A DNA stretch of 64,000 nt, from positions 62,001-126,000 of the forward strand of contig JAUXUL010000001.1 of assembly GCA_030680795.1 (NCBI GenBank). Direction: 5' to 3'. Both the position numbers and the translations under genes were made by a program. Each line of letters opens with the position of its first letter. Position 1 is the stretch's first letter. Below the pieces are notes generated by a model. It had not been told where the DNA came from. It ran no database searches and saw only the letters and a list, made by a program, of their open reading frames with translations. Shown piece by piece: positions 1 through 64,000 of this stretch. Source of the DNA: Anaerolineales bacterium. Its GTDB lineage: Bacteria; Chloroflexota; Anaerolineae; Anaerolineales; Villigracilaceae.

Positions 1-858
1 AGAGAAATTTTGACTGTGATAGCATTCCAGAGCCCGCGCCTTTTGTGTTTGAATATCCAGGGACATTGACAGCCTCTGCCACTTTACTTGCAGCGGTTTT
101 TTTGCAACAATCTTGCTGGTGACTTCATTTGAGCGTGCCCCAGTCAACCAAAATTTGTTTCCTGTCCACATCATGTACGCCAACAGCCTGGGAGACCTCT
201 GTGGGTGTTGGCCGTAATGTATCCCTGCCGCTAAAAGTGTCAAGGTTGCCAGTGTTCTGTGATCCGAATGAGCATCCTGGGGATGCGGCAAAATGATGGT
301 TGTCGGCTGGAATCCAGTCAATTCTTCCTGAATTAATCTTAGCAATGACATGCCAGTATATTGTGTTACCGGACTATTCAAAGCCTGCTCGGAGCGGTCA
401 AAGCCGGTCGTGGGCGAGCGATAAGGCTGATGTGTGTCCCAATAACGCAGCCAGATGGGAGACAATCCCCGATCCGGGAAGCCCCAGAAGCGGATTTGTG
501 CCAGGTTAAGTCCCAAAAAAATCAAGGCGTTCAGGCTTTCCTGTTGACGGATGGCTGCCATGTCCCGGAAATGTTGCTTTGAGAAAGTATGGGAACCATG
601 AAAAAACGCAGTCGCATAGGATGCGTCCCCGTTGGTCGCTATTGCCACTCGAAGTTTGGACGGAGGATGCGACTTCTGGGATGTTGCAATCACGCCGCCA
701 GCAGCTAAAATTTCGTCGTCTGGGTGCGGAGCTAAGACCAGTATCCGTTCTTCTGGCCCGGGAATCCAAACAGGCATCTCATCCACGCTGTTTGTGTTTC
801 CTGCTGGGGGTGTAATAGATTTTCTCTTGTTCAACATATTTGATCTCTTCGAAAACAT
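1..858 (-). CDS. PIG-L family deacetylase (3' end outside window)
   Basis: The minus-strand frame is open from the ATG at 858 to the window edge. The N-terminal motif PHPDDE falls at about residues 44-49, and a second family motif, HPQDAHSDH, lies near residues 190-200. Both are metal-binding signatures of LmbE/PIG-L N-acetylglucosamine deacetylases (MshB, BshB, PIG-L), which remove acetyl groups from GlcNAc-containing small molecules or glycolipids using zinc. The start codon directly abuts the stop of the upstream glycosyltransferase (859-861), so the two are probably translationally coupled. No signal peptide is seen, so it is probably cytoplasmic. The true substrate is unknown; the GT2 partner suggests a sugar or glycolipid precursor (inference). 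The C-terminus is missing. Confidence 0.85.
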   Translation of the reverse strand, partial: MFSKRSNMLNKRKSITPPAGNTNSVDEMPVWIPGPEERILVLAPHPDDEILAAGGVIATSQKSHPPSKLRVAIATNGDASYATAFFHGSHTFSKQHFRDMAAIRQQESLNALIFLGLNLAQIRFWGFPDRGLSPIWLRYWDTHQPYRSPTTGFDRSEQALNSPVTQYTGMSLLRLIQEELTGFQPTTIILPHPQDAHSDHRTLATLTLLAAGIHYGQHPQRSPRLLAYMMWTGNKFWLTGARSNEVTSKIVAKKPLQVKWQRLSMSLDIQTQKARALECYHSQNFS

Positions 859-1587
859 TTAACGGAAAATCCGACGGGTACCATTGGAATATTGCCAAAA
901 ACTATAATTGTTTTTTGTCGGAACAACTACAGCCATAATCTGGCGATACATTTGCCAGCGGCTTTTCATTCCGGCCATGCCATTTCGTTTTTGTTCCTTC
1001 ATGCGATGGGTAACGCCCTGCCAAATAATTTTTCGCACGCGCCATTCCTGTCGTCTGGCATGAACGGTCAATCCAATTTCGACACCATAACGTGTGCCAG
1101 CTAACGGCATCAGAACCTCCTCGGCTTCTGTTCTACGCAAACAGCGCTGTCCCGTGAGATATGGAGCAACACGATGAGATGCGTCGGTCAATAAGCCGCC
1201 ACGCCGAAAAACAGCGATCGTCATTTCGCACTCATTGTTTTCGAAAGGTAAATAAAGTTCTCGTAAATGATTTTCCGATATTTTCAAAAGGTCGGCATCC
1301 AGGAACATGACAATGTCTGTCTGCAAGGCGCGCACACCAGCCAGCATGGCGCCCGCTTTGCCTTGATTTTCAGGAAGACGCAAGGCAAGCACGCGCGCAT
1401 CATGATCTGCAACTTGTTCCGCAATAGAAAGAGTCCCATCCGTGGAGCCATCATCCACGACAACAATCTGCTTGAGCCAATTGACAGCACAGACTGTATC
1501 CAGCACAGCGCGTAGATTTGTTGCTTCGTTGAAAGCAGGAATGACGACCCCGACAGTCAGCCCTTCCTTTTGAGTTTTGTATTTCAC
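859..1587 (-). CDS. Glycosyltransferase family 2 protein
   Basis: This is a GT-A fold transferase. VVIPAFNE opens the protein, followed by VVVDDGSTDGT (about residues 43-53) and the metal-binding DAD in MFLDADLL (about 97-99). It has no membrane-spanning segment, unlike the dolichol-phosphate mannose synthase-type relatives that carry C-terminal helices. I prefer the GTG at 1587 because GAGGTG sits just upstream; an in-frame ATG at 1599 has no visible Shine-Dalgarno. The gene directly precedes the PIG-L deacetylase, which suggests that a sugar is transferred and then N-deacetylated (inference). A promoter with ACTTCAT direct repeats lies upstream at 1652-1685. Donor and acceptor cannot be told from sequence. 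Confidence 0.88.
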   Translation of the reverse strand: MKYKTQKEGLTVGVVIPAFNEATNLRAVLDTVCAVNWLKQIVVVDDGSTDGTLSIAEQVADHDARVLALRLPENQGKAGAMLAGVRALQTDIVMFLDADLLKISENHLRELYLPFENNECEMTIAVFRRGGLLTDASHRVAPYLTGQRCLRRTEAEEVLMPLAGTRYGVEIGLTVHARRQEWRVRKIIWQGVTHRMKEQKRNGMAGMKSRWQMYRQIMAVVVPTKNNYSFWQYSNGTRRIFR

Positions 1588-1651
1588 GGCGCACCTCATA
1601 GATTATGGTTACGGTTCGAATGGCTTGGCTTCATAAAACATGTCGATACTT

Positions 1652-1696
1652 ATCTTATCCTCCCAAGATGAAGTTGCGATGAAGTTTGATTTAAAA
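1652..1696 (-). promoter_or_regulatory. Direct-repeat activator promoter for GT2/PIG-L
   Basis: Read on the minus strand, ACTTCAT (1679-1685), 4 bp, ACTTCAT (1668-1674), then exactly 10 bp, then a -10 hexamer TAAGAT (1652-1657). The repeat period is 11 bp, as in Pho-box-type OmpR/PhoB operators, and the repeats occupy the -35 position. A possible third, poor repeat lies at 1690-1696. The same layout recurs at three other gene-linked promoters in the first 5 kb and at one orphan site. Confidence 0.7.
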
Positions 1697-1700
1697 AGAG

Positions 1701-1727
1701 AACGCCCCCGGTTTGTCCGGGGGCGTT
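1701..1727 (-). terminator. Rho-independent terminator of the acidic protein gene
   Basis: An 11-bp perfect stem (1701-1711 with 1717-1727, GC-rich core CGCCCCCGG) has a 5-nt loop. In minus-strand orientation it is followed by a run of T (CTCTTTTT). It lies 16 bp after the stop of the small secreted acidic protein. Confidence 0.85.
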
Positions 1728-1742
1728 TTAGTGAGGAGGAAA

Positions 1743-2069
1743 TTACGGGGCAGCTGGGGCTTCGACTTCGGACGCTTCCACGCCGTTATCTGGGCCGCTT
1801 TGATCACCGACTTCTTCCTGGACATTGTCGGTATCCGCCGCGCCATCAGGTTGACCATCTTCGACCTGCTCGCCGCATTGCAGTTCAACGGTGTCGGTAT
1901 CTTCGGCGGATGCTACTTCCGTGCCATCCGCTTCATCCTGTGCACAGGCATCTGCCTGAGTAACAGGAGCCTGCGAACCCTTTGCAAAAGCCTTCATACT
2001 AATGACGCCCATTGCGCCCACAACGAGCAGGGCAATGGCAGCCATTGCAACAAAACGATTGATTTTCAT
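1743..2069 (-). CDS. Small secreted acidic protein, function unknown
   Basis: A protein of 108 residues. The N-terminus has a basic start (MKINR) and a hydrophobic stretch to about residue 22, with a probable signal-peptidase site near AFAKG, so it is likely exported. The mature part is strongly acidic (many Asp/Glu, almost no Lys/Arg), has two cysteines and ends in a Pro/Ala/Glu tail; no known domain is recognised. Acidic mature proteins of this kind could bind cations, but that is inference. An AAGGAG ribosome site lies 6 nt before the ATG. It has its own direct-repeat promoter (-10 at 2125-2130) and a strong terminator (1701-1727), so it is a stand-alone unit. Overlapping plus-strand frames lack these signals. 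Confidence 0.75.
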   Translation of the reverse strand: MKINRFVAMAAIALLVVGAMGVISMKAFAKGSQAPVTQADACAQDEADGTEVASAEDTDTVELQCGEQVEDGQPDGAADTDNVQEEVGDQSGPDNGVEASEVEAPAAP

Positions 2070-2124
2070 TTTTTACTCCTTTTTGATATGGTGTCGGCAC
2101 AAAATTGCGCTAATCACAATTTTC

Positions 2125-2169
2125 ATTATAGGTGCTCATAATGAAGTAACCATGAAGCGAGAATGAAAG
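2125..2169 (-). promoter_or_regulatory. Direct-repeat activator promoter for the acidic protein
   Basis: On the minus strand three repeats with an 11-bp period are visible: CTTTCAT (2163-2169), GCTTCAT (2152-2158) and ACTTCAT (2141-2147). Ten bp follow, then a perfect -10 TATAAT (2125-2130). This is the clearest member of the shared promoter family. The expected transcript start is about 45 nt upstream of the ATG. Confidence 0.78.
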
Positions 2170-2193
2170 ACAGTGGCCAAACGCATGGACTCT

Positions 2194-2238
2194 TTTTCAA
2201 CCGGACTTCATGTTTACTTCATCTTTGCCCGCTACAAT
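2194..2238 (+). promoter_or_regulatory. Direct-repeat activator promoter for the ABC-2 operon
   Basis: TTTTCAA (2194-2200), ACTTCAT (2205-2211) and ACTTCAT (2216-2222) follow an 11-bp period, then 10 bp, then -10 TACAAT (2233-2238). It is back-to-back with the divergent minus-strand promoter at 2125-2169, so one regulator could drive both directions. The leader to the ABC ATPase start is about 125 nt and holds no other recognisable element. Confidence 0.75.
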
Positions 2239-2369
2239 TAACCCAATCAATAAAATCTGCCGTCCACTTTCATATATGCTGGTGCGGATCAAGTTTACAC
2301 TAAGGATCAATGGACAAACCTCAGAGTAACTGACAATAGGCGCTTATTCAGAAAAAAAAGAGTTTGCAG

Positions 2370-3362
2370 ATGAGTCAATCTAAAGCATTAAATTCCCCGT
2401 CTCAGGTATTGCTGGCCGAAGACTTGCGAAAGTCTTATAGACGCAGACCGGCGCTTCGTGGATTATCATTCTCACTACAGGCTGGTCGTATTCTTGGTTT
2501 CCTTGGACCCAACGGCGCGGGGAAAACAACAGCGATCCGTATTCTTACAACCATTCTGGAGTCTGATTCAGGCATCTTCTTTGTAGATGGTATTAGTTCC
2601 GAATATCCTCAAAGAATTCGAGGCAAAATTGGCGTTCTTCCAGAGAGTTTGGGGTTTCCCAAGCAGATCACAGGTATCGAGCTCTTAACATACTTCGGCC
2701 AGCTTTATGGTCGCACAGAAAATGAAGCTAGGACACACAGCGCGGAACTTCTTGAAGAAGTTGGTCTTCAGGAACGAGCAAATTCTTTGGTTGGCACATA
2801 TAGTCGCGGGATGCGGCAAAGACTGGGTATTGCTCGCGCGCTCATCAACGATCCAACAGTTGTTTTCCTTGACGAACCTACTCTGGGATTGGATCCTCGC
2901 GGTCAACAGGAGCTTCTCCTGCTGGTGCAGAAAATTGCACGTGAGCGATACGCTGGCGTAATTTTATGCAGTCACCTGTTATCAGAGATCGAAGATATTT
3001 GCGATGATGTGGTCATTTTGATGTCGGGCCAGATCATCGCTTCAGGCTCCGTTACGGAAGTTGTTCAACATTCCAAACAAAATATGCTTCGCGTTCACAT
3101 TCCCGGCTCTTTCGTTTTAGACGCCCAACGGACGCTTGAAGCTCTGTCGCATATCAAGAGAGTATCTTCAGGAACTGGAACAGCTGGCTGGCTGGCGGTT
3201 GAACAGGATCATTCGACTGACGGTGCTTCTCCCAAAGAACAACCCGACAATAACAGGATTCTGGAAGCGTTGATTCGCGCGGGAATTCCAATCCTGAGTT
3301 ACGAATCCGAAGGTGGGTTGAAGGATGTTTTCCTACAGTTGACAGATGAGGTGATCAAATGA
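2370..3362 (+). CDS. ABC-2 type transporter ATP-binding protein
   Basis: A cytoplasmic ATPase of 330 residues that powers the following permease. Visible motifs: Walker A GPNGAGKTT (46-54), signature YSRGMRQR (about 144-151; SRG replaces SGG, as is common in ABC-2 ATPases), Walker B VVFLDEP (164-170) and a switch His in ILCSHLL. A C-terminal extension of about 90 residues follows the nucleotide-binding domain, typical of the CcmA/NatA/DrrA group. The ATG at 2370 is chosen; an in-frame TTG at 2364 is possible. Its end overlaps the permease start by 4 nt (ATGA). The substrate is unknown; this subfamily exports drugs, lipids, sodium or peptides. Confidence 0.92.
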   Translation: MSQSKALNSPSQVLLAEDLRKSYRRRPALRGLSFSLQAGRILGFLGPNGAGKTTAIRILTTILESDSGIFFVDGISSEYPQRIRGKIGVLPESLGFPKQITGIELLTYFGQLYGRTENEARTHSAELLEEVGLQERANSLVGTYSRGMRQRLGIARALINDPTVVFLDEPTLGLDPRGQQELLLLVQKIARERYAGVILCSHLLSEIEDICDDVVILMSGQIIASGSVTEVVQHSKQNMLRVHIPGSFVLDAQRTLEALSHIKRVSSGTGTAGWLAVEQDHSTDGASPKEQPDNNRILEALIRAGIPILSYESEGGLKDVFLQLTDEVIK

Positions 3363-4792
3363 ATGACAAGGCTATTCACTCGAATGAAAATCAAATTGTT
3401 GGTAATAGGCAGGGTAAATCGTCGAACCGTAAATTACCTGCGTGGAAGATCGTATTCAAAAGAGAACTGACAGAGTTGTGGATTTGGGGAAAAGGGATCT
3501 ATCTTATGTTGTTCTATAGCATCTTCCTTGGGGTCTCCTCATTTGTGTTTGCATCCAACAATGAATTAAGCCTGATGCCTCCAAGAGAGATGATGTATCT
3601 GACACTTTCAAACGCCATCACTGTCAGCTTATTCATAGCCTTGATTATTGGTGCGGACAGCTTCAGCGGTGAGCGGGAGCGCTCGACTCTTGAGGCGCTC
3701 CTTTTAACGCCTGCCAACCGCAGGCAAATTGTCCTTGGCAAGTTCCTTGCATCCATTTCATTATGGCCTCTGGCTTACCTTATTACCATTCCATTTGTAG
3801 TTTTACTGTCACAGGGCAACAATATATTGGTTACCGCGCTTCTAACTGGCGCTTTTTTGGGGACATTGCTTTCCCTGGCGTTTACGGGTTTTGGAATGCT
3901 TGTGAGTATCTGGTCTAATTCGAACAGGACCAGTTTATTCGTGAGTCTGACCGTTTATCTTCTATTCCTGCTCCCGGTGCAATTTCCGGGAGGCGCACAG
4001 ACGGGAACAATGGGTAGACTTCTCAAGCAATTAGATCCGTTAGAAGGGGCGGACCATTTCCTTGAGAAGATCATCGTAAATAACAGGACTGTGGGAGAGG
4101 TTCTGCCTTTTCTTTGGGCGTCGGTCATCTTTGCGGTGCTTATCTTCGTACTCCTTTTCCTGTTCGCCGCACCGCGTCTAAATCTCGACGGAGGCATACC
4201 TGTTAAAATTCGAAAAAATAAAAGCCGCCTGATTGTGACTACCTTATTAGCAATTGGTCTAATAGTTTCGATGGGTATATCTCCTGCCCAGGCTCTCCAA
4301 GACTCGCAAGCACCCTTGCAGATAACTGTTGATATTCAATCCAAGGCTATTAATACGGGGGAGAAACTTGACTTCAATACAACAGTAATAAATTCGGACA
4401 CCACGGCTTCTGCTCCATTGATCGTGGCAATGAACATTATCAATCTTGATGCAAATGGAGATGTAGTTGACCCTGAGGATTGGTCGCCACAGCGGACTCA
4501 ATATATAGTGCCTTTGGACGCGGGACAATCTGCCAGCCAAACCTGGACCATCAACCCGATTTTGGGAGGCAACTATATGATGTATATGGTGGTGATTCCT
4601 GAGCCTTCCGATCAGGGGTCCACCAGTCAACCCGTTGCAAGTTCTGGCATCCACTTGACTGTACAAGCGGTCACCAGGCTAAATCCCGGAGGCGTGCTTC
4701 CATTGGCGATCGGGATACCCATCTTATTGATGTTGGGCTTAGTGCTTTTACTATGGTTTAGACGCCGGGGCATAGACAGCGGTAATTCGTAG
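3359..4792 (+). CDS. ABC-2 permease with C-terminal extracytoplasmic domain
   Basis: A protein of 477 residues, permease partner of the upstream ATPase (4-nt overlap). Residues about 45-275 form a six-helix ABC-2 membrane domain, including the cytoplasmic-loop motif GERERSTLEALLLTP typical of this family. After another helix (about 292-312, ending in a signal-peptide-like SPAQA) comes a predicted extracellular beta-rich domain (about 313-445, resembling CARDB/Ig-like folds), then a final helix (about 450-468) and a basic tail (FRRRG). Standard ABC-2 permeases end after six helices, so the extra domain is unusual and may bind a substrate, partner or cell wall (inference). A terminator follows at 4804-4829. 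Confidence 0.88.
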   Translation: MNDKAIHSNENQIVGNRQGKSSNRKLPAWKIVFKRELTELWIWGKGIYLMLFYSIFLGVSSFVFASNNELSLMPPREMMYLTLSNAITVSLFIALIIGADSFSGERERSTLEALLLTPANRRQIVLGKFLASISLWPLAYLITIPFVVLLSQGNNILVTALLTGAFLGTLLSLAFTGFGMLVSIWSNSNRTSLFVSLTVYLLFLLPVQFPGGAQTGTMGRLLKQLDPLEGADHFLEKIIVNNRTVGEVLPFLWASVIFAVLIFVLLFLFAAPRLNLDGGIPVKIRKNKSRLIVTTLLAIGLIVSMGISPAQALQDSQAPLQITVDIQSKAINTGEKLDFNTTVINSDTTASAPLIVAMNIINLDANGDVVDPEDWSPQRTQYIVPLDAGQSASQTWTINPILGGNYMMYMVVIPEPSDQGSTSQPVASSGIHLTVQAVTRLNPGGVLPLAIGIPILLMLGLVLLLWFRRRGIDSGNS

Positions 4793-4803
4793 TTCACCCT
4801 CTC

Positions 4804-4829
4804 AAACACGCTCTTTATGGGCGTGTTTT
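4804..4829 (+). terminator. Rho-independent terminator after ABC-2 operon
   Basis: Stem AAACACGC (4804-4811) pairs with GCGTGTTT (4821-4828), with a loop of about 9 nt, followed by a T-rich tract to 4837. It separates the ABC-2 unit from the next promoter at 4851-4895. Confidence 0.75.
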
Positions 4830-4850
4830 ATTTTTTAATAAGTGAAATAT

Positions 4851-4895
4851 CCGTCATCCTGACTTCATGTGTACTTCATGATGAACTGCTAAGAT
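4851..4895 (+). promoter_or_regulatory. Direct-repeat activator promoter for the MacB-like operon
   Basis: CCGTCAT (4851-4857), ACTTCAT (4862-4868) and ACTTCAT (4873-4879) repeat every 11 bp. Exactly 10 bp lead to the -10 hexamer TAAGAT (4890-4895). The expected start site is about 27 nt before the lipoprotein ATG. Confidence 0.75.
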
Positions 4896-4928
4896 CATCA
4901 TACACAAGAATTATTCCAAGGAGATTCC

Positions 4929-5621
4929 ATGAAATCCAAAATATACTTTCTGCTAATGGCTCTAATCATTCTGGCATTGACAATCACTGCTTGTGGCAGC
5001 AATGCGCCGACTGTTAATAACCCAGCCTTGCCCGGCGGTGAAGGTGGCGGCGGTGGCGAAGGTGGCGGAGGAGGGGAGGGTTCCAGCGGACCAACCCTCA
5101 CCAATCCCGGCGGCCTGCCCGCGGCCCCAGATACTGGCAACTCCAACATTTCCCAACTGGGCGAAGAACGTATGATCAAAGCGGAAGATCCCACCGGGCA
5201 GTTCACGATCCTCTTTGCCGATACCTGGACGCAAGGCTCCGGAAGCACGACCAACATCCTGCGTTCCACACAGGAAGACTGGTTTGCTGAGGCCCAAGCC
5301 ATCTCTGCCAATGGTCAAACACCTGAACAGGCAGCTCAATCTCTGGATGCATCCCAGGTAAATGGTATTCCTGGGTATCAGAAATTAGCCTTGCAAACCG
5401 GCGATATCCATGGATTGCCAGCCGCCAGTTTGATTTATCAATATGAATCCGGCACCAACCCGGTTACCGGTAAGGGGCTACGATTTATTGCCAGCCAGGT
5501 ATTCATTGGTGGCGGCCCGGCAGACCAGTTAGGAAACGTGACCTTTTCTGCTCCTTATTCTTACTATGGAGATTTAAGTGAAGTCTTTGACAAAATTCTG
5601 GCCGGATTTACCTGGAAATAA
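4929..5621 (+). CDS. Lipoprotein with glycine-rich linker, first gene of exporter operon
   Basis: A protein of 230 residues. The signal peptide ends in a lipobox (TITAC followed by GS; Cys about residue 22), so the mature protein should be lipid-anchored outside the membrane. A Gly/Glu linker (GGEGGGGGEG) at about residues 37-50 leads to a globular domain. This domain opens with DPTGQFTILFADTW, a pattern like the PsbP/extracytoplasmic domains seen in other Chloroflexota lipoproteins (weak resemblance only). AAGGAG lies ahead of the ATG. It precedes two ABC ATPases, a large FtsX-type permease and a membrane-fusion protein, so it may be an accessory of that exporter (inference). Confidence 0.8.
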   Translation: MKSKIYFLLMALIILALTITACGSNAPTVNNPALPGGEGGGGGEGGGGGEGSSGPTLTNPGGLPAAPDTGNSNISQLGEERMIKAEDPTGQFTILFADTWTQGSGSTTNILRSTQEDWFAEAQAISANGQTPEQAAQSLDASQVNGIPGYQKLALQTGDIHGLPAASLIYQYESGTNPVTGKGLRFIASQVFIGGGPADQLGNVTFSAPYSYYGDLSEVFDKILAGFTWK

Positions 5622-5632
5622 GGAGTGACACA

Positions 5633-6358
5633 ATGACATTAAGACGAACCCCGCGCGTCATTGATACTCAAGGCGCTCTGCTGTCAGTACGCAACGTCTT
5701 CAAGATTTATAAAGAAAATGATATCGAAACCGTGGCCTTGTATGGGGCTAAATTTGATGTAGCTCCCGGTGAATTTGTTGCCATTCAAGGCCGTTCCGGT
5801 GCCGGCAAGAGCACACTTCTGAACCTGATCGGTGGACTGGACACGCCTAGCGCCGGACAGGTCATTCTTGCAGGGCGTGATATTGCTCATATGAACGAAA
5901 CTGAGCGGGCTGCCTACCGCCGTCAGCATATTGGAATTGTATTCCAGACAGGCAATTTGACACCATTTTTGTCTGCCTTGGAAAATGTGATGCTGCCTAT
6001 GACGTGGAACGGCGTCGCTCCTGCGGATGCTGCAAAGCGGGCGAGTCAACTGCTCAATGATCTAGGATTGGGGGAGCGCATGGACCATAAAGTCAGCCAA
6101 CTCTCGGGCGGCGAAGCGCAGCGAGTTGGCATTGCTATTGCGTTGAGCAATGAACCAGACCTGCTTTTGGCCGACGAGTTGACTGGCGAATTGGATACAG
6201 AGATCACTAACCAGGTGATGGATGTACTTAAGATGTTGCATAAGGATCGCCAGTTGTCCCTTTTGGTTGTGACTCACAACCATCGAGTGGCGGCCCGAGC
6301 GCAACGAGTCCTGCATATCGCTGACGGGATGATTACCGAGGAAAACCACGATGACTAA
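5633..6358 (+). CDS. ABC ATPase (MacB/LolD-like), divergent motifs
   Basis: A protein of 241 residues in the MacB/LolD/FtsE-type family. Walker A is GRSGAGKST (53-61). The signature reads LSGGEAQ (157-163) where LSGGQ is usual, and the Walker B/D-loop reads LLLADELTGELD where the family has ADEPTGNLD. The switch His is in VVTHNH. AAGGAG precedes the ATG. The next gene encodes a second, canonical ATPase overlapping by 8 nt. The pair probably forms an asymmetric heterodimer under the single large FtsX-type permease (inference). The catalytic Glu (E182) is present, so loss of activity is not shown. Confidence 0.92.
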   Translation: MTLRRTPRVIDTQGALLSVRNVFKIYKENDIETVALYGAKFDVAPGEFVAIQGRSGAGKSTLLNLIGGLDTPSAGQVILAGRDIAHMNETERAAYRRQHIGIVFQTGNLTPFLSALENVMLPMTWNGVAPADAAKRASQLLNDLGLGERMDHKVSQLSGGEAQRVGIAIALSNEPDLLLADELTGELDTEITNQVMDVLKMLHKDRQLSLLVVTHNHRVAARAQRVLHIADGMITEENHDD

Positions 6359-7043
6359 TCCAATCTTGAGTACTAAAGATCTTAGTAAAACCTACCCGAT
6401 GAATGGCGTCACCGTCCATGCTTTGCGGGGAGTTAGCATGTTGGTTGAGCGCGGCGAATTTGTCGCTATTGTTGGTCCGAGTGGTTGTGGCAAGAGCACC
6501 CTGCTTAGCATTGCAGGCGGACTGATGACACCTTCCTCCGGGCAAGTTATTATAGACAATCAGGATCTTTCGCAGCTGAGCGAGAGTGAAAGCGCCCGTT
6601 TGCGTCAAAAACATATTGGTTATGTTTTTCAATCCTACAACTTGTTGGTTGATCTGACTGCCATTGAGAATGTTGAATTTCCGATGGTATTAGCTGGCCT
6701 ATCTGAAGACGAGCGCCTTTCTTGGGCGCTGGAATTACTGGAGAGGGTCGGTCTGGCCGACAAAGTCGATTATCTGCCTGACGAACTATCCGGTGGTCAA
6801 AAGCAGCGTGTTGCAATCGCCCGCGCCCTGGCTAATCGGCCTGAGATCATTTTGGCTGACGAACCTACCGGCAACCTCGATAGCGCTACTGCCGCTGAAA
6901 TTATGGACCTTTTGACAGGACTCAACCGGAATGATGGCGTCACATTGGTGATGGTTACTCATGCTCCAGAAGATGCTGCTCGCGCCCATCGCACGATTTC
7001 CATGCGTGATGGACAGATTGAACAATTAACGGAGAAAATATGA
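6351..7043 (+). CDS. ABC ATPase (MacB/LolD-like), canonical
   Basis: A protein of 230 residues. Walker A is GPSGCGKST (42-50), the signature is LSGGQKQRVAIARAL, Walker B and D-loop are ILADEPTGNLD, and the switch is VTHAPED. All match the lipoprotein-release/MacB exporter family, which uses ATP to drive mechanotransmission rather than classical transport. It overlaps the upstream ATPase by 8 nt and the downstream permease by 4 nt (ATGA), so the three are made together. Confidence 0.94.
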   Translation: MTNPILSTKDLSKTYPMNGVTVHALRGVSMLVERGEFVAIVGPSGCGKSTLLSIAGGLMTPSSGQVIIDNQDLSQLSESESARLRQKHIGYVFQSYNLLVDLTAIENVEFPMVLAGLSEDERLSWALELLERVGLADKVDYLPDELSGGQKQRVAIARALANRPEIILADEPTGNLDSATAAEIMDLLTGLNRNDGVTLVMVTHAPEDAARAHRTISMRDGQIEQLTEKI

Positions 7044-9772
7044 TGCCTTATCTAACCTATGCCCTACAGCTCACCTTACGCAATAGGCGTCGGACACTGA
7101 CTTATCTTTTCGGTTTGGTGTTAGCGGTCGGACTTTTCTCCGGCATCCTCTTTTTTGTGGACGCCTCGATGAGCAAGATGACTCAATCGGCTGTCAAGCC
7201 CGTAGCTGTAGATATGCAAATACGCTCAACTCTTGCGTATCCTGATATGAAACCGGTCAGTGCTGCCCTTGAGGCAGAAGCGTTCGTAACACAAGTCGAG
7301 CCGGTCATTATTGCCGATTTCACCAGTATAAGCGTGCCTCTCAGTGGCCAGGCTACCACAGCCGGCAAGATTTTTGTTTTGCGACCCTCTTATTATGATG
7401 CTTTTGGCGCTTTGCGTATTCTAAGTGGCGAAGCGAATTCTTCAGGTGTACTGATCAGTCAGGCAACTGCAAATGACTTGGGAGTATCCATTGGCGATTC
7501 CATCGCGGTTAATATTGATCAGATCGCTGCACCGTATATTGCTCAAGTAACAGGGATCGTGGACCCAACGAATGCATACTTTCTCTTCGCGTCTACAGAC
7601 CCTGCACATGAAGGTGAATACAACCCGGTCCCGTATGATTTGTTCATCACCCCAGATCTTTGGGAAGCAGATCTGGCAGTGTCTCTGACCAATCCCCCTG
7701 CTCCCAATGATCTTAATATCAAACCGATTCCAGCACAGAAGCCTCAATATGAACTGCAAATTGAAACAGATCACAGCCTGCTCCCATCTGACCCAGCCAA
7801 AGCCACTCTTTTCGTAGATATTCTGCGGCGAGGCATTGAAAAGAAATTCCCAGGTGAAATTAAGATAGCCAATAATCTGGCCGATGCTTTGAAGAAGGCC
7901 AAATCAGATGTGCTCTGGGCGAAGCTGCTCTTCCTCTTCCTGGGCATGCCTGGTGTGGCTTTGGCTGCTTACCTCTCAAAATATGCTACAGATCTACTTA
8001 CAGGCCCGCAACGGCAGGAAATTGGACTGCTGCGCGCGCGTGGCTTGACCCCGCATCAGATTATGTTGACGATGGGCCTTGCCAGCCTCTTCATTGCCTT
8101 GGCAGGAACGATTCTCGGATTGCTGGGAGGTTTGGGTACAACTGCTGCTTTGTTCGGTTTTGGCGCAATCGCTCCAAGTGTGTTGGGCGCCTATGCTCGT
8201 TCGGCATTCTATGCATTCGGAGCCGGCCTGCTTCTGACCGGAGCGGCTACTTATCTGCCAGTGCATGCTACCTTGAACCGAGAGATCTCTCAGGAACGTC
8301 GCCAGACCGAACACGAAGCCAAGCCACCTTTCTGGGCGCGCGCCTATCTGGATGTGATTAGTCTCGTCGTTGCAGGGATTATTTTCTGGATCATGCGAAA
8401 CCCTACAACAGGTATCGGATTCCAACCTGTAGAGGCAGCCGAAGGCAGTACTCTATCACTGGGTTTCTTTGTCTTCCTGGCCCCCTTCTTCCTTTGGGTT
8501 GGCCTGACCCTGTTTCTCAGCCGGATCCTTGCCGGAGGTGTCAGCCGTGGGGCAGTTGCCATCCAAAAAATGTTGTGTGCGATCTTTGGAGATTTGGGGT
8601 TTATGGCAGGCAGAAGCATAACCCGCCGCGCGCCCAAGATCGCTTCGGCGGTTGTGATTGTGTCTCTGGCACTATCATTTGGGATCAGCCTTAGTATCTT
8701 CATCCACACCTATCAAGTACAAAAAGCAATCGATGCGCGTTTCGGCTTAGGATCGGATGTCAAGGTGACCATTGCTAGCGGCATTCGCCAACAACCGGCT
8801 GCCTTTGCACAAAAGATCGAGCAGGTACTAGGTGTAACAGCAGCCTCGCCGGTACAATATACCCAGGCATATGTCGGCTCCAGCCTGCAGACTGTTTTCG
8901 GAATCGACCCACAATCCTACGCAGTGGTTTCTGAATTGCCTGACAGCTTCTTTGTCAATACGAGCGCTACTCAGGCAATGACTGATTTGTCTAACGTGCC
9001 TAATGGTGTGTTGGTTAGCGAGGAAATGGCAAAATCTTATGACATTTTGCCGGGTGATCCAATCATCATTCGTCTGCTGAACACCACGAATGTAAATGGT
9101 CCCATGACTGAAACTCGTCTTCAGGTGGTTGGGGTGATCCGTTTCTTCCCAACAGATTCGAAAGATGCTTTCCTGGTGATGAATCAGTCCTTCATGCAGA
9201 ATGTCACTCGTAATGACAAGATTAGCTATTTTTTGGTGCGCACCTCCGCCTCACCCCACGATGTCGCAACTCGCATTCAGGAAGCGCTGGGCTCTCAGGT
9301 ATCTCTGCAAACAGAGGATATTGATACAGCTATCCTGGCATTGGGTAGTTCGATGACCAGCCTGAACCTACAAGGTTTGGGTAATATTGAGCAGGGTTAC
9401 AGCGTGATCATCATCTCCCTTGGATTGATGATTTTCCTGCTCTCGATGATCTATGAGAGAGCCAAAGAATTTGGCGCAATGCGCGCGGTTGGAGCATCCA
9501 TCCGCCAGATCGAGCGTGTTTTGTGGTCTGAGTCTCTTACGGTCGGCGTCTTGAGTGTCTTGATTGGGAGCATCATTGGACTTCCATTAGGCCGTGTATT
9601 TGTTTCCCTTCTCAAAGTGCTCTACAAGATCCCGCCAACGGGTATCGCAATCCCATGGGTTGCATTACTTGGCTTACTATTTTTGGTGCTGTCGGGAATG
9701 GTTGTCGCAACGTTCTTTGCCAGCCGCCGCTTAGCTCGCATGGACATCGCGGAGGTATTGCGAGAATTATAA
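7040..9772 (+). CDS. FtsX/MacB-type ABC permease
   Basis: A protein of 910 residues, about the size of tandem two-module FtsX/LolCE-like permeases. It has an N-terminal helix (about 18-40), a large extracytoplasmic domain (about 45-280), a helix cluster (about 285-455), a second N-terminal-like helix (about 530-560) with a second extracytoplasmic domain, and a C-terminal FtsX domain with three helices (about 785-905). The C-terminal sequence EFGAMRAVGASIRQI is the conserved FtsX coupling motif; EIGLLRARGLTPHQI is the matching motif of the first module. It therefore carries two membrane modules in one chain and could pair with both upstream ATPases. The substrate may be a peptide, lipid or lipoprotein (unknown). 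Confidence 0.92.
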   Translation: MMPYLTYALQLTLRNRRRTLTYLFGLVLAVGLFSGILFFVDASMSKMTQSAVKPVAVDMQIRSTLAYPDMKPVSAALEAEAFVTQVEPVIIADFTSISVPLSGQATTAGKIFVLRPSYYDAFGALRILSGEANSSGVLISQATANDLGVSIGDSIAVNIDQIAAPYIAQVTGIVDPTNAYFLFASTDPAHEGEYNPVPYDLFITPDLWEADLAVSLTNPPAPNDLNIKPIPAQKPQYELQIETDHSLLPSDPAKATLFVDILRRGIEKKFPGEIKIANNLADALKKAKSDVLWAKLLFLFLGMPGVALAAYLSKYATDLLTGPQRQEIGLLRARGLTPHQIMLTMGLASLFIALAGTILGLLGGLGTTAALFGFGAIAPSVLGAYARSAFYAFGAGLLLTGAATYLPVHATLNREISQERRQTEHEAKPPFWARAYLDVISLVVAGIIFWIMRNPTTGIGFQPVEAAEGSTLSLGFFVFLAPFFLWVGLTLFLSRILAGGVSRGAVAIQKMLCAIFGDLGFMAGRSITRRAPKIASAVVIVSLALSFGISLSIFIHTYQVQKAIDARFGLGSDVKVTIASGIRQQPAAFAQKIEQVLGVTAASPVQYTQAYVGSSLQTVFGIDPQSYAVVSELPDSFFVNTSATQAMTDLSNVPNGVLVSEEMAKSYDILPGDPIIIRLLNTTNVNGPMTETRLQVVGVIRFFPTDSKDAFLVMNQSFMQNVTRNDKISYFLVRTSASPHDVATRIQEALGSQVSLQTEDIDTAILALGSSMTSLNLQGLGNIEQGYSVIIISLGLMIFLLSMIYERAKEFGAMRAVGASIRQIERVLWSESLTVGVLSVLIGSIIGLPLGRVFVSLLKVLYKIPPTGIAIPWVALLGLLFLVLSGMVVATFFASRRLARMDIAEVLREL

Positions 9773-9782
9773 AGAGATACCC

Positions 9783-9819
9783 AGTATTTCACTGTGAGCC
9801 CAGATCCACATGAAATACT
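9783..9819. repeat. Inverted repeat between permease and adaptor genes
   Basis: AGTATTTCA (9783-9791) is mirrored by TGAAATACT (9811-9819), a perfect 9-bp inverted repeat 19 bp apart. There is no T-run, so it is not a standard terminator. It may be an mRNA processing or stabilising hairpin separating the permease from the adaptor gene. Confidence 0.4.
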
Positions 9820-9897
9820 AGACTTCTATTCTGCATAAGAATATTCCATGTGGACATCCCCCGAATGAAACTGTGTATCAGTGAAAGGAAGACAACA

Positions 9898-11346
9898 ATG
9901 TTTTCGAAATTAAATAAAAAGCACTATCTAATTGCTCTCAGTGTAATTCTCATTCTCAGCGCGGCTGGCTTTGCATATTACAAACTAGCCTACCTTCCAG
10001 CACAAGCACGAGCTGCTGATTCTTCTCGCTCGCAAATGACTCAAACCGCGATTGTGCAGCAAGGGAATCTGGCTGTCTATGCCCGCGGCACTGGTGCGTT
10101 ATTTGCATTGAATGAAATAAAACTTGGATTTGGAAGAAGTGGTCCCATTGCTGACCTCAAAGTCCAGGTTGGCGATAAGGTACACATGGGTGATGTACTG
10201 GCTGTTCAGAGCAACCGCGAACAATTCGAGGCCGCTGTCGCAGCAGATAAACTTGCAGTATTATCTGCCAAACAAGAACTTGAGAAACTCTACGACGAAG
10301 CCGATATCTTTTCCGCCCAGGCCAAAATTGATTTGGTTAGGGCTAAGGCTGCATTAACTATAGCGGAACGCAAATGGAAAACTTTCCAAGGGGCAATGCA
10401 GATTGATCCAATATTAGGAAAAAAGCACTTAGCATCGGCATGGAAAGACCTTGTAGCAGTGCGCGATGAATACTATGCCAAGAGTCGCAATGCCTCGCCA
10501 TCTAGAAAAGCCGAATTAGTAAAAGAACTAAAAAAAGCCGGGAATAGATACCAGAATATTTTATACAAATTGAATGGATTACTGACAGAATCCCAAAAAG
10601 CGCAACATGATGCTGAACTAGACCTAGCTAAGGCCCTCGTACTGCAAGCCGAACGCACATTGGAAAAGGTTAAAGACGGGCCGAACCCTGATAAAGTTGC
10701 TTTGGCAGAACAAACGCTGGCAAGCGCTGAAGCCAATCTTGCGGTTTCCAAAAACCAACTTGACGAATCTCTTGTCATAGCACCAATAGACGGAACCGTT
10801 TTGTCAGTAAAAGCACGAGCAGGGGACGATGTATCTGGACCGTTTATTACAATGGCAGACCTCAGTCAACAGTACCTAAAAATCTCACTAGACGGAACTG
10901 ATATTGGAAAAATCGCTCTGGGTTATAAAGTTGAGGTGATTTTCGATGCACTACCCAATCAGATTTTTACAGGCTACGTCAAACAAATCGATCCCTATTT
11001 GTATACCCCTTCAGGAGAACAGATTTCCAATCAAACCCCAGGCCAAATAACTGTGATTAAGGCGCTTGTAATCCTGGATGAGGGCACGACCCCCATCGAT
11101 AATTTACCACTGGGCATGACCGCTACAGTGAATGTCATTGGGGCTCAAGCTGAAAGGGTTGTCCTTGTTCCCATAGAAGCGCTGCGCGAACAAGCGCCTG
11201 GTAAATATGCTGTTTTCATCATAGAAAACGGCGAACAGAAGTTACGCCTTGTAGAAGTGGGATTGATGGACTTCAGCTTTGCAGAGATAAAGTCTGGACT
11301 CAAGGTTGGCGATGTTGTTGTCACTAGTACCGTGCAGTCCAAATGA
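9898..11346 (+). CDS. Membrane-fusion (HlyD/MacA-like) adaptor protein
   Basis: A protein of 482 residues from the ATG at 9898, preceded by GAAAGGAAG; a GTG at 9850 would add an unlikely extension. A signal anchor lies at about residues 10-30. A lipoyl/barrel-sandwich half (about 45-110) is followed by a long helical hairpin (about 110-275, Lys/Glu/Ala-rich coiled coil with LAEQTLASAEANL), the second lipoyl half (APIDGTVLSVKARAGDDV, about 298-318) and a beta-barrel plus membrane-proximal domain. This is the periplasmic/extracytoplasmic adaptor of MacAB-type exporters. In a single-membrane cell envelope it would bridge membrane and wall rather than reach an outer-membrane channel (inference). 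Confidence 0.9.
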   Translation: MFSKLNKKHYLIALSVILILSAAGFAYYKLAYLPAQARAADSSRSQMTQTAIVQQGNLAVYARGTGALFALNEIKLGFGRSGPIADLKVQVGDKVHMGDVLAVQSNREQFEAAVAADKLAVLSAKQELEKLYDEADIFSAQAKIDLVRAKAALTIAERKWKTFQGAMQIDPILGKKHLASAWKDLVAVRDEYYAKSRNASPSRKAELVKELKKAGNRYQNILYKLNGLLTESQKAQHDAELDLAKALVLQAERTLEKVKDGPNPDKVALAEQTLASAEANLAVSKNQLDESLVIAPIDGTVLSVKARAGDDVSGPFITMADLSQQYLKISLDGTDIGKIALGYKVEVIFDALPNQIFTGYVKQIDPYLYTPSGEQISNQTPGQITVIKALVILDEGTTPIDNLPLGMTATVNVIGAQAERVVLVPIEALREQAPGKYAVFIIENGEQKLRLVEVGLMDFSFAEIKSGLKVGDVVVTSTVQSK

Positions 11347-11621
11347 TGGCTTGACCCAACACATTGTGTGTGACGGAATGTAGAAGTTGACAGATTAATT
11401 TTATGATCTGTCCCCGTTCCAAGAGGAGCAAGGGCTTGTTTATTACATTTTCATCTAGACTTCATTTTGCGAACTTATACTTAGTTCCGACAGGCAAACT
11501 GTCAAATGATTATCTAGGGGAAAATTCATGTCAACCAAAGCTCGTTCCCACAACTGATGGATACAATATTATTGGCATCTCGCCTTTGCCGGCAATAAAA
11601 AAATAGTCAGTGCGCAAATAA
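11347..11621. other. Gene-free stretch holding an orphan operator
   Basis: No convincing gene is seen. It contains the fifth copy of the direct-repeat promoter (11448-11481). A nine-codon reading frame at 11528-11557 follows a purine-rich GGGGAAAA, starts MSTKARSHN and then stops. This could be the decayed start of a lost gene, a leader peptide or a small RNA region. A longer overlapping frame (11403-11606) has no family features and starts upstream of the -10. Confidence 0.4.
11437..11481 (+). promoter_or_regulatory. Orphan copy of the direct-repeat promoter
   Basis: TGTTTAT (11437-11443, weak), TTTTCAT (11448-11454) and ACTTCAT (11459-11465) repeat every 11 bp, then exactly 10 bp, then -10 TATACT (11476-11481). 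The spacing is identical to that of the four gene-linked copies, but no intact gene is found within the following 200 bp on this strand. Confidence 0.65.
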
Positions 11622-11656
11622 AAAGATGGTGCGGATAGAACTCCGCGCCATCTTTC
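11619..11656 (-). terminator. Terminator of the mazEF-like operon
   Basis: AAAGATGG-GCGG (11622-11634) pairs with CCGC-CCATCTTT (11643-11655), one mismatch. On the minus strand it is followed by TTTTTATTT. It lies about 50 nt after the toxin stop. Confidence 0.75.
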
Positions 11657-11706
11657 CATGCAACTCAGTGCGCAGTATTGTCTCCATCCATCAGCAACAA
11701 ATCTTT

Positions 11707-12051
11707 TTATTCCGCGAACATTTCCGTCAGCACAGCAAGCGCTGCTTTTTGAGTCGTAGCGCTGATTGTTCCCAGTTTTTTTACCAATCGAGTTTTATCC
11801 ACCGTTCGTATTTGGTCCAAAACAATTTGCCCATCCTTGCCTTGAAACTTGCATGAAACGCGGGTTGGGTAGGCGAGTCCTTTTGTGTTCATGGGCGCGA
11901 CAAGCACAGTGGCAATATGAGCATTCATTTCATCGGGAGAGATAATAAGGCAGGGACGAGTTTTTTTGATCTCACTGCCGATTGTTGGGTCGAGGTTGAT
12001 CAAATATACTTCAAAACGCTTTGCTACCAATTCCACTCGCTGCGATCCCAT
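11707..12051 (-). CDS. mazF: MazF/PemK-type endoribonuclease toxin
   Basis: At most 114 residues. The sequence carries the MazF signature: FEVYLINLDPTIGSEIKKTRPCLIISPDEMN, where the Arg-Pro-(Cys) motif of the active-site loop and the SPDEMN segment are typical, then VLVAPM and a C-terminal DQIRTVDKTRL motif. MazF toxins cut mRNA at short sequence motifs. The start is uncertain: the ATG at 12051 overlaps the antitoxin by 28 nt, and internal GTG or TTG codons just before VAKRFEV fit homologues better. Downstream is a terminator. It forms an operon with the AbrB-type antitoxin. Confidence 0.9.
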   Translation of the reverse strand: MGSQRVELVAKRFEVYLINLDPTIGSEIKKTRPCLIISPDEMNAHIATVLVAPMNTKGLAYPTRVSCKFQGKDGQIVLDQIRTVDKTRLVKKLGTISATTQKAALAVLTEMFAE

Positions 12052-12281
12052 TGTGTGGATACGGATTCGTCAATTAACTTGTCATCGCCATGTTTTGCCA
12101 TTGCGCGGAATTGCTCATCCCAGCCACGACGCGGGAGCGTGACAGGACGAAGCACAAGCTGTCTGCTCTGGATGACAATCTCCACTTCGTTATTGAATCC
12201 CATTTGCTCGATCAATAACTTGGGCAGGCGCACGCCGCGCGAGTTTCCGATTTTTACGATCTGGGTGTGAACGATATTCAT
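12024..12281 (-). CDS. mazE: AbrB/MazE-type antitoxin
   Basis: A protein of 85 residues. The N-terminal swapped-hairpin DNA-binding domain reads VKIGNSRGVRLPKLLIEQ (about 9-26), followed by EVEIVIQSRQLVLRPV; the C-terminal acidic/Trp-rich tail (WDRSEWNW) would wrap and block the toxin. Its DNA-binding domain usually represses its own promoter. AGGAAAGAG lies before the ATG, and a good sigma-70 promoter lies at 12311-12339. Confidence 0.9.
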   Translation of the reverse strand: MNIVHTQIVKIGNSRGVRLPKLLIEQMGFNNEVEIVIQSRQLVLRPVTLPRRGWDEQFRAMAKHGDDKLIDESVSTQWDRSEWNW

Positions 12282-12310
12282 ATTGTTTTCTCTTTCCTAA
12301 ATGTGGTTAC

Positions 12311-12339
12311 ATTGTAAGCACAAGCCGCCAGGCCGTCAA
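12311..12339 (-). promoter_or_regulatory. Sigma-70 promoter of the mazEF-like operon
   Basis: On the minus strand TTGACG (12334-12339), a 17-bp spacer and TACAAT (12311-12316): near-consensus -35 and -10 boxes, about 30 bp before the antitoxin ATG. Confidence 0.75.
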
Positions 12340-12485
12340 CCCGTTTTTGTTTCGCGGGCGTATTACGGGTTACAAGTTGCAAAGCCGCCAGTTTTTTGAA
12401 ATTGCCAGGTTTTTAAGGACCATTGAATAAATCTTGGTGTTCTTCGTTTATTGGCGGTTAATTCCGTCTACGTGATGTCCCTATT

Positions 12486-13496
12486 TCAACAGCCTGAATT
12501 TCCAAACTCATCCACAGGCATACCAAAGGCTTCAAAGACTGGTGTTCCATCCCATTCGGGCGGAAGAGGCAGGCCGAGCGCAAAGGCGGCGGTGGCGGCC
12601 GTGTCCATGGTGTAAACCTGCGTGGATAGTTTACCTGGGGCAATGCGCGGGCCGCTGATGATCCATGGGATGGTCATATCTTCGGGCAGGTCTGTGCCGT
12701 GCGTGGTCTCATGCCCGCCGTGATCGGAGGTGACGATGATCATGGTGCTTTCGTACATGCCCTTATCCTTCAAGGCTTGGATGAGCAGGCCCAACCCTTT
12801 GTCCTCGCGCCCATAAACCTCCAATTGCGCACGCGACATCCAGCCATTCTTATGTCCCTCAATATCGCTATCCGCAAAATGTACGAACATCAAGCCGAAG
12901 CCTGTATTGATCTGCGCCAGGGCCAGTCTTAAGACTGTGGTTGAATCTTCGATCTTATCCGTCCTATCCACAAAATCAAAATAATCCGTGCTGGCTGGTT
13001 CGGTGACCTGACGCAGTTTTTCCTTGCCAACCACCATCACCGTCCGCATACCTGCTGCGTGAGCAAGATCAAAAATATCGACTCCGAGAGCGAATCCATT
13101 TTGCGGCACATATTCATTCCAGCGGACGATGTGCTTTGCAGGACAGGTGCCCGCCAGCATCGAAGCATGAGATGGCAAGGTCAGGCTCGGCATGATGGTC
13201 TGTGCGCTCAATGTGAATGCGCCGTTTTGCATCAAACTCAGCAGATTGACCATATTCGCCGCGGCAATTGCATCGGGGCGCAAGCCGTCAAAACTGACGA
13301 TCAAGACCCGCTCCACACTGGGTAAGGGTGTAGGCGTGATCGTCGGAAAGGGCGTCTCGGTGGGCGGTGGGGTACTGCTCGGGCTGGGAATCACCAACCG
13401 CGTAGGAGCAAGTGTCGGCGGCGGGGGTGAGGCGAATGATCCGCAGGATGGCAGAAAGATGATGAGCAGAGTCAAATGCAAAATGCGCTGAATCAT
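12486..13496 (-). CDS. Lipoprotein of the type I phosphodiesterase/alkaline phosphatase family
   Basis: A protein of 336 residues. A signal peptide ends in lipobox LPSC-G (Cys about 18), followed by a Pro/Ser/Thr-rich linker (about 20-60). The catalytic domain shows metal and nucleophile motifs of nucleotide pyrophosphatase/phosphodiesterases: VSFDGLRPDA (first Asp), SLTLPSHASML (nucleophile Thr), HFADSDIEGH (Asp and His) and TSDHGGHETTHG (Asp-His and His). It should hydrolyse phosphodiester or phosphate-ester bonds outside the cell with two zinc ions; the substrate is unknown. It starts 2 bp after the hutU stop, so it is probably read from the same transcript, though no functional link is obvious. 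Confidence 0.87.
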   Translation of the reverse strand: MIQRILHLTLLIIFLPSCGSFASPPPPTLAPTRLVIPSPSSTPPPTETPFPTITPTPLPSVERVLIVSFDGLRPDAIAAANMVNLLSLMQNGAFTLSAQTIMPSLTLPSHASMLAGTCPAKHIVRWNEYVPQNGFALGVDIFDLAHAAGMRTVMVVGKEKLRQVTEPASTDYFDFVDRTDKIEDSTTVLRLALAQINTGFGLMFVHFADSDIEGHKNGWMSRAQLEVYGREDKGLGLLIQALKDKGMYESTMIIVTSDHGGHETTHGTDLPEDMTIPWIISGPRIAPGKLSTQVYTMDTAATAAFALGLPLPPEWDGTPVFEAFGMPVDEFGNSGC

Positions 13497-13498
13497 TT

Positions 13499-15160
<1,662 letters not shown>

Positions 15161-15189
15161 GGTCGCTTCCTTTTGAGTATCTTATTCAA

Positions 15190-15264
15190 TCACCTTACAC
15201 AGTGTCATTCTAAGCGGAGCGAAGTCGAAAGGCTCAGGGAATCACGATTAGGTGCGTAAGGTCA
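15190..15264. repeat. Degenerate MITE-like repeat (TCACCTTACgCA family)
   Basis: The left end TCACCTTACACAGTGTCATT (15190 on) and right end TGCGTAAGGTCA (15253-15264) resemble the inverted ends of the larger elements at 57188 and 63254, and the core GAGCGAAG matches them. It fills most of the gap between hutU and the next gene. Confidence 0.6.
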
Positions 15265-15265
15265 C

Positions 15266-16123
15266 TTAATCAGATTGAACTGCAATCGTACCAAGCATTC
15301 CATCAAAGGCGGGCAGGGTGGTTTCGGTAAATCCATTCTCTGTTGAAAATGTGATCACCAGGGTGCCAGTTTTGAGGTTGAAAAAGACCATTTTTTTATA
15401 CAGGCTGACTTGTGCGCTGGAGACATTAAACCCGCCCACTTCTGATTTGATGACGCCATACGGCAGGCCGCCGGGGGGAATGACAATTTCCACAGAGGAG
15501 ACTGTCAAACCATCCATGGTGGAGGGTAATCCATCGGCGAAGGCCTGTAAATCATCCTCAGTATCAAATGAAATAACAGTTTGCTGATCCCAGATAAAGT
15601 TCAAATTGGTGACGATCTCATTTTTGATGTGACCCTCCTGAATATCCAAAACCAGCAGGCGAAATGTCGCAGGGTCCTGCTCTTTAATGCTCAGCAGTGA
15701 CGTTTGAATATGGGAGTCAGCAGTTTCCGGGAGAGTCCAGGCGTCGTAATATTCATTCTCATTGAGGCGGACAGCCAGCCAGCCTGCTGGAACGGTAATC
15801 TCATAGCCCGCATTTTCGTCCACAAAAAGGGAGGAGCCGTTATCCTGTTTGGTGAGGCTACTGCCCGATGAGAAAGGTTGCGGCGTGGGAGTCACTGTTT
15901 GTGTAGCAGTTGGCAAGGTGGGCGTTACAGTCGGTACGGCCAGAGCGGTCAAATCGAGGGCGGCGGAGACTGTCCGAGCGACCATGATGTCCAGCCGGGT
16001 ATCAGCTGTCGGCGTGGGCGCGAAGCGTGAAACGCTTTGTATGCCCGGCAGGACACAGGCCAGGGCAGTTGTCAAAAGGATCAGTGCGGCAAGCAATGCG
16101 GGTCTGGTATTCATGGTTTCCAT
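15266..16123 (-). CDS. Lipoprotein of unknown function
   Basis: A protein of 285 residues, perhaps starting at the internal ATG (MNTRP) rather than METMNTRP. The signal peptide ends in TTALAC-V, a lipobox with Cys about residue 23. A low-complexity Thr/Pro/Val linker (about 60-90) leads to a domain beginning ENAGYEITVPAGW, a pattern seen in many Chloroflexota lipoproteins with PsbP/DcrB-like folds (weak). Expected location is outside the membrane, lipid-anchored. No neighbour suggests its role; an upstream terminator (16164-16196) separates it from the Rrf2 regulator. Confidence 0.72.
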   Translation of the reverse strand: METMNTRPALLAALILLTTALACVLPGIQSVSRFAPTPTADTRLDIMVARTVSAALDLTALAVPTVTPTLPTATQTVTPTPQPFSSGSSLTKQDNGSSLFVDENAGYEITVPAGWLAVRLNENEYYDAWTLPETADSHIQTSLLSIKEQDPATFRLLVLDIQEGHIKNEIVTNLNFIWDQQTVISFDTEDDLQAFADGLPSTMDGLTVSSVEIVIPPGGLPYGVIKSEVGGFNVSSAQVSLYKKMVFFNLKTGTLVITFSTENGFTETTLPAFDGMLGTIAVQSD

Positions 16124-16163
16124 CCTTCTTTGTGAAATGAGATGCTCCCGTTTCTAACGGGAA

Positions 16164-16196
16164 AAAGCCTCCCGGCTATTATAGCCGAGAGGCTTT
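16164..16196 (-). terminator. Terminator after the Rrf2 regulator
   Basis: AAAGCCTC (16164-16171) pairs with GAGGCTTT (16189-16196), with an inner CGGCTAT/ATAGCCG stem. On the minus strand the hairpin is followed by CTTTTTCCC. Confidence 0.8.
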
Positions 16197-16212
16197 ATTG
16201 AGTTGAAGCATT

Positions 16213-16626
16213 TTATACGGGGGTTTGTCCCTTTGGGATCATATCGGCAAAGTTCGTGCCTTTCAGTTTTTTAACCAGTTCCTCCTGCGCATCACACCAG
16301 ACAGGGCGCAAAGGGCAGTCATAGTCAAAGGAGCATGCGCCTGAATCGCCGACACATTCATTGAGTTGAATGGGGCCGTCAATGGCTTCGATCACTTCCA
16401 AAAGTGTGATCTCTTTTGGAGTGCGGGCGAGGGTAACACCGCCGCGCGCTCCGCGTGAAGTATGAAGAAGCCCTGCAATGGAAAGCTGCGAAACGATCTT
16501 GGCGAGGAAGGATGGCGGAATGCGTTGTTTCTCCGCAATCATACTCGTTGCTGTACGCTGATCGCCAATGCGGGCGAGATGAAGCACAGCGCGAACGGCA
16601 TAATCTGCTTGACGGGTGATCTGCAT
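16213..16626 (-). CDS. Rrf2-family regulator, probable Fe-S sensor
   Basis: A protein of 137 residues from the ATG at 16626 (MQITRQADYAVRAVLHLA), the standard start for the family; an upstream in-frame ATG would add an atypical tail. A winged-helix N-terminal domain includes the wing motif SRGARGGVTLAR. The C-terminal half carries three cysteines, C-x6-C-x5-C, in ECVGDSGACSFDYDCP, the position of the cluster ligands in IscR and NsrR (known to bind [2Fe-2S] or [4Fe-4S]). It probably senses iron-sulfur status, nitric oxide or redox. A short palindrome lies upstream at 16645-16657 and could be its own operator. It appears monocistronic. Confidence 0.9.
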   Translation of the reverse strand: MQITRQADYAVRAVLHLARIGDQRTATSMIAEKQRIPPSFLAKIVSQLSIAGLLHTSRGARGGVTLARTPKEITLLEVIEAIDGPIQLNECVGDSGACSFDYDCPLRPVWCDAQEELVKKLKGTNFADMIPKGQTPV

Positions 16627-16644
16627 ACGAACCTCACTGAAATA

Positions 16645-16657
16645 GGTAAAACTTACC
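16645..16657. promoter_or_regulatory. Palindrome upstream of the Rrf2 gene, candidate operator
   Basis: GGTAA-AAC-TTACC, a 5-3-5 perfect inverted repeat about 19 bp before the ATG at 16626. Rrf2 regulators bind short palindromes, so self-regulation is plausible but not shown. Confidence 0.4.
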
Positions 16658-16790
16658 AACAATCACGATTTTATTCTGCAATCTGTTTCGAAGCAAGTGA
16701 TAGAGGTCACAGATGAATTATGACCTTTTACTCTGAATTATAAGATGGTATTGTCTCGAGCATAGGATTTGGAACCCCCTTAAAAACATA

Positions 16791-16817
16791 ATCCCATGCC
16801 TTTTGCTGACATGGGAT
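16791..16817 (-). terminator. Terminator of the toast-rack lipoprotein gene
   Basis: ATCCCATG (16791-16798) pairs with CATGGGAT (16810-16817); on the minus strand it is followed by TATGTTTTTAAG. Confidence 0.7.
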
Positions 16818-16834
16818 CGTGCTGGGACTTTCTG

Positions 16835-17683
16835 TTATTTGGAGAGGGTTAAGTTTCCCGCTCCCATTTCAACGACAAAGGTAAGTGTTGAACCTTCGCC
16901 TTTTTGTTTATAGACGTCCCCGCTCTGACTCCAGCCTGGGCCTGCATTGATGTTCGATATGCCGCTCTGCACTGTGACAACTGCCTCCACGCCCTCGGGC
17001 ACGATGATGATCAGGTTGCTGAACCCGCTTACAATTTTGATCGAGGCGTCCCTTTGCAGTTCGCCTGAAAAATTGAGGGTGTAATCGCCTGCGCCGGATG
17101 AAAAATCAAAGATGCTGAAATTAGCGTTGGCGAGACCTTCCATCCTGACATCGGATGCGCCGGTAGAATATTTGAAGACCGACATCTCCGTTTGATTGGG
17201 TTCGGAGAATGCAAGTTTCACATCCGCCGCGCCATCTTTAATGGTCAGGCTGGTGAGTGCAAGTCCGCCAAATTCAAAAGTTCCATCATACGCGCCTGAT
17301 TCAATGCTCAAATTCATGGGTTGGTCGCCGAGTTTCAAATCCCATTCGTTCTTGAGGTTGTCAAAGGATGGGAAGACAGTGAATTTCTCATCCCCCATCT
17401 TGACCTGAACATTGCCGCCATCCGTCACGACTTGTGGCTTGAATTCTTCATAATTGTAGGTGGCTGTGCCATCCACAAGCTGACTCCCGCCGGGCGACAA
17501 TTTCATTTTACCCGCGCCAAATGAAAGTTTCAAACTTACATCGTCCGCCTTGGGATATGGCAGGCTGATATCTTCCACAACTTCGGGGCCTGGCTGTGCT
17601 CTTTGGGGCAGGTCAATATTGAATCCACAGGCCATTGTGGCTAACGCGAGAACTGCGATAAAAATTATAAGTTTACGTAACAT
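16835..17683 (-). CDS. Lipoprotein with toast-rack-type beta domain
   Basis: A protein of 282 residues from the ATG at 17683, chosen because AGGAGGTG lies ideally upstream; the longer frame upstream is not needed. Signal peptide with lipobox ATMAC-G (Cys about 19). After a short linker the protein is a series of beta strands with repeating patterns such as LSFGAGKMKLSPG, FEFGGLALTSLTIKDGAADVKLAF and FSSGAGDYTLNF, typical of the DUF4097/DUF2154 (LiaF-like) toast-rack fold. Such domains occur on envelope-stress-sensing proteins. The exact role is unknown; it stands alone between a repeat and a terminator. Confidence 0.82.
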   Translation of the reverse strand: MLRKLIIFIAVLALATMACGFNIDLPQRAQPGPEVVEDISLPYPKADDVSLKLSFGAGKMKLSPGGSQLVDGTATYNYEEFKPQVVTDGGNVQVKMGDEKFTVFPSFDNLKNEWDLKLGDQPMNLSIESGAYDGTFEFGGLALTSLTIKDGAADVKLAFSEPNQTEMSVFKYSTGASDVRMEGLANANFSIFDFSSGAGDYTLNFSGELQRDASIKIVSGFSNLIIIVPEGVEAVVTVQSGISNINAGPGWSQSGDVYKQKGEGSTLTFVVEMGAGNLTLSK

Positions 17684-17754
17684 GGAAACACCTCCTGAAG
17701 GGTATTTTACCTGAGGAGGTATACGGAGGAAAACGGATTCGGTTGCAGGGTCTT

Positions 17755-17912
17755 CAACCACAGATGACCCCGCAAAAAGACCAATTAAACACAAAGGTCA
17801 CAAAGGAACACGAAGGAATGCCTCTTCATTTATTAACCTTTGTGTACTTGGTGTCCCTCGTGTTTAAAATCTTTTTGTTCTTTTTCTCCGCGTTCATCAG
17901 CGTCCCGTAGTT
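17755..17912. repeat. Intergenic inverted-repeat element (CACAAAGG type)
   Basis: CACAAAGG...CACGAAGG on the left (17790-17816) is mirrored by CCTTTGTG...CCTCGTGTT on the right (17839-17863). It lies between radA and the toast-rack lipoprotein gene and carries no reading frame of note. Confidence 0.5.
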
Positions 17913-17919
17913 TTTGATT

Positions 17920-19314
17920 TTATTTCTTCTTCAACGCCGCATCCAAGGCCTGATCCAGCGAGCGGATTTCGATGATCTCAATCCCCTTGGGATATTGCTC
18001 CCCCTTGCGAATGGCTTTGGGAACAATCGCAGTTCTGAATCCCAACTTTTGCGCTTCATACAAACGCGCCACCATTTGGCCAGGCATACGCAGCTCACCC
18101 GCCAAACCAATTTCACCGATCAAAACGGCCTCAGCGCGCACAGGCACATCCTTCCATGAAGAGGCAATCGCGGCGGCGATGGCCAGATCTGCGGCCGGTT
18201 CGTCAATTTGAATGCCGCCGACCACATTCACAAAGACATCATGTTCGGCAAGTTTCAAGCCAACCCGGCGGGTAAGCACCGCTGAAATTAACAACAAGCG
18301 GTTGAAGTCGACACCGTTGGGAGTTCGGCGCGCATTGCCAAATTGGGTTGGGGAAGTTAATCCTTGAATTTCAACCAGGATGGGACGCGTCCCTTCCATT
18401 GTCACTGCAATGGCAGAGCCGGCCGCATTGATCAATCTTTCCGCCAGAAATGCTTCAGATGGATTCGTCACTTCCACCAGTCCGCCCTCGCGCATTTCAA
18501 ACACGCCCACCTCAGCCGTCGCGCCGAAACGATTCTTCACAGAACGCAATAAACGATACGCCTGAAAACGATCGCCTTCCAAATACAATACTGTGTCCAC
18601 AATATGTTCGAGCACTCGCGGGCCGGCAATCGCACCATCCTTGGTCACATGCCCGATCATGAACACGGAAATACCTGAAGACTTCGCCAACTCGCGAAGT
18701 TGGGAAGCGCACTCGCGCACCTGCGAGACCGAGCCAGCCGAAGAATCCATGTTGGATAAATAAACGGTTTGGATCGAGTCAACGATCAGCAGGTCAGGTT
18801 TTGAATCGCGGACGTGGTTCAAGATCACTTCGAGATTCGTCTCAGTCACAAGCAGAAGATTTTTCGGCAAATCTTTTTTGCCGTGCGTAGCGAGCAAACG
18901 CACCGCGCGCATTTTGATCTGCCGTTCTGATTCCTCGCCGGAAACATACAACACCCGCTGTGTGTTGGACATCTCCATCGCCATTTGCAACATCAATGTG
19001 GATTTGCCAATACCAGGGTCACCGCCAATCAGCACGATGGAACCAAGCACAATGCCGCCGCCGAGCACGCGCGCAAACTCTCCGATTGGCAGATGAACCC
19101 GATCCTCCGCATCACCCCCGACCTCGGAAATGGGATGAGGTTGCGAGCGGCCGCTCAACCCGCGCAGATTACCCGCTCCCTTCGCAAGCGGCTCATCGTG
19201 GACAACTTCCTCCATCATGCTATTAAACGATCCGCATTGCGGGCACTTGCCCATATAAGAGGCCGCCGCGCGCCCGCATTCCTGACAGACAAATCGTGTG
19301 TGTGTTTTTGCCAT
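17920..19314 (-). CDS. radA: DNA repair protein RadA (Sms)
   Basis: A protein of 464 residues from the ATG at 19314 (MAKTHTRFVCQECG), preceded by AAAGGTGA. An N-terminal C4 zinc finger (CQECG...CPQCG), a RecA-like ATPase with Walker A GGDPGIGKST, the RadA-specific KNRFG motif and a C-terminal Lon-protease-like domain (VNVVGGIQIDEPAADLAIAAAI) are all in order. RadA is a helicase-like branch-migration factor in recombinational repair. No partner gene is adjacent. Confidence 0.96.
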   Translation of the reverse strand: MAKTHTRFVCQECGRAAASYMGKCPQCGSFNSMMEEVVHDEPLAKGAGNLRGLSGRSQPHPISEVGGDAEDRVHLPIGEFARVLGGGIVLGSIVLIGGDPGIGKSTLMLQMAMEMSNTQRVLYVSGEESERQIKMRAVRLLATHGKKDLPKNLLLVTETNLEVILNHVRDSKPDLLIVDSIQTVYLSNMDSSAGSVSQVRECASQLRELAKSSGISVFMIGHVTKDGAIAGPRVLEHIVDTVLYLEGDRFQAYRLLRSVKNRFGATAEVGVFEMREGGLVEVTNPSEAFLAERLINAAGSAIAVTMEGTRPILVEIQGLTSPTQFGNARRTPNGVDFNRLLLISAVLTRRVGLKLAEHDVFVNVVGGIQIDEPAADLAIAAAIASSWKDVPVRAEAVLIGEIGLAGELRMPGQMVARLYEAQKLGFRTAIVPKAIRKGEQYPKGIEIIEIRSLDQALDAALKKK

Positions 19315-19321
19315 ATTCACC

Positions 19322-19405
19322 TTTTATGTGTCACCCTGAGCGTAGCGAAGGGTCTCTTATTATAGTCAGAGATGCTTCGCCGAAAAGCGGCTCAGCATGA
19401 CATAT
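19322..19405. repeat. Intergenic repeat related to the GTGTCATTCTGAGC family
   Basis: TGTCACCCTGAGCGTAGCGAA (19329 on) is followed by GGGTCTC, TCAGAGATGCTTCGCC and a closing CTCAGCATGACA. The core resembles the elements at 15190, 57188 and 63254. It sits just upstream of radA. Confidence 0.55.
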
Positions 19406-19477
19406 CAGCAGGCAGTATAACAGAATTTATGTTCTGTTTTTTAATGTCTGCTATATTATTGAGGGCATATTTGAATA

Positions 19478-19507
19478 ATTGAATGCCGGCTCCAGTCAGC
19501 ATTCAAT
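19478..19507. repeat. Hairpin downstream of homoserine dehydrogenase
   Basis: ATTGAATGC (19478-19486) pairs with GCATTCAAT (19499-19507). The flanks are only mildly T-rich, so it could be a weak terminator for the minus-strand gene or another repeat. Confidence 0.4.
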
Positions 19508-19559
19508 GTATGTAGGAAGTGGATTTTATTGCATGGTTAATAGCCAAGTGGCGGTTACC

Positions 19560-20618
19560 TTAAAGATGACTGTCACTTTTATTGACTATATTCACAAAAT
19601 CTGCGAACAAACCATAAGCCGTTTCAACGGGACCACCCAGCATGCCTTCGCGTTCAGAGACGATGATGGAATAATCCGGTAAAACATCGGTGCGGAAGGT
19701 TAAGCCTGTGGAGGAGCCCATCATTCCATATAATGGCGAGGCTGGTTCAACCAGTTCTGGCGCCACGCGCGCGTTTATCGTCTTGCCCGCCCGTTCTGCG
19801 GAAGCCAGCAACTTGTAGCGCTTGCCTTCCGATTTTGCTTTTACGATCATTTCGGATGTAATTCCGCGAATGCCGGTGCGATCCACTTGTTGGGGTTTGA
19901 GTGGCGTATCCATTAATACGGCAACCAGCGCGGCCACTTTGATGGATGCGTCCCAGCCATCCACATCGCCAGAGGGGTCTGTTTCTGCAATTCCGACACC
20001 CTGACAATACTTCACGGCTGCCTCAAACGATTCGCCGTCTTCCATGCGTGAGAGGATGATATTGGTGGTGGCATTGATAATGCCTTTAAAGGAGATTAAA
20101 TCTGCGGCGGGCAGGGCTTCTCGAAAGGTGGAAAATACCGGCGTGCCGCCCAATACAGTCGATTCGAACATAAATCTTTTGTTTTTAGATTTGGCAAGAG
20201 CGGTCAATTCCCGATAGGCATGGACAACCGTGCCTTTGTTCGCGGTGCTGACGTGCATGCCTGCGTTCAATGCCGCGCGGACGTGGTCAATGGCGGGCTG
20301 GCCTGTCTCGTAATTGACAGGCGAGTTTTCGAACATGACATCGGCGGATGAGTTCTTGATCACAGAAGAGGAATCGGTCATCGGTAATCGGGAATTGTTC
20401 AATGAGGAAATATCTTTTCCGCTTTCCACCAACTCCAGCGCTGTTTGAATATCAATCCCGTTTGGGTTTACGGCAAATCCGTGCCGGCCGGTGGAGATGC
20501 CGGTGAATGAAAAGGCCAGGTCATATTTGGATTTGAGCAAATCCTGCTTGCGGACCAACAGCCTGGCCAGTGCGCGGGCGACATTTCCAAAACCAATGAG
20601 TGCGAATTTGTAGTGCAT
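19560..20618 (-). CDS. hom: Homoserine dehydrogenase (short form)
   Basis: A protein of 352 residues. The N-terminal Rossmann motif is ALIGFGNVARAL (about 6-17); the catalytic domain carries STANKGTVVHAYRELTALAK and the hallmark VLGGTPVFSTFREALPAADLISFKGIINATTNIILSRME, then GIAETDPSGDVDGWDASIK. It reduces aspartate semialdehyde to homoserine in threonine/methionine synthesis. It lacks the C-terminal ACT regulatory domain found in longer enzymes, so feedback control by threonine through that domain is not expected. AGGAG lies upstream of the ATG at a slightly long spacing. No other threonine gene is adjacent, although thrS lies 25 kb away. Confidence 0.93.
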   Translation of the reverse strand: MHYKFALIGFGNVARALARLLVRKQDLLKSKYDLAFSFTGISTGRHGFAVNPNGIDIQTALELVESGKDISSLNNSRLPMTDSSSVIKNSSADVMFENSPVNYETGQPAIDHVRAALNAGMHVSTANKGTVVHAYRELTALAKSKNKRFMFESTVLGGTPVFSTFREALPAADLISFKGIINATTNIILSRMEDGESFEAAVKYCQGVGIAETDPSGDVDGWDASIKVAALVAVLMDTPLKPQQVDRTGIRGITSEMIVKAKSEGKRYKLLASAERAGKTINARVAPELVEPASPLYGMMGSSTGLTFRTDVLPDYSIIVSEREGMLGGPVETAYGLFADFVNIVNKSDSHL

Positions 20619-20697
20619 AAATTAAGTTCTCCTATGTCACGTGTCAGGTATCAGGTCTTCGGTCATACTTGACACGTGACACCTGAAACCGAAATAC

Positions 20698-21402
20698 TTA
20701 TATCGGCGGATACGGAAACGCCCTTCGTCCTTCAAGCGGACGTGGAAATACTTTGTCATCGCACAACATCTCTGCGCGGGTCAACAATGCGGTGATCTCG
20801 CCCGGGCTGAGAACCTGCTCAAGGATGTTGGACCAGTTGTCAGTTTGGGTAAGAGGCGCGAGTAAGTCGTCTGGAATTTGCTGACCTGCGAAGTCCCAGA
20901 TCACGGTGCGAAATTTGTCGTCTTCGTGAAAACATACCCCATGATCGATGGTAAAGAGCTTGCGGGTTTCATCTTCAAAAAAGACGTGGCTGCCTTTGCG
21001 GTCGGCATTGTTGGCGAGCAGGTCAAATAAAACGACGGGGCGGAGTTTTTGTTTATCTTCCGGCGTGAAGTTGAAGTAGTGATAGTCAACATCATAATCA
21101 ATATATTGCTGCAATGAACCAGGACCGTAGGGGCCATCTTCACGATAGATCGTAAATGGGACAATATGAAAGCCAAGCGCTTCACTTAAGTGATAGGCGG
21201 CCACTTCACGATGCGCAAGGGTATGATCGGGAAAATCCCACAGCGGCTGTTCGCCTTTGCTTGGCTTGTAGACGGCTTTGTATTCCACGCCTTCGTGATG
21301 CACATCCACAAAGAAGGTGTAATTGGAGCCAAGCATGAACTGGCCTTTGAGTTGATATTTGCCGTGTGTGAGGGCGGCTTGGATTTCGTTTGATGGGGTC
21401 AT
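20698..21402 (-). CDS. SCO1664-family protein (PI3/4-kinase-like fold)
   Basis: A protein of 234 residues. The pattern VYKPSKGEQPLWDFPDHTLAHREVAAYHLSEALGF, then VLFDLLANNADRKGSHVF and IDHGVCFH, matches the SCO1664 family known mainly from Actinobacteria and Chloroflexota. The lysine (VYKP), NADRKG (like a kinase HRD/NxD loop) and IDHG (like DFG) follow the atypical kinase pattern, so a phosphotransferase is plausible, but function is unknown. It is followed upstream on the same strand by the DUF3090 gene, a partner that also accompanies it in actinobacteria, so the two probably act together. Confidence 0.85.
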   Translation of the reverse strand: MTPSNEIQAALTHGKYQLKGQFMLGSNYTFFVDVHHEGVEYKAVYKPSKGEQPLWDFPDHTLAHREVAAYHLSEALGFHIVPFTIYREDGPYGPGSLQQYIDYDVDYHYFNFTPEDKQKLRPVVLFDLLANNADRKGSHVFFEDETRKLFTIDHGVCFHEDDKFRTVIWDFAGQQIPDDLLAPLTQTDNWSNILEQVLSPGEITALLTRAEMLCDDKVFPRPLEGRRAFPYPPI

Positions 21403-21480
21403 GCGAGTTGTAAATCGTTACAGGTTGAAGGTTGCAAGTTGGGATTGAAAAACTTAAACCTGGAACTTGTAACCTTCAAC

Positions 21481-22011
21481 TCACTCATGCAAATGCCCGT
21501 TCTTTTTGGGGCAGAAGTGCCCTTCGGGTTCCATGGGCTGTCCGCATTGCGGGCAAAGCGGGCGTCCTCGTGAGGCCACATCCTGTCCCCAGCGTGCAAG
21601 TTGCCGCAATTGTGTGCGCGTGGTCCAAAAGCGGACTTGCGCCGCAGAGTCGGGTTCGATTTCTTCGGTCAGTAATTCCTTGGTGAAGATCACAGCGCGG
21701 TCGCGGTCTTTATCATAACCCAGTCCTATTTCACCAGCGCGGAAGAGCGGATCTACGGGCGGGTTGATACGCATGACCTGCTCGACATAATCGCCGGAGG
21801 CTTCTTCGAGATCCGGGGCTTGCTGGCTGATCTGTGCGAGGAATTGTTCGATCCCGATCGCAAGCGACTGCAGCTGCGCCTTTTCAATGATAATGGTAAT
21901 GGTGCGTTGTTCCTGATAAGCTTGCAAATAAAAGACGCGCTGGCCTGGTTTGCCGATGGCGTCTGCTGTAATATGGTCACATGGATCTACGTCAATTTCA
22001 AAACGGGGCAT
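21481..22011 (-). CDS. DUF3090 family protein with C-terminal zinc-ribbon-like motif
   Basis: A protein of 176 residues from the ATG at 22011 (MPRFEIDVDPCDHITADAIGKPGQRVFYLQA), the usual DUF3090 start; the longer upstream frame runs through an intergenic repeat and is rejected. The C-terminal part ends with CPQCGQPMEPEGHFCPKKNGH, a Cys4-like knuckle that probably binds zinc. DUF3090 and SCO1664 genes are commonly neighbours (in actinobacteria often with a histidine phosphatase). Biochemical role unknown; the pair suggests a small conserved module of nucleotide or phosphate metabolism (speculative). Confidence 0.87.
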   Translation of the reverse strand: MPRFEIDVDPCDHITADAIGKPGQRVFYLQAYQEQRTITIIIEKAQLQSLAIGIEQFLAQISQQAPDLEEASGDYVEQVMRINPPVDPLFRAGEIGLGYDKDRDRAVIFTKELLTEEIEPDSAAQVRFWTTRTQLRQLARWGQDVASRGRPLCPQCGQPMEPEGHFCPKKNGHLHE

Positions 22012-22047
22012 AGGGTACCTTTTGTTGCGGCGAGTATACCAGAAGTA

Positions 22048-22110
22048 AGACGGTAGACCGTAGACCGATGACCGTAAAAGTCTGTCCACCGTCCACTGTC
22101 TACGGTCTAA
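22048..22110. repeat. Intergenic repeat, GTAGACCG/CGGTCTAC family
   Basis: ACGGTAGACCGTAGACCG on the left is mirrored by CACCGTCCACTGTCTACGGTCTA on the right. Related copies lie at 45590-45642 and 47473-47502. Confidence 0.6.
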
Positions 22111-22144
22111 TGTATAATCCCAGCATCTTGCCATAGGAGCTGTC

Positions 22145-23824
22145 ATGTACGATAAAAACAAACTGAATGAGTTAAAAGATTCCCTCAATAAATGGAGAGG
22201 GACTTCTTTAAAGAAAGCGCTGTCACAATTGCCGGAACGCGCCGCTGATTTTATTACCACCTCATCCGAACCGATCAACAGACTTTACACACCGCTCGAT
22301 ATCGCGGGCATTGATTACGCCTCTTCACTTGGACTTCCAGGCGAGTATCCCTACACAAGAGGCGTCCACCCGACGCTTTACCGAAGTAAGCTGTGGACGA
22401 TGCGCATGTTCGCCGGCTTCGGAACGGCGGAGGAAACGAACGCGCGCTTCAAATACCTGCTGGAGCAGGGTCAAACAGGATTGAGCATTGCCTTCGACCT
22501 GGCGACTTTGATGGGCTACGACACCGACCAACCCGAAGCGCTGGGTGAGTTTGGCAAATGCGGCGTGGCGATCTCCTCTTTGAAAGATATGGAAATTTTA
22601 TTGGATGGGATTCCGCTCGATAAAGTCTCCTCCAGCATGACAATTAACTCGCCGGCCGCGATCATCTGGGGTATGTACCTGGCCGCCGCTGAAAAACAAG
22701 GCTTGCGCCTCGACCAGTTACGCGGCACAACCCAGAACGATATTCTCAAGGAGTTTATCGCGCAAAAGGAATTCATCTTCCCGCCCGAACCCTCCATGAG
22801 ACTTGTTGTGGACACGATGGAATTCGGCGCGCAGAAAGTTCCACAGTGGAATACGATTTCGATCAGCGGCTATCATATCCGCGAAGCTGGCTCCACTGCC
22901 GCGCAGGAATTGGCATTCACACTTGCAGATGGACTTGAATACGTCCGCTGGGGAATTGCGCGCGGTATGGATGTGGACGAGTTCGCGCCGCGTCTTTCCT
23001 TCTTCTTCAACGCGCACAATGACTTCTTTGAGGAGATCGCCAAGTATCGCGCGGCGCGTCGTATTTGGGCGCGCGAGATGCGTGAAACCTTCAAGGCGAA
23101 GGATCCGCGCTCATGGCTGCTGCGTTTCCACACACAAACAGCAGGCGTTTCATTAACGGCGCAACAGCCTGAGAACAACGTGGTGCGTGTGGCCATCCAG
23201 GCTCTTGCCGCTGTCCTCGGCGGTACGCAAAGTTTGCACACCAATTCAATGGATGAAGCCCTGGCTTTGCCCTCCGAACATTCCGTGACGATTGCCTTGC
23301 GCACGCAGCAGATCATCGCTGAAGAATCAGGTGTGACGAATACCGTTGATCCATTGGGCGGCAGTTTCTTCGTCGAAGCGCAGACAGACCGAATGGAAAA
23401 GCAGGTCTACGATTACTTCCACAGGATCGAAGAATTGGGCGGCGTGATCCCCGCCATTGAAAAGGGATTCTTCCAAAGTGAAATTTCAGATGCGGCCTAT
23501 CGCTATCAACGCGAGATTGACAAAGGCATCCGCAAGATCGTGGGAGTGAATGCGTATGCGGAAAATAAACCGCTTTCAATTCCGATCTTGAAGATGGACC
23601 CGAGTGGCTATAGCAGGCAAGTGGCGCGCCTGAACGAAGTCCGCAAGACGCGTGATAGCGGCCGTGTGGGCCAGACTTTGGATCGCTTGCGAATCGCCTG
23701 CGAAGGTACTGAGAATACAATGCCGTATATCATGGAATGCGTCCATACGTATTGCACGCTGGGTGAGATCATTGGGGTGATGACGAAAGTGTTTGGGAAG
23801 TACGAAGAGCCGTCGCTGATCTAG
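22145..23824 (+). CDS. Acyl-CoA mutase large subunit (methylmalonyl-CoA mutase family)
   Basis: A protein of 559 residues, the length of the TIM-barrel subunit without the B12-binding domain. It carries the family blocks [63 protein letters not shown] (substrate Arg) and [15 protein letters not shown] (catalytic His region), plus [13 protein letters not shown] and [10 protein letters not shown]. The partner cobalamin-binding subunit and an epimerase or MeaB chaperone are not in the window. Methylmalonyl-CoA is the usual substrate, but the VHP in TRGVHPTLY differs from PYA of classical methylmalonyl-CoA mutases, so isobutyryl-, 2-hydroxyisobutyryl- or another acyl-CoA is possible. AGGAGCTGTC precedes the ATG; a strong terminator follows. 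Confidence 0.9.
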
Positions 23825-23836
23825 AATTCGTTGAAT

Positions 23837-23877
23837 AAAAAAAGCGCTGACTTGTGAAAACAAGTCAGCGCTTTTTT
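23837..23877. terminator. Bidirectional terminator
   Basis: AAAGCGCTGACTTGT (23841-23855) pairs perfectly with ACAAGTCAGCGCTTT (23860-23874) around a GAAA tetraloop, with A-runs on the left and T-runs on the right. It serves both the mutase (plus) and the channel-like gene (minus). Confidence 0.95.
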
Positions 23878-23899
23878 TATTTATCAAGACATGGAAAGG

Positions 23900-25378
23900 C
23901 TATTTTCCACTTCTGCGAGAGAGCCATTTTTCGAGTTGTTTGGCCGCAATTTCCCTGCCGCCCAAACCAAAGGCAAGAGCCACTGCCACACCGATGGTCG
24001 CGAGGATGATTGTAATTGCGCTGTCTGCGAGAGTCACGCCGGCCTGGCTGAGTGCAATACCTGCAACGAAGATCAGGATCGCCCAGCGCGCAATGTTAGC
24101 AAAGAAAAGTGCATCACTGCCGCCTGTGGAAATGATCAGGTTGGATGCAATATTGGCAATATAAATGCCTGCCATGAATATTACGATACCAAAGAGTAAT
24201 ATTCCGCCGAAGGTAATCAAGGATCCAACTAGCGCTGCAATGGATGCAAGACCGATGAATTCTGCAGTGCTTTGAACAGCCAGCAGCATGACAGCGACCA
24301 GGACAATGTATCCGATTACACCAGAGAGGGCGGTTCCTTTTGTAGCTTTGAAACCAAGCGCGGAGGGCAGGCGGTCAACGCCAATGCCAGCCAAAAGGCT
24401 TGTGGTTACATCAGAAATGAATTTGGCGATGTAATATGCTACACCCAGCAACACAGCTGCGCCGAGTGTGCTGAGGATCGCGGCTATCACGCCACTGAGT
24501 AATTGTGTCCCGATTTCAGAAATTACAGGAAGGTTAAGTACATCCAATGCCTGAATGATCACCGGCACCAGCACCAGGATGTAGACAACGGTTCCTAGCA
24601 GACCGGAGAGCGGCTGTGCGCTTTGAGCCTTGCTCAAACCAACCCGTTCACCAAGGCTGTCAATCCCCAGACCTTCGAGGAAGCCTGTCACGATCTGGCG
24701 GATAATGCGTGCTAACAACGCTCCCAGGAACACGATAATGACCGCCCCAATGATGCCTGGAATATAGTTGAGCATTTGGTTAACCAAGCCTTGAACAGAA
24801 TCTGCGGCTGCGCCAATTCCCAGGCTATTCAAAATAGATGGAATGAAAATCAGGAAGACCAGCCAGAAAACGGCCTTGCCGATCGATTCGTTCATGTTGG
24901 ATGATTTCTTACCCGTTACTTTTTCACCCAAGCGTTCATCCAAACGGGTTACGTTCAGGACGCGGATCACAAGGAATTTTAGTACTGTTGCGATAATCCA
25001 CGCCACCAACAGGGAAACACCCACGCCGATAATCCCGACAATCACTTCGTTCACAAATTGGGATTGTGCCGCATTCGCCGAAAGTCTGGTGGGCAGGAAA
25101 CCCATTCCTTGAGCCAGGTTTACCAATTGGATCAGCACAAAGACGAAGAGTGCCCAGAAGGTAAATCCGCTCACCCAGTTTGTGATTTGTGTTTTTGTGC
25201 CCAGTGAATCTGACGCGCGCTGATCCACATTGGCACGCTCAAGCCCCTTTCGCACGATGAATGCGCCAATGCGTGCCACAATCCATGCCACAAACAGGCC
25301 GATGATAATGGCCAGGATTGGGACAAGGATGGCGGCAGTAGCACCCAGGCTTGCGATGATGTTGTTTAGAAAATTCAT
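23900..25378 (-). CDS. Membrane protein with conserved TM-helix repeats (CmpX/mechanosensitive-channel-like)
   Basis: A protein of 492 residues, almost wholly hydrophobic with about 11-12 helices. Internal repeats are visible: NYIPGIIGAVIIVFLGALLARIIRQIVTGFLEGLGIDSLGERVG and similar blocks before it (WIIATVLKFLVIRVLNVTRLDERLGEKV) and after it, each ending in a Leu/Gly-rich amphipathic stretch. This pattern defines the TM_helix family (PF05552) of CmpX-type proteins, related to small-conductance mechanosensitive channels. The C-terminus (ATIGVAVALAFGLGGREIAAKQLEKWL) matches the pore-lining helix of MscS-like proteins. Strong AAAGGAGAATATT ribosome site. It appears monocistronic. Confidence 0.87.
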   Translation of the reverse strand: MNFLNNIIASLGATAAILVPILAIIIGLFVAWIVARIGAFIVRKGLERANVDQRASDSLGTKTQITNWVSGFTFWALFVFVLIQLVNLAQGMGFLPTRLSANAAQSQFVNEVIVGIIGVGVSLLVAWIIATVLKFLVIRVLNVTRLDERLGEKVTGKKSSNMNESIGKAVFWLVFLIFIPSILNSLGIGAAADSVQGLVNQMLNYIPGIIGAVIIVFLGALLARIIRQIVTGFLEGLGIDSLGERVGLSKAQSAQPLSGLLGTVVYILVLVPVIIQALDVLNLPVISEIGTQLLSGVIAAILSTLGAAVLLGVAYYIAKFISDVTTSLLAGIGVDRLPSALGFKATKGTALSGVIGYIVLVAVMLLAVQSTAEFIGLASIAALVGSLITFGGILLFGIVIFMAGIYIANIASNLIISTGGSDALFFANIARWAILIFVAGIALSQAGVTLADSAITIILATIGVAVALAFGLGGREIAAKQLEKWLSRRSGK

Positions 25379-25507
25379 AATATTCTCCTTTTTAATAATT
25401 TGATTTCCTACAATCAGTATAACACCAAAAAATCACGAAAGTTGTTCTGTAAAATCGGGATTTGAGCGGATACGGGTCCTCACCAGCCGCCATGCAGTCT
25501 TATGAAA

Positions 25508-26914
25508 TTAGTGTCCCCTGCGTTTCTTAAGCAGTTTTTGAATGCGCGCATATTTCTCGCGGGAAAGCGGATATGACCAGGCGAGGATGATCGTCCCCAT
25601 TAAAATCGCCACACCGATAAATGAAACCATCAAGCGTATGGCGAGAAGCGCGGATTCGGGTTGGTTGAATTGAATCACACCATCAGGCGGAGATTGATAG
25701 CCAGACCAGCCCAAAATTTGCAAAGTAACAAAGATGACCAGCGCGCCTGTCAGCTTGCGGATCAGGGTACGGATGCCATAATAAATTCCCTCCTGCCTGC
25801 GGTGTGTGCGCAATTCATCCCAGTCGATCACGTCGGGCAAAATGGAGTCGGGCAAAATATATGCGGCGGAAACACCGATGCCTGCCAGCGTGGCGATGAC
25901 CAGCAAGTAGGTCACTTCACCGGGCTGAATGGTGAAGATCATGGCCTGCACAATGATCCAGGCTGACATGCCCGCGATATAGGCCTGGATCTTGTTGTAT
26001 CGTTTTGCAAACCATAACCAGAATGGCACGAATAAAATACAGACCAGCATCAACACGCCAAAGAAGGCAGATTCAAGCGCGAGGTCGAGGCCGAAGATGG
26101 TGATCTTGGCCAGCAAATTCCCCCCTGCTACCCAATACAATAAAAAGAAGGGGAAGGTGATGGCAACCATATCCACGGCCGACCAGTTGAACATGTAAAT
26201 ACCCGCCGCATAACGGAAGGGGATATTCTGCCAGGCATGACGCAAGGTTTCTCGAAAAGGAATTGACTCCTGCTGTTCTTCTGCATAGCGTTCGCGCACG
26301 AGCAAGCCAATCAAGAAAATTGGAAGCGAACCCACCGCGCCGAAGATGGCGCCCGCCAGCAAAAAACCCTGTTGTTGTGACCCGCCGCCGATAATGACCG
26401 CATCCACGATCATGGGTGCGGCAATCACAATCGTCATGGCGGATAATAACTGGAAGACGGTGCGAAAACTGGAAAGCGACGTGCGTTCGTCGTAGTCCTG
26501 GGTCAGTTCGGGGGTTAAGGAAAGATAAGGCACGGCCACGAGCGTGGTCAAAGTGTCAGAGATCATAAAAGCGAGAGTCACATAAATCAGGAGACCGATC
26601 TGGCTATCCCAATTGGGCGCAGACCAAAGCATCATAAAACTGAATCCGAATGGAAAGGCAAACCACAACAGGAAAGGACGCCTGCGCCCGAGCTTTGATT
26701 TCATACGGTCGCTCAAGGTGCCAATGAGCGGGTCGTTGACGGCGTCCCACACAATTCCCACTAGCGCGCCAAGAGAGGCCAGCCGCGGTTCAATACCGAC
26801 CACATCCGTCAGGTACAACGCATAAAAAATCGAACGCATCATACCAATGCCGGCAATCCCCCAATCACCGGAACCATATAAGAGTTTTAACCACAAGGGA
26901 AGTTTATGTTTCAT
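25508..26914 (-). CDS. GPH-family sugar:cation symporter (MelB-like)
   Basis: A protein of 468 residues from the ATG at 26914 (MKHKLPLWLKLLYGSGDWG); longer upstream extensions have no membrane or family features. Twelve helices are apparent. The family motif DAVNDPLIGTLSDRMKSKLGRRRPFLLW (about residues 54-81) matches the cation-coupling/substrate region of glycoside-pentoside-hexuronide:cation symporters. A second diagnostic block is VIDWDELRTHRRQEGIYYGIRTLIRKLTGA. It imports a sugar or glycoside with H+ or Na+; the substrate is not predictable. No sugar-utilisation gene is adjacent. Confidence 0.9.
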   Translation of the reverse strand: MKHKLPLWLKLLYGSGDWGIAGIGMMRSIFYALYLTDVVGIEPRLASLGALVGIVWDAVNDPLIGTLSDRMKSKLGRRRPFLLWFAFPFGFSFMMLWSAPNWDSQIGLLIYVTLAFMISDTLTTLVAVPYLSLTPELTQDYDERTSLSSFRTVFQLLSAMTIVIAAPMIVDAVIIGGGSQQQGFLLAGAIFGAVGSLPIFLIGLLVRERYAEEQQESIPFRETLRHAWQNIPFRYAAGIYMFNWSAVDMVAITFPFFLLYWVAGGNLLAKITIFGLDLALESAFFGVLMLVCILFVPFWLWFAKRYNKIQAYIAGMSAWIIVQAMIFTIQPGEVTYLLVIATLAGIGVSAAYILPDSILPDVIDWDELRTHRRQEGIYYGIRTLIRKLTGALVIFVTLQILGWSGYQSPPDGVIQFNQPESALLAIRLMVSFIGVAILMGTIILAWSYPLSREKYARIQKLLKKRRGH

Positions 26915-27052
26915 ACAAAAAATTCTTGTTAAAGAATTCGGCAAGTGTAGCATGAAATGACAAATATTCTTTCCGGTCGTGTCAAATATTTTTACAGACA
27001 CTCGCCGCTCAGAGCCAAAAGTTATTGAGCATTTGGGGATAAAATAGACCTC

Positions 27053-28297
27053 ATGCCTTCGCTTGCAGATAAACTCAAATCCCTCGGCGTCAAAGTTGGG
27101 ACTTCGCATCTCCCGCCGCCTCCGCCTGCCAACCACACAATTGACTCTGTCGTGGCCGGGAGTTTTCTCTCCACCCCGCGCGGCGAGGCTTTTGTCGCAG
27201 AACAAATCTTTGAAAAAGATTATCTGCATGGAAAGGTGTCTCATCTTTCTTCCTTCCCTCTTTCGTTAATTTCTGAATGGGCAACCGACCCGCGTATCTC
27301 CAATCTCCCAATCTCCAAGTTTGCCTTTCTCGACACCGAAACATCCGGCATGGCTGGCGGCACTGGCACGTACGCATTTTTGATTGGGGCGGCGCGCTTT
27401 GTGGATGGCAAATTCGTTTTACAGCAATTCTTTCTGCGCGACCCCTCCGAAGAACCTGCCATGCTGGAAGCCTTGATCAACTTTCTCGCGCCTTGCGAGG
27501 CATTGGTCACATTCAATGGGAAGTCATTCGACGCGCCTTTGCTCGTTACCCGTTACTCCTTGCATGGAATCCCCGTTCCATTTAAGAATTATGCGCACCT
27601 TGACCTGCTTCCGCTGGCCAGGCGTTTATGGCGGGACAGACTGCCCTCACGCGCCTTGAAACATCTCGAAGAGCATGTGCTTGGCTTCACGCGTACTTCC
27701 GAGGAAGTGCCGGGTTATGAAATTCCCTGGCTGTATTTTGATTACCTGCGCACCGGGGATGCACGTCCGCTGGGCGGCGTGTTCTACCACAACGCCATGG
27801 ACGTGGTGGCCATGGCGGCTTTGCTGGGTCACGTTAGCGAACTGCTGGCAGACCCATATAACGGCCGTGTGGAGCATGGACTCGATTTCATTGCGCTCGG
27901 AAAATTATTTGAAGACCTCGGCCATTGGGATGAGGCCGCCCGTCTGTTTGAGCGTGGACTCGAGCTTGCCCCTTCGACAGGCTCAGGGCAAGGGCTGGAA
28001 GAAGCAGATTTCGGCGTGGCCGTGAAGCGTTTATCCATCCTGCAAAAGAAGCGTGGAAATATGGAGCAAGCTCTGCGTTTGTGGGAGCAGGCTTCGCAGA
28101 AGGGTCATATCTATGCCCAGATTGAACTGGCGAAATATTACGAACATAAATTACGCGATGTAAAGGCATCCATAAAATGGGCGAGGTCGGCGCGCAGGGA
28201 AGTTGAACAGGCAGACCTGCCGGCCTACATTCGCAAACATTGGTTAAATGAAATTGATCACCGCCTGACGCGCCTGGCGCGTAAAGCGGGTTTATAA
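27053..28297 (+). CDS. Ribonuclease H-like (YprB-type) protein with TPR-like tail
   Basis: A protein of 414 residues. The N-terminal half is a DnaQ/RNase H-fold exonuclease-like domain: FAFLDTETSGMAGGTGTYAFLIG (first acidic motif, about 91-113), FNGKSFDAPLL (second), HLDLLPLARRLW and YHNAMDVVAM (third and fourth), together a DEDD-like set characteristic of the YprB family. The C-terminal third is helical with TPR-like pairs (GKLFEDLGHWDEAARLFERGLELAPS and MEQALRLWEQASQKGHIYAQIELAKYYEH). The segment APSTGSGQGLEEA is encoded by a widespread genomic repeat (27970-27996), inserted between two helices. Likely a DNA or RNA processing nuclease; substrate unknown. Confidence 0.85.
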   Translation: MPSLADKLKSLGVKVGTSHLPPPPPANHTIDSVVAGSFLSTPRGEAFVAEQIFEKDYLHGKVSHLSSFPLSLISEWATDPRISNLPISKFAFLDTETSGMAGGTGTYAFLIGAARFVDGKFVLQQFFLRDPSEEPAMLEALINFLAPCEALVTFNGKSFDAPLLVTRYSLHGIPVPFKNYAHLDLLPLARRLWRDRLPSRALKHLEEHVLGFTRTSEEVPGYEIPWLYFDYLRTGDARPLGGVFYHNAMDVVAMAALLGHVSELLADPYNGRVEHGLDFIALGKLFEDLGHWDEAARLFERGLELAPSTGSGQGLEEADFGVAVKRLSILQKKRGNMEQALRLWEQASQKGHIYAQIELAKYYEHKLRDVKASIKWARSARREVEQADLPAYIRKHWLNEIDHRLTRLARKAGL

Positions 28298-28327
28298 TCG
28301 GACATCACGCTACTTGAGGAGCATACA

Positions 28328-28738
28328 ATGGAAATTACTGTTTCACAGGAGCAGGGAAATGTCCCGGTGACCATTCTACAGCTTGCAGGCCAATTGGATG
28401 GGCAGACGTATCAGGATCTGATCATGAAAGCTCAGCAGGTCTTCAATGGAGGCGCCAAAAATTTCATTTTGGATATGAGCGAGTTGACTTATATCTCCAG
28501 CGCGGGGCTGGTCTCCTTGCATACGATCTCCCTGCTTGTGCGCGGCGAAGCGCCGCCCGACTCTGAGCAGGGCTGGTCTACCCTGAAGTCCATTGATAAA
28601 GCAAGGGATGGCGGCATACAAAAGAACGTCAAACTGCTTAATCCGCGCCCTGAGATCATCAGTGTTTTGGACATGGTTGGTTTTTCAGAGTTCTTTAAAA
28701 TTTTCACAGACAAACAAAAAGCGATTGAATCTTTTTAA
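28328..28738 (+). CDS. STAS-domain anti-sigma factor antagonist
   Basis: A protein of 136 residues. A STAS fold: VTILQLAGQLDGQTY, then NFILDMSELTYISSAGLVSLHTIS, where the Ser of the SSAG motif is the phosphorylation site in SpoIIAA-type proteins, and a tail NVKLLNPRPEIISVLDMVGFSEFFKIF. Between them is an extended loop (RGEAPPDSEQGWSTLKSIDKARDGG, about residues 72-96) longer than in SpoIIAA. It would release a partner kinase/anti-sigma factor; none is visible in the window. GAGGAG lies before the ATG. Confidence 0.88.
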   Translation: MEITVSQEQGNVPVTILQLAGQLDGQTYQDLIMKAQQVFNGGAKNFILDMSELTYISSAGLVSLHTISLLVRGEAPPDSEQGWSTLKSIDKARDGGIQKNVKLLNPRPEIISVLDMVGFSEFFKIFTDKQKAIESF

Positions 28739-28813
28739 AGGAAGAAAGCGATGCGGAGATGGACTGCATCGCATTTGATTCAAAATCTTTCCTTGTTTTA
28801 TTCCAGAGGCCTG

Positions 28814-30091
28814 ATGAAACGAAATATTGGTAATTTCGCAATTATTGTCCTTGTCATTTTGAATATTGTCGTATGGCTTGTGTTTCCCCCTGTGGACGAC
28901 GGCCGCGAGAATTTCGCGCGCCAGTATGCCGCTGAAATCATCGGCTCGAACAACATTATTTTAATGGCCTACTCGCTGTTTCTGGCCACGCGTCCAAAGT
29001 GGGCCGAAAAGTATTTCGGTGGGTTGGACAAAATGTACGTAACTCACCGTCACACCGGCACGGCCGCGTTCCTGTTGATCTTCGCGCATGTGCTGACGGT
29101 GCCTATCACGACGACAGGCTGGAGGCTGGGCAATTACCTGGGGGTCATGGCCTTCATGGGCATCGTCACGATTGTGCTGATCACGCTTGCGCCTCGTATT
29201 CCGTTTCTAAACAAGCTGACCGGCGGTGATTACAATGACTGGAAGAAGTTCAAGCGTTATATCGGTATCTTCTTCATCCTGGCCTTCATCCACGCGCTGA
29301 CCGTCCCCAACCCGCTCGACGCGTTTATCGCCATCAACTGGGTGCAGATATTTTTTATCATCGGAACGGCCTCCTATTTTTACACAGAGGTCTTTGGGCA
29401 ATTCTTCAAGAAATATTTACCTTACACTGTGGAAGCAGTCAATCATCCCAACCAATCCACCACTGAAGTCGTATTGCGTGCAAAAAAAGACTCAATTCAA
29501 AAACAGCGCGCAGGCCAATTTTTATTTGTGCGCTTTATTGAAAAAGGATTGGACGAATCGCACCCCTTCACAATTTCGAGCGCGCCGCATGAAGATGTCC
29601 TGCGCCTGACGGTCAAAGCCTGCGGCGATTTCACCCGTGATTTGTTTGCGAATTTGAAAGCCGGCACAGAAGCCATCCTTGAAGGCGCGTACGGCATGTT
29701 TGATTATAAAACTGGCGGACCGAAGCAGATCTGGGTGGCAGGCGGAATCGGCGTGACGCCTTTCCTCTCGTTCATCCGCGACCTGAAAACTGGTCTCAAC
29801 CACGATGTGGATTTTTACTACACTGTCCGTCATCGCGAGGAAGCGGTCTTTGTGGATGAAATTGAAGAAACCGCAAAAAAGAATCCGCGCTTGCAGGTAC
29901 ACATCCGTTTTTCATCCACAGACGGCTCCTTGACCGTGGCTGACATCATCAGGAACGCAGGCGGCGACATTCGTGGACACGATGTCTACATGTGCGGTCC
30001 GCTTCCGATGGTGCAAGCCTTTGAAAAAAAGTTTATCGAAGCGGGCGTTCCTTTGGAGAATATTCACTTTGAGGAATTCAATTTCAGATAG
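28814..30091 (+). CDS. Ferric-reductase-like transmembrane flavoprotein
   Basis: A protein of 425 residues from the ATG at 28814 (MKRNIGNFAIIVLVILN), where AGAGG precedes and a basic start leads into the first helix; an upstream ATG at 28751 has a good ribosome site but sits inside a hairpin (28749-28773). Helices with histidine pairs (VTHRHTGTAAFLLIFAHVL and RYIGIFFILAFIHAL) suit haem ligation as in FRE/NOX-family ferric reductase domains. The C-terminal ferredoxin-NADP reductase-like part shows the FAD motif HPFTISSAPH and the NAD(P) motif GGIGVTPFLSFIRDL, and ends YMCGPLPMVQAFEKKF...HFEEFNFR. It moves electrons from NAD(P)H through FAD to haem and across the membrane. Acceptor unknown. Confidence 0.88.
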   Translation: MKRNIGNFAIIVLVILNIVVWLVFPPVDDGRENFARQYAAEIIGSNNIILMAYSLFLATRPKWAEKYFGGLDKMYVTHRHTGTAAFLLIFAHVLTVPITTTGWRLGNYLGVMAFMGIVTIVLITLAPRIPFLNKLTGGDYNDWKKFKRYIGIFFILAFIHALTVPNPLDAFIAINWVQIFFIIGTASYFYTEVFGQFFKKYLPYTVEAVNHPNQSTTEVVLRAKKDSIQKQRAGQFLFVRFIEKGLDESHPFTISSAPHEDVLRLTVKACGDFTRDLFANLKAGTEAILEGAYGMFDYKTGGPKQIWVAGGIGVTPFLSFIRDLKTGLNHDVDFYYTVRHREEAVFVDEIEETAKKNPRLQVHIRFSSTDGSLTVADIIRNAGGDIRGHDVYMCGPLPMVQAFEKKFIEAGVPLENIHFEEFNFR

Positions 30092-30162
30092 CAAATAATG
30101 TAAGAGCATTTTTGAAGCCTGCATATAGAAAACATAAAAATCAAAATACTTGTGAGGGCAAA

Positions 30163-30633
30163 ATGTCTCGAAGAAAAAACATCAGAAGAAGTAGACTCAA
30201 CACCCATAGTGGACTTTCCACTTTTTTGCGCCATCCTGTGGTGCAAGTGGCGATAGTCTTGTTTGTCGCCTTTGTGATCTATTTGATCGCATCGTCTAGC
30301 GGAGGAAACACTGGCGCTCTCGCGCGTGAAGTCAGCGTAGATGAAGCGTATGGAATGTACCAAAGCGGTATCTTTGTTTTGGATGTCCGCACGCAGGAGG
30401 AATGGGATGAATATCATGCGCCAAACGCCACGCTGATTCCGCTGGATCAATTACAGGCACGCATCAATGAAGTGCCAAAAGATCAGGATATTTTGGTTGT
30501 ATGTCGTTCAGGCAATCGTAGTCAGCAGGGACGTGATATCCTGCTTGCGGCAGGATATCACGCAACCAGCATGGCTGGCGGTTTGAAGGAATGGTACGCC
30601 AAAGGCTATCCGATTGAAGGTGCGCCGCAGTAA
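30163..30633 (+). CDS. Membrane-anchored rhodanese-like protein
   Basis: A protein of 156 residues from the ATG at 30163, preceded by GAGGG. A basic N-terminus (MSRRKNIRRSR) and one helix (about 28-47) anchor it with the catalytic domain most likely outside. The rhodanese domain shows VLDVRTQEEWDEYHAPNA and the active-site loop VVCRSGNRSQ with the persulfide-carrying Cys, then MAGGLKEWYAKGYPIEGA. Probable sulfurtransferase. It follows the ferric-reductase-like gene by about 70 bp, perhaps in one transcript. Confidence 0.9.
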   Translation: MSRRKNIRRSRLNTHSGLSTFLRHPVVQVAIVLFVAFVIYLIASSSGGNTGALAREVSVDEAYGMYQSGIFVLDVRTQEEWDEYHAPNATLIPLDQLQARINEVPKDQDILVVCRSGNRSQQGRDILLAAGYHATSMAGGLKEWYAKGYPIEGAPQ

Positions 30634-30711
30634 AGAAAAAACACTTTCAACTTGAGTCGCGCTTGCAAGTGATTGAGATTGAATCAGGCGAGATCACAGA
30701 CCCCGATAGAC

Positions 30712-30744
30712 AGACTTCCGAGTTCTTAAAGAACTCGGAAGTCT
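30712..30744. promoter_or_regulatory. Perfect 16-bp palindrome upstream of the zinc/manganese ABC operon
   Basis: AGACTTCCGAGTTCTT (30712-30727) and AAGAACTCGGAAGTCT (30729-30744) are perfectly complementary around a single base. It ends about 20 bp before the substrate-binding gene. Fur/Zur/DtxR-type regulators bind palindromes with one central base, so it could be a metal-regulator operator. A weak terminator or a copy of an intergenic repeat are equally possible. Confidence 0.45.
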
Positions 30745-30763
30745 CCCATCTAAAGAAGTACAA

Positions 30764-31708
30764 ATGAAAAAGATTTTCAATTCCATTTTCGTGATGATGA
30801 CCCTCCCAGCTCTTTTCTTAACGGGCTGCGGGTCTGCTCCGAAAAGCAGTGACGGCGCTTTGAGAGTGCTGACCTCCACCACCTTCCTGGCGGATATTGC
30901 CCAAAACGTGGCGGGCGACCGTGTGCGGGTGGATTCATTACTCCCGATTGGCATGGACCCGCACGCCTACCAAGGCGCGCCTGCCGATGTGGCGAGGATC
31001 GCAGAAAGCAATTTGTTAATCTTGAATGGCTTGGATTATGAACTCTTCATCGTACCGCTGCTGGACGCGGCACGTGCTGGCGGTGAAGGTCTGGTGATTG
31101 AAGCAACAGCGGGTTTGAATCCTCGCTCAGCGGAGAGAAATGCCAACGGAGCAGAATCAGGCAAAGGGGCCGAACAGGAAGCGCGTGATCCGCACATGTG
31201 GCTGGACCCGAACCTGGTCATCACTTATGTCGAAAACATCCGCGCTGGATTGATCGATGCCGATCCCGATGGCGCAGCGACTTACAAAGCCAATGCAGAC
31301 ACATATATGGTTGAGCTCAAAGACCTCGATGCGTGGATTGTGGAACAGGTGAATACAATCCCCGCAGAACGCCGTTTGCTGGTGACTAATCACGATACGC
31401 TGGGATATTTCGCCGCACGCTATGGATTCGAGATCGTGGATACGATCATTGCCAGCCTGAGTTCTGAAGCAGGGACATCAGCGCAGGACCTGGCGGCGGT
31501 GATTGATGGGATCAAAGCATCCGGCACGCCTGCGATCTTCCTCGGCGAAGTGGAGAATGCGGATTTGGCACATCAAATTGCCGAAGAGACTGGCGTGATC
31601 GTGGTGGATGACCTGTATTTTGAGTCGCTCACCGAGGACACACCTGCTGCGACTTACATTGACATGATGAAGCATAATGTGACTCGCATTGTGGATGGTT
31701 TGAAGTAA
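30764..31708 (+). CDS. znuA: Zinc/manganese ABC transporter substrate-binding lipoprotein
   Basis: A protein of 314 residues. Signal peptide with lipobox LTGC-G (Cys about 22). The cluster A-I fold has the usual metal ligands: His in GMDPHAYQG (about residue 67), His in RDPHMWLDP (about 144), His in VTNHDTLGYFA (about 210) and Asp in VVDDLYFESL near the C-terminus. A His-free Asn/Glu-rich insert (SAERNANGAESGKGAEQEA, about 122-140) replaces the His-rich loop of classical ZnuA. It captures Zn2+ or Mn2+ outside the membrane for the ZnuC/ZnuB-like pair that follows. Confidence 0.92.
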   Translation: MKKIFNSIFVMMTLPALFLTGCGSAPKSSDGALRVLTSTTFLADIAQNVAGDRVRVDSLLPIGMDPHAYQGAPADVARIAESNLLILNGLDYELFIVPLLDAARAGGEGLVIEATAGLNPRSAERNANGAESGKGAEQEARDPHMWLDPNLVITYVENIRAGLIDADPDGAATYKANADTYMVELKDLDAWIVEQVNTIPAERRLLVTNHDTLGYFAARYGFEIVDTIIASLSSEAGTSAQDLAAVIDGIKASGTPAIFLGEVENADLAHQIAEETGVIVVDDLYFESLTEDTPAATYIDMMKHNVTRIVDGLK

Positions 31709-31737
31709 GATTGAAGAGAAATTGGAACGCCATTGAT

Positions 31738-31758
31738 TCGTAATGCGTAATTCGTAAT
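31738..31758. repeat. Short GTAATNCGTAAT intergenic repeat
   Basis: TTCGTAATGCGTAATTCGTAAT-type direct repeat lying between the znuA-like and znuC-like genes; related copies at 35100-35131 (inside a signal-peptide coding region) and 55167-55197. Confidence 0.6.
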
Positions 31759-31795
31759 CTTGATACTCAACCACCAATCGTAAATTATAAATCAA

Positions 31796-32599
31796 ATGTC
31801 TCACACCCCTCATCGTCTCGAAATTGAAAACGCCAGCATTGGTTATGGCGATAAGATTGTCATGCGTAATTTGACCTTTCAAGTGCCGCATGGCGCGCGC
31901 TTGGCTGTGGTTGGACCGAACGGCGCCGGTAAATCCACGCTCTTCAAAGCGCTGGTTGGAATCCTGCCTTTGCATGGCGGACGGATCCTCATCCACGGCA
32001 AGTTGCTTGGCGCACACAAGGACTGCGTGGCTTACATTCCGCAACGCGAGGAAGTGGACTGGCGTTTCCCTGTCACCGTCAGCGATGTGGTGATGATGGG
32101 GCGCTTCGGTCAAATGGGATGGCTGAGCCGTCCATCGAAAGCCGACAGGCAGGTCGTCCGCAAAAGCATGGAACAAATGGGCATTGCAGACCTGGCGGCA
32201 CATTCCATCGGTCAACTTTCCGGCGGGCAGCAGCAACGCGCTTTTCTGGCGCGCGCCATTGCACAGGAACCGCACATTTTATTGATGGATGAACCCTTTA
32301 CCGGCGTGGATGTGACCACCCAGGATGTGACGCTCAACCTGCTCGACCACCTGCATAACCAGCAAGTGACGACGATCATTTCTACACATGATCTTAATTT
32401 AGCCGCTTCGCGCTTCGACCTCATCCTGCTCCTCAACCATCGGCTGATCGCCTACGGGACGCCGAGTCAGGTCTTTGCAAAGGACAATCTTGCACAAGCC
32501 TTTGGCAATTCTCTGTTGGTCATGGAAGATGGAATGATGTTGGTTGATGAATGTTGTCCGCCCGATGAAGACCATCATCATCACGCAGATGTGAAATGA
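31796..32599 (+). CDS. znuC: Zinc/manganese ABC transporter ATP-binding protein
   Basis: A protein of 267 residues. Walker A GPNGAGKST (about 40-48), signature LSGGQQQRAFLARAI, Walker B ILLMDEPFTGVD, switch STHDL. The PFTGVD form is typical of metal-type (MntB/TroB/ZnuC) ATPases. The C-terminus ends PDEDHHHHADVK, a short His tail that may sense or buffer metal. It is 87 bp after the substrate-binding gene; the gap carries an intergenic GTAAT repeat. It overlaps the permease by 4 nt. Confidence 0.93.
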   Translation: MSHTPHRLEIENASIGYGDKIVMRNLTFQVPHGARLAVVGPNGAGKSTLFKALVGILPLHGGRILIHGKLLGAHKDCVAYIPQREEVDWRFPVTVSDVVMMGRFGQMGWLSRPSKADRQVVRKSMEQMGIADLAAHSIGQLSGGQQQRAFLARAIAQEPHILLMDEPFTGVDVTTQDVTLNLLDHLHNQQVTTIISTHDLNLAASRFDLILLLNHRLIAYGTPSQVFAKDNLAQAFGNSLLVMEDGMMLVDECCPPDEDHHHHADVK

Positions 32600-33411
32600 A
32601 TTTAATCCTTGAACCCCTTGCCTATCAATTCATGCAGCGCGGACTGCTCGCTTCTGTCATTGTCGGTGTGTTGTGCGCTGTGATGGGAACCTATGTTGTC
32701 CTGCGCGGCATGGCATTTCTGGGCGACGCCATGGCACACGCCATTCTGCCCGGGGTGGCGATCGCTTATTTGTTGCGCGGCAATTTATTGGTCGGAGCGG
32801 GAATCGCGGCGGTTCTCGTCGCGTTGAGCATTGGCTTGTTTTCACGTCAAGGGGCAGTCAAGGAAGATACTGCCATTGGCATCATGTTCGCGGCAGCGCT
32901 TTCGCTGGGCGTAGCGTTGATCAGTTCCATGCAAACCTACGCAGTGGACTTATCCCACATTTTATTTGGAAACGTGCTTGGCGTAAGCGCATCCGATCTT
33001 TGGCTGATTGCGGGATTGAGCTTTGCGATCCTTCTGACGGTTGGCTTGCTCTTCAAACCATTCCTCGTCATTTCGTTTGACCCGGTTCTCGCCGCGACCT
33101 TGCGCCTGCCTGCTGAACTCCTGCGGAATCTTATGCTGGTGCTTTTGGCGCTTACGGTCGTTGTCTCGCTGCAAACTGTGGGGGTCAGCCTTGCGGCCGC
33201 CATGCTGGTTACGCCTGCGGCAACTGCCTATCTGCTCACACGCCGCTTGTGGCCGATGATGCTGGTCTCTGCTCTAATTGGCGCGCTATCCTCTGTCATT
33301 GGGCTGTACTTAAGTTATTATTTAAATATTGTTTCAGGCTCCTCGATCGTTCTAACGGCTACTGTGTTTTTCCTGCTTTCGTTCTTGTGGAAACGGATGA
33401 AGTCTGTATAA
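32596..33411 (+). CDS. znuB: Zinc/manganese ABC transporter permease
   Basis: A protein of 271 residues with about 8-9 helices. The family patterns GVLCAVMGTYVVLRGMAFLGDAMAHAILPGVAIAYLL near the N-terminus and VVSLQTVGVSLAAAMLVTPAATAYLLTRRLWPMM in the second half are characteristic of ZnuB/MntC/TroC permeases. It overlaps the ATPase by ATGA and ends the operon before a terminator at 33432-33467. Zinc versus manganese cannot be decided from sequence. Confidence 0.93.
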   Translation: MNLILEPLAYQFMQRGLLASVIVGVLCAVMGTYVVLRGMAFLGDAMAHAILPGVAIAYLLRGNLLVGAGIAAVLVALSIGLFSRQGAVKEDTAIGIMFAAALSLGVALISSMQTYAVDLSHILFGNVLGVSASDLWLIAGLSFAILLTVGLLFKPFLVISFDPVLAATLRLPAELLRNLMLVLLALTVVVSLQTVGVSLAAAMLVTPAATAYLLTRRLWPMMLVSALIGALSSVIGLYLSYYLNIVSGSSIVLTATVFFLLSFLWKRMKSV

Positions 33412-33431
33412 TATTTTTCGCTGGTATCAAC

Positions 33432-33467
33432 CCCTCCCGCTGGGATTACTCGGCGGGAGGGATTTTT
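33432..33467 (+). terminator. Terminator after the metal ABC operon
   Basis: CCCTCCCGC (33432-33440) pairs with GCGGGAGGG (33453-33461), then ATTTTTG. Confidence 0.88.
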
Positions 33468-33568
33468 GTTAGAATACAGTCAATATTTATATATGCTCCC
33501 TGCGCCGGGGACGGCGGCTGGAACAAAAGCAAGTTCCAATTCTTGCAACAAGCGGTAGGATACAGCCC

Positions 33569-35059
33569 ATGCAAAACAAAAAAATCGGTTTAAAAAATGT
33601 CCTCTTCATCATTATTTTTCTGTTATTTTCATGCGCATCCCCCGCGCCGGTTGCACCTACTGAAATAGCGACCCTGCCGGTCCCCATTGAAACAGCCGCC
33701 GCCCTGCCGACAGAAATACCCGCGCCGACAAATACCGCACTCCCTGCACTTGCGCGCGCGCAATACATCTTGGACACTACCATTGATTATGACGCCCACA
33801 CCGTCAGTGTGGATGAAACCATTCTCTACCCGAATCTGACAGGCAATCAACTCAATATACTCGTGATGGCCATTGTCCCCAATCTGTGGCAGGACAGTTT
33901 CAGCCTGACCAGCATCGCCATTGACGGAACACCGACCACAACATACTCCATTTCTGGTCAAAGACTCGATATTTCCTTAGCCTCCATCCTGCCTGCGGGA
34001 AGTGTCATCAAAATTGATATTCAATATATGCTTTCACTGCCATTTGCAGAACAGGAAGACCCAAGCATCTCGCGCCCGCGCATTTATGGATATACCACCC
34101 GCCAGATGAATCTCACCAACTGGTATCCATTCGTTGTGCCATTTATCAACGGCGAATGGATTTTGCATGAACCCTGGTTTTACGGCGAACATCTTGTTTA
34201 TGACGCGGCGGATTATGAAGTAAATCTGAAATTTACAGATCCGACAACCGCGCCAATCGTCGCTGCAAGTGGATTGCCCGAACAACAAGCAGACTCCACC
34301 CGTTACACAATCATCTCCGCGCGCACGTTTGCGATTGCCGCCAGCCGCGAGTTCCAGGTTTCAAGCACACAGGCCGATGATATATACATCTCAAGCTATT
34401 ATTTCCCCTTTTTTGAAAGGCCAGGGCAGGGCGCACTTCAAGCAACTGTTGAAGCTGTTCAAATTTATAGTCAGGTATTTGGCCCTTATCCACATAAATC
34501 GTTGGCAATCGTAATGGGAGATTTTAATGACGGAATGGAGTATTCAGCATTTTTCTATCTATCAAAAGGCTCGTATGATTTATATGACGGAACATATGCC
34601 AACTTGATGACAGCACTTGCCGTCCATGAAACAGCACATCAGTGGTGGTTTGAGCAGATTGGCAACGATCAAGCGCTTCAACCATGGGTCGATGAGACTC
34701 TTGCAACTTACTCTGAAAGGATTTATTACGAAAAGACTCACCCAGATATCTTACGCTTATGGTGGTGGTACTATCGCATTGATGCATATAGCCCACAGGG
34801 TTTCATAGATATTTCTATTTACGAAGGGCAGGGTTTTCAACCATACACAAGCGCTACCTATCGTCAGGGCGCGCACTTCCTCGAAGACCTGCGCGCCCGC
34901 ATCGGCGATGAAGCCTTCTTCGCCTTCCTGCAGGATTATCTCGCTCAGGGACGCGGCAGGATCGTCACTGCGGATGATTTCTTCCGCATCCTCAGCCAGC
35001 ACACGGGCACAGATTATTCCGACCTCGTGCGCCAATATTTCCAAAATATCTATCAATGA
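33569..35059 (+). CDS. M1-like metallopeptidase lipoprotein (first of tandem pair)
   Basis: A protein of 496 residues. Signal peptide with lipobox LLFSC-A (Cys about 22) and a Pro/Thr/Ala-rich linker to about residue 62. The gluzincin active site is intact: HETAHQWW (His353, Glu354, His357) and, 19 residues later, the third zinc ligand Glu376 in WVDETLATYSE. The N-terminal part is beta-rich like the M1 aminopeptidase saddle domain. It is about half the length of classical M1 enzymes, lacking the long C-terminal helical domain. Lipid-anchored outside the cell, it likely digests exported or environmental peptides (inference). It overlaps its paralogue by 4 nt. Confidence 0.88.
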   Translation: MQNKKIGLKNVLFIIIFLLFSCASPAPVAPTEIATLPVPIETAAALPTEIPAPTNTALPALARAQYILDTTIDYDAHTVSVDETILYPNLTGNQLNILVMAIVPNLWQDSFSLTSIAIDGTPTTTYSISGQRLDISLASILPAGSVIKIDIQYMLSLPFAEQEDPSISRPRIYGYTTRQMNLTNWYPFVVPFINGEWILHEPWFYGEHLVYDAADYEVNLKFTDPTTAPIVAASGLPEQQADSTRYTIISARTFAIAASREFQVSSTQADDIYISSYYFPFFERPGQGALQATVEAVQIYSQVFGPYPHKSLAIVMGDFNDGMEYSAFFYLSKGSYDLYDGTYANLMTALAVHETAHQWWFEQIGNDQALQPWVDETLATYSERIYYEKTHPDILRLWWWYYRIDAYSPQGFIDISIYEGQGFQPYTSATYRQGAHFLEDLRARIGDEAFFAFLQDYLAQGRGRIVTADDFFRILSQHTGTDYSDLVRQYFQNIYQ

Positions 35060-36675
35060 CACAATATTCTCGAACACACTCATCAAGGCGCATTCCCCAA
35101 TACGTATTACGCATTACGCATTACGTATTACTTTTTATGTTTCTTTCCTCCTGCGCCTCCCAGACTCCCACCGCACCTGCCATCTCAACTTTTGTGCTCA
35201 TCACGCAGGATCCGAACGCATCTCCCACACCAACACCATTCCAACCCTCAGGACAAGTCAACACCTCACCGGCGACATTTACACAAGCTCCGCCTGAAAC
35301 TGTGACATCCACCATCGCACCACCGCCGACCGCTACGCGTACTCCGCCTCCTCCCTCACCGACAGTTGATTCTGTTTCCCCAACATCTCCTGCGCCTCCA
35401 GCATCTTCGCGCACAAACTACATCCTGTATTCAACATTGGATTTCAAAGGCAGGACCATTACCACTAACCAGACAATCCGCTATTACAACAACACAGGTG
35501 TAACGCTGTCAGAGATCGTGTTCTCTGTTCAACCGAATAGATACGCCAACACATTCGTCCTGAATTCAATCGCGCAAGATGGTGTATCTGTAACTTCATA
35601 CAATCTCAACGGTCAGCGATTGAGCGTGAGCCTTACCCAGACTCTGCAAGCAGGTTCTGCCACCACATTCAGCCTGAACTTCAAACTTAATATTCCTCAA
35701 AAACAATCCAACGGCCTCTTCGGCTACGACTATAACCAGATCAACCTCGTGGACTGGTATCCGTTCATCGTGCCGTACCAAAACGGCTGGATCCTGCATG
35801 ACCCCATGCCCTGGGGCGAGCATCTTGTCTACGCTTCATCTGACATCGAACTAAATATCAAAAAGGATTCAGGTGTAGTCATTGCGGCAGGCGCAACGCC
35901 AGACCAAAACGGTGAGTGGACGCGTTACCGCATGGTTGGCGCGCGCACGTTTGCACTGTCAGCCAGCAATGATTTTCTTGTTTTAGAATCAACGGTCGGG
36001 AATGTTACCGTGCGCTCGTATTATTTCAATGGATACAAAACCGGCGGAGAGGGTATCCTGTTGTTAGCCTCGCAGGCCATCGAAACCTTTTCAGCACAAT
36101 ATGCTCCGTATCCGCATCAAAGCCTCGCCATCGTCCAGGCGGACATAAACGACGGCCAGGAATATGACGGTCTGGTTTTTCTTGCAACGGATTTTTACGG
36201 GCAATACACTGGCGGGGCGCGCAACAACCTCGCCACTATTGGCGTCCATGAGGTCGCGCATCAATGGTGGTTTGGATTGGTTGGAAATGATCAGGCGCTT
36301 GAACCCTGGCTGGATGAAGCATTAGCGCTCTACAGCGAACGTATTTTTTATGAAAATAATTATCCCGCCAATATCAGTTGGTGGTGGCAATTCCGCGTGG
36401 ACTATTTCAAGCCGAACGGCTATGTGGACACTAACATCTACAATGGCGGCTCGTTTCGCTCCTACACAAACGCAGTCTATCTCAACGGCGCGCACTTCCT
36501 GGATGATCTCCGCGAGCGGATGGGTTATGGAAACTTCTCCAAATTCCTGAAAGAATATGCAAGGCGCTATTCTTATGGACACGCCGCCTCCGCTGATTTC
36601 TTCGCGTTGATGCGTGAAACCGTCAACGTGGACATCAGCGACTTGTTGAATAAATATTTCTCAGGTTCGTATTAA
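35056..36675 (+). CDS. M1-like metallopeptidase lipoprotein (second of tandem pair)
   Basis: A protein of 539 residues. Active site HEVAHQWW (His398, Glu399, His402) and Glu421 in WLDEALALYSE. It shares the layout and many motifs of the upstream paralogue (for example DWYPFIVPYQNGWILHDP versus NWYPFVVPFINGEWILHEP), so the pair arose by tandem duplication. The lipobox is LSSC-A after an odd signal region (RRIPQYVLRITHYVLLFMF) that is encoded by a GTAAT-type intergenic repeat (35100-35131). A long Pro/Thr linker (about 35-115) follows. The ATG overlaps the previous stop (ATGA). The repeat-derived hydrophobic stretch still looks able to act as a signal peptide. Confidence 0.88.
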   Translation: MTQYSRTHSSRRIPQYVLRITHYVLLFMFLSSCASQTPTAPAISTFVLITQDPNASPTPTPFQPSGQVNTSPATFTQAPPETVTSTIAPPPTATRTPPPPSPTVDSVSPTSPAPPASSRTNYILYSTLDFKGRTITTNQTIRYYNNTGVTLSEIVFSVQPNRYANTFVLNSIAQDGVSVTSYNLNGQRLSVSLTQTLQAGSATTFSLNFKLNIPQKQSNGLFGYDYNQINLVDWYPFIVPYQNGWILHDPMPWGEHLVYASSDIELNIKKDSGVVIAAGATPDQNGEWTRYRMVGARTFALSASNDFLVLESTVGNVTVRSYYFNGYKTGGEGILLLASQAIETFSAQYAPYPHQSLAIVQADINDGQEYDGLVFLATDFYGQYTGGARNNLATIGVHEVAHQWWFGLVGNDQALEPWLDEALALYSERIFYENNYPANISWWWQFRVDYFKPNGYVDTNIYNGGSFRSYTNAVYLNGAHFLDDLRERMGYGNFSKFLKEYARRYSYGHAASADFFALMRETVNVDISDLLNKYFSGSY

Positions 36676-36689
36676 TCAAACTTCTACCC

Positions 36690-36774
36690 GTCATTGCGAG
36701 GGCGCTAGCCCGAAGCAATCCCCAACTCAATGGGGAGATTGCTTCGTCGGGAAGAGCACCCTTCTCGCAATGAC
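36690..36774. repeat. Intergenic repeat, GTCATTGCGAG inverted ends
   Basis: GTCATTGCGAG (36690-36700) and CTCGCAATGAC (36764-36774) form perfect 11-bp inverted ends; GAAGCAATC/GATTGCTTC form an inner pair. A larger copy lies at 39767-39930. Confidence 0.8.
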
Positions 36775-36788
36775 ACAAGGAATTCCTC

Positions 36789-37466
36789 ATGAATCGCCCC
36801 TATATATTCATAAACATCGCCATGACGGCAGACGGAAAGATAGATACTTTTGAAAGAAAAGGTTCTGCCATTTCGTCCAAGCGCGATAAAGAACGCGTGG
36901 ATCAACTGCGCGCCGCGGCGGATGGAATCCTCGTCGGGGGCAGGACGCTGCTCGAAGAGCAACCCAGGCTCACTGTTAAGTCTGAGGCGCTGCGTGAGGG
37001 CAGGATCCAGCGCGGGCTTTCGCCGAATCCCGTTAAAGTGGGCGTGGCTACAGTCGCAGACATCCCGCTTGACTCAGAATTTATAAAAGCTGGTCCTGCA
37101 CGGGTCGTAATATTTACAACATCTCAAACATCTATAAAACAGCTTGATAGTTTGCGCGCGCTGGGGGTTGAGGTATTTGTGGAAGACGTGCCACGCGTTG
37201 ACCTGAATAAAATGATGATCACGCTGAAAAAAATCGGCGTGGATCATTTGATGGTGGAAGGCGGCGGGAGGATGAATTTTGAGTTGATGCGCCTGGGGCT
37301 TGTGGATGAACTGACCCTGTACGTTGCGCCCATGATCTTCGGCGGCGCGAATGCTCCCACCCTCGCAGATGGACTCGGTTTGACGCGCGCTGCGGCAATC
37401 GAATTGAAATTGATCGAGGTTGAAAAATGGGAAGACGGCGGGGTCTTCCTGAGATACAAATTATAA
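36789..37466 (+). CDS. RibD C-terminal-type reductase (riboflavin pathway)
   Basis: A protein of 225 residues. PYIFINIAMTADGKI opens the dihydrofolate-reductase-like RibD C-terminal domain, followed by ILVGGRTLLEEQPRLTV and the NADPH-binding VEGGGRMNFELMRLGLVDELTLYVAPMIFGG. It lacks the N-terminal deaminase domain, so it resembles the stand-alone 2,5-diamino-6-ribosylamino-4(3H)-pyrimidinone 5'-phosphate reductase of archaea and fungi. It sits just upstream of GTP cyclohydrolase II, supporting a role in riboflavin synthesis. A separate deaminase is not in the window. Confidence 0.9.
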   Translation: MNRPYIFINIAMTADGKIDTFERKGSAISSKRDKERVDQLRAAADGILVGGRTLLEEQPRLTVKSEALREGRIQRGLSPNPVKVGVATVADIPLDSEFIKAGPARVVIFTTSQTSIKQLDSLRALGVEVFVEDVPRVDLNKMMITLKKIGVDHLMVEGGGRMNFELMRLGLVDELTLYVAPMIFGGANAPTLADGLGLTRAAAIELKLIEVEKWEDGGVFLRYKL

Positions 37467-37469
37467 GTA

Positions 37470-37503
37470 AGGTGACAGTCACTTCTTAAAGTAACTGTCA
37501 CCT
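37470..37503. repeat. Hairpin between the two riboflavin genes
   Basis: AGGTGACAGT-C-ACTT is followed by its near-perfect complement AAGT-A-ACTGTCACCT. It lies within the intercistronic gap just before the GTP cyclohydrolase ribosome site (AAGAGGAAACT). Not an FMN-riboswitch sequence; perhaps an intergenic repeat or mRNA hairpin. Confidence 0.5.
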
Positions 37504-37515
37504 CAAGAGGAAACT

Positions 37516-38286
37516 ATGTCTGGATTTACACACGAACAAATTGAATTATTGCTTGAAGAAGATTGCTGCCATGAATGCGAAGGCTATGGCGAAGATAAAA
37601 TTTGCGTACATATCGAAGCGGTCGCAGAATTGCCCACACGTTTTGGTGACTTTCACATCGTTGCTTTTTCAAATAACCGCGATGGCAAGGAACACGTTGC
37701 CATCCTCAAAGGCGAAGTGCTTGGCGCGGAGGATGTGCCGGTGCGTTTACATTCCGAATGTCTGACGGGCGATGTGGTCGGCTCGCTGCGCTGTGACTGC
37801 CGCGATCAACTGGAAGCCGCGTTAAAGAAAATCGGCGAAATGGACAAGGGCATTGTGCTCTACCTTCGCCAGGAGGGCCGCGGCATTGGACTGACCAACA
37901 AAATCCGCGCCTACAGTTTGCAGGATGCAGGTCTTGATACGGTTGAAGCAAATCTTGCGCTTGGCTTCCGTGATGATGAACGCGATTACGCCGTTGCCGC
38001 GCACATGCTTCATTCATTAAAAGTTCAGTCCATTCGGCTAATGACCAACAACCCAAAGAAAATTGATCAACTCACACAGCATGGCGTCAAGATCAACGAA
38101 CGCATTCCGCATATTTTGCCAAGCAACGAACACAATCGTTTTTATCTCGAGACCAAAGCCGCCAAATCTGGTCACATAATTGATTTTCGCGGCAAGCAGC
38201 ACCTGCCCGAACAAAGCGAGCCAACTATCGTTGAAGGCATGACCGAATCACAGATTAAGGAATTATATGACTCGCCCTCACCCTAA
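37516..38286 (+). CDS. ribA: GTP cyclohydrolase II
   Basis: A protein of 256 residues. Zinc site SECLTGDVVGSLRCDCRDQL (three Cys), GTP-binding YLRQEGRGIGLTNKIRAYSLQDAGLDTVEANLALGF, and RLMTNNPKKIDQL near the C-terminus are all present. It opens the imidazole ring of GTP in the first step of riboflavin synthesis. It is the single-domain enzyme (no RibB half). An N-terminal Cys-rich extension (DCCHECEGYGEDKICVH, about residues 16-32) is not part of the catalytic domain and could bind a metal. The end overlaps the following SDR by 20 nt. Confidence 0.95.
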   Translation: MSGFTHEQIELLLEEDCCHECEGYGEDKICVHIEAVAELPTRFGDFHIVAFSNNRDGKEHVAILKGEVLGAEDVPVRLHSECLTGDVVGSLRCDCRDQLEAALKKIGEMDKGIVLYLRQEGRGIGLTNKIRAYSLQDAGLDTVEANLALGFRDDERDYAVAAHMLHSLKVQSIRLMTNNPKKIDQLTQHGVKINERIPHILPSNEHNRFYLETKAAKSGHIIDFRGKQHLPEQSEPTIVEGMTESQIKELYDSPSP

Positions 38287-38977
38287 CCCTCTTCCAAAGG
38301 GAGAGGGGGTAAAAACAATTGTCATCACGGGCGCAACAGGCGTGCTCGGGAATCTTGTTGCAAAAACTTTTGCAAAGCACGGCCACAAGATTGCATTGCT
38401 TGATAAAGATCAAGTGAAAATGGATTCCCTGACCCAGGACTTGAACCTGCCTACAGACAGACTCTACGCCCAAACAATTGACCTGCTGGATGCGCAGGCG
38501 CTTCATGACTCAGCCGAGGCTGTTCTTTCCAAATTGGGCAGTGTCCACGCTTTATTCCACCTCGTCGGCGGCTGGACAGGCGGTAAGGCCATCGTGGAAA
38601 CTCCGCAAGCCGATTTGGAATTCATGCTGAACCAGCATGTCCGCACAACCTTCAATTTGTTCCAGGCATTTTCAACACCCCTCTCATCAAATGGCTGGGG
38701 GCGCGTGATCGTCATTTCTGCATCCACTGTCATCAATCCGCCGGGCAAGTCAAGCGCCTATACTGCCGCGAAAGCCGCTCAGGAGAATCTGGTGCTATCG
38801 CTTGCCGCCGAACTTAAGCAATCAGGCGTGACTGCAAACATCATTCAAGTGAAAGCCATTGACATTGAGAACAAAGGCACAGGCACATCCCCCGCCGAGA
38901 TCGTCTCTAACATGATGTATCTGTTTTCGGAAGATGCGAATAAAATTAACGGGGCAAGACTTCCGTTGTATGGATAG
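38267..38977 (+). CDS. Short-chain dehydrogenase/reductase
   Basis: A protein of 236 residues. Rossmann GxxGxxG motif TGATGVLGNL (about 21-30) and active-site SSAYTAAKAAQENL with the Tyr and Lys of the SDR family (YxxxK). An upstream Ser is in VISASTV. The first 15 residues (MTRPHPNPLPKGEGV) are encoded by a widespread genomic repeat (38275-38309), so the real start may have been captured from the repeat; AAGGA precedes this ATG and no better start exists. It overlaps ribA by 20 nt. Substrate unknown. A terminator follows. Confidence 0.88.
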   Translation: MTRPHPNPLPKGEGVKTIVITGATGVLGNLVAKTFAKHGHKIALLDKDQVKMDSLTQDLNLPTDRLYAQTIDLLDAQALHDSAEAVLSKLGSVHALFHLVGGWTGGKAIVETPQADLEFMLNQHVRTTFNLFQAFSTPLSSNGWGRVIVISASTVINPPGKSSAYTAAKAAQENLVLSLAAELKQSGVTANIIQVKAIDIENKGTGTSPAEIVSNMMYLFSEDANKINGARLPLYG

Positions 38978-38985
38978 AAAAACAA

Positions 38986-39015
38986 AAACCTCCGAGTCCT
39001 GGGACTTGGAGGTTT
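38986..39015. terminator. Bidirectional terminator
   Basis: AAACCTCC-AGTCC (38986-38999) pairs with GGACT-GGAGGTTT (39002-39015), with A-runs left and GCTTTT right. Shared by the plus-strand SDR and the minus-strand oxidoreductase. Confidence 0.8.
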
Positions 39016-39019
39016 GCTT

Positions 39020-39661
39020 TTAACCAAATCTTTCCTCACGCCAGACATCTGCGTGGTTGTGATAGCCAGCCTGTTCCCAGAAGCCACGTTTGTCACGGGA
39101 CATGAATTCCAAAGACCTGAGCCATTTTGCACCCTTCCACAAGTAGGGAGTTTCAAGGTCTTCGCGCCCGGGGATGAATCCCACCATGCCTCGCAACGGA
39201 TAGCCGTGATCCGGCGTGATCGGCTCGCCATTAAAATGAGTCGCCAGCAGGAAGTTATCCTGCAAGACCACCGCAAGCGGCAGGTTGACCGTGAAGCCAT
39301 ATTCGGCGTGCTGCATGACGTGCGTGGCATTCGGTTTGATCTTGATCAATCCGTTTTCCATCAGTGTCTTCAAGGAAACGCCTTCCCAGGTTGTATCGAA
39401 TTTGCTCCAGCGCGTGACACAGTGCAGGTCCATTTTTATGGATGTGCGCGGCAGTTGGTTGAACTCAGCCCAACCCCAATGTTTTTCCTTTTCCACCTCG
39501 CCCCACACACGGAAATCCCATGTAGCCGCATCGAACATCGGCACGGGCCCATAATGCAAAACGGGGAATTTTTGGGTCAATGACTGGCCGGGGGGCAGCC
39601 GTCCCTGCGCGCGGACGCGCTCCTCCTCCTTGCGGCGGTCGATACCTTCAAATTGGAACAT
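39020..39661 (-). CDS. Sulfite-oxidase-like (YedY/YuiH-type) molybdopterin oxidoreductase
   Basis: A protein of 213 residues. The sulfite-oxidase fold shows the molybdenum-ligand Cys in MDLHCVTRWSKFDTTWEGV, the central ATHVMQHAEYGFTVNLPL and GYPLRGMVGFIPGREDLETPYLWKGAKWLRSLEF. It lacks a signal peptide and a TAT motif, so it appears cytoplasmic. It is shorter than MsrP/YedY and matches the soluble single-domain subgroup. Substrate unknown (sulfite or methionine sulfoxide are family options). It has no visible molybdopterin genes nearby. Confidence 0.9.
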   Translation of the reverse strand: MFQFEGIDRRKEEERVRAQGRLPPGQSLTQKFPVLHYGPVPMFDAATWDFRVWGEVEKEKHWGWAEFNQLPRTSIKMDLHCVTRWSKFDTTWEGVSLKTLMENGLIKIKPNATHVMQHAEYGFTVNLPLAVVLQDNFLLATHFNGEPITPDHGYPLRGMVGFIPGREDLETPYLWKGAKWLRSLEFMSRDKRGFWEQAGYHNHADVWREERFG

Positions 39662-39766
39662 AACTCACCTCACTCTGTAAAATGAACAAATCCAGCATTG
39701 AATAGACACAGGTTACTTGGATAATGTTACCTGAAAATATTACAATTTTCTTAACTTGCTATCCTA

Positions 39767-39930
39767 TCATTGCGAAGGGCGTTCTTGTTCGTTGCTCGAC
39801 ACTTGCGCCGCACTGCGTTTGTTGCAGTACAGGTGAGCAATCTCCCTCAACAACACAGAGATTGCTTCGCCGCCACACCTGCCCTGGCGTGCGGTACCAG
39901 GGAAGTACAAAAGCGGCGGCTCGCAATGAC
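39767..39930. repeat. Intergenic repeat, TCATTGCGA inverted ends (long copy)
   Basis: TCATTGCGA (39767-39775) and CTCGCAATGAC (39920-39930) are the inverted ends; inside are GAGCAATCTC and GAGATTGCTTCG. It is a longer version of the 36690-36774 repeat with an insertion that includes a CTTGCGCCGCACTGCG-like segment also seen inside the 63254 element. Confidence 0.75.
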
Positions 39931-39934
39931 GAAT

Positions 39935-40663
39935 TTATTTCAATCCCGCCACTTCAATTCCATTTATTGTTAAAGCTTCGCGCAGCAACTTCGCATTCTC
40001 CGCCGCGCGCGGATGATCCCCATGTAAACACAACGTATCCACGCGCACAATTTTCTCTCCAAACAAAATCCCATACCGAACCAACTTCAACGCGTTCTTT
40101 GCCACCTCTTCAGGTGACTCGATCACTGCGCCTGGCTTATTGCGTGACATTAACTTGCCATCCGGATTGTAGGCCCGGTCAGCGAATCCCTCCCCTGCAA
40201 CTTTAAGCCCCGCTTCGACTCCCGCCTCACACAACCCCGAGCCTGCCAGCCCAACCAGAATTAAATCCACGCTAAAAGATTTTATAGCGCGCGCGATAGC
40301 ATCAGCCAACCCGCGATCCTTTGCGGCTTGGTTGTATAACGCCCCATGCGGCTTGACATGTGTTAGCGCAACGCCTTCCGCTTTCGCAATCCCAGCCAGT
40401 ACGCCAATCTGATACAAAACAATCGCTTCGGTTTCCTCTGCTGAAACATCCATTCCACACCTGCCAAAGTTTTGCCTGTCATTCCAGCCTGGATGCGCAC
40501 CGACGTTCACGCCAAATTGCTTTGCCAGCCTCACAGTGGCGCGCATCACATCTGCATTCCCTGCATGGAATCCACAGGCAATGTTTACGGAGGTGATGTA
40601 AGGCATAAGGGCTTCATCATTACCCGCGGCTTCGCCAAGATCACAATTCAAGTCTATTTTCAT
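39935..40663 (-). CDS. pxpA: 5-oxoprolinase subunit A (LamB/YcsF family)
   Basis: A protein of 242 residues beginning MKIDLNCDLGEAAGNDEALMPYITSVNIACGFHAGN, the signature of the PxpA/LamB/YcsF family. Further motifs: VGAHPGWNDRQNFGR and VKPHGALYNQAA. With PxpB and PxpC it hydrolyses 5-oxoproline to glutamate using ATP. It lies in the order pxpB, pxpC, pxpA on the minus strand, with a 45-bp gap to pxpC. Confidence 0.95.
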   Translation of the reverse strand: MKIDLNCDLGEAAGNDEALMPYITSVNIACGFHAGNADVMRATVRLAKQFGVNVGAHPGWNDRQNFGRCGMDVSAEETEAIVLYQIGVLAGIAKAEGVALTHVKPHGALYNQAAKDRGLADAIARAIKSFSVDLILVGLAGSGLCEAGVEAGLKVAGEGFADRAYNPDGKLMSRNKPGAVIESPEEVAKNALKLVRYGILFGEKIVRVDTLCLHGDHPRAAENAKLLREALTINGIEVAGLK

Positions 40664-40675
40664 AATGGAGCCTTC

Positions 40676-40740
40676 GTAGGGCAGGTTTGCAACCTGCCAA
40701 AATCTGTATCACCGAAAATCGTCAGGCTGCAAGCCTGACC
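40676..40740. repeat. GTAGGTCAGGCTTGCA-type repeat
   Basis: GTAGGGCAGGTTTGCAACCTGCC on the left and GTCAGGCTGCAAGCCTGACCTAC on the right; each is a palindrome. It straddles the pxpC stop and the pxpC-pxpA gap. Related copies lie at 56127-56159 and 59460-59488. Confidence 0.6.
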
Positions 40741-41647
40741 TACTTCTGATGGTCTTTCGCAATTTTTCTTGCGCTTTTTCCACTGTAGTTTCCCTAAACC
40801 TGATTTTACTTACACCCGCTTCGCATTGCGCCAGCAAGGGCAGATCTGCGCGGATGACGTTTGCAATTTTGGGATAGCCGCCTGTGGTGGGGGCATCTGC
40901 CATCATCACAATCGGCTGCCCATTCGCAGGGATTTGCACACTGCCCATCGTCATGCCTTCCGAGATCAAATCTGCGCCTGCGAGGTGTGAAATGGGTTTT
41001 CCATCCAGCCGATAGCCCATGCGATCAAACGAATTGCTTAATGTGTATTCGTTTCTGTAAAAGGTTTGAATACCATCTTCAGTAAACCTATCCGTCTGCG
41101 GACCTGGGATCACCTCGATCACTGGGGATTGGCTGTAATTCAAATATTTCTCAACCGGAAAATTCCGCGCCGCGAGTTTGCTTAATTCATTCGCAGGTTT
41201 CCCTGCTTCCAAAATATCTCCCGTGCGAATGGCAGACCCAAGTCCGCCGCGCAAATAAGTTGATCTTGAACCTAAAATGGATGGAGTCTCGAACCCGCCA
41301 GCAATTGCAAGGTAGGCCCAATTGCCCCCGCTTATTTTCTTGACTTGCACATGCCAGCCCGCACGCACATAGAAAGAAGTCCATAACGGAAATGTCCAGA
41401 TATAGTTTGCAACTTCAAAGCCTGCGCCGGCGACCGCCAGCACACAATCGCGTTTTGCGCGAAAGATTGCTTCACCCAAACCAATTTCAATCACTGGCGC
41501 ATCTGACGGATTATTTATTAAGGAATTTGCAACTCTATGCGCAAACCAATCCATTGGGCCTGAAACCGGTACGCCGTAACTCTGCCAGCCTGGCCTGCCA
41601 CAATCTTGAAATGTGACCAGACCTGAAACATCCATCACTTCAAGCAT
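40709..41647 (-). CDS. pxpC: 5-oxoprolinase subunit C (biotin-dependent carboxyltransferase family)
   Basis: A protein of 312 residues from the ATG at 41647 (MLEVMDVSGLVTFQDCGRPGWQSYGVPVSGPMDWFAHRVANSLI), a standard start; the longer frame is not needed. Conserved patterns GLGEAIFRAKRDCVLAVAG, GGFETPSILGSRSTYLRGGLG and EGMTMGSVQIPANGQPIVMMADAPTTGGYPKI match PxpC/KipA/urea amidolyase-related proteins. Its start overlaps the pxpB stop by 8 nt (ATGCTTGA). The C-terminal residues (SRSGLQPDDFR) are encoded by the repeat at 40676-40740. Confidence 0.95.
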   Translation of the reverse strand: MLEVMDVSGLVTFQDCGRPGWQSYGVPVSGPMDWFAHRVANSLINNPSDAPVIEIGLGEAIFRAKRDCVLAVAGAGFEVANYIWTFPLWTSFYVRAGWHVQVKKISGGNWAYLAIAGGFETPSILGSRSTYLRGGLGSAIRTGDILEAGKPANELSKLAARNFPVEKYLNYSQSPVIEVIPGPQTDRFTEDGIQTFYRNEYTLSNSFDRMGYRLDGKPISHLAGADLISEGMTMGSVQIPANGQPIVMMADAPTTGGYPKIANVIRADLPLLAQCEAGVSKIRFRETTVEKAQEKLRKTIRSRSGLQPDDFR

Positions 41648-42377
41648 GGTCGTTAATTCTGGAGTCAGGGAGCTTGCTCCCGCCTTCCGACAGCACCCGC
41701 AGGGCAAGTGAGCTGTCGGACTCCAGAGGTTCCAGAGGTTCGAGGGGAATGAATTTCACTACATCTCCCGCTGAAAAAAGAAAGGGCGTGTTACTGGTTG
41801 GGTCAAATAACTTAAGCGGCGTCCAGCCGATGAGATGCCAGCCGCCGGGCGAATCAAGCGGATAGATGCCCGTCTGCGAAGCGGCAATGGCAACTGTGCC
41901 TGCGCGCACCAATGTCCGCGGGGTTTGCAGGCGCGGCATGACCAGCCGTTCATCCAGCCTGCCCATGTATGGAAAGCCCGGCGTGAAACCCATCATATAC
42001 ACGATATATTCGCGTTCACTGTGGATGCGGATTACGTCAGCGGGTGAAATGCCCCTTGATGTGGCAACAGCTTCAAGGTCCAGACTGGAAGCGCTGCCGT
42101 ATCTAACCGGGACCTCAAGCCTGCGAGGCGTTCGATGAAAGGCATCATCCAACTGAGTCATCTTGTCCCGCACCCAATCAGTGACCTGGTCAAATGTCAA
42201 AGTTAAAGGATCGTAGTGAATCAGTAAAGTTGAATAGGCGGGGATGGTTTCGAGAATGCCGGTGATGGCGTTCGATTGTAAAAGCATGTTGAGCGCATGC
42301 ACACGTTCATTGAGCGCGGAGTTGATCTCGTCGCCGAGTTGGATGAGCAAAGCAGAATCGCCAAGCGGCTTGAGCAT
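41640..42377 (-). CDS. pxpB: 5-oxoprolinase subunit B (KipI/allophanate hydrolase subunit 1 family)
   Basis: A protein of 245 residues from the ATG at 42377 (MLKPLGDSALLIQLGD); a GTG at 42383 that overlaps the rlmD stop (GTGA) is an alternative. Motifs EVPVRYG, IVYMMGFTPGFPYMGRLDERLVMPRLQTPRTLVRAGTVAIAASQTGIYPLDSPGGWHLIGWTPLKLFDP are family hallmarks. The C-terminal 25-30 residues (SDSSLALRVLSEGGSKLPD) are encoded by an intergenic-type repeat at about 41655-41735, so the normal end appears to be extended by it. Confidence 0.94.
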   Translation of the reverse strand: MLKPLGDSALLIQLGDEINSALNERVHALNMLLQSNAITGILETIPAYSTLLIHYDPLTLTFDQVTDWVRDKMTQLDDAFHRTPRRLEVPVRYGSASSLDLEAVATSRGISPADVIRIHSEREYIVYMMGFTPGFPYMGRLDERLVMPRLQTPRTLVRAGTVAIAASQTGIYPLDSPGGWHLIGWTPLKLFDPTSNTPFLFSAGDVVKFIPLEPLEPLESDSSLALRVLSEGGSKLPDSRINDHA

Positions 42378-42379
42378 GG

Positions 42380-43639
42380 TCACATGAGTTCGAAAATTGA
42401 GATTGATTCGATGTGATAGGTTTGAGGGAAGAGGTCGAAGGGAGTCACATCCACCAAACGATAACCCCCGTGGATGAGCCGCGCCGCGTCGCGTGCCAGC
42501 GTGGACGGATCGCATGAGACATAAGCGATGACCTGCGGCTTGATGTTGGTGACAGCATCCAGGGCGCGCTTTTCGATGCCTGCGCGGGGAGGGTCAACGA
42601 TCATGTGCGTCACGCTGGCGAAATCCCCGAATGGGGAGGCGAGGCCTGCGAATGCAGGCAAAATATCTTCGGCTGTGCCTTCGTATAATTCCACGTTATC
42701 GAATTCATCGAGGTTGAATCCGAAATCTTCACAAGCGGATGGCGATGACTCAATGCAGATGACCTTTGCGTATTTCGACGCCAAAAATTTACTGAACAAA
42801 CCAGCGCCGCAGTAAACGTCAAGTAAATTAGTAGACATGGAAACAGGTAAACACGCGAGGAGATGCTCCACCATTTTCTCAGCCATCTTTGTGTTGACTT
42901 GAAAGAAGGAAGCGGCAGAGACGCGGAAATCCTTATTTAGGATGTTGATGAAAAAATGATCCCGCCCCGCTATGACGACGGGATGGTCTTCGTAAATATG
43001 CACAACGGAAATATCGGCTTCGATTTCGAGTTCGGGCGTTTCATCTGTTTCAGATTCGAGCACGAGCATTAATTCATCGCCCTGCCCACAGCGCAGCGAG
43101 GCGCGTTCGATATTCATGTTGGGTTCAAATTGCAATTCGCGCCAGAAATCATGGATGCCTGCTTCAGGCAGGTGACATTCTTTAATGGAAAAGGTCGAAT
43201 TCCCCTTTGAATTTATAAAACCAAGTTTCCCATCTTTGGTGAGGTGGAATTGCATGTGGTTGCGATAATTCCATGCAAGCGGCGATGGCTGCATCGCCTT
43301 GACAGGCGGGGTTTCGATTTTCCCGATGCGCTGTAATTGGTCGCGCAGGATTTCTGTTTTTGCTGCCAATTGCTTTTCATACGGCAGATTCTGGTAATGA
43401 CATCCGCCGCATTGCGTAAAGTGTTTACATTTCGGTTCAACTCGTTCTGGCGACGCTTTAATTATCTCAATCAATTCCCCGCGTGCAAAATTTTGTTTTT
43501 CCTGCGTCAATCGCAGGCGCACAAGCTCGCCCGGCAAACCAAACGGCACAAAGACCGCGCGGCCGTCGGGCAGTCGTCCCATGGCATCGCCGCCGTAGGT
43601 GAGTTTTTCGAGATGGATTTCGTAAGTGAGATCAGACAT
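42380..43639 (-). CDS. rlmD: 23S rRNA (uracil-5)-methyltransferase, RlmD/RlmC (TrmA) family
   Basis: A protein of 419 residues. N-terminal TRAM domain (IHLEKLTYGGDAMGRLPDGRAVFVPFGLPGELV), four-cysteine Fe-S motif C...CKHFTQCGGCHYQ (about 72-82), the SAM motif LLDVYCGAGLFSKFL, VDPPRAGIEKRAL and the catalytic Cys in VIAYVSCDPSTLARD. It methylates U at C5 in 23S rRNA (or tRNA; the subgroup is not certain). It starts the pxp operon and overlaps pxpB start by GTGA. Confidence 0.93.
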   Translation of the reverse strand: MSDLTYEIHLEKLTYGGDAMGRLPDGRAVFVPFGLPGELVRLRLTQEKQNFARGELIEIIKASPERVEPKCKHFTQCGGCHYQNLPYEKQLAAKTEILRDQLQRIGKIETPPVKAMQPSPLAWNYRNHMQFHLTKDGKLGFINSKGNSTFSIKECHLPEAGIHDFWRELQFEPNMNIERASLRCGQGDELMLVLESETDETPELEIEADISVVHIYEDHPVVIAGRDHFFINILNKDFRVSAASFFQVNTKMAEKMVEHLLACLPVSMSTNLLDVYCGAGLFSKFLASKYAKVICIESSPSACEDFGFNLDEFDNVELYEGTAEDILPAFAGLASPFGDFASVTHMIVDPPRAGIEKRALDAVTNIKPQVIAYVSCDPSTLARDAARLIHGGYRLVDVTPFDLFPQTYHIESISIFELM

Positions 43640-43648
43640 ATTTTCTTA

Positions 43649-43801
43649 ATACTCATCTAAAAACTCATCCGCATCCAACGCATTGAATCTCTGTAATGAA
43701 AGATCATTATAGTCGTCACGCAAAGACAAGGTTGCCCACCACATCTGAAAACGGAAAACAAGTTGTCGTAAACTTGAAATGATGACTAGACCTATGTTCA
43801 T
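43649..43801 (-). CDS. Doubtful 50-residue reading frame upstream of rlmD
   Basis: ATG at 43801, TAA at 43649-43651. Starts MNIGLVIISSLRQLVFRFQMWW (possible helix) and ends in an acidic tail NALDADEFLDEY. There is no ribosome site before the ATG. The frame stays open upstream through the structured repeat-like region for another 30 codons with no start. It may be a real small protein, a decayed gene end or chance. Confidence 0.25.
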
Positions 43802-43828
43802 GCTTGATATTATAACTGCAACAAAAAG

Positions 43829-43907
43829 AGGAAAAACTGTATAACAGTCTTTCCTCCCTTCGAGAACCTCACATAGTCCCGATGTTTTTTCGGGAGGGCA
43901 ACGCTTC
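43829..43907 (-). terminator. Structured region ending in a terminator hairpin
   Basis: On the minus strand GAGGAAAGACTGT (43845-43857) pairs with ACAGTTTTTCCTC (43829-43841) and is followed by TTTTTG, so it looks like a Rho-independent terminator of the small membrane-protein gene at 43928. Just before it is a second hairpin CCCGA...TCGGG (43877-43893) and complementary CCCTCCC/GGGAGG arms. It could also be part of a small RNA. Confidence 0.5.
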
Positions 43908-43927
43908 CGTCTTTTGTCTGTTTTATC

Positions 43928-44101
43928 TTATTTCAAAAAGAACGAGAGAGTCACAAGCACGATAATGAAAAAGCCTGCGAGTGAGAAGATGCGCTTCAGG
44001 TCTTTCTTGACCATGCTGTAATCGGGGTTGAACTCAGTGCGTACCGCTGGGATGTTTGCAATGGGCGCGGAACGAGTCTGTCGTTTATTTTTCTTAGCCA
44101 T
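43928..44101 (-). CDS. 57-residue membrane protein, function unknown
   Basis: ATG at 44099-44101, TAA at 43928. An excellent ribosome site AAAGGAGAATAA stands before the ATG. The protein starts MAKKNKRQTRSAP (basic), continues IPAVRTEFNPDYSMVKKDLKR and has one C-terminal helix (IFSLAGFFIIVLVTLSFFL) ending in Lys, so it is a small tail-anchored membrane protein. The ribosome site, the codon pattern and the following terminator make it a convincing gene despite its size. Its role is unknown; it lies next to a sortase gene transcribed in the same direction. Confidence 0.75.
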   Translation of the reverse strand: MAKKNKRQTRSAPIANIPAVRTEFNPDYSMVKKDLKRIFSLAGFFIIVLVTLSFFLK

Positions 44102-44183
44102 TTATTCTCCTTTAATTTGGCATTATTTATAACAGGTTCAGAGATTGTTCAGGCGCAAAATCGCCGCCTTCACAATGACTTCG

Positions 44184-45095
44184 TCAATTTTGTAATCGCG
44201 CAAAGACAACAATGCGCTGATTGTTGACAAGATATGGGAAGCACGAAATGAGCGTTACCGTCGGCGAGCCGGTGGAGGCCATGACTTCCACTGCAGTTGG
44301 TTCCACCAAAACAGTGCGATCTACAACGTAAACAAATTGCCTTTGTTGTGTGTAGATAATGACCTGATCGCCGGGGACAAGCCGATCCAGATAGCGGAAG
44401 ATTTCGCCGTAGACATCATTATGCGCCGAGAGTACCACATTTCCATCGTGACCGGGGTCCGGGGAGCCAATATATTTGCCGACTCCCTTCTTGAGCTGTT
44501 CCCACCCATCTCCCTGGACAACGGGTGCATCCACATTGATCGCAGGGATCTGAATGCGGACGGCCTGGTCGGGCGCTGAGGTGGGGATCGGAATGTTCGC
44601 CAGCGATTGCACCATTGGCAGAAGATGAGCTGGAATCTCCGCTTCATTGGGACGTGTGTTCCCCTGTGCGTCCGGCGGGGTATGACCTGAAGGCAATACC
44701 ACTGCCATGACCAAAGGCGTAGGTGTGACGGTTTCCGGATTGAGCGCGGCAACCACTTCGTTATTAAGCGTACGAATCAAACCAAGTCCATTGAGGAGCA
44801 CGACGACCAGACCTACTACCGCAAGAACTTCCACACCGAGCAGGATGCGGTCCATAACTTTGCGGCGGGGGTTGACGGGAACAGGCTCGGGCATTGACTC
44901 TGCTGCGTCGGTAGTATCAACTACGGGCGCGGAGAGAGGCGCATCATCGTCAGGCAGGTCTGGCGCAACAGAGACGACCCGTCCCGTGCGGCGATAATGT
45001 TCCAATCTTTCCTGGCGTGCGCCGCGCCGCTTCTCCACCAACAAGCGGCGGAGTTCTTCAACGGACAGGTCTTCGGGCGCTTTTCTGCGAGCCAT
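44184..45095 (-). CDS. Sortase family protein
   Basis: A protein of 303 residues. A long charged cytoplasmic N-terminus (about 1-80, RRKAPEDLSVEELRRLLVEKRRG), one helix (about 82-102), a linker with Pro/Thr, and the catalytic domain. Active-site residues: His225 in VVLSAHNDVYG, Cys285 in TLISCFPY and Arg294 or Arg300. The Cys context TLISC differs slightly from the usual TLxTC. Sortases join proteins with a sorting signal to the cell wall or each other. No LPxTG-type substrate gene was seen in the window, so it may be a housekeeping enzyme or act on distant substrates. Confidence 0.88.
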   Translation of the reverse strand: MARRKAPEDLSVEELRRLLVEKRRGARQERLEHYRRTGRVVSVAPDLPDDDAPLSAPVVDTTDAAESMPEPVPVNPRRKVMDRILLGVEVLAVVGLVVVLLNGLGLIRTLNNEVVAALNPETVTPTPLVMAVVLPSGHTPPDAQGNTRPNEAEIPAHLLPMVQSLANIPIPTSAPDQAVRIQIPAINVDAPVVQGDGWEQLKKGVGKYIGSPDPGHDGNVVLSAHNDVYGEIFRYLDRLVPGDQVIIYTQQRQFVYVVDRTVLVEPTAVEVMASTGSPTVTLISCFPYLVNNQRIVVFARLQN

Positions 45096-45117
45096 AGCGC
45101 AGGGATTATACAGGGGA

Positions 45118-45146
45118 TTGTCAATTTTTGCGACACTCGTTATAAT
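45118..45146 (+). promoter_or_regulatory. Sigma-70 promoter of the tRNA-Val gene
   Basis: TTGTCA (45118-45123), a 17-bp spacer and TATAAT (45141-45146); the tRNA starts 12 bp later. Confidence 0.85.
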
Positions 45147-45157
45147 GTCAGGCCTTC

Positions 45158-45231
45158 GGGCGGGTAGCTCAGTTGGTTAGAGCATCGCGTTGACATCGCG
45201 AAGGTCGTAGGTTCGAGCCCTATTCCGCCCA
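45158..45231 (+). tRNA. tRNA-Val (anticodon GAC)
   Basis: A full cloverleaf: acceptor stem GGGCGGG with TCCGCCC, D-arm GCTCAGTTGGTTAGAGC, anticodon stem TCGCG/CGCGA with loop TTGACAT (GAC at 45192-45194), T-arm GTAGG-TTCGAGC-CCTAT. Discriminator A at 45231; the CCA end is not encoded. It has its own promoter and is followed by the T-box leader of thrS. Confidence 0.96.
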
Positions 45232-45270
45232 CAGGTAAGTAATCAGGTACACAAGTAAACAAGTAAAAAA

Positions 45271-45571
45271 CGCAATGACCAAGACGAATAGGTGATATTT
45301 TGTTCTGACAGAGAGAAGAAGCCTGTGGTTGAGAGCCTCTTCCAGAAACCATCACTGAAAACCACTTGCGAGCGTGAGACAGAACAGTGATCAGTAAGCA
45401 GTGATCAGTTAGTAAGTTGAACGGTTGGCTCCGTTAGAGGCTTAAGAGATACTCCATTATGTGGTTTCGATAAGGCGGACGCTTCGTGCACCGCTTACTC
45501 AACCACCAGACGAAGTAAATCGGGTGGAACCGCGTGAGATCAAACTCTCGTCCCGTTGTGGATGGGAGTTT
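45271..45571 (+). promoter_or_regulatory. T-box leader (threonine) upstream of thrS
   Basis: Stem I base CGCAA (45271-45275) with TTGCG (45366-45370) and GGTGAT with ATCACT. The specifier strand reads GAAA-ACC-ACTTGCGAG, giving ACC (Thr) at 45361-45363. The conserved T-box GGGTGGAACCGCG lies at 45522-45534 and a terminator hairpin with TTTTTT tail ends near 45571. T-box leaders read uncharged cognate tRNA and let transcription pass when it is scarce, here threonyl-tRNA. The stretch 45381-45417 (two copies of CAGTGATCAGT) between stem I and the rest looks like a repeat inserted into the linker. No separate promoter was found between the tRNA and the leader. Confidence 0.88.
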
Positions 45572-45589
45572 TTTGTTATTTTAGACGAT

Positions 45590-45642
45590 AGACCGTAGAC
45601 GGTGGACAATAATGGTCCGTCGTCTACAGTCCACCGTCCATG
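45590..45642. repeat. GTAGACGGTGGAC-type repeat between T-box and thrS
   Basis: GTAGACGGTGGAC is mirrored by GTCCACCGTC, with an inner GGTCCGTCGTCTAC. Same family as 22048-22110 and 47473-47502. It occupies the segment from the T-box terminator to the thrS ribosome site. Confidence 0.65.
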
Positions 45643-45659
45643 AAAGAAAGGAAGCAAAA

Positions 45660-47468
45660 ATGGCACAAATTCAGGAACGTTACGAAGATTCACAACTGTA
45701 TAAGATCCGTCACTCGACGGCGCATATCATGGCGCAGGCTGTCTTGGGGTTGTTCCCCGATGGCAAGGTGACGATTGGGCCGCCCGTGGAAAATGGGTTT
45801 TATTATGACTTTGACCTGCCACGCAATCTCACGCCCGTAGATCTGGAACTGATTGAAAAGCGTATGAGGCAAATTGTGCAGGGCAGGCATGAGTTTAAAA
45901 AGACGGTCGTTTCTGCGGAAGAGGCGAAGAAGATTTTTGCCGACCAACCGTATAAGTTGGAGTTGATCGAAGGACTCGAAAAAGGCGGACTCGACGAATA
46001 CGGCAATCCGCTGAATGAAAAGCCTGAGATTTCGATCTATCAGCAGGATGTGTTCACGGACTTGTGCCGCGGGCCGCATGTGCAGAATACGAAAGAGATC
46101 AAACAGGATGCATTTAAGTTAATGTCCATTGCGGGCGCGTATTGGCGCGGCGATGAGAAAAACAAAATGCTGCAACGCATCTATGGCACGGCCTGGGAAA
46201 ACAAGGACCAGTTAAAAGATTATCTCCATCAATTGGAGGAAGCCAAGAAACGCGACCATCGCAAACTGGGCAAGGAATTGGAAATCTTCATGTTCGATGA
46301 TGAGGTCGGTCCCGGCTTGCCTTTATGGCTCCCCAACGGCGGTGTAATGATCGAAGAGTTGGAAAAACTAGCCAAGGAAATGGAAGATAAGGCCGGCTAC
46401 TTGCGTGTCAAGACACCGCATCTCACAAAGGAAGATCTCTTCATTCGTTCCGGTCATCTACCGTACTATGCCGAGAGCATGTATCCGCCGATGGAATTGG
46501 AGGGCGTGAAGTATTACGTCAAGCCGATGAATTGCCCGATGCATCACAAGATATTTGGTTCAAAGGGCCGTTCGTATCGTGACCTACCGATTCGTTTGGC
46601 TGAGTATGGCACGTGCTATCGTTACGAAAAATCAGGCGAGTTGTTTGGTTTGATGCGCGTGCGCTCGATGCAGATGAATGATGCCCATATCTATTGCGGC
46701 GAGGATCAATTCGAGCAGGAATTCATGGGCGTGATCGCCTTGTATCACAAATACTTTGAGTTGTTCGGCATTGACAAATATGTGATGCGTTTGGCATTGC
46801 ATGCGCAGGCCGGTCTCGGCAAAAAGTACGTGGACAACGAACGTCTGTGGCTCAAGACGGAGGACATGGTGCGGCGCGCGATGACGAATGGCAATATCCC
46901 CTTTGTGGAATCCGAAGACGAAGCCGCCTTCTATGGTCCCAAGATTGACGTGCAAATCTGGTCTGCCATTGGGCGTGAGTTCTCGCTCGCCACGAATCAA
47001 GTGGACTTTGCCGTACCCGAACGTTTTGACTTGAAGTTCACGAACAGGGCGGGCGTGGAAGAAATCCCGCTTTGTATTCACCGCGCGCCGCTCTCCACGC
47101 ATGAACGCATGGTCGGCTTCCTGCTTGAGCATTACGCGGGCAACTTCCCGGTCTGGCTCTCGCCTGAACAGGTGCGCATCATTTCGATCACGGATGCCCA
47201 GAACGAGTATGCAGAAAACATCGCGAAGCAGTTGCGCGAAAACGGAATCCGCGCCCATGCAGATGTATCCGCACAACGTATGAATGCCAAGATCCGCCAG
47301 GCGCAGTTGATGAAAGTGCCGTACATGATCGTGGTCGGTGATAATGAGATGCAGGCTGGGCAAATATCCCTGCGTGCGAGAAATGGCAGCCAGCAGAATA
47401 ATATTTCTCTGGGTGAGTTTATTGCGCGGGCGAAGGATCGGATCGCGAGACGCGCGAGTGAATTGTAG
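45660..47468 (+). CDS. thrS: Threonyl-tRNA synthetase
   Basis: A protein of 602 residues from the ATG at 45660 (MAQIQERYEDSQLYKIRHSTAHIMAQAVL), preceded by GAAAGGAAG; the ATG at 45612 lies inside the repeat and is rejected. It has no N-terminal TGS domain, so it starts at the editing domain (HSTAHIMA...CRGPHV). Catalytic-domain motifs: the zinc-binding Cys in VKPMNCPMHHKIF, RLAEYGTCYRYEKSGELFGLMRVRSMQMNDAHIYC (motif 2 and His ligand), and LCIHRAPLSTHERMVGFLLEHYAG (motif 3). The anticodon-binding domain is the last 110 residues. It charges tRNA-Thr and edits mis-attached serine. Controlled by the T-box leader. Confidence 0.97.
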   Translation: MAQIQERYEDSQLYKIRHSTAHIMAQAVLGLFPDGKVTIGPPVENGFYYDFDLPRNLTPVDLELIEKRMRQIVQGRHEFKKTVVSAEEAKKIFADQPYKLELIEGLEKGGLDEYGNPLNEKPEISIYQQDVFTDLCRGPHVQNTKEIKQDAFKLMSIAGAYWRGDEKNKMLQRIYGTAWENKDQLKDYLHQLEEAKKRDHRKLGKELEIFMFDDEVGPGLPLWLPNGGVMIEELEKLAKEMEDKAGYLRVKTPHLTKEDLFIRSGHLPYYAESMYPPMELEGVKYYVKPMNCPMHHKIFGSKGRSYRDLPIRLAEYGTCYRYEKSGELFGLMRVRSMQMNDAHIYCGEDQFEQEFMGVIALYHKYFELFGIDKYVMRLALHAQAGLGKKYVDNERLWLKTEDMVRRAMTNGNIPFVESEDEAAFYGPKIDVQIWSAIGREFSLATNQVDFAVPERFDLKFTNRAGVEEIPLCIHRAPLSTHERMVGFLLEHYAGNFPVWLSPEQVRIISITDAQNEYAENIAKQLRENGIRAHADVSAQRMNAKIRQAQLMKVPYMIVVGDNEMQAGQISLRARNGSQQNNISLGEFIARAKDRIARRASEL

Positions 47469-47472
47469 GAAA

Positions 47473-47502
47473 TTGACGGTGGACGGTGGACAATAGACCG
47501 TA
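47473..47502. repeat. GACGGTGGAC-type repeat after thrS
   Basis: Tandem GACGGTGGAC units followed by AATAGACCG; a partial copy of the family at 22048 and 45590. Confidence 0.5.
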
Positions 47503-47506
47503 AAAG

Positions 47507-47534
47507 AGGCGGAGAGTCAAGCGACTCTCCGCCT
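47507..47534. terminator. Bidirectional terminator after thrS
   Basis: AGGCGGAGAGTC (47507-47518), loop AAGC, GACTCTCCGCCT (47523-47534), a perfect 12-bp stem flanked by A-run and T-rich sequence. Confidence 0.88.
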
Positions 47535-47554
47535 TTCATCTTTCATCTATCGCT

Positions 47555-49837
47555 TTACGGGCTCCACCCCTCTATAGAGCCATTGACATTATTCAATCGC
47601 ACAACCTGGCAGGTGAACGGGTTGACTAATACCGGGCTGACCGGTTTGTAAGACTCTGAGACATTGACGATCAACCATTGCCCATCCGGACTCCAAACCG
47701 GATGAAATGCAAGCATATCATCCAACATGGCAACCAGTTTGCGCTGCGAACCGTCCAGTCGCGAGATAAAGACCGCGCCATCCAGGTTGGCCCCGAACAG
47801 CCTGGCGTTGAAAGCAAGCCATTGTCCATCCGGTGAAATAGCGCCTCTTGGCGTCTTGATGGTGATGGGAAAGAGCGATTTCGTTTCGCCCGTTTGCAGG
47901 TTGTAGGTTTTGAAAACGTGTTCGTACAGGTTGTAGATGTCGCCGACTTGCGCGCCAAAGATAATCGTCTGGTTATCCGGCAGCCAGCCAACCGGCTGAA
48001 CACGCGCCGAACCTGTTTCAATTTTTTGCAAGCCTGTGCCATCCGCGTTGACTACAGAGTTGTCGAGCAAAATACGTGTGCCATCCGGTGACCATAGTGG
48101 CTTAGTGCCAGTTCCAAGAGACGTAATTTGTCCACTGTTGATATCAAGGATGTTCACGAAAACATCCGTTGCCAGCATATAGGCCACATGCATTCCGTCA
48201 GGGGAAAGCGCCGGGTAGTAACCGCTGACCAGCCCGCGCGGGTCACTGCCATCCAAATTGGCAATGAAGACATTGATATCCGGCGACATGGCGTCTGTGG
48301 TGAACAGGATTTTTCCGCCCAAGCCGACGGGAAGCGCTTCATGTTGACCCTTAGCCTGCTCCCATTTCTCAGACGTGAGACACGCCTCGGGCGCGGACGT
48401 CGGAATGGGATCCGATGTGGACGGTGGATTCCAGACAACCTGCCAGGGGCCGCTGATACGATACGGCACATTTGCGCTGATGGTGAAGCGGCGCAAGCCA
48501 TTGGGAATTTCTCCATAATTCATCCAAGCCAACTTTGTTCCAGTAAGAGGTCCGCCTCCGCCACCCCCGCCAAGAACTTCTATGAGCGGTGTCTGGGGAA
48601 CATCATCCATTACATTGATAAAAATGCCGCCTTCGTTGTCTTCATAGGTAAATACGAGCGCAGAAGCCCACTGAGGGTTGGTACTCTCTACCAGTTGAGC
48701 CGATAACAAGCGGACGGTATGTCCCTCGAAAGTCAAATCGCGATTGATTTCCCAAGTCTGGCCGATTTGGGGGTTGGGGCCCAGGTCGAGTTCGAATGGG
48801 ATTTGCGGCGCGAGTTGCATCTCGACCCACGAAAGGGTGAGCGTGAGCGGGGCGGCGAAGGCTTTTTGATTCGTGCGATAGATCCATGATACCTTGTTGG
48901 GATCATAGACGGTGTTTTCCTGCAGCTCGGAGTGCGCTTCCTCGAATGGGATTCGATTCCCGTTGGCGTCGGTCATCTTGATCACAGCCATCGTGTTGAA
49001 ATAACCTTGGGCTGGCAAAGACAACCCGCTCAAATCCAGGCTGCCATATAGTTGATAGCCATCTTCCACTTCGACGAATTTTTCGAGGGTCAAGGTAATT
49101 CCGTTGAGCGTCATTGTATTAGACAAGACAGGCGTACTCGTCACACCCACAGATGGGATATTTGTCACGGCGGGTGTGGAGAGTTCGATGACGGGTGCAA
49201 CTGTCATATCGGGCGGTGGGGGTACAAAGCGCAATGGAACTTCCCAGTTTTCGGGGAGCGTGCCCGGCCGGGTGAAGCCGATGCAATCGAAGGTCAAAAC
49301 AGCCTCGTTTACTTTTGCGGGGATTGGCTCATACTCAAGACGGTTTTCAAAATGCGTCCAGCCGCCTGCTCCAATATAGCCGCCTTCCAAAAGCGTTCCA
49401 TCCGCAAGATTTAGATTTGCGAAACCCATACAGCCAATCGATTCGTCGGTGGGATAAGCCTCCCTCGGCACGCCCTCGACTTTCACAAGGATCACGGTTT
49501 TATCCGCGCTGAGCACAACCTCTGTGACAGTGATCGTCACGCCCTCGCGCGTCACCGTCACCGGTTCAGCCAGCACGCGCAACGGCGCGCTTTGGTCAAT
49601 GATTCCCACGCCGGGGATATACCCCAGCGATTTGCCAATTGCATAAACTACACCTGTGAGAAGCGAGAGGGCAAGCAAAATAATGATCAGCGCCAGAGCG
49701 GGTCTTGCGCGCAAGGTTTGCATAAATGAACTCCTTTGATCGAGCCGCGATTCAATCCTCGGCCATAGATTGATATTTTTCGGAACGCCGCCGCGAGCGA
49801 TATTTTCAAGCGCATCTTTCATGCGATTGTTTTTCAT
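47555..49837 (-). CDS. Anti-sigma-like membrane protein with beta-propeller
   Basis: A protein of 760 residues. About 45 cytoplasmic residues (ENIARGGVPKNINLWPRIESRLDQR, a segment typical of ECF-linked anti-sigma relatives), one helix (about 46-68), then an outer part. This has two beta-rich domains (about 80-210 and 240-440, like DUF4179/DUF5643), a Gly8 linker (GGGGGGGG), and a C-terminal TolB/WD40-like propeller with repeats such as PALSPDGMHVAYM, PLWSPDGTRILL, GAISPDGQWLAFN and PVWSPDGQWLIV. Its ATG overlaps the ECF sigma stop by 4 nt, so it is almost surely the sigma factor's partner. The propeller could be a sensor for a ligand at the cell surface (inference). Confidence 0.85.
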   Translation of the reverse strand: MKNNRMKDALENIARGGVPKNINLWPRIESRLDQRSSFMQTLRARPALALIIILLALSLLTGVVYAIGKSLGYIPGVGIIDQSAPLRVLAEPVTVTREGVTITVTEVVLSADKTVILVKVEGVPREAYPTDESIGCMGFANLNLADGTLLEGGYIGAGGWTHFENRLEYEPIPAKVNEAVLTFDCIGFTRPGTLPENWEVPLRFVPPPPDMTVAPVIELSTPAVTNIPSVGVTSTPVLSNTMTLNGITLTLEKFVEVEDGYQLYGSLDLSGLSLPAQGYFNTMAVIKMTDANGNRIPFEEAHSELQENTVYDPNKVSWIYRTNQKAFAAPLTLTLSWVEMQLAPQIPFELDLGPNPQIGQTWEINRDLTFEGHTVRLLSAQLVESTNPQWASALVFTYEDNEGGIFINVMDDVPQTPLIEVLGGGGGGGPLTGTKLAWMNYGEIPNGLRRFTISANVPYRISGPWQVVWNPPSTSDPIPTSAPEACLTSEKWEQAKGQHEALPVGLGGKILFTTDAMSPDINVFIANLDGSDPRGLVSGYYPALSPDGMHVAYMLATDVFVNILDINSGQITSLGTGTKPLWSPDGTRILLDNSVVNADGTGLQKIETGSARVQPVGWLPDNQTIIFGAQVGDIYNLYEHVFKTYNLQTGETKSLFPITIKTPRGAISPDGQWLAFNARLFGANLDGAVFISRLDGSQRKLVAMLDDMLAFHPVWSPDGQWLIVNVSESYKPVSPVLVNPFTCQVVRLNNVNGSIEGWSP

Positions 49838-50388
49838 TCTTCGCTCCTTTCCAATAAGCCGCGCAAGCGTTCACGCGCCGCATTCAATAGCCACTTGATC
49901 GTGCCGACAGCCGCTCCTGATTCAACCGCCATTTCCTTTTCACTCATCTCAAGAAAATAACACTGAACGATTACCGCTCTCTGGCGCGGCGACAATTTTT
50001 GTAAGGCGTCCCAGATTTGACTTTGGACTTCGATGGATTCAACCTGCAACTCAACCGACTCGACTCTTTGGGCCAGTTCCGCGAAGAGATTTTCCGCCTC
50101 CGCTTCATCCCCGATTTGAACCTGCCGCGCCGACTTTTGGATCACCTTCACAGAAGCATTGACCACGCTGCGCATGAACCACGGCTCAAATGGACGCCCC
50201 GCATCGAATCCCTTTATGGAGCGATATACCTGAAGGAAGGAATCCTGCACCACATCCTCAGCCAGGCCGATATCCCGCGTGATCAGATAGGCTGTGCGCA
50301 CAGCCTTCACTTGATAGCGCATCACGAGGAATTTCAATCCGCCGATATCGTTGTCTTTGAGTAGCTGGATGGCTTGTTGTTCGTCCAT
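49834..50388 (-). CDS. ECF RNA polymerase sigma factor
   Basis: A protein of 184 residues. The sigma-2 region shows MRYQVKAVRTAYLITRDIGLAEDVVQDSFLQVYRSIKGFDAGRPFEPWFMRSVVNA; the sigma-4 region shows LSPRQRAVIVQCYFLEMSEKEMAVESGAAVGTIKWLLNAARERLRGLL (helix-turn-helix). It overlaps the downstream propeller protein by 4 nt; together they form a sensor-sigma unit. A sigma factor of this group usually controls its own promoter. Confidence 0.94.
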   Translation of the reverse strand: MDEQQAIQLLKDNDIGGLKFLVMRYQVKAVRTAYLITRDIGLAEDVVQDSFLQVYRSIKGFDAGRPFEPWFMRSVVNASVKVIQKSARQVQIGDEAEAENLFAELAQRVESVELQVESIEVQSQIWDALQKLSPRQRAVIVQCYFLEMSEKEMAVESGAAVGTIKWLLNAARERLRGLLERSEE

Positions 50389-50442
50389 TGTCTATAATCT
50401 ATATCCGATCATACTTGAAAAGGTTGGGTATTGATTTAAATG

Positions 50443-50477
50443 AAAAAGTGGAATTGGCTTCCCATATTCCACTTTTT
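50443..50477. terminator. Terminator after the multi-pass membrane protein
   Basis: AAAAAGTGGAAT (50443-50454) pairs with ATTCCACTTTTT (50466-50477), flanked by A/T runs on both sides; in minus orientation it ends the 50510-51280 gene. Confidence 0.8.
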
Positions 50478-50509
50478 TCAAAACACAACTGTTCAGCAAA
50501 ACAAAAAAC

Positions 50510-51280
50510 TTACTTATGCAATTGTCTCAATATCAATAGTGACGTGCCTTGAACTGTCAAGGCGGTCAAGGTTGCAGCCCCAAAAGCAACAGCCAAACCA
50601 GCCTGCTCGATCAACAGGCTCAGTGTAATAAAGAAACCTGTAAAAGCGAACATCCCATACAACAGGCCTCTCAATACATGCGCGGCCGCGGCTGGTCCTT
50701 GATCGCGATGGGCAAAGATCGCCAAAATGGTGACGTACACCGGTATCGTTGTGAGCAACCCGGTCAGACGCGGGCCGATGAATGGCGCAATGCCCGTCAG
50801 GAGCAGGATAAAGCTTGTGCCGATCAGCACGCGGATGGGAATGTCCCAGCGGCTTGGTTTGCTTTCGTCGTCTTTTATGACCGTATCCCTGGGCATGAGA
50901 AGTAAGCCAACCACAATCGCCAAACAAACCATCGCAAAGATCGGCAGGAGTGGAAAGGTGGCGCTTTGCAAAAAAACGGTATTTGCAAAAAAGACAAACA
51001 GACTCCCGGAAATTGCAATGGACCAGTGAAAGCGCGTGGCAAGCCATGAATAGGTTAAGGCGTAGGCAACCAGCGAAAGTCCGCCGCTTAATACGCCCAA
51101 CGAAGCATTCGCTGCAAAAGAAGCGTTGTGGCTGAGTGCCACGAAGAAGATCACCGGCCCGGATGTCAGCGGCATGCCAACGATCCAGCCGCTGACGCCG
51201 GGTCCATAACGACGCCCGGCAAAACTGGCAGTGCCAATAATGAGCGGCGCCATGATAAGTTTTAGTATGAGAATATTCAT
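50510..51280 (-). CDS. Multi-pass membrane protein, unknown function
   Basis: A protein of 256 residues, mostly hydrophobic with about 8 helices. A short polar region (PRDTVIKDDESKPSRWD, about 129-145) divides two halves of four helices each. Conserved-looking motifs are GRRYGPGVSGWIVGMPLTSGP near the N-terminus and GPRLTGLLTTIPVYV after the split; the two TG/SG-P motifs suggest an internal duplication, as in small transporters. I do not recognise the family (GlpM-like proteins are one possibility). It follows mevalonate kinase by 6 bp and likely belongs to the same transcript. Confidence 0.75.
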   Translation of the reverse strand: MNILILKLIMAPLIIGTASFAGRRYGPGVSGWIVGMPLTSGPVIFFVALSHNASFAANASLGVLSGGLSLVAYALTYSWLATRFHWSIAISGSLFVFFANTVFLQSATFPLLPIFAMVCLAIVVGLLLMPRDTVIKDDESKPSRWDIPIRVLIGTSFILLLTGIAPFIGPRLTGLLTTIPVYVTILAIFAHRDQGPAAAAHVLRGLLYGMFAFTGFFITLSLLIEQAGLAVAFGAATLTALTVQGTSLLILRQLHK

Positions 51281-51286
51281 TTATAA

Positions 51287-52228
51287 TTAACTGATTTCCG
51301 TGATGATCGTCCGTTTTGCGCCTGCGGAGATTAATGCGCCCGCCACAGACTCCGCCTTGGCTTGATCGGTCAAAGCGATCATATTGCCCCCGCGTCCGCC
51401 GCCGCTGAGTTTTGCGCCGAGTGCCCCAGCCTGCCGCGCGGCGATCACAAGTTGATCCAATTCGGGAGAGGAGACTGTCAGTTCCTGTAAAAGTGAATGG
51501 TTGTGATCCATGAGCTCGCCGAGCAATTCAGGTTTTCCACTTTCGATGGAACGGCGCGCAATTAACACAATCTGCGCGATCTCGTTGAAGATGTTTTCAA
51601 AATGATTTGTGTTTCCTAACCACAAACGGCGTACATCGCCAACGGATTCTTTTGTCAGTGCGGGAATACCCGTGTCGCCAATGACGATGGTGAAAGGTTT
51701 GCCTGTTTTGAAGGTCTCAATCGGCTGGCCTTTGATGAAATAGACAGGCATGTTGTAGGTAATGACGGTGTTGTCAATACCAGAGGGCCTGCCGTGATGG
51801 AGTTTTTCGATTTCATAGGCAAGCAGGTTAACTTCATCGTCTGAAAGGGAATGAAAGAGGAAAGAAGAAAGAGCGCGGATCAACGCAACCGAGACTGCCG
51901 CACCGGAGCCCAGTCCGGAGGCGACGGGGATGGTGGATGAAATATTTATTTCGAGTCCCTCACCTTGCCCTCTCCCGAGGGGAGAGGAAATTCCCAGCGT
52001 GGAAAACAGCTTGAGGATAACAGAAGCAATTGGATGGCCGGAGGGAAGCGAGGTCAGTTCGGCGTGCAGGTCAATGATGGGGGCGTGGATCCAAATCCCG
52101 TGGCGGGCTGAATCCAAAACTTCAACATCCGCATGAACTTGTGTAACAGGCACAGCCAGGGCAGGGCGGCCGTATACCACCGCATGTTCGCCGAAGAGGA
52201 TGATCTTGCCGGGCGCGGAGGCTTTCAC
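51287..52228 (-). CDS. mvk: Mevalonate kinase
   Basis: A protein of 313 residues from the GTG at 52228, which overlaps the stop of the upstream gene (GTGA); an ORF start further upstream would run through that gene. It begins KASAPGKIILFGEHAVVYGRPALAVPV; the ATP motif PVASGLGSGAAVSVALIRAL (GHMP motif 2), HHGRPSGIDNTVITY and AKLSGGGRGGNMIAL (motif 3) are intact. It phosphorylates mevalonate for isoprenoid synthesis. The segment SSPLGRGQGEGLE (about 91-103) is encoded by a widespread genomic repeat (51956-51990), in a surface loop just before an essential strand. The rest of the mevalonate pathway is not in the window. Confidence 0.92.
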   Translation of the reverse strand: MKASAPGKIILFGEHAVVYGRPALAVPVTQVHADVEVLDSARHGIWIHAPIIDLHAELTSLPSGHPIASVILKLFSTLGISSPLGRGQGEGLEINISSTIPVASGLGSGAAVSVALIRALSSFLFHSLSDDEVNLLAYEIEKLHHGRPSGIDNTVITYNMPVYFIKGQPIETFKTGKPFTIVIGDTGIPALTKESVGDVRRLWLGNTNHFENIFNEIAQIVLIARRSIESGKPELLGELMDHNHSLLQELTVSSPELDQLVIAARQAGALGAKLSGGGRGGNMIALTDQAKAESVAGALISAGAKRTIITEIS

Positions 52229-53094
52229 GAAAGATAAAAGATCGCCAGGACGGCTGCCGCCCAAAGGATCATGGCAATTTGAAACGGACGGTCGGACAAT
52301 AAAATTTCCTCGGGCGCGCCGCCAGAGAGTTTGACTTGAATGAGGTACAAATAACGGAAGATGGTGTACACCACAAACGGAATGGTGAGCATCATGCTGT
52401 GGTTTTCAGGCACGTTGGGCGCGGAGAATGTATAAAGTGAATAAGCCACAATGGTGGTGCCTGAAACGATCATGATGTATTGATCGAGAAGAGGCAGTGT
52501 GTAACCATCCAGCACTTTGCGGTGCGAACCTGCGCCATGTGCGAGCAGCGCGATCTCAGCGCGTCGTTTGCCAAAACCGAGAAAGAGTGAGAGCAATGTC
52601 ATCACGACGTAGAGCCAGGGGGAGAATCTTTCAACCGCAATCAACGTAACGCCTGCATGGACCCGCAACACAAAACCTGCTGCAATAACAAGCACGTCCA
52701 CAATTGGAATGTGTTTCAGCCATTTTGAATATGCCAGGTTGAGCAGGAAGTAGATCACAACCACCGCTTCAAAACCAGGCGCCAGCAGGTATGCAAGCCC
52801 AAACGTGATCACGACCAGAGCAATGCCTGCGGTCCACGCGGCGCTGACAGGAAGTGTTCCAGATGCAATCGGGCGATTCTTCTTTTCAGGATGCTGGCGA
52901 TCTGCTTCCACATCGGCAAGATCATTGAAGATGTAAACGCTGGAAGAGATCAGGCAGAACAAGGCAAAGCCTGCGAGGGTTCGCAAAAACGAATCAATGT
53001 TGAGTAACTGCTTGTCAAAGACAAGCGCGGCAAAGATGAATACATTTTTTGTCCACTGGCGCGGGCGCATGGTTTTGAATAAAGCATTTAACAT
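52225..53094 (-). CDS. UbiA-family prenyltransferase, likely decaprenyl-phosphate phosphoribosyltransferase
   Basis: A protein of 289 residues with about 8-9 helices. The first Asp-rich motif is in YIFNDLADVEADRQHPEKKNRPIASG (NDLxDxExDRxH), and the second site is DVLVIAAGFVLRVHAGV. The start RPRQWTKNVFIFAALVFDKQLL is typical of the DPPR-synthase subgroup (Rv3806c), which joins phosphoribose to decaprenyl phosphate for arabinan synthesis; other UbiA enzymes are possible. It precedes mevalonate kinase with a GTGA overlap, so polyprenyl supply and use are co-expressed. Confidence 0.88.
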   Translation of the reverse strand: MLNALFKTMRPRQWTKNVFIFAALVFDKQLLNIDSFLRTLAGFALFCLISSSVYIFNDLADVEADRQHPEKKNRPIASGTLPVSAAWTAGIALVVITFGLAYLLAPGFEAVVVIYFLLNLAYSKWLKHIPIVDVLVIAAGFVLRVHAGVTLIAVERFSPWLYVVMTLLSLFLGFGKRRAEIALLAHGAGSHRKVLDGYTLPLLDQYIMIVSGTTIVAYSLYTFSAPNVPENHSMMLTIPFVVYTIFRYLYLIQVKLSGGAPEEILLSDRPFQIAMILWAAAVLAIFYLS

Positions 53095-53177
53095 GGGACT
53101 ATTTTACCTGTATTTGGCATAAACGATAATTTTTCATGGCGCACATTTTATATCATCAATGGCAGTAAAATATAAGC

Positions 53178-54020
53178 ATGACAAAAACTCGTTTGGATGT
53201 TTTGCTCGTGGAGCGCGGATTGGCGGATTCGCGCGCCAAAGCGCAAGCCTTGATCATGGCCGGACAAGTGCGAGTGGACGCTCAGGTCACGCTCAGGCCT
53301 GCTCTGGCGATAGATTCAAAATCCACGCTGACAGTTGACGCCGGCCCGCGCTTCGTCTCGCGCGGCGGAGAAAAACTGGCGGGCGCGCTGGATACATTCG
53401 CAATTGATGTGAGAGGCTTCACCTGCGCGGATGTTGGCTCGTCGACTGGCGGTTTTACCGATTGCCTGCTGCAACGCGGCGCGCTGAAAGTCTATGCCAT
53501 TGATGTGGGCAAGGGCATTCTGCATTGGAAACTGCGAAATAACAAACGCGTGGTTGTGATGGAAGAAACCAACGCGCGTTTTGTAGAGTCACTACCTGAG
53601 GAAATCAACTTTGTGACAGTGGATGCCTCTTTTATTTCATTGAAGATATTATTGCCAGTAGTTAAGAGTTGGCTTGACTTCTCACTTCTCACTTCTCGCA
53701 TAAATGAAGTAAAAAGAATAAAGGGAGAAGTCTTGGCATTAATCAAACCTCAATTTGAAGCTGGTAAAAAAGAAGTCGCTCGCGGCGATGGCGTCATCCG
53801 CGATCCTGAAATCCACAGGCAGGTTTTATTGGATGTATTGAGTTATGCAAAAAGTGAAGGCTTTGGCTTGCGCGGACTGGTCAGATCAGCATTATTGGGA
53901 CCCAAAGGAAATACAGAGTTTTTGCTTTGGCTGGATATTCACCCAAACGAAATATCTGTGGAAGAATTGGTGAATCATGTAATGGAACAGGAGATCGCTC
54001 ACCCGTCGCCTGGTCGCTAG
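53178..54020 (+). CDS. tlyA: TlyA-family rRNA methyltransferase (hemolysin-like)
   Basis: A protein of 280 residues. N-terminal S4 RNA-binding domain (TRLDVLLVERGLADSRAKAQALIMAGQVRVD), then an FtsJ-like methyltransferase: ADVGSSTGGFTDCLLQRGA (SAM site), YAIDVGKGILHWKLRNNKRVVV and VALIKPQFEAGKKEV-like end motif (here LALIKPQFEAGKKEVARGDGVIRD). Between FISLKILLPVVKSW and GEVLALIKPQFEAG an extra stretch LDFSLLTSRINEVKRIK is encoded partly by a TTCTCAC-repeat (53677-53697), so it looks like an insertion into the methyltransferase core, not seen in typical members. TlyA methylates 16S/23S rRNA. Activity of this copy is uncertain. Confidence 0.9.
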   Translation: MTKTRLDVLLVERGLADSRAKAQALIMAGQVRVDAQVTLRPALAIDSKSTLTVDAGPRFVSRGGEKLAGALDTFAIDVRGFTCADVGSSTGGFTDCLLQRGALKVYAIDVGKGILHWKLRNNKRVVVMEETNARFVESLPEEINFVTVDASFISLKILLPVVKSWLDFSLLTSRINEVKRIKGEVLALIKPQFEAGKKEVARGDGVIRDPEIHRQVLLDVLSYAKSEGFGLRGLVRSALLGPKGNTEFLLWLDIHPNEISVEELVNHVMEQEIAHPSPGR

Positions 54021-54166
54021 TGCCTCGCAGATACTTACCGAAAGGCACCTGACGGGTGGTTTCCTCTCATTATCATCTATACCCAAAAACCTCCTTTTAT
54101 GTCATAATAATCACACCGCACGTATCCAAACGAACGTGACGGCGTTAAACCGATCAAACCGAAAGC

Positions 54167-54236
54167 GCGTGCATACTCAGGGGCGCCAGCACGCAATCCC
54201 GCACATCTCGAAAAGAGATAAAGGAAATGTGCGGGA
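54167..54236 (+). promoter_or_regulatory. Structured leader of panB, candidate pan-type motif
   Basis: Two hairpins in tandem: GCGTGC (54167-54172)/GCACGC (54189-54194) and TCCCGCACAT (54197-54206)/ATGTGCGGGA (54227-54236), the latter enclosing a small ATCTC/GAGAT stem. They end about 30 nt before the panB ATG. Published pan-motif RNAs occur before panB/panC genes in Chloroflexi and other phyla, often in tandem, but I cannot confirm the conserved bulged adenines. Confidence 0.5.
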
Positions 54237-54268
54237 CAAGTCGGACTCTACCTTTATCGGAGGGTACC

Positions 54269-55165
54269 ATGTCAACTGTAAGACCTGTTTCAAGCAACAC
54301 ATCACAACAGACTGCCCACGCTTCGCGTAATAGGGTAACCACGCTCACGTTTCGGCAGAAGAAGGAACGCGGCGAGGTGATCACTATGCTGACCGCCTAC
54401 GACTATCCCACCGCCATGGCGGTAGACCAGGCGGGTATTGATTCTATTCTCGTGGGCGATTCGCTGGGAATGGTAGTGTTGGGCTATGAAAATACACTGT
54501 CTGTCAGCATGGAAGAGATGCTTCATCATGCCCGCGCCGTGGCACGCGGAGCGAAATCCGCGCTGCTTATTGGCGATATGCCTTTCATGTCGTACCAGGT
54601 TTCTGTGGAAGAAGCCGTCCGTAATGCAGGCCGCTTCCTTCAGCAGGGCGGCATGGACGCTGTCAAACTCGAGGGCGGGCGCGAACGGGCGGACGCCGTC
54701 CGCGCGATTGTGGGCACGGGCATTCCCGTCATGGGGCATCTTGGGCTCACGCCGCAGTCCGTCCATCAGCTGGGCGGATTCCGCGCGCAGGGCAAAACCG
54801 CCTCCGCCGCGAAGCGTTTGCTTGAAGATGCGCAGATATTGGAAGATGCGGGCGCGTTCAGCCTCGTGCTTGAGTCTGTGCCTGCGCGATTGGCGGAATT
54901 GATCTCGAAGAAAATTTCCATCCCAGCTATTGGCATTGGCGCGGGCGCAGGTTGTGACGGCCAGGTCTTGGTCACGCACGATTTGCTTGGCTTGTTCGAC
55001 CGCTTCACGCCCAGGTTCGTCAAGAAGTATGCAAACTTCCACGCAGAGATGAGCAAGGCTTTCGGCGAATACATTGACGACATCGAAAGCAAGCGTTTCC
55101 CCGCCGTTGAACACACTGTTGAAATGACGGATGAAGAATGGGATGAATTCTTACGAAGCGCGTAA
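54269..55165 (+). CDS. panB: 3-methyl-2-oxobutanoate hydroxymethyltransferase
   Basis: A protein of 298 residues from the ATG at 54269 after GGAGGGTACC; an ORF extension upstream lies inside the leader hairpin. Motifs ITMLTAYDYPTAMAVDQAGIDSILVGDSLGMVVLGYENTLSVSMEEMLHHARAVARG, GRFLQQGGMDAVKLEGG, GIPVMGHLGLTPQSVHQLGGFRAQGKT and IPAIGIGAGAGCDGQVLVTHDLLG are family signatures. It makes ketopantoate from 2-oxoisovalerate and methylenetetrahydrofolate, the first committed step of pantothenate synthesis. The next enzyme, panE, follows 47 bp later. Confidence 0.97.
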   Translation: MSTVRPVSSNTSQQTAHASRNRVTTLTFRQKKERGEVITMLTAYDYPTAMAVDQAGIDSILVGDSLGMVVLGYENTLSVSMEEMLHHARAVARGAKSALLIGDMPFMSYQVSVEEAVRNAGRFLQQGGMDAVKLEGGRERADAVRAIVGTGIPVMGHLGLTPQSVHQLGGFRAQGKTASAAKRLLEDAQILEDAGAFSLVLESVPARLAELISKKISIPAIGIGAGAGCDGQVLVTHDLLGLFDRFTPRFVKKYANFHAEMSKAFGEYIDDIESKRFPAVEHTVEMTDEEWDEFLRSA

Positions 55166-55166
55166 T

Positions 55167-55197
55167 ACGGATTACGTAATGCGTGATTCGTAATGCG
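55167..55197. repeat. GTAATNCGTAAT repeat between panB and panE
   Basis: ACGGATTACGTAATGCGTGATTCGTAATGCGTAA-type direct repeat in the intercistronic gap; same family as 31738 and 35100. Confidence 0.6.
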
Positions 55198-55212
55198 TAA
55201 AAGGATGTTCAA

Positions 55213-56127
55213 ATGAAAGAGTCAATTTTATTGGTTGGCACGGGCGCATTGGCTACTTTGTTCGCAGCGCGTTTAAGTGAAGCGGGCCATTCCGTATCCA
55301 TGCTTGGGACGTGGAAGAATGGCTTGCAGGCGCTTCAGGAAAATGGCGCGCGCATTCTTGATGAGAATGGAAGTGAACGCGCATACAAAGTTTATGCGAC
55401 AGATGATCCGCGTGAGGTGAGCGGCGCGAAAGTTGCGCTTGTTTTGGTCAAATCCTGGCAGACGGAACGCGCGGCGCGCCAGTTGAAGGAATCACTTGCG
55501 GATGATGGACTTGCGGTCACTCTCCAAAATGGGCTTGGCAACCGCGAAACGCTCATGCAGGACCTTGGACCTGCTCGGGTTTCATTGGGCGTTACCACCA
55601 CTGGCGCGACTCTGCTCGGGCCGGGCCTGGTGAAAATGGGCGGGGAGGGAATCATTTCCCTCGAGCAGGCACAGCCCCCTGCGGGGAATCAGGCTCTCGG
55701 TCTGCTTGAGGCGGCTCTGAGGTCATCCAATTTCAATTTGCATATTGTGGATAATGCCCAGTCGCTCATCTGGGGCAAGCTGGTCATCAACACGGCCATC
55801 AACCCATTGACGGCCTTGTTGCGAATCACGAATGGTGAGTTGTTGTCGCGCCCGCTGGTTCGCAAGGTGATGTCTGCTTTGGCGCGTGAGACTGCGGAAG
55901 TGGCGAAGGCAGAGCATGTGCATTTGCCGTTCAGCAATCCTGTTTCTGCGGCGGAGGAAGTTGCGCGCAAGACGGCGGCGAATCATTCATCCATGTTCCA
56001 GGATGTGCGGCGCGGCGCTCCGACTGAAATTGATGCGATCTGCGGCGCGGTGATAACGCGCGGCCAGAAGCATGGCATCCGCACGCCATATAACCACGCC
56101 TGCTGGCAGTTGGTGCGGGCGATGTAG
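55213..56127 (+). CDS. panE: 2-dehydropantoate 2-reductase
   Basis: A protein of 304 residues. Rossmann start ILLVGTGALATLFAARLSEAGHSVSMLGTW; middle motif VTLQNGLGNRETL; catalytic Lys in LIWGKLVINTAINPLTALL; and PTEIDAICGAVITRGQKHGIRTPYNHACWQLVRA at the C-terminus. It reduces ketopantoate to pantoate with NADPH, the step after PanB. AAAGGATG precedes the ATG. Confidence 0.95.
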   Translation: MKESILLVGTGALATLFAARLSEAGHSVSMLGTWKNGLQALQENGARILDENGSERAYKVYATDDPREVSGAKVALVLVKSWQTERAARQLKESLADDGLAVTLQNGLGNRETLMQDLGPARVSLGVTTTGATLLGPGLVKMGGEGIISLEQAQPPAGNQALGLLEAALRSSNFNLHIVDNAQSLIWGKLVINTAINPLTALLRITNGELLSRPLVRKVMSALARETAEVAKAEHVHLPFSNPVSAAEEVARKTAANHSSMFQDVRRGAPTEIDAICGAVITRGQKHGIRTPYNHACWQLVRAM

Positions 56128-56159
56128 GTCATCCAGTAGGTCACGCTTGAAGTGTGACT
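56127..56159. repeat. GTAGGTCACGCTTGAAG-type repeat
   Basis: GTAGGTCACGCTTGAAGTGTGAC, an imperfect palindrome; related to 40676-40740 and 59460-59488. Confidence 0.5.
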
Positions 56160-56269
56160 TGCATTGTTAAAAAGGGTGACATTCATCCGCAATAGTGTGT
56201 GACTTCGTCTATGCACTTCCTAAAAACCGCATGGTAAGATAAGGAAAACTTTATCGTTTGGAGGTATCC

Positions 56270-57169
56270 ATGCGCAAGCTGTTCGTAATTTTAGTGTTGG
56301 GGGCGATGTTTGTATTTCCCTCTTTTGCGTCTGCACAAAATAATGTGACCATTTCCAATATGACTGTGCAGCTCTGGCCTGAATATGATCAGCCCAGTAT
56401 GCTGGTGATCGCAGATTTTCAAGTCGCCACGGACACAACATTCCCGGTGGACTTGACCTTTCGTATTCCGCAGGAAGCAAACCTGATCGCGGTGGCATCA
56501 CTTACAAGCGACGGTAATCTATTGAATGCCTTATTCGAAGGCCCAAAAGCGGAAGGGGAATGGCAGGTCTTCACCCTGACGATCAGCGAGAACATACTCT
56601 ATCGTTTTGAGTATTATCAGCCGCTCACATTCAATGGCAACCAGCGCATCTTTTCCTATTTGTGGGATGGAGCGTATGCGGTGGATGAATTCCATGTGCT
56701 TGTGCTGGAACCCAGGGACGTGACATCGTTTTCAATGTCTCCTGCTTATGAATCCATATCACAGGAGAATGGAGGCAATTATTATGATAGCGGCCTGGTA
56801 AAACGTGCCAAAGGTGAACAATTCGCCTTAAACCTGCAATATGAAAAGACAACAGATACCTTGGTTGCGCCGCCGCAGGGGATTCAACCCGCCGCACCGG
56901 TGGATGAAAGCACACCAGGGCGGGTTTCACTGAATAATTCCCTGCCTTATATTATTGGCGGTTTGGGTGTGGTGATGATCGTTGGCGGAATTGTGTATTA
57001 CTGGCAGGCAGGACGCACTTCTTCCAAAAGATCAAGGCGCAGACCACATGCTCATGTAGAGCGCGAGGATGATGGTGAGGATACATATTGTCCGCAATGC
57101 GGTACACGCGCCAAGAAAGGTGATCGTTTCTGCCGAGTGTGCGGTGCGCGCTTGCGGCAGGCAGAGTAA
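56270..57169 (+). CDS. Membrane-anchored protein with C-terminal zinc ribbon
   Basis: A protein of 299 residues from the ATG at 56270, after TGGAGGTATCC. Cleavable signal peptide (ends near FASAQ). The outer domain (about 30-190) is beta-rich, then a Pro-rich linker (APPQGIQPAAPVDEST, about 203-218), a helix (about 228-248), a very basic stretch (SSKRSRRRPHAHVERE) and a zinc ribbon CPQCG...CRVCG (about 273-292) that would lie in the cytoplasm. So an outside domain is linked to an inside zinc ribbon. Function unknown. It precedes the sensor kinase gene, separated by a repeat element. Confidence 0.8.
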   Translation: MRKLFVILVLGAMFVFPSFASAQNNVTISNMTVQLWPEYDQPSMLVIADFQVATDTTFPVDLTFRIPQEANLIAVASLTSDGNLLNALFEGPKAEGEWQVFTLTISENILYRFEYYQPLTFNGNQRIFSYLWDGAYAVDEFHVLVLEPRDVTSFSMSPAYESISQENGGNYYDSGLVKRAKGEQFALNLQYEKTTDTLVAPPQGIQPAAPVDESTPGRVSLNNSLPYIIGGLGVVMIVGGIVYYWQAGRTSSKRSRRRPHAHVEREDDGEDTYCPQCGTRAKKGDRFCRVCGARLRQAE

Positions 57170-57305
57170 GACCCTAAAGGTTTTAAGAACTCACCTTACG
57201 CAGTGTCATTCTGAGCGACAGCGAAGAATCTCTGAGATTATCGTAGAGACCCTTCCCTAGCGCTCAGGGAATTACGATTAGGTGAGTAAGGAAACTTTAG
57301 GGTCT
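57169..57305. repeat. MITE-like element with nested inverted ends
   Basis: Outer ends AGACCCTAAAG (57169-57179) and CTTTAGGGTCT (57295-57305) are perfect inverted repeats. Just inside is AACTCACCTTACGCA (57188-57202), the same end as the element at 63254, and the core GTGTCATTCTGAGC...AGCGCTCAGGGAATTACGATTAGGTGAGTAAG. No transposase reading frame fits inside. Confidence 0.75.
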
Positions 57306-57319
57306 GTATGTGAAAATAT

Positions 57320-58780
57320 ATGAACCATACATTTCTAATTGTCATCTACTTTTTTTACGGCCTTGCGTTCTTCAGCATGGGCTTGTTGGTGGCAATGGAA
57401 GGCGGTCGTTCCACAGATGCGCGTTTGAGAATGGCTCTGCGTCCGCTGGCGGGGTTTGGGCTTGTCCATGCGGCACATGAATGGCTGGAAATGTTTAAGA
57501 TCATGGGACATTTGGGCGGTCAGTTTTACGCCATTTATCCTATGCTCGCGCTGTCACTTTTGGCTTTTTCCTTTCTTTCATTGGCCGCGTTTGGCGCCTA
57601 TCTTGTGTTGGGGAGCGAATCAACATGGCGGGTGAGTCTCATCATTCCTCTCACATTGGAAGCCGTTTGGGTTTATGGTTTGCTGACCTTCAAAAGCATG
57701 TATGTTCTTAAAGATATTTACATCATTGCCGATGTCTGGACGCGTTATTCCCTTGCTATCCCTGCGGGACTGCTGGCCGCGGCTGGGCTTGTTGTGCAGC
57801 AACGTACATTTCGTCACGCGGGACTTGTCAGTTTTGGGCGCGATAGCTTGTGGGCTTCGGTGGCATTTGGCTGGTACAGCCTGGTCGGGCAGATCTTTAC
57901 TGCGCCAAGCAAATTACCCCCCTCCACGTTTTTAAACTCTGAATTGTTTTTGGATATCTTTGGCTTTCCCGTCCAGTTATTGCGAGCGGTCGCAGCTATT
58001 TTTGCATCGGTATTTGTCATTCGTTTTCTGCGCGCCTTTCAGGTGGAAAATGACCGCAAGATCGCAGAGCTGCAGGATGCGCGTTTGCACGAGTCGCATG
58101 AGCGGGAAGAACTGCGCGCTGAGTTATTTAGAAAAGTTGTTGCCGCACAGGAGGCCGAAAGGCAGCGCATTGCACGTGACCTGCATGATGAAACAGGTCA
58201 GTCCCTCACGGCGATTGGCATGGGGCTGCGCGGTCTTTCAGATGAACCAAAACAGCGCAGAGGGCAAAACGACACTCTTCATCAATTACAAGTCCTCACA
58301 TCTGACTCCTTAAGAGAATTGCAGCGCATCATATCGGACCTGAGGCCTGCTCACCTCGACGACCTGGGTTTATCTGCCACTTTGAGATGGTACGCGAGCC
58401 GCCTGCAGGAGATGACAGGCCTTATCATTAAGGTGGAGATTACGGGTGAAGAACACGCCCTGGATGAGACCGTGAAGATCGCCATCTTCCGCATTATTCA
58501 AGAGGCGTTGAATAACATCATCAAACATGCGTGCGCCGGCAGTGTCAGTGTCAGCATGGATTACAAGGAAAAATCCGTGTATATCCTGGTGCGTGATAAT
58601 GGCATAGGCTTTGATATGGATGCGGTTAAAAATCGCATTGGACGCGTCTCACTTGGGTTGGCGGGGATGGCAGAGCGCGCCGCCTTGCTGGGTGGGACTG
58701 TGGAAGTGCACTCGCGCCCCGATTATGGAACCGAGGTTGAAGCGGTGATCCCTTATCAGGCAGTGAAGAAGGAGGAATAA
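57320..58780 (+). CDS. Membrane sensor histidine kinase (NarX/LiaS type)
   Basis: A protein of 486 residues. About seven hydrophobic helices fill residues 5-235 with no large outer loop, so the signal is probably membrane-borne. A coiled-coil stretch (about 240-275) leads to the HisKA_3 domain: EAERQRIARDLHDETGQSLTAI, where His in DLHDE is the phosphate acceptor. The ATPase part has the N-box IFRIIQEALNNIIKHA, G1 YILVRDNGIGFDM and G2 SLGLAGMAERAALLGGTVEV. It probably phosphorylates the NarL-type regulator that starts directly after it. Confidence 0.93.
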   Translation: MNHTFLIVIYFFYGLAFFSMGLLVAMEGGRSTDARLRMALRPLAGFGLVHAAHEWLEMFKIMGHLGGQFYAIYPMLALSLLAFSFLSLAAFGAYLVLGSESTWRVSLIIPLTLEAVWVYGLLTFKSMYVLKDIYIIADVWTRYSLAIPAGLLAAAGLVVQQRTFRHAGLVSFGRDSLWASVAFGWYSLVGQIFTAPSKLPPSTFLNSELFLDIFGFPVQLLRAVAAIFASVFVIRFLRAFQVENDRKIAELQDARLHESHEREELRAELFRKVVAAQEAERQRIARDLHDETGQSLTAIGMGLRGLSDEPKQRRGQNDTLHQLQVLTSDSLRELQRIISDLRPAHLDDLGLSATLRWYASRLQEMTGLIIKVEITGEEHALDETVKIAIFRIIQEALNNIIKHACAGSVSVSMDYKEKSVYILVRDNGIGFDMDAVKNRIGRVSLGLAGMAERAALLGGTVEVHSRPDYGTEVEAVIPYQAVKKEE

Positions 58781-59431
58781 ATGACAATCCGTTTGCTATT
58801 GGTGGATGACCATGCGGTTGTGCGTTCAGGCCTGAAAATGCTCCTGGGCGGTCAAACGGACATGGAAATTGTTGGGGAGGCTGGCTCTGCGGCAGAGGCA
58901 TTGACGGAAACCGAGCGCGTGCAGCCCAATCTTATTTTGATGGATATTGGTCTGCCCGATAAAACCGGAATTGAAGCCACGCGCGAGATAAAAAGTAAAT
59001 TTCCAGATGTGAATATCGTGGCATTGACCATTCACGAGGATGAGGAATATTTCTTCCAGATGCTGGATGCGGGCGCGTCTGGTTACGTTCCCAAGCGCGC
59101 CGCTCCCGAGGAATTGATCACAGCCATTAAAGCGGCGGCAAATGGGGAAGTATATTTATATCCATCGCTTGCAAAATTGCTGGTGCGTGATTTTCTCAAT
59201 GTTGAGCGAACGGCGGATGAGAAGGTAAATCTTGATGGATTGACCGACCGTGAACGGGAGGTGTTAACCCACCTTGCAGAAGGTGAGAGCAACGATCAGA
59301 TCGCCACAGTGCTGGTGATCAGCCCGAAGACGGTGGAACGTCATCGTGAGAATATTATGCGGAAGTTGAATTTACATTCACGCTCGGAATTGGTGAGATA
59401 TGCGATCCGCAAGGGGATTATTAAAGCGTAA
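58781..59431 (+). CDS. NarL/FixJ-type response regulator
   Basis: A protein of 216 residues. Receiver domain with acidic pair at residues 9-10 and phospho-acceptor Asp55 (LILMDIGLPD), Thr in ALTIHED and Lys in YVPKRAA. C-terminal LuxR-type HTH: LTDREREVLTHLAEGESNDQIATVLVISPKTVERHRENIMRKL. GGAGGAATAA overlaps the kinase stop and serves as its ribosome site, so the pair is coupled. Likely targets are the adjoining cytochrome operon and envelope genes (inference). Confidence 0.95.
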   Translation: MTIRLLLVDDHAVVRSGLKMLLGGQTDMEIVGEAGSAAEALTETERVQPNLILMDIGLPDKTGIEATREIKSKFPDVNIVALTIHEDEEYFFQMLDAGASGYVPKRAAPEELITAIKAAANGEVYLYPSLAKLLVRDFLNVERTADEKVNLDGLTDREREVLTHLAEGESNDQIATVLVISPKTVERHRENIMRKLNLHSRSELVRYAIRKGIIKA

Positions 59432-59459
59432 TTCTAAATCGGAATTCGTAAAATGCAGT

Positions 59460-59488
59460 CGTAGGTCACGCTTCAAGCGTGACCTACG
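59460..59488. terminator. Perfect 14-bp hairpin after the response regulator gene
   Basis: CGTAGGTCACGCTT (59460-59473), one-base loop, AAGCGTGACCTACG (59475-59488), followed by TTCTTATAT. It is also a copy of the GTAGGTCACGCTT repeat family; it may serve as a weak terminator. Confidence 0.55.
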
Positions 59489-59495
59489 TTCTTAT

Positions 59496-59513
59496 ATGGG
59501 GTGAATTACCCAT
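59496..59513. promoter_or_regulatory. Candidate operator, inverted ATGGG...CCCAT
   Basis: ATGGG (59496-59500) is mirrored by CCCAT (59509-59513); TACCCAT matches the NarL heptamer TACYYMT. It lies between the NarL-type gene and the cytochrome operon. One candidate only. Confidence 0.3.
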
Positions 59514-59601
59514 CAGCTTGGGAAATGTGTGGGGTGTAGCCCGCAGGTTTCGGCGGGGAAAGATGCGTGAGTCCTTCATCCAAGATGGGGAGCGAACCGA
59601 A

Positions 59602-59630
59602 TTTACTTTGTTTTATGGAAGCTGTATCCT
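59602..59630 (+). promoter_or_regulatory. Possible promoter of the cytochrome operon
   Basis: TTTACT (59602-59607), a 17-bp spacer and TATCCT (59625-59630), about 29 bp before the small-protein ATG. Both boxes match four of six consensus bases. Confidence 0.4.
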
Positions 59631-59658
59631 GTAGATAGGATAAAGAAAGGAGATTGCG

Positions 59659-59781
59659 ATGAACGGTTCTGAGATCATCTTATTGCTCTTCCTGGTTCGG
59701 TTGGTTTTGCCGTTCGGATTGCTCCTGTTGGTTGGTGAGTGGGCTCGCCACCAACATGCCAATTACTGGCTGAAATCGTGA
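59659..59781 (+). CDS. 40-residue membrane protein, first gene of the NrfD operon
   Basis: ATG at 59659 with a strong AAAGGAGATTGCG ribosome site; TGA at 59779-59781. The protein MNGSEIILLLFLVRLVLP continues FGLLLLVGEWARHQHANYWLKS, giving one membrane helix and a His/Trp-containing tail. Its stop is followed 7 nt later by the next ATG, so it is surely translated as part of the operon. No family is recognised. It may be a small subunit or assembly factor of the NrfD complex (inference). Confidence 0.72.
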   Translation: MNGSEIILLLFLVRLVLPFGLLLLVGEWARHQHANYWLKS

Positions 59782-59788
59782 GGGTAGC

Positions 59789-60139
59789 ATGGATACACTT
59801 AATACCATTTTCGTTATCTTGACCGGTGTTTTGCTGCGTTTGATCGTGCCTCTGGCTGTGACGGCTCTGGTTGTTTTTGCGCTTCACAAGCTGGATGCGC
59901 GCTGGCAGGCGGAAGCGGAACTGGAAAAGAAAATGCTCGTTAAAGATGAAATGCCTTGCTTGAAAGAGCAGGGTGTTTCTGGTGAACAATTGAAGCGGCG
60001 TTTGGCTTTGGATGAACGACCATGCTGGCAGACCCATCGTTTGCCCAACGGACATTTGCGCGAAGATTGCCTGGATTGTGAAGTGTTCCACGATGCGCCT
60101 GTGCCTGCTCCTCATAAGCATGGACATGCGCACGTATAA
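59789..60139 (+). CDS. 116-residue membrane protein with Cys/His-rich tail
   Basis: ATG at 59789. One N-terminal helix (about 8-32), a charged helix (DARWQAEAELEKKMLVKDE, about 36-54) and a C-terminal region with cysteines in EMPCLKEQG, ERPCWQTH and REDCLDCEVF (CxxC) and a His-rich end PHKHGHAHV. The helical and Cys features suggest metal or haem handling near the membrane. It lies directly before the octahaem cytochrome gene. No family is recognised. Confidence 0.78.
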   Translation: MDTLNTIFVILTGVLLRLIVPLAVTALVVFALHKLDARWQAEAELEKKMLVKDEMPCLKEQGVSGEQLKRRLALDERPCWQTHRLPNGHLREDCLDCEVFHDAPVPAPHKHGHAHV

Positions 60140-60160
60140 ATTTAATTAGGAGATGCCAAC

Positions 60161-61144
60161 ATGTTTTCCTGGTTCAATCGGATCATGATTGCTTTGACCT
60201 TCGCCCTGGCATTTGCAGGGATCACGTTGATGGCGGTGGAGGCGCAGGAGGGAGATACCCCGCCTGTGGATCAGCAAGCTGGCAGCAGTGACAATGACTG
60301 CGCCGTTTGCCATACTGAATTTCAAATGAAATGGATGAATGGCTTTCATGGCCAGTCTGGAACGGATCCAGTCTTTCTTGCAGATTGGGAGCGCCAGGGC
60401 AAGCCAGGCGCATGCCTCGTTTGCCATACAACTGGTTATGACCCCGCGACTGCCACATGGGAATCTGCCAGCGTAAGTTGCTCGGCTTGCCACGTGGATG
60501 AGGGCGGGGATCATCCCAAGACGACGATCTCAACAGATACCAGCCCGGACCTGTGCGGGCGCTGTCACAGTGATACGCGTTTTGGCTGGCAGGATTGGCA
60601 GGGTAGTACGCATTATCAGCGTGGTATGGAGTGCACGACCTGTCACGATCCGCACAGCGCTTCCTTGAAGTTCACGGTTGCCCGCGATGCTTCCGGCTAT
60701 AACGATGCTTCGCAATTGTGCATTAACTGTCATCAAGAAGCGAGCATGGAATTCCCGTACACCCAACACCATCAGGAGGGCCTCTCTTGTATTGATTGCC
60801 ACCTGGAGCATCTTGAAACGAAAGATAATGTCCCGCATACTGTGCCAGATCACTCGTTCAGAGCCAGTTTGCAAACCTGCAATACCTGCCATTCAGCTCA
60901 GATGCATTCTAGTGCAGAGGCTGTCAGCACTGGTGAAACGATCCCCGTTGCAAATACGGATGTTACAGCGGCTGTGCCTGTAGCAGAAGGAACACCTGAG
61001 CCGACTCCCGTCAGCCCGTTGGGATATGCGGGTATTGCCGCGCTTTTAGGTCTGGCAGGCGGCATTGTGCTGGCGCCGTGGCTCGAGAGATTTTATCGCC
61101 GTGAGGTGAAGCCTCAGCAGCCTGAGGAGGATGAAAATGAATGA
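60161..61144 (+). CDS. Octahaem c-type cytochrome, membrane-anchored
   Basis: A protein of 327 residues. Signal peptide (about 1-28, cleavage near VEAQE). Eight CxxCH motifs are visible: CAVCH (47-51), CLVCH, CSACH, CGRCH, CTTCH, CINCH, CIDCH and CNTCH, each a covalent c-haem site. A low-complexity Thr/Pro segment precedes a C-terminal helix (about 284-303) and a charged tail (REVKPQQPEEDENE). It is an electron carrier outside the membrane, likely exchanging electrons with the ferredoxin-like and NrfD-like subunits encoded next. AGGAG lies before the ATG; its end overlaps the next gene by 8 nt. Confidence 0.93.
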   Translation: MFSWFNRIMIALTFALAFAGITLMAVEAQEGDTPPVDQQAGSSDNDCAVCHTEFQMKWMNGFHGQSGTDPVFLADWERQGKPGACLVCHTTGYDPATATWESASVSCSACHVDEGGDHPKTTISTDTSPDLCGRCHSDTRFGWQDWQGSTHYQRGMECTTCHDPHSASLKFTVARDASGYNDASQLCINCHQEASMEFPYTQHHQEGLSCIDCHLEHLETKDNVPHTVPDHSFRASLQTCNTCHSAQMHSSAEAVSTGETIPVANTDVTAAVPVAEGTPEPTPVSPLGYAGIAALLGLAGGIVLAPWLERFYRREVKPQQPEEDENE

Positions 61145-61922
61145 TCAGAATGTCAGCCGTCGCGACTTTATTAAGCTTACTGCTGTTGGGCTTGCAGTTG
61201 TCGCAGGTGCGCGCGCCATCACGCAGGCGGATGCATCCGCAGGCGTGAAAGGTGAGCATCAGTGGGCCATGGTCATTGACCAGTCCAACTGCACAGGCTG
61301 TAGATACTGTACGCTTGCCTGCCAGGCCCGCAATGATGTGAACCCTGATATTGAGTGGAACGAGGTTACCGACACAGGCATGATGGATGGCAAGATGGTA
61401 TATCTTCCACGACCCTGTATGCATTGTGAACACGCCCCGTGTGTCGAAGTCTGCCCGGTGGGGGCATCCTATTACCGCGATGACGGAATCGTGATGATGG
61501 ATTACGACAAGTGCATTGGCTGTCGCTACTGCATGATCGCCTGCCCGTATGAAGCGCGTTCCTTTAACTGGGAAGCCTTCGAAGGCGAAAATCCTGCCGT
61601 GCCTGAATGGGGCGCTCCCGAAGTGGAACGACGTCCACGCGGTGTGCCGGAGAAATGCTCATTTTGCTATCAGCGCATTGATCGCGGCCTCTCGCTGGGT
61701 CTCATCCCCGGTGTGGATGATGAAGCGACTCCCTCCTGTTGTGTTGTCTGTCCCACTGGCGCGCGCGCATTCGGAGATCTCAACGACCCGAACTCAAATG
61801 TCAGCCAGCTCTTGAAGAAATATCCATCCTATCGTTTGCGTGAAAATTTGGGCACAGGCTGCCGTGTGCATTATCTGCCTGTTGGTGTTGTGCCTGTCCG
61901 CGATGTAGAGACGGAAGGTTAA
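61137..61922 (+). CDS. TAT-exported [4Fe-4S] ferredoxin-type subunit (NrfC/PsrB-like)
   Basis: A protein of 261 residues from the ATG at 61137 (MNDQNVSRRDFIKLTAVG), whose AGGAGG spacing is better than that of the ATG at 61131. The twin-arginine motif SRRDFIK is followed by a signal helix. Cysteine clusters: CTGCRYCTLACQ, CMHCEHAPCVEVCP, CIGCRYCMIACP and CSFCYQRI...CCVVCP, enough for four [4Fe-4S] centres. This is the NrfC/PsrB/HybA/TtrB family, the electron-transfer subunit of membrane reductases. It is linked to the octahaem cytochrome and NrfD genes. No molybdopterin catalytic subunit is present in the window. Confidence 0.94.
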   Translation: MNDQNVSRRDFIKLTAVGLAVVAGARAITQADASAGVKGEHQWAMVIDQSNCTGCRYCTLACQARNDVNPDIEWNEVTDTGMMDGKMVYLPRPCMHCEHAPCVEVCPVGASYYRDDGIVMMDYDKCIGCRYCMIACPYEARSFNWEAFEGENPAVPEWGAPEVERRPRGVPEKCSFCYQRIDRGLSLGLIPGVDDEATPSCCVVCPTGARAFGDLNDPNSNVSQLLKKYPSYRLRENLGTGCRVHYLPVGVVPVRDVETEG

Positions 61923-61923
61923 C

Positions 61924-63186
61924 ATGAAAACCACCATAAAAACGATCCGTGAAAATATCCTTACTCCCTGGGGTCTGTGGCTTGCCTTGCTTGGTGTGAT
62001 CCTGTTCAGCGCTCTTATCGGCGGCCTCATGGTCTTCTGGAAAGGGTTGTCCATCACCAATCTCACCGACCGTGTGCCGTGGGGCTTGTGGATCTCGATT
62101 GACCTCTCCGCCATTGCAGTTAGCGCAGGCGCATTTAGCTTCTGCGCAGGCGTATATCTTTTCGGTCTCAAACGCTACGAACCGATTGCCCGCACAGCCA
62201 CCTTCATCGGCCTCATCGGCTATACCATGGCCATGCTGTCTCTTCTCCTTGATATCGGCCGCCCGGACCGCTTCTGGAAAGCATTGGTGTACTGGAACAC
62301 ACATTCCCTCTTATGGGAAGTGACCATGTGCGTGATGCTTTACCTGACTGTGCTTGTCTTTGAATCCATGCCCATCCTCGCATCCTTTGAATGGTTTCGC
62401 AAAAAATATCCGCGCATCGCAGAAAAAATGGAAAAGGTCCATCACTATGCACCTGTGCTGGCCATCATCGGCCTCGGGCTTTCCAGCCTGCATCAATCCT
62501 CGCTGGGCGCAGTGTATGGCGTCATCAAAGCCCGCCCGATTTGGTACAAACCCGAGATGGCTGTCTTGTTCATGCTCTCTGCCATTGTAGGCGGCCTGGC
62601 CCTGACCCTGCTGGCTTCCATGCTTTCAGCGCGGCTGACGTCCAAAGCAAAAATCAACGACGCGCTGATTGAACGAGCGGCTCACTTCGTTGGTTATTTG
62701 ATGATCGGTTATTTGTACTTCCGATTTTGGGATTGGCTGGCGCAGACCTACACCTACGAACCCGGACGCACCGAAGCATTTGAAATGCTTACCAAAGGGA
62801 CCCTCTCCTTCAACTTCTGGTTTGGCGAGATGATCTTCGGCGCGCTTCTTCCGACCTTCATCCTGCTCTACCGACCCATGCGTTTATCTCCCTTCTGGCG
62901 GATGCTGGCCCTGGCGATGATCGTGGGCGGCGTGGTTGCCCTGCGTTTCGATACCAATCTCGTCGGCTTGCTGACAGTGATCTCATACCTGCCCGGTCAG
63001 GCGACGGTGTCATACACGAGTTACACCCCGTCTCTTGTGGAATGGGTGACAGGGCTGGGCATCATCGCTTACGGTCTGCTGGCCTTCTCGCTTGGCGTAA
63101 AATATCTGCGGGTGGTCGATCACCGCTTGACAAGCAAAGAACATAAATCTGTGGATGTGAATGCAATGGATGCGGTCAGAATATAA
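61924..63186 (+). CDS. NrfD/PsrC-type quinone-interacting membrane subunit
   Basis: A protein of 420 residues with about 10 helices, the typical NrfD size. It begins with the family patterns WGLWLALLGVILFSALIGGLMVFWKGL and VPWGLWISIDLSAIAVSAGAFSFCAGVYLF; a motif LLDIGRPDRFWKALVYWNTHSLLWEVTMCVMLY in helices 3-4 corresponds to the quinone site region, and LGLSSLHQSSLGAVYGVI follows. It would take electrons from quinol or deliver them to quinone, with the Fe-S subunit and cytochrome as partners. It follows the Fe-S gene by one base. A repeat element follows. Confidence 0.94.
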   Translation: MKTTIKTIRENILTPWGLWLALLGVILFSALIGGLMVFWKGLSITNLTDRVPWGLWISIDLSAIAVSAGAFSFCAGVYLFGLKRYEPIARTATFIGLIGYTMAMLSLLLDIGRPDRFWKALVYWNTHSLLWEVTMCVMLYLTVLVFESMPILASFEWFRKKYPRIAEKMEKVHHYAPVLAIIGLGLSSLHQSSLGAVYGVIKARPIWYKPEMAVLFMLSAIVGGLALTLLASMLSARLTSKAKINDALIERAAHFVGYLMIGYLYFRFWDWLAQTYTYEPGRTEAFEMLTKGTLSFNFWFGEMIFGALLPTFILLYRPMRLSPFWRMLALAMIVGGVVALRFDTNLVGLLTVISYLPGQATVSYTSYTPSLVEWVTGLGIIAYGLLAFSLGVKYLRVVDHRLTSKEHKSVDVNAMDAVRI

Positions 63187-63253
63187 ATCTCAACCTGGAG
63201 TGCCATCAAGAAGACTGCTGCTTCGACAATAATCAACCCCTGCATATCTTCAT

Positions 63254-63398
63254 AACTCACCTTACGCAATGTCATTCTGAGCGGAGCGACACTTGCGCCG
63301 CGCGCCAGTGCGGTGAGAATCTCTACGATTGTCTCAGAGACCCTTCGCTATCGCTCAGGGTGACATGCCTAAAAGCGTTAAAGTGCGTAAGGTGAGTT
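63254..63398. repeat. MITE-like element with perfect 15-bp inverted ends
   Basis: AACTCACCTTACGCA (63254-63268) and TGCGTAAGGTGAGTT (63384-63398) are exact inverted repeats. The inside resembles the elements at 57188 and 19322 (GTGTCATTCTGAGC-like, then CTCAGAGACCCTTCGC...CTCAGGGTGACATGCC) plus a CTTGCGCCGCGCGCCAGTGCGG insert. Lacks a transposase. Confidence 0.8.
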
Positions 63399-63407
63399 CA
63401 TAAAAAA

Positions 63408-63524
63408 TTCTCTACCGTACATTTTAATCCTGGGGCGCAGATTCACGCTGGATTAAGAGAATACATCTGCGTTCTCAGCGTTTCGCTTCGCGTGCGTCCC
63501 GCCTGAATTTTGTACGGTAGAGAA
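63408..63524. repeat. Second inverted-repeat element
   Basis: TTCTCTACCGTACA (63408-63421) and TGTACGGTAGAGAA (63511-63524) are perfect 14-bp inverted ends. The core holds CGCAGATTCACGC and CATCTGCGTTCTCAGCG, a sequence type common as interspersed palindromes. No reading frame. Confidence 0.75.
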
Positions 63525-63587
63525 ATAAAAAAGAAGAATGCTGTATTGAATTTCGCCGCTTTTACCCTGTAGCTTAATGTTGTTCGG

Positions 63588-64000
63588 TTAATCAGGAGAC
63601 CACAGACGGATACCGCCATTTTCAAGCCAATATTGATGGATTTGCTCGCGCATCGCATCCTGACTTCCGAACAAATAATCCACCTGCGAGGCATACGCGG
63701 CAATCGCCTCCTGCCAGGACTTTAGGCTTGCTTCGCCAACTGCATAGGCATTTGACTTCATCCCAGCCGTAATCGGAGCGAGTTCCTCGGGTGTTTTAAA
63801 TAGATATGGCACGTCAGCGTAATAAAGCACGGGGCGCTGCAGCAGATCCACCGCGCGGCGGACGAGGACATGGTCTACGTGTGAACCAAGTCCAAGTTGG
63901 CAGACCAGTTGATCGGTCGGTTGGAGGCGGGTGGAAATGGTTTCCGCCATTCGAGCGGGAAAATCCTGTTCGTCCTCATGCTGGGGTAGAAAGATATATC
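63588..64000 (-). CDS. PIG-L family deacetylase (5' end outside window)
   Basis: The minus-strand frame runs from the window edge to the stop at 63588. The visible part starts YIFLPQHEDEQDFPARMAETISTRL, then CQLGLGSHVDHVLVRRAVDLL, where LGxxxHVDH is the second metal motif of the LmbE/PIG-L family. The N-terminal PHxDDE motif must lie beyond 64000. The family deacetylates GlcNAc-type substrates. Compared with the deacetylase at 1-858 it has a different motif (GSHVDH versus AHSDH), so the two are distant paralogues. The repeats just downstream separate it from the NrfD operon. Confidence 0.83.
   Translation of the reverse strand, partial: YIFLPQHEDEQDFPARMAETISTRLQPTDQLVCQLGLGSHVDHVLVRRAVDLLQRPVLYYADVPYLFKTPEELAPITAGMKSNAYAVGEASLKSWQEAIAAYASQVDYLFGSQDAMREQIHQYWLENGGIRLWSPD

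Follow-up and report, generated by a model that had tools for sequence, protein, structure and literature searches.

Genes and promoter sites at the locus

The window, i.e. the whole stretch of 64,000 nt that was analysed (C35:62001-126000), belongs to the genome of a bacterium of the order Anaerolineales. Close to its left end it carries the following genes:

859-1599, minus strand: family-2 glycosyltransferase (PF00535)
1743-2069, minus strand: small acidic secreted protein of 108 aa (no Pfam match)
2364-3362, plus strand: ABC-2 exporter ATPase (PF00005; the best NCBIfam model is DrrA, below its cut-off)
3359-4792, plus strand: ABC-2 permease with a long C-terminal extension (PF12679)
4929-5621, plus strand: putative lipoprotein (called by eye; no family match)
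5633-6358, plus strand: LolD/MacB-type ABC ATPase (below curated NCBIfam cut-offs)
6351-7043, plus strand: second ABC ATPase of the MacB operon (PF00005)
7040-9772, plus strand: MacB/FtsX-type permease (PF02687, PF12704)
9850-11346, plus strand: HlyD-type membrane fusion protein (PF16576)

The original prediction had placed four promoters here, each with two (A/G)CTTCAT words 11 bp apart, followed by 10 bp and a -10 hexamer. All four exist with exactly these positions and distances, and a fifth site lies further downstream:

1668-1685, minus strand: ACTTCAT-N4-ACTTCAT, -10 box TAAGAT at 1652-1657, upstream of the glycosyltransferase gene
2141-2158, minus strand: GCTTCAT-N4-ACTTCAT, -10 box TATAAT at 2125-2130, upstream of the acidic secreted protein gene
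2205-2222, plus strand: ACTTCAT-N4-ACTTCAT, -10 box TACAAT at 2233-2238, upstream of the ABC-2 exporter genes (2364-4792)
4862-4879, plus strand: ACTTCAT-N4-ACTTCAT, -10 box TAAGAT at 4890-4895, upstream of the lipoprotein/MacB exporter genes
11448-11465, plus strand: TTTTCAT-N4-ACTTCAT, then 10 bp and -10 box TATACT at 11476-11481

A search of the window for RCTTCATN4ACTTCAT with up to three mismatches gave 27 matches compared to a shuffle mean of 11.65 (100 shuffles, largest 23); without mismatches, it returned the four predicted sites only. Three further sites are located just left of the window, one of them immediately upstream of a regulator gene that is accompanied by a kinase gene:

L019:13461-14153, minus strand: OmpR/PhoB-type response regulator (PF00072 and PF00486), 3.8 kb left of the window
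L019:12098-13507: histidine kinase, overlapping the regulator gene on its downstream side

Both regulator domains score above their cut-offs (PF00072 with 114 bits, PF00486 with 94.4 bits), and 38 bp separate the regulator's own site from its ATG. An OmpR-type regulator gene preceded by the same site, as had been anticipated, is thus present in the immediate neighbourhood, and the two-component regulator seems to control its own gene too. The window itself was said to be devoid of such regulators; consistent with this, the 10 regulator matches listed for this genome at E up to 1e-30 all lie elsewhere.

Distribution of the sites within and beyond the genome

Throughout the genome of 3.45 Mb, the exact motif followed by 10 bp and TAnnnT occurs five times, the reversed control not at all. 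These matches comprise the four predicted promoters and the site upstream of the regulator gene; they are intergenic, correctly oriented and confined to 8.7 kb (C35:58176-66895). In a sample of 152 genomes of the family, the exact motif with TAnnnT was found 11 times, again with a reversed control of 0. Allowing up to two mismatches raised the number in the own genome to 26 (control 6), eight of them within C35:58176-73481. For 16 of the 18 off-cluster matches, two not having been scored at the correct place, the placement was assessed with a rough longest-ORF caller, which put 13 inside and three outside ORFs. For one of the 16, an ORF start on the same strand lies no more than 300 bp away; this site falls within a gene of the ATP synthase alpha/beta family, which by its position is atpA.

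An equal frequency inside genes, named beforehand as evidence against a regulon, is therefore seen for the degenerate matches and not for the exact motif with its -10 box, all occurrences of which share one cluster. The clear sites form one local cluster of about 15 kb (15.3 kb) and not a dispersed regulon; the latter was rejected, the off-cluster matches of the own genome being degenerate and mostly located inside ORFs.

That degenerate matches fall into ORFs could also be taken as a sign of chance or coding bias, as CTTCAT read on the opposite strand gives ATGAAG (Met-Lys) and TAnnnT boxes are frequent in AT-rich DNA. Furthermore, the excess across the order sample is modest once the known carriers (G000, G006 and G047) are set aside, with 11 of the 20 matches remaining compared to three for the reversed control. 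Against this explanation stand the confinement of all exact matches to 8.7 kb of the genome and the recurrence of the arrangement upstream of related regulator genes elsewhere, so that its probability is regarded as negligible.

This recurrence was assessed in 48 regulator upstream regions, in which a dimer site was defined by at most one mismatch in two 5-bp cores. With TCTTA included as a core, which was defined after inspection of these same regions, a site at a spacing of 10 was present in 26 of them (shuffle expectation: mean 0.02, 50 shuffles); each of the other spacings between 4 and 19 occurred in at most four. Likewise, in 20 related loci including our own (250,540 bases), sites of the TTCAT type number 34 at spacing 10 and between 0 and 4 at each of 13 other spacings. 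The sites consist of two half-sites in direct repeat 11 bp apart and occupy the place of the -35 element at a fixed distance from the -10 box. Among 42 such sites, bases that were not used in their selection are conserved as well, namely C at -16 in 34, A/G at -17 in 39 and T at -9 in 33. A third, weaker repeat had been noticed one turn further upstream, and visual inspection reveals it at some of the promoters concerned. As a general feature of the 42 sites it is not supported: at this position an average of 1.98 of 5 bases agree with the TTCAT core, compared to 4.9 in the two real half-sites. This is a faint local peak (neighbours 1.24 and 1.33) that does not exceed what other upstream offsets show (0.67-2.1).

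The same 42 sites lack a -35 element. Five reach four of six matches to TTGACA and none more, which is no better than random positions. Promoters without a -35 hexamer should need an activator, and a strict distance of 10 bp to the -10 box is expected of polymerase contact rather than of simple blocking. Both points speak against a regulator that binds these sites but represses, its dimer over the -35 region keeping RNA polymerase out until a signal releases the genes. Although some OmpR-type regulators repress and the position over -35 fits occlusion, we consider this unlikely and favour activation.

Further sites at 10 bp from the -10 box in front of related transporter genes had been named as support for a regulon, and other genomes contain them. 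In G040 such a site precedes an ABC-2 exporter; in both G059 and G583, ABC operons headed by a lipoprotein gene are preceded by one, and so are PAP2 genes. Several genomes also have sites upstream of genes for small secreted proteins. The lipoproteins at the equivalent place in G059 and G583 are 67% similar to each other. The window's lipoprotein resembles the G059 counterpart weakly (E 7e-4) and shows no similarity to that of G583, so that orthology of the lipoproteins heading the exporter operons is not borne out for it.

The small acidic protein of the window shares 37% identity over 107 aa with a protein of G583 (E 4e-18), whose PepSY domain lies outside the aligned stretch; in the alignment with the L233 protein, the PepSY domain is not covered. 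No PepSY match was detected with Pfam in the window protein itself or in the L143 and L145 proteins. The window's genome encodes the acidic repeat protein without PepSY in two gene copies. At related loci, PepSY (PF03413) is found in the small secreted proteins of L144, L147, L148, L149, L233, L235, L240, L273 and L275.

Among 80 named loci of wider OmpR relatives, the 10-bp rule is not seen: three have a direct repeat of 7 bp at spacing 10, and other spacings give 0-4. As a property of all close OmpR relatives the rule was rejected. The three, with six or seven of seven matching bases, are L033, L045 and L058 (Thermosporothrix hazakensis, TTCAT repeats).

Regulator residues and the half-site word

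In Klebsiella PmrA/BasR, DNA-binding domains are arranged head to tail on tandem repeats and Thr187, Asn188, Val192, His195 and Asn196 touch bases (PMC4660055). By residue identity these contacts were equated with Ser188, Asn189, Val193, Arg196 and Asn197 of our regulator, positions 188, 196 and 197 being of particular concern here; the similarity of the DNA-binding domains is low (2m87, E 1.7e-8; 4s04, 2.3e-7).

Of 21 regulators with the Arg-Asn recognition helix (our own being one), 17 are encoded downstream of such a site; these span ten families, of which nine belong to the same class or closer and one lies outside the class. In the first set of 18 such regulators, all 14 sites found are TTCAT/TTCAT; for the remaining four (L232, L237, L241 and L242), the 300 bp upstream contain no site; two of them have one upstream of the preceding gene. 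Three regulators with the same helix from outside the class, fetched afterwards, all have the site. Sister regulators with a Gly-Tyr helix (15 rows) keep the same geometry; in all 11 sites found among them the downstream half-site is TCTTA, a word defined once the data had been inspected. For Arg-Tyr and Arg-His helices, too few sites were available for an assignment (TTAAT-like in L245, L254 and L276; TTCAT-like in L250 and L258).

We tentatively suggest, with a confidence somewhat short of even, that Arg196-Asn197 reads TTCAT/TTCAT, that Gly196-Tyr197 is associated with TTCAT/TCTTA hybrids and that an additional difference, Ser188 to Thr, is associated with TCTTA/TCTTA, the word shifting while the promoter geometry stays locked. 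If true, three residues would rewrite the half-site, and the hybrid operators would represent an evolutionary stepping stone. Together with the helix residues, this series makes a specificity change of the OmpR type testable with three residues and three operators.

The co-variation of site type and neighbouring helix also bears on the question of which protein binds the motif. A different regulator might do so, the neighbouring two-component system being just one of its targets; the ten own-genome regulator matches offer other candidates, and G030 and G059 carry sites but no regulator above 55% identity. However, the site type follows the helix of the neighbour in the Arg-Asn and Gly-Tyr groups alike, and sites accompany Arg-Asn regulators across the ten families, which renders another binding protein very unlikely and favours the neighbouring regulator.

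Proposed mechanism and related systems

That an OmpR/PhoB-type regulator acts on these promoters, as originally predicted, is supported by the regulator gene with its own site, the conservation at related loci and the helix co-variation. With high confidence, we interpret the sites as class II activation sites of the neighbouring regulator in a local, self-activating regulon. Upon phosphorylation, the regulator would dimerise and occupy both TTCAT half-sites in head-to-tail orientation on the same face of the helix. The dimer would substitute for the missing -35 element and contact sigma/RNA polymerase at a -10 box exactly 10 bp away. The predicted targets are the operon of the regulator itself, a DedA-PAP2 gene, the genes for the small acidic secreted proteins, the glycosyltransferase, the ABC-2 exporter and the lipoprotein/MacB exporter. 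By analogy to DbfQ of Vibrio cholerae, the small secreted proteins, whose PepSY relatives are encoded beside related two-component systems, would probably feed back on the sensor kinase. The signal might be envelope, metal or antimicrobial stress. The modelled kinase sensor (alone; pLDDT 76.8, pTM 0.55) adopts a helix-sheet-helix arrangement with a loose resemblance to an integrative WalK model and to the sensor domains of Tlp3, CzcS and WalK, a likeness too weak to name a signal.

This arrangement resembles the Pho box and class II promoters of PhoB in Escherichia coli, where an OmpR/PhoB-type activator with 11-bp direct repeats replaces the -35 element and the second repeat also ends 10 bp before the -10 box. 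The DNA-binding domain of our regulator aligns gap-free to PhoB, including 1gxp and 3t72. In contrast, the half-site is TTCAT here and CTGTCAT for PhoB, and the regulator remains under the cut-off of the PhoB equivalog TIGR02154 (218.8 vs 296.2). The best NCBIfam models for regulator and kinase belong to the heavy-metal family, namely TIGR01387 (CusR/CopR, 265.5, cut-off 279.2) and TIGR01386 (CusS/CopS, 240.3, cut-off 292.55), both scores being below the curated cut-offs. Operators of the CusR type are palindromic.

BqsR (CarR) of Pseudomonas aeruginosa recognizes TTAAG-N6-TTAAG with the downstream pentamer over -35 and has hundreds of predicted sites across the genome (PMC4682146). The pentamer repeats 6 bp apart are alike; the pentamer TTCAT and the restriction to one cluster are different. 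PepSY proteins are encoded beside BqsS (PMC12714742). A BqsR counterpart was sought via a match in P. aeruginosa PA7 (L054), where inspection by eye revealed neither a PepSY-like neighbour nor a repeat of this kind in 320 bp. In DbfQRS of V. cholerae, genes for a small secreted PepSY protein, a kinase and a regulator adjoin, and such neighbourhoods have been reported from several phyla (PMC12714742). Here, the secreted protein gene often has its own regulator site, and the window's genome is without the PepSY domain. The cluster is most likely related in layout to the DbfQRS and BqsRS modules.

The open-access literature, covered mostly through titles and abstract openings, yielded related systems but no account of this regulon. 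What is predicted here from sequence alone, namely a regulator with its operator, a promoter rule and a regulon, concerns a group for which this literature offered nothing comparable. The prediction would link the exporters and the genes for envelope functions to a sensing module of the PepSY type, a kind recently shown to be important in V. cholerae.

The site at 11448 was absent from the original prediction. It has no convincing long ORF downstream, and no Rfam family reaches its gathering score in window positions 1-12600. The site was considered as a possible small-RNA promoter, and the 194 nt behind it fold strongly (z -3.67). The terminator-like hairpin detected, however, is on the minus strand (one found, 0.8 expected); it may be the terminator of the PemK/MazF-type gene (11707-12051), since this gene ends where the minus-strand hairpin is located.

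Promoter sites and the neighbouring regulator

The four promoters of the original prediction are exact in position and sequence, each being arranged as (A/G)CTTCAT, 4 bp, ACTTCAT, 10 bp and a -10 box (TAAGAT, TATAAT, TACAAT and TAAGAT). They are the only zero-mismatch matches to RCTTCATN4ACTTCAT in the window; when up to three mismatches are allowed the count rises to 27, against a shuffle mean of 11.65. The draft genome spans 3.45 Mb, the window being C35:62001-126000, and contains exact RCTTCATN4RCTTCAT seven times. Five copies lie within 8.7 kb of contig C35; one of the other two falls within an ATP synthase gene (C22), the other on contig C43, and neither has a -10 box at 10 bp. The exact motif followed after 10 bp by TAnnnT is restricted to the five in C35 (reversed control: 0). 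With up to two mismatches, 26 matches were found against 6 in the control, eight of them in C35:58176-73481. By a rough ORF caller, the 18 matches outside this cluster comprise 13 inside ORFs, three outside and two not scored at the right place.

Features of the cluster (L019, locus left of the window)
Regulator, L019:13461-14153, minus strand: 230 aa, Response_reg and Trans_reg_C
Kinase, L019:12098-13507: HAMP, HisKA and HATPase_c; overlaps the end of the regulator gene
Site 1: before the response regulator, with 38 bp between it and the ATG
Site 2: before a DedA-PAP2 protein, ACTTCAC-N4-ATTTCAT, 39 bp to the start
Site 3: before acidic protein 1
Site 4: before a glycosyltransferase
Site 5: before acidic protein 2
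Site 6: before an ABC-2 exporter
Site 7: before a lipoprotein/MacB operon
Site 8: window 11448-11481, a good site and the fifth in the window, TATACT; no convincing gene downstream

An OmpR-type regulator gene carrying the same site had been sought, and it is present 3.8 kb left of the window. The proposed kind of system, an OmpR/PhoB-type regulon, was judged right; the regulon is local and has a clear regulator, and the system joins an already known kind as a further member. The closest curated families are a heavy-metal regulator and kinase, both scoring below cut-off, and the modelled kinase sensor bears only a loose likeness to extracytoplasmic sensor domains.

The 194 nt downstream of site 8, to 11680, give a good fold (z -3.67) and lead towards a PemK/MazF-type gene (11707-12051, minus strand); an orphan promoter, a tiny gene or a small RNA are the alternatives for this site.

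Conservation of site and spacing

When 152 family genomes are ranked by their best kinase match, the score drops from 309 to 229 bits once ten non-self genomes have been passed. In the four nearest (G047, G006, G067 and G040) a site immediately precedes the regulator, and its -10 box lies exactly 10 bp away. Further sites precede a small secreted protein (G047, G006, G067), a lipoprotein (G006, and G040 in a 3-mismatch version) and an ABC-2 ATPase (G040). An order-wide sample gave 11 matches outside the known carriers G000, G006 and G047, versus 3 in the reversed control.

A class sample of 396 genomes had a kinase match at E <=1e-85 in 39 (own included; 44 matches listed), from which 34 stretches were added to four taken before, five weak matches being left out. 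Of the 50 regulator loci, including five named records, L244 lacks a regulator and L247 has a truncated one, leaving 48 upstream regions, 300 bp long except for four shorter ones. When one mismatch is allowed, 26 of these contain a dimer site at spacing 10, and 0-4 do at other spacings from 4 to 19 (shuffle mean 0.02); the TTCAT core had been fixed beforehand from the window, but the TCTTA core was added after some of these upstreams had been seen, so that its part of the count was not obtained blind. A count of TTCAT sites only, over 20 related loci (250,540 bases, the own locus among them), gave 34 for spacing 10 and 0-4 for each of 13 other spacings. In a 42-site collection (related loci, window and the orphan loci of genomes G059 and G030), bases outside the cores used for selection are conserved, and no -35 element was found. 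Among 80 wider relatives, the 10-bp rule no longer holds.

The sites are very probably class II activation sites of the neighbouring OmpR/PhoB-family regulator, whose binding is predicted. When phosphorylated, it would bind head to tail, recruit polymerase in class II fashion and raise its own level. At the orphan loci L153 (G059:C313) and L154 (G030:C163), good sites stand in front of DedA-PAP2, lipoprotein/ABC and metallophosphatase-like genes, and no close regulator was found in those genomes. They would suit a different regulator binding the motif, with the neighbouring two-component system merely one target, which we consider highly improbable, if marginally less so after checking.

Two side observations concern individual loci. 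In L143, L144, L145 and L146 the distance from the start of the -10 box to the regulator ATG is 12-13 bp, which predicts an almost leaderless regulator mRNA there. L033, a record titled Propionibacteriaceae, has a regulator of 73% identity together with a TTCAT/TTCAT site and groups among rows otherwise related to the genome of the window, reflecting either horizontal transfer or a mis-binned contig.

Recognition helix and half-site

In a tree of the 48 regulators, 19 of the own type and 14 of the Gly-Tyr type (residues 196-197) form separate groups, both starred; L034, a further Gly-Tyr row, branches elsewhere on a long branch. Residues 188/196/197 were scored against the best site per row, the rows being related and hence representing few independent events. 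Ser-Arg-Asn, the own type, has a site in 14 of 18 rows, always TTCAT/TTCAT; two of the four rows without one within 300 bp have it before the preceding gene. Ser-Gly-Tyr (8 rows, site in 5) has TCTTA downstream in 5/5 and TTCAT upstream in 4/5, Thr-Gly-Tyr shows TCTTA/TCTTA in 6/6, and the single Pro-Gly-Tyr row has no site. This natural series of half-site changes is unusually clean. A later blind sample of 400 phylum genomes added eight loci. Three of these are same-helix regulators; they belong to a single family outside the class, and each has a TTCAT/TTCAT pair at 10 bp. Among the five others, L280 (Arg-Arg) has TTCAT/TTCAT, L276 shows two TTAAT-like repeats, and the remaining three, with L279 (Ser-Gly-Tyr) among them, have no site.

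The PmrA-DNA structure is described with base contacts at Thr187, Asn188, Val192, His195 and Asn196 (PMC4660055), which by residue identity may be equated with Ser188, Asn189, Val193, Arg196 and Asn197 of our regulator. In RstA, too, this helix reads DNA, and its two half-sites are reported to be bound unequally (PMC4117788). The Arg-Tyr regulators L245, L254 and L276 show TTAAT-like repeats at the same position, close to the TTAAG of BqsR, in numbers too small to call.

Targets and small secreted proteins

Similar kinds of target recur behind sites. Library scans identified PAP2 in G583 and DedA-PAP2 in G059, an FtsX permease and ABC ATPase after a lipoprotein in G583, an ABC ATPase after a similar lipoprotein in G059, and an ABC-2 exporter in G040. 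The lipoproteins of G059 and G583 are 67% identical, whereas that of the window matches the former at E 7e-4 only and the latter not at all; its role is therefore common by position, not clear descent, and this failed orthology slightly lowered our confidence in the class II reading.

The window acidic protein has no Pfam match. Its G583 counterpart (L233:8560-9090) follows a site of the same type, shares 37% identity with the window protein over 107 aa (E 4e-18) and has a PepSY domain past the aligned part. PepSY forms occur in G006, G472, G488, G924 and G952; the small secreted proteins of G047 and G067 lack the domain. From this similarity and these forms, the preferred reading makes the acidic protein a probable PepSY-module relative without PepSY domain. 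PepSY-kinase-regulator neighbourhoods are described from several phyla, and DbfQ is stated to act on DbfS (PMC12714742); the secreted protein here may likewise tune the kinase. BqsR, also in a PepSY-type module, is described as using TTAAG-N6-TTAAG with the downstream pentamer over -35 (PMC4682146).

The two acidic-protein genes (L019:15728-16123 and window 1691-2086) show 90% identity along an alignment of 397 positions, terminator included. In the copy to the left of the window, ATA stands where the ATG start is expected, and the promoter sites of both fall outside the aligned stretch.
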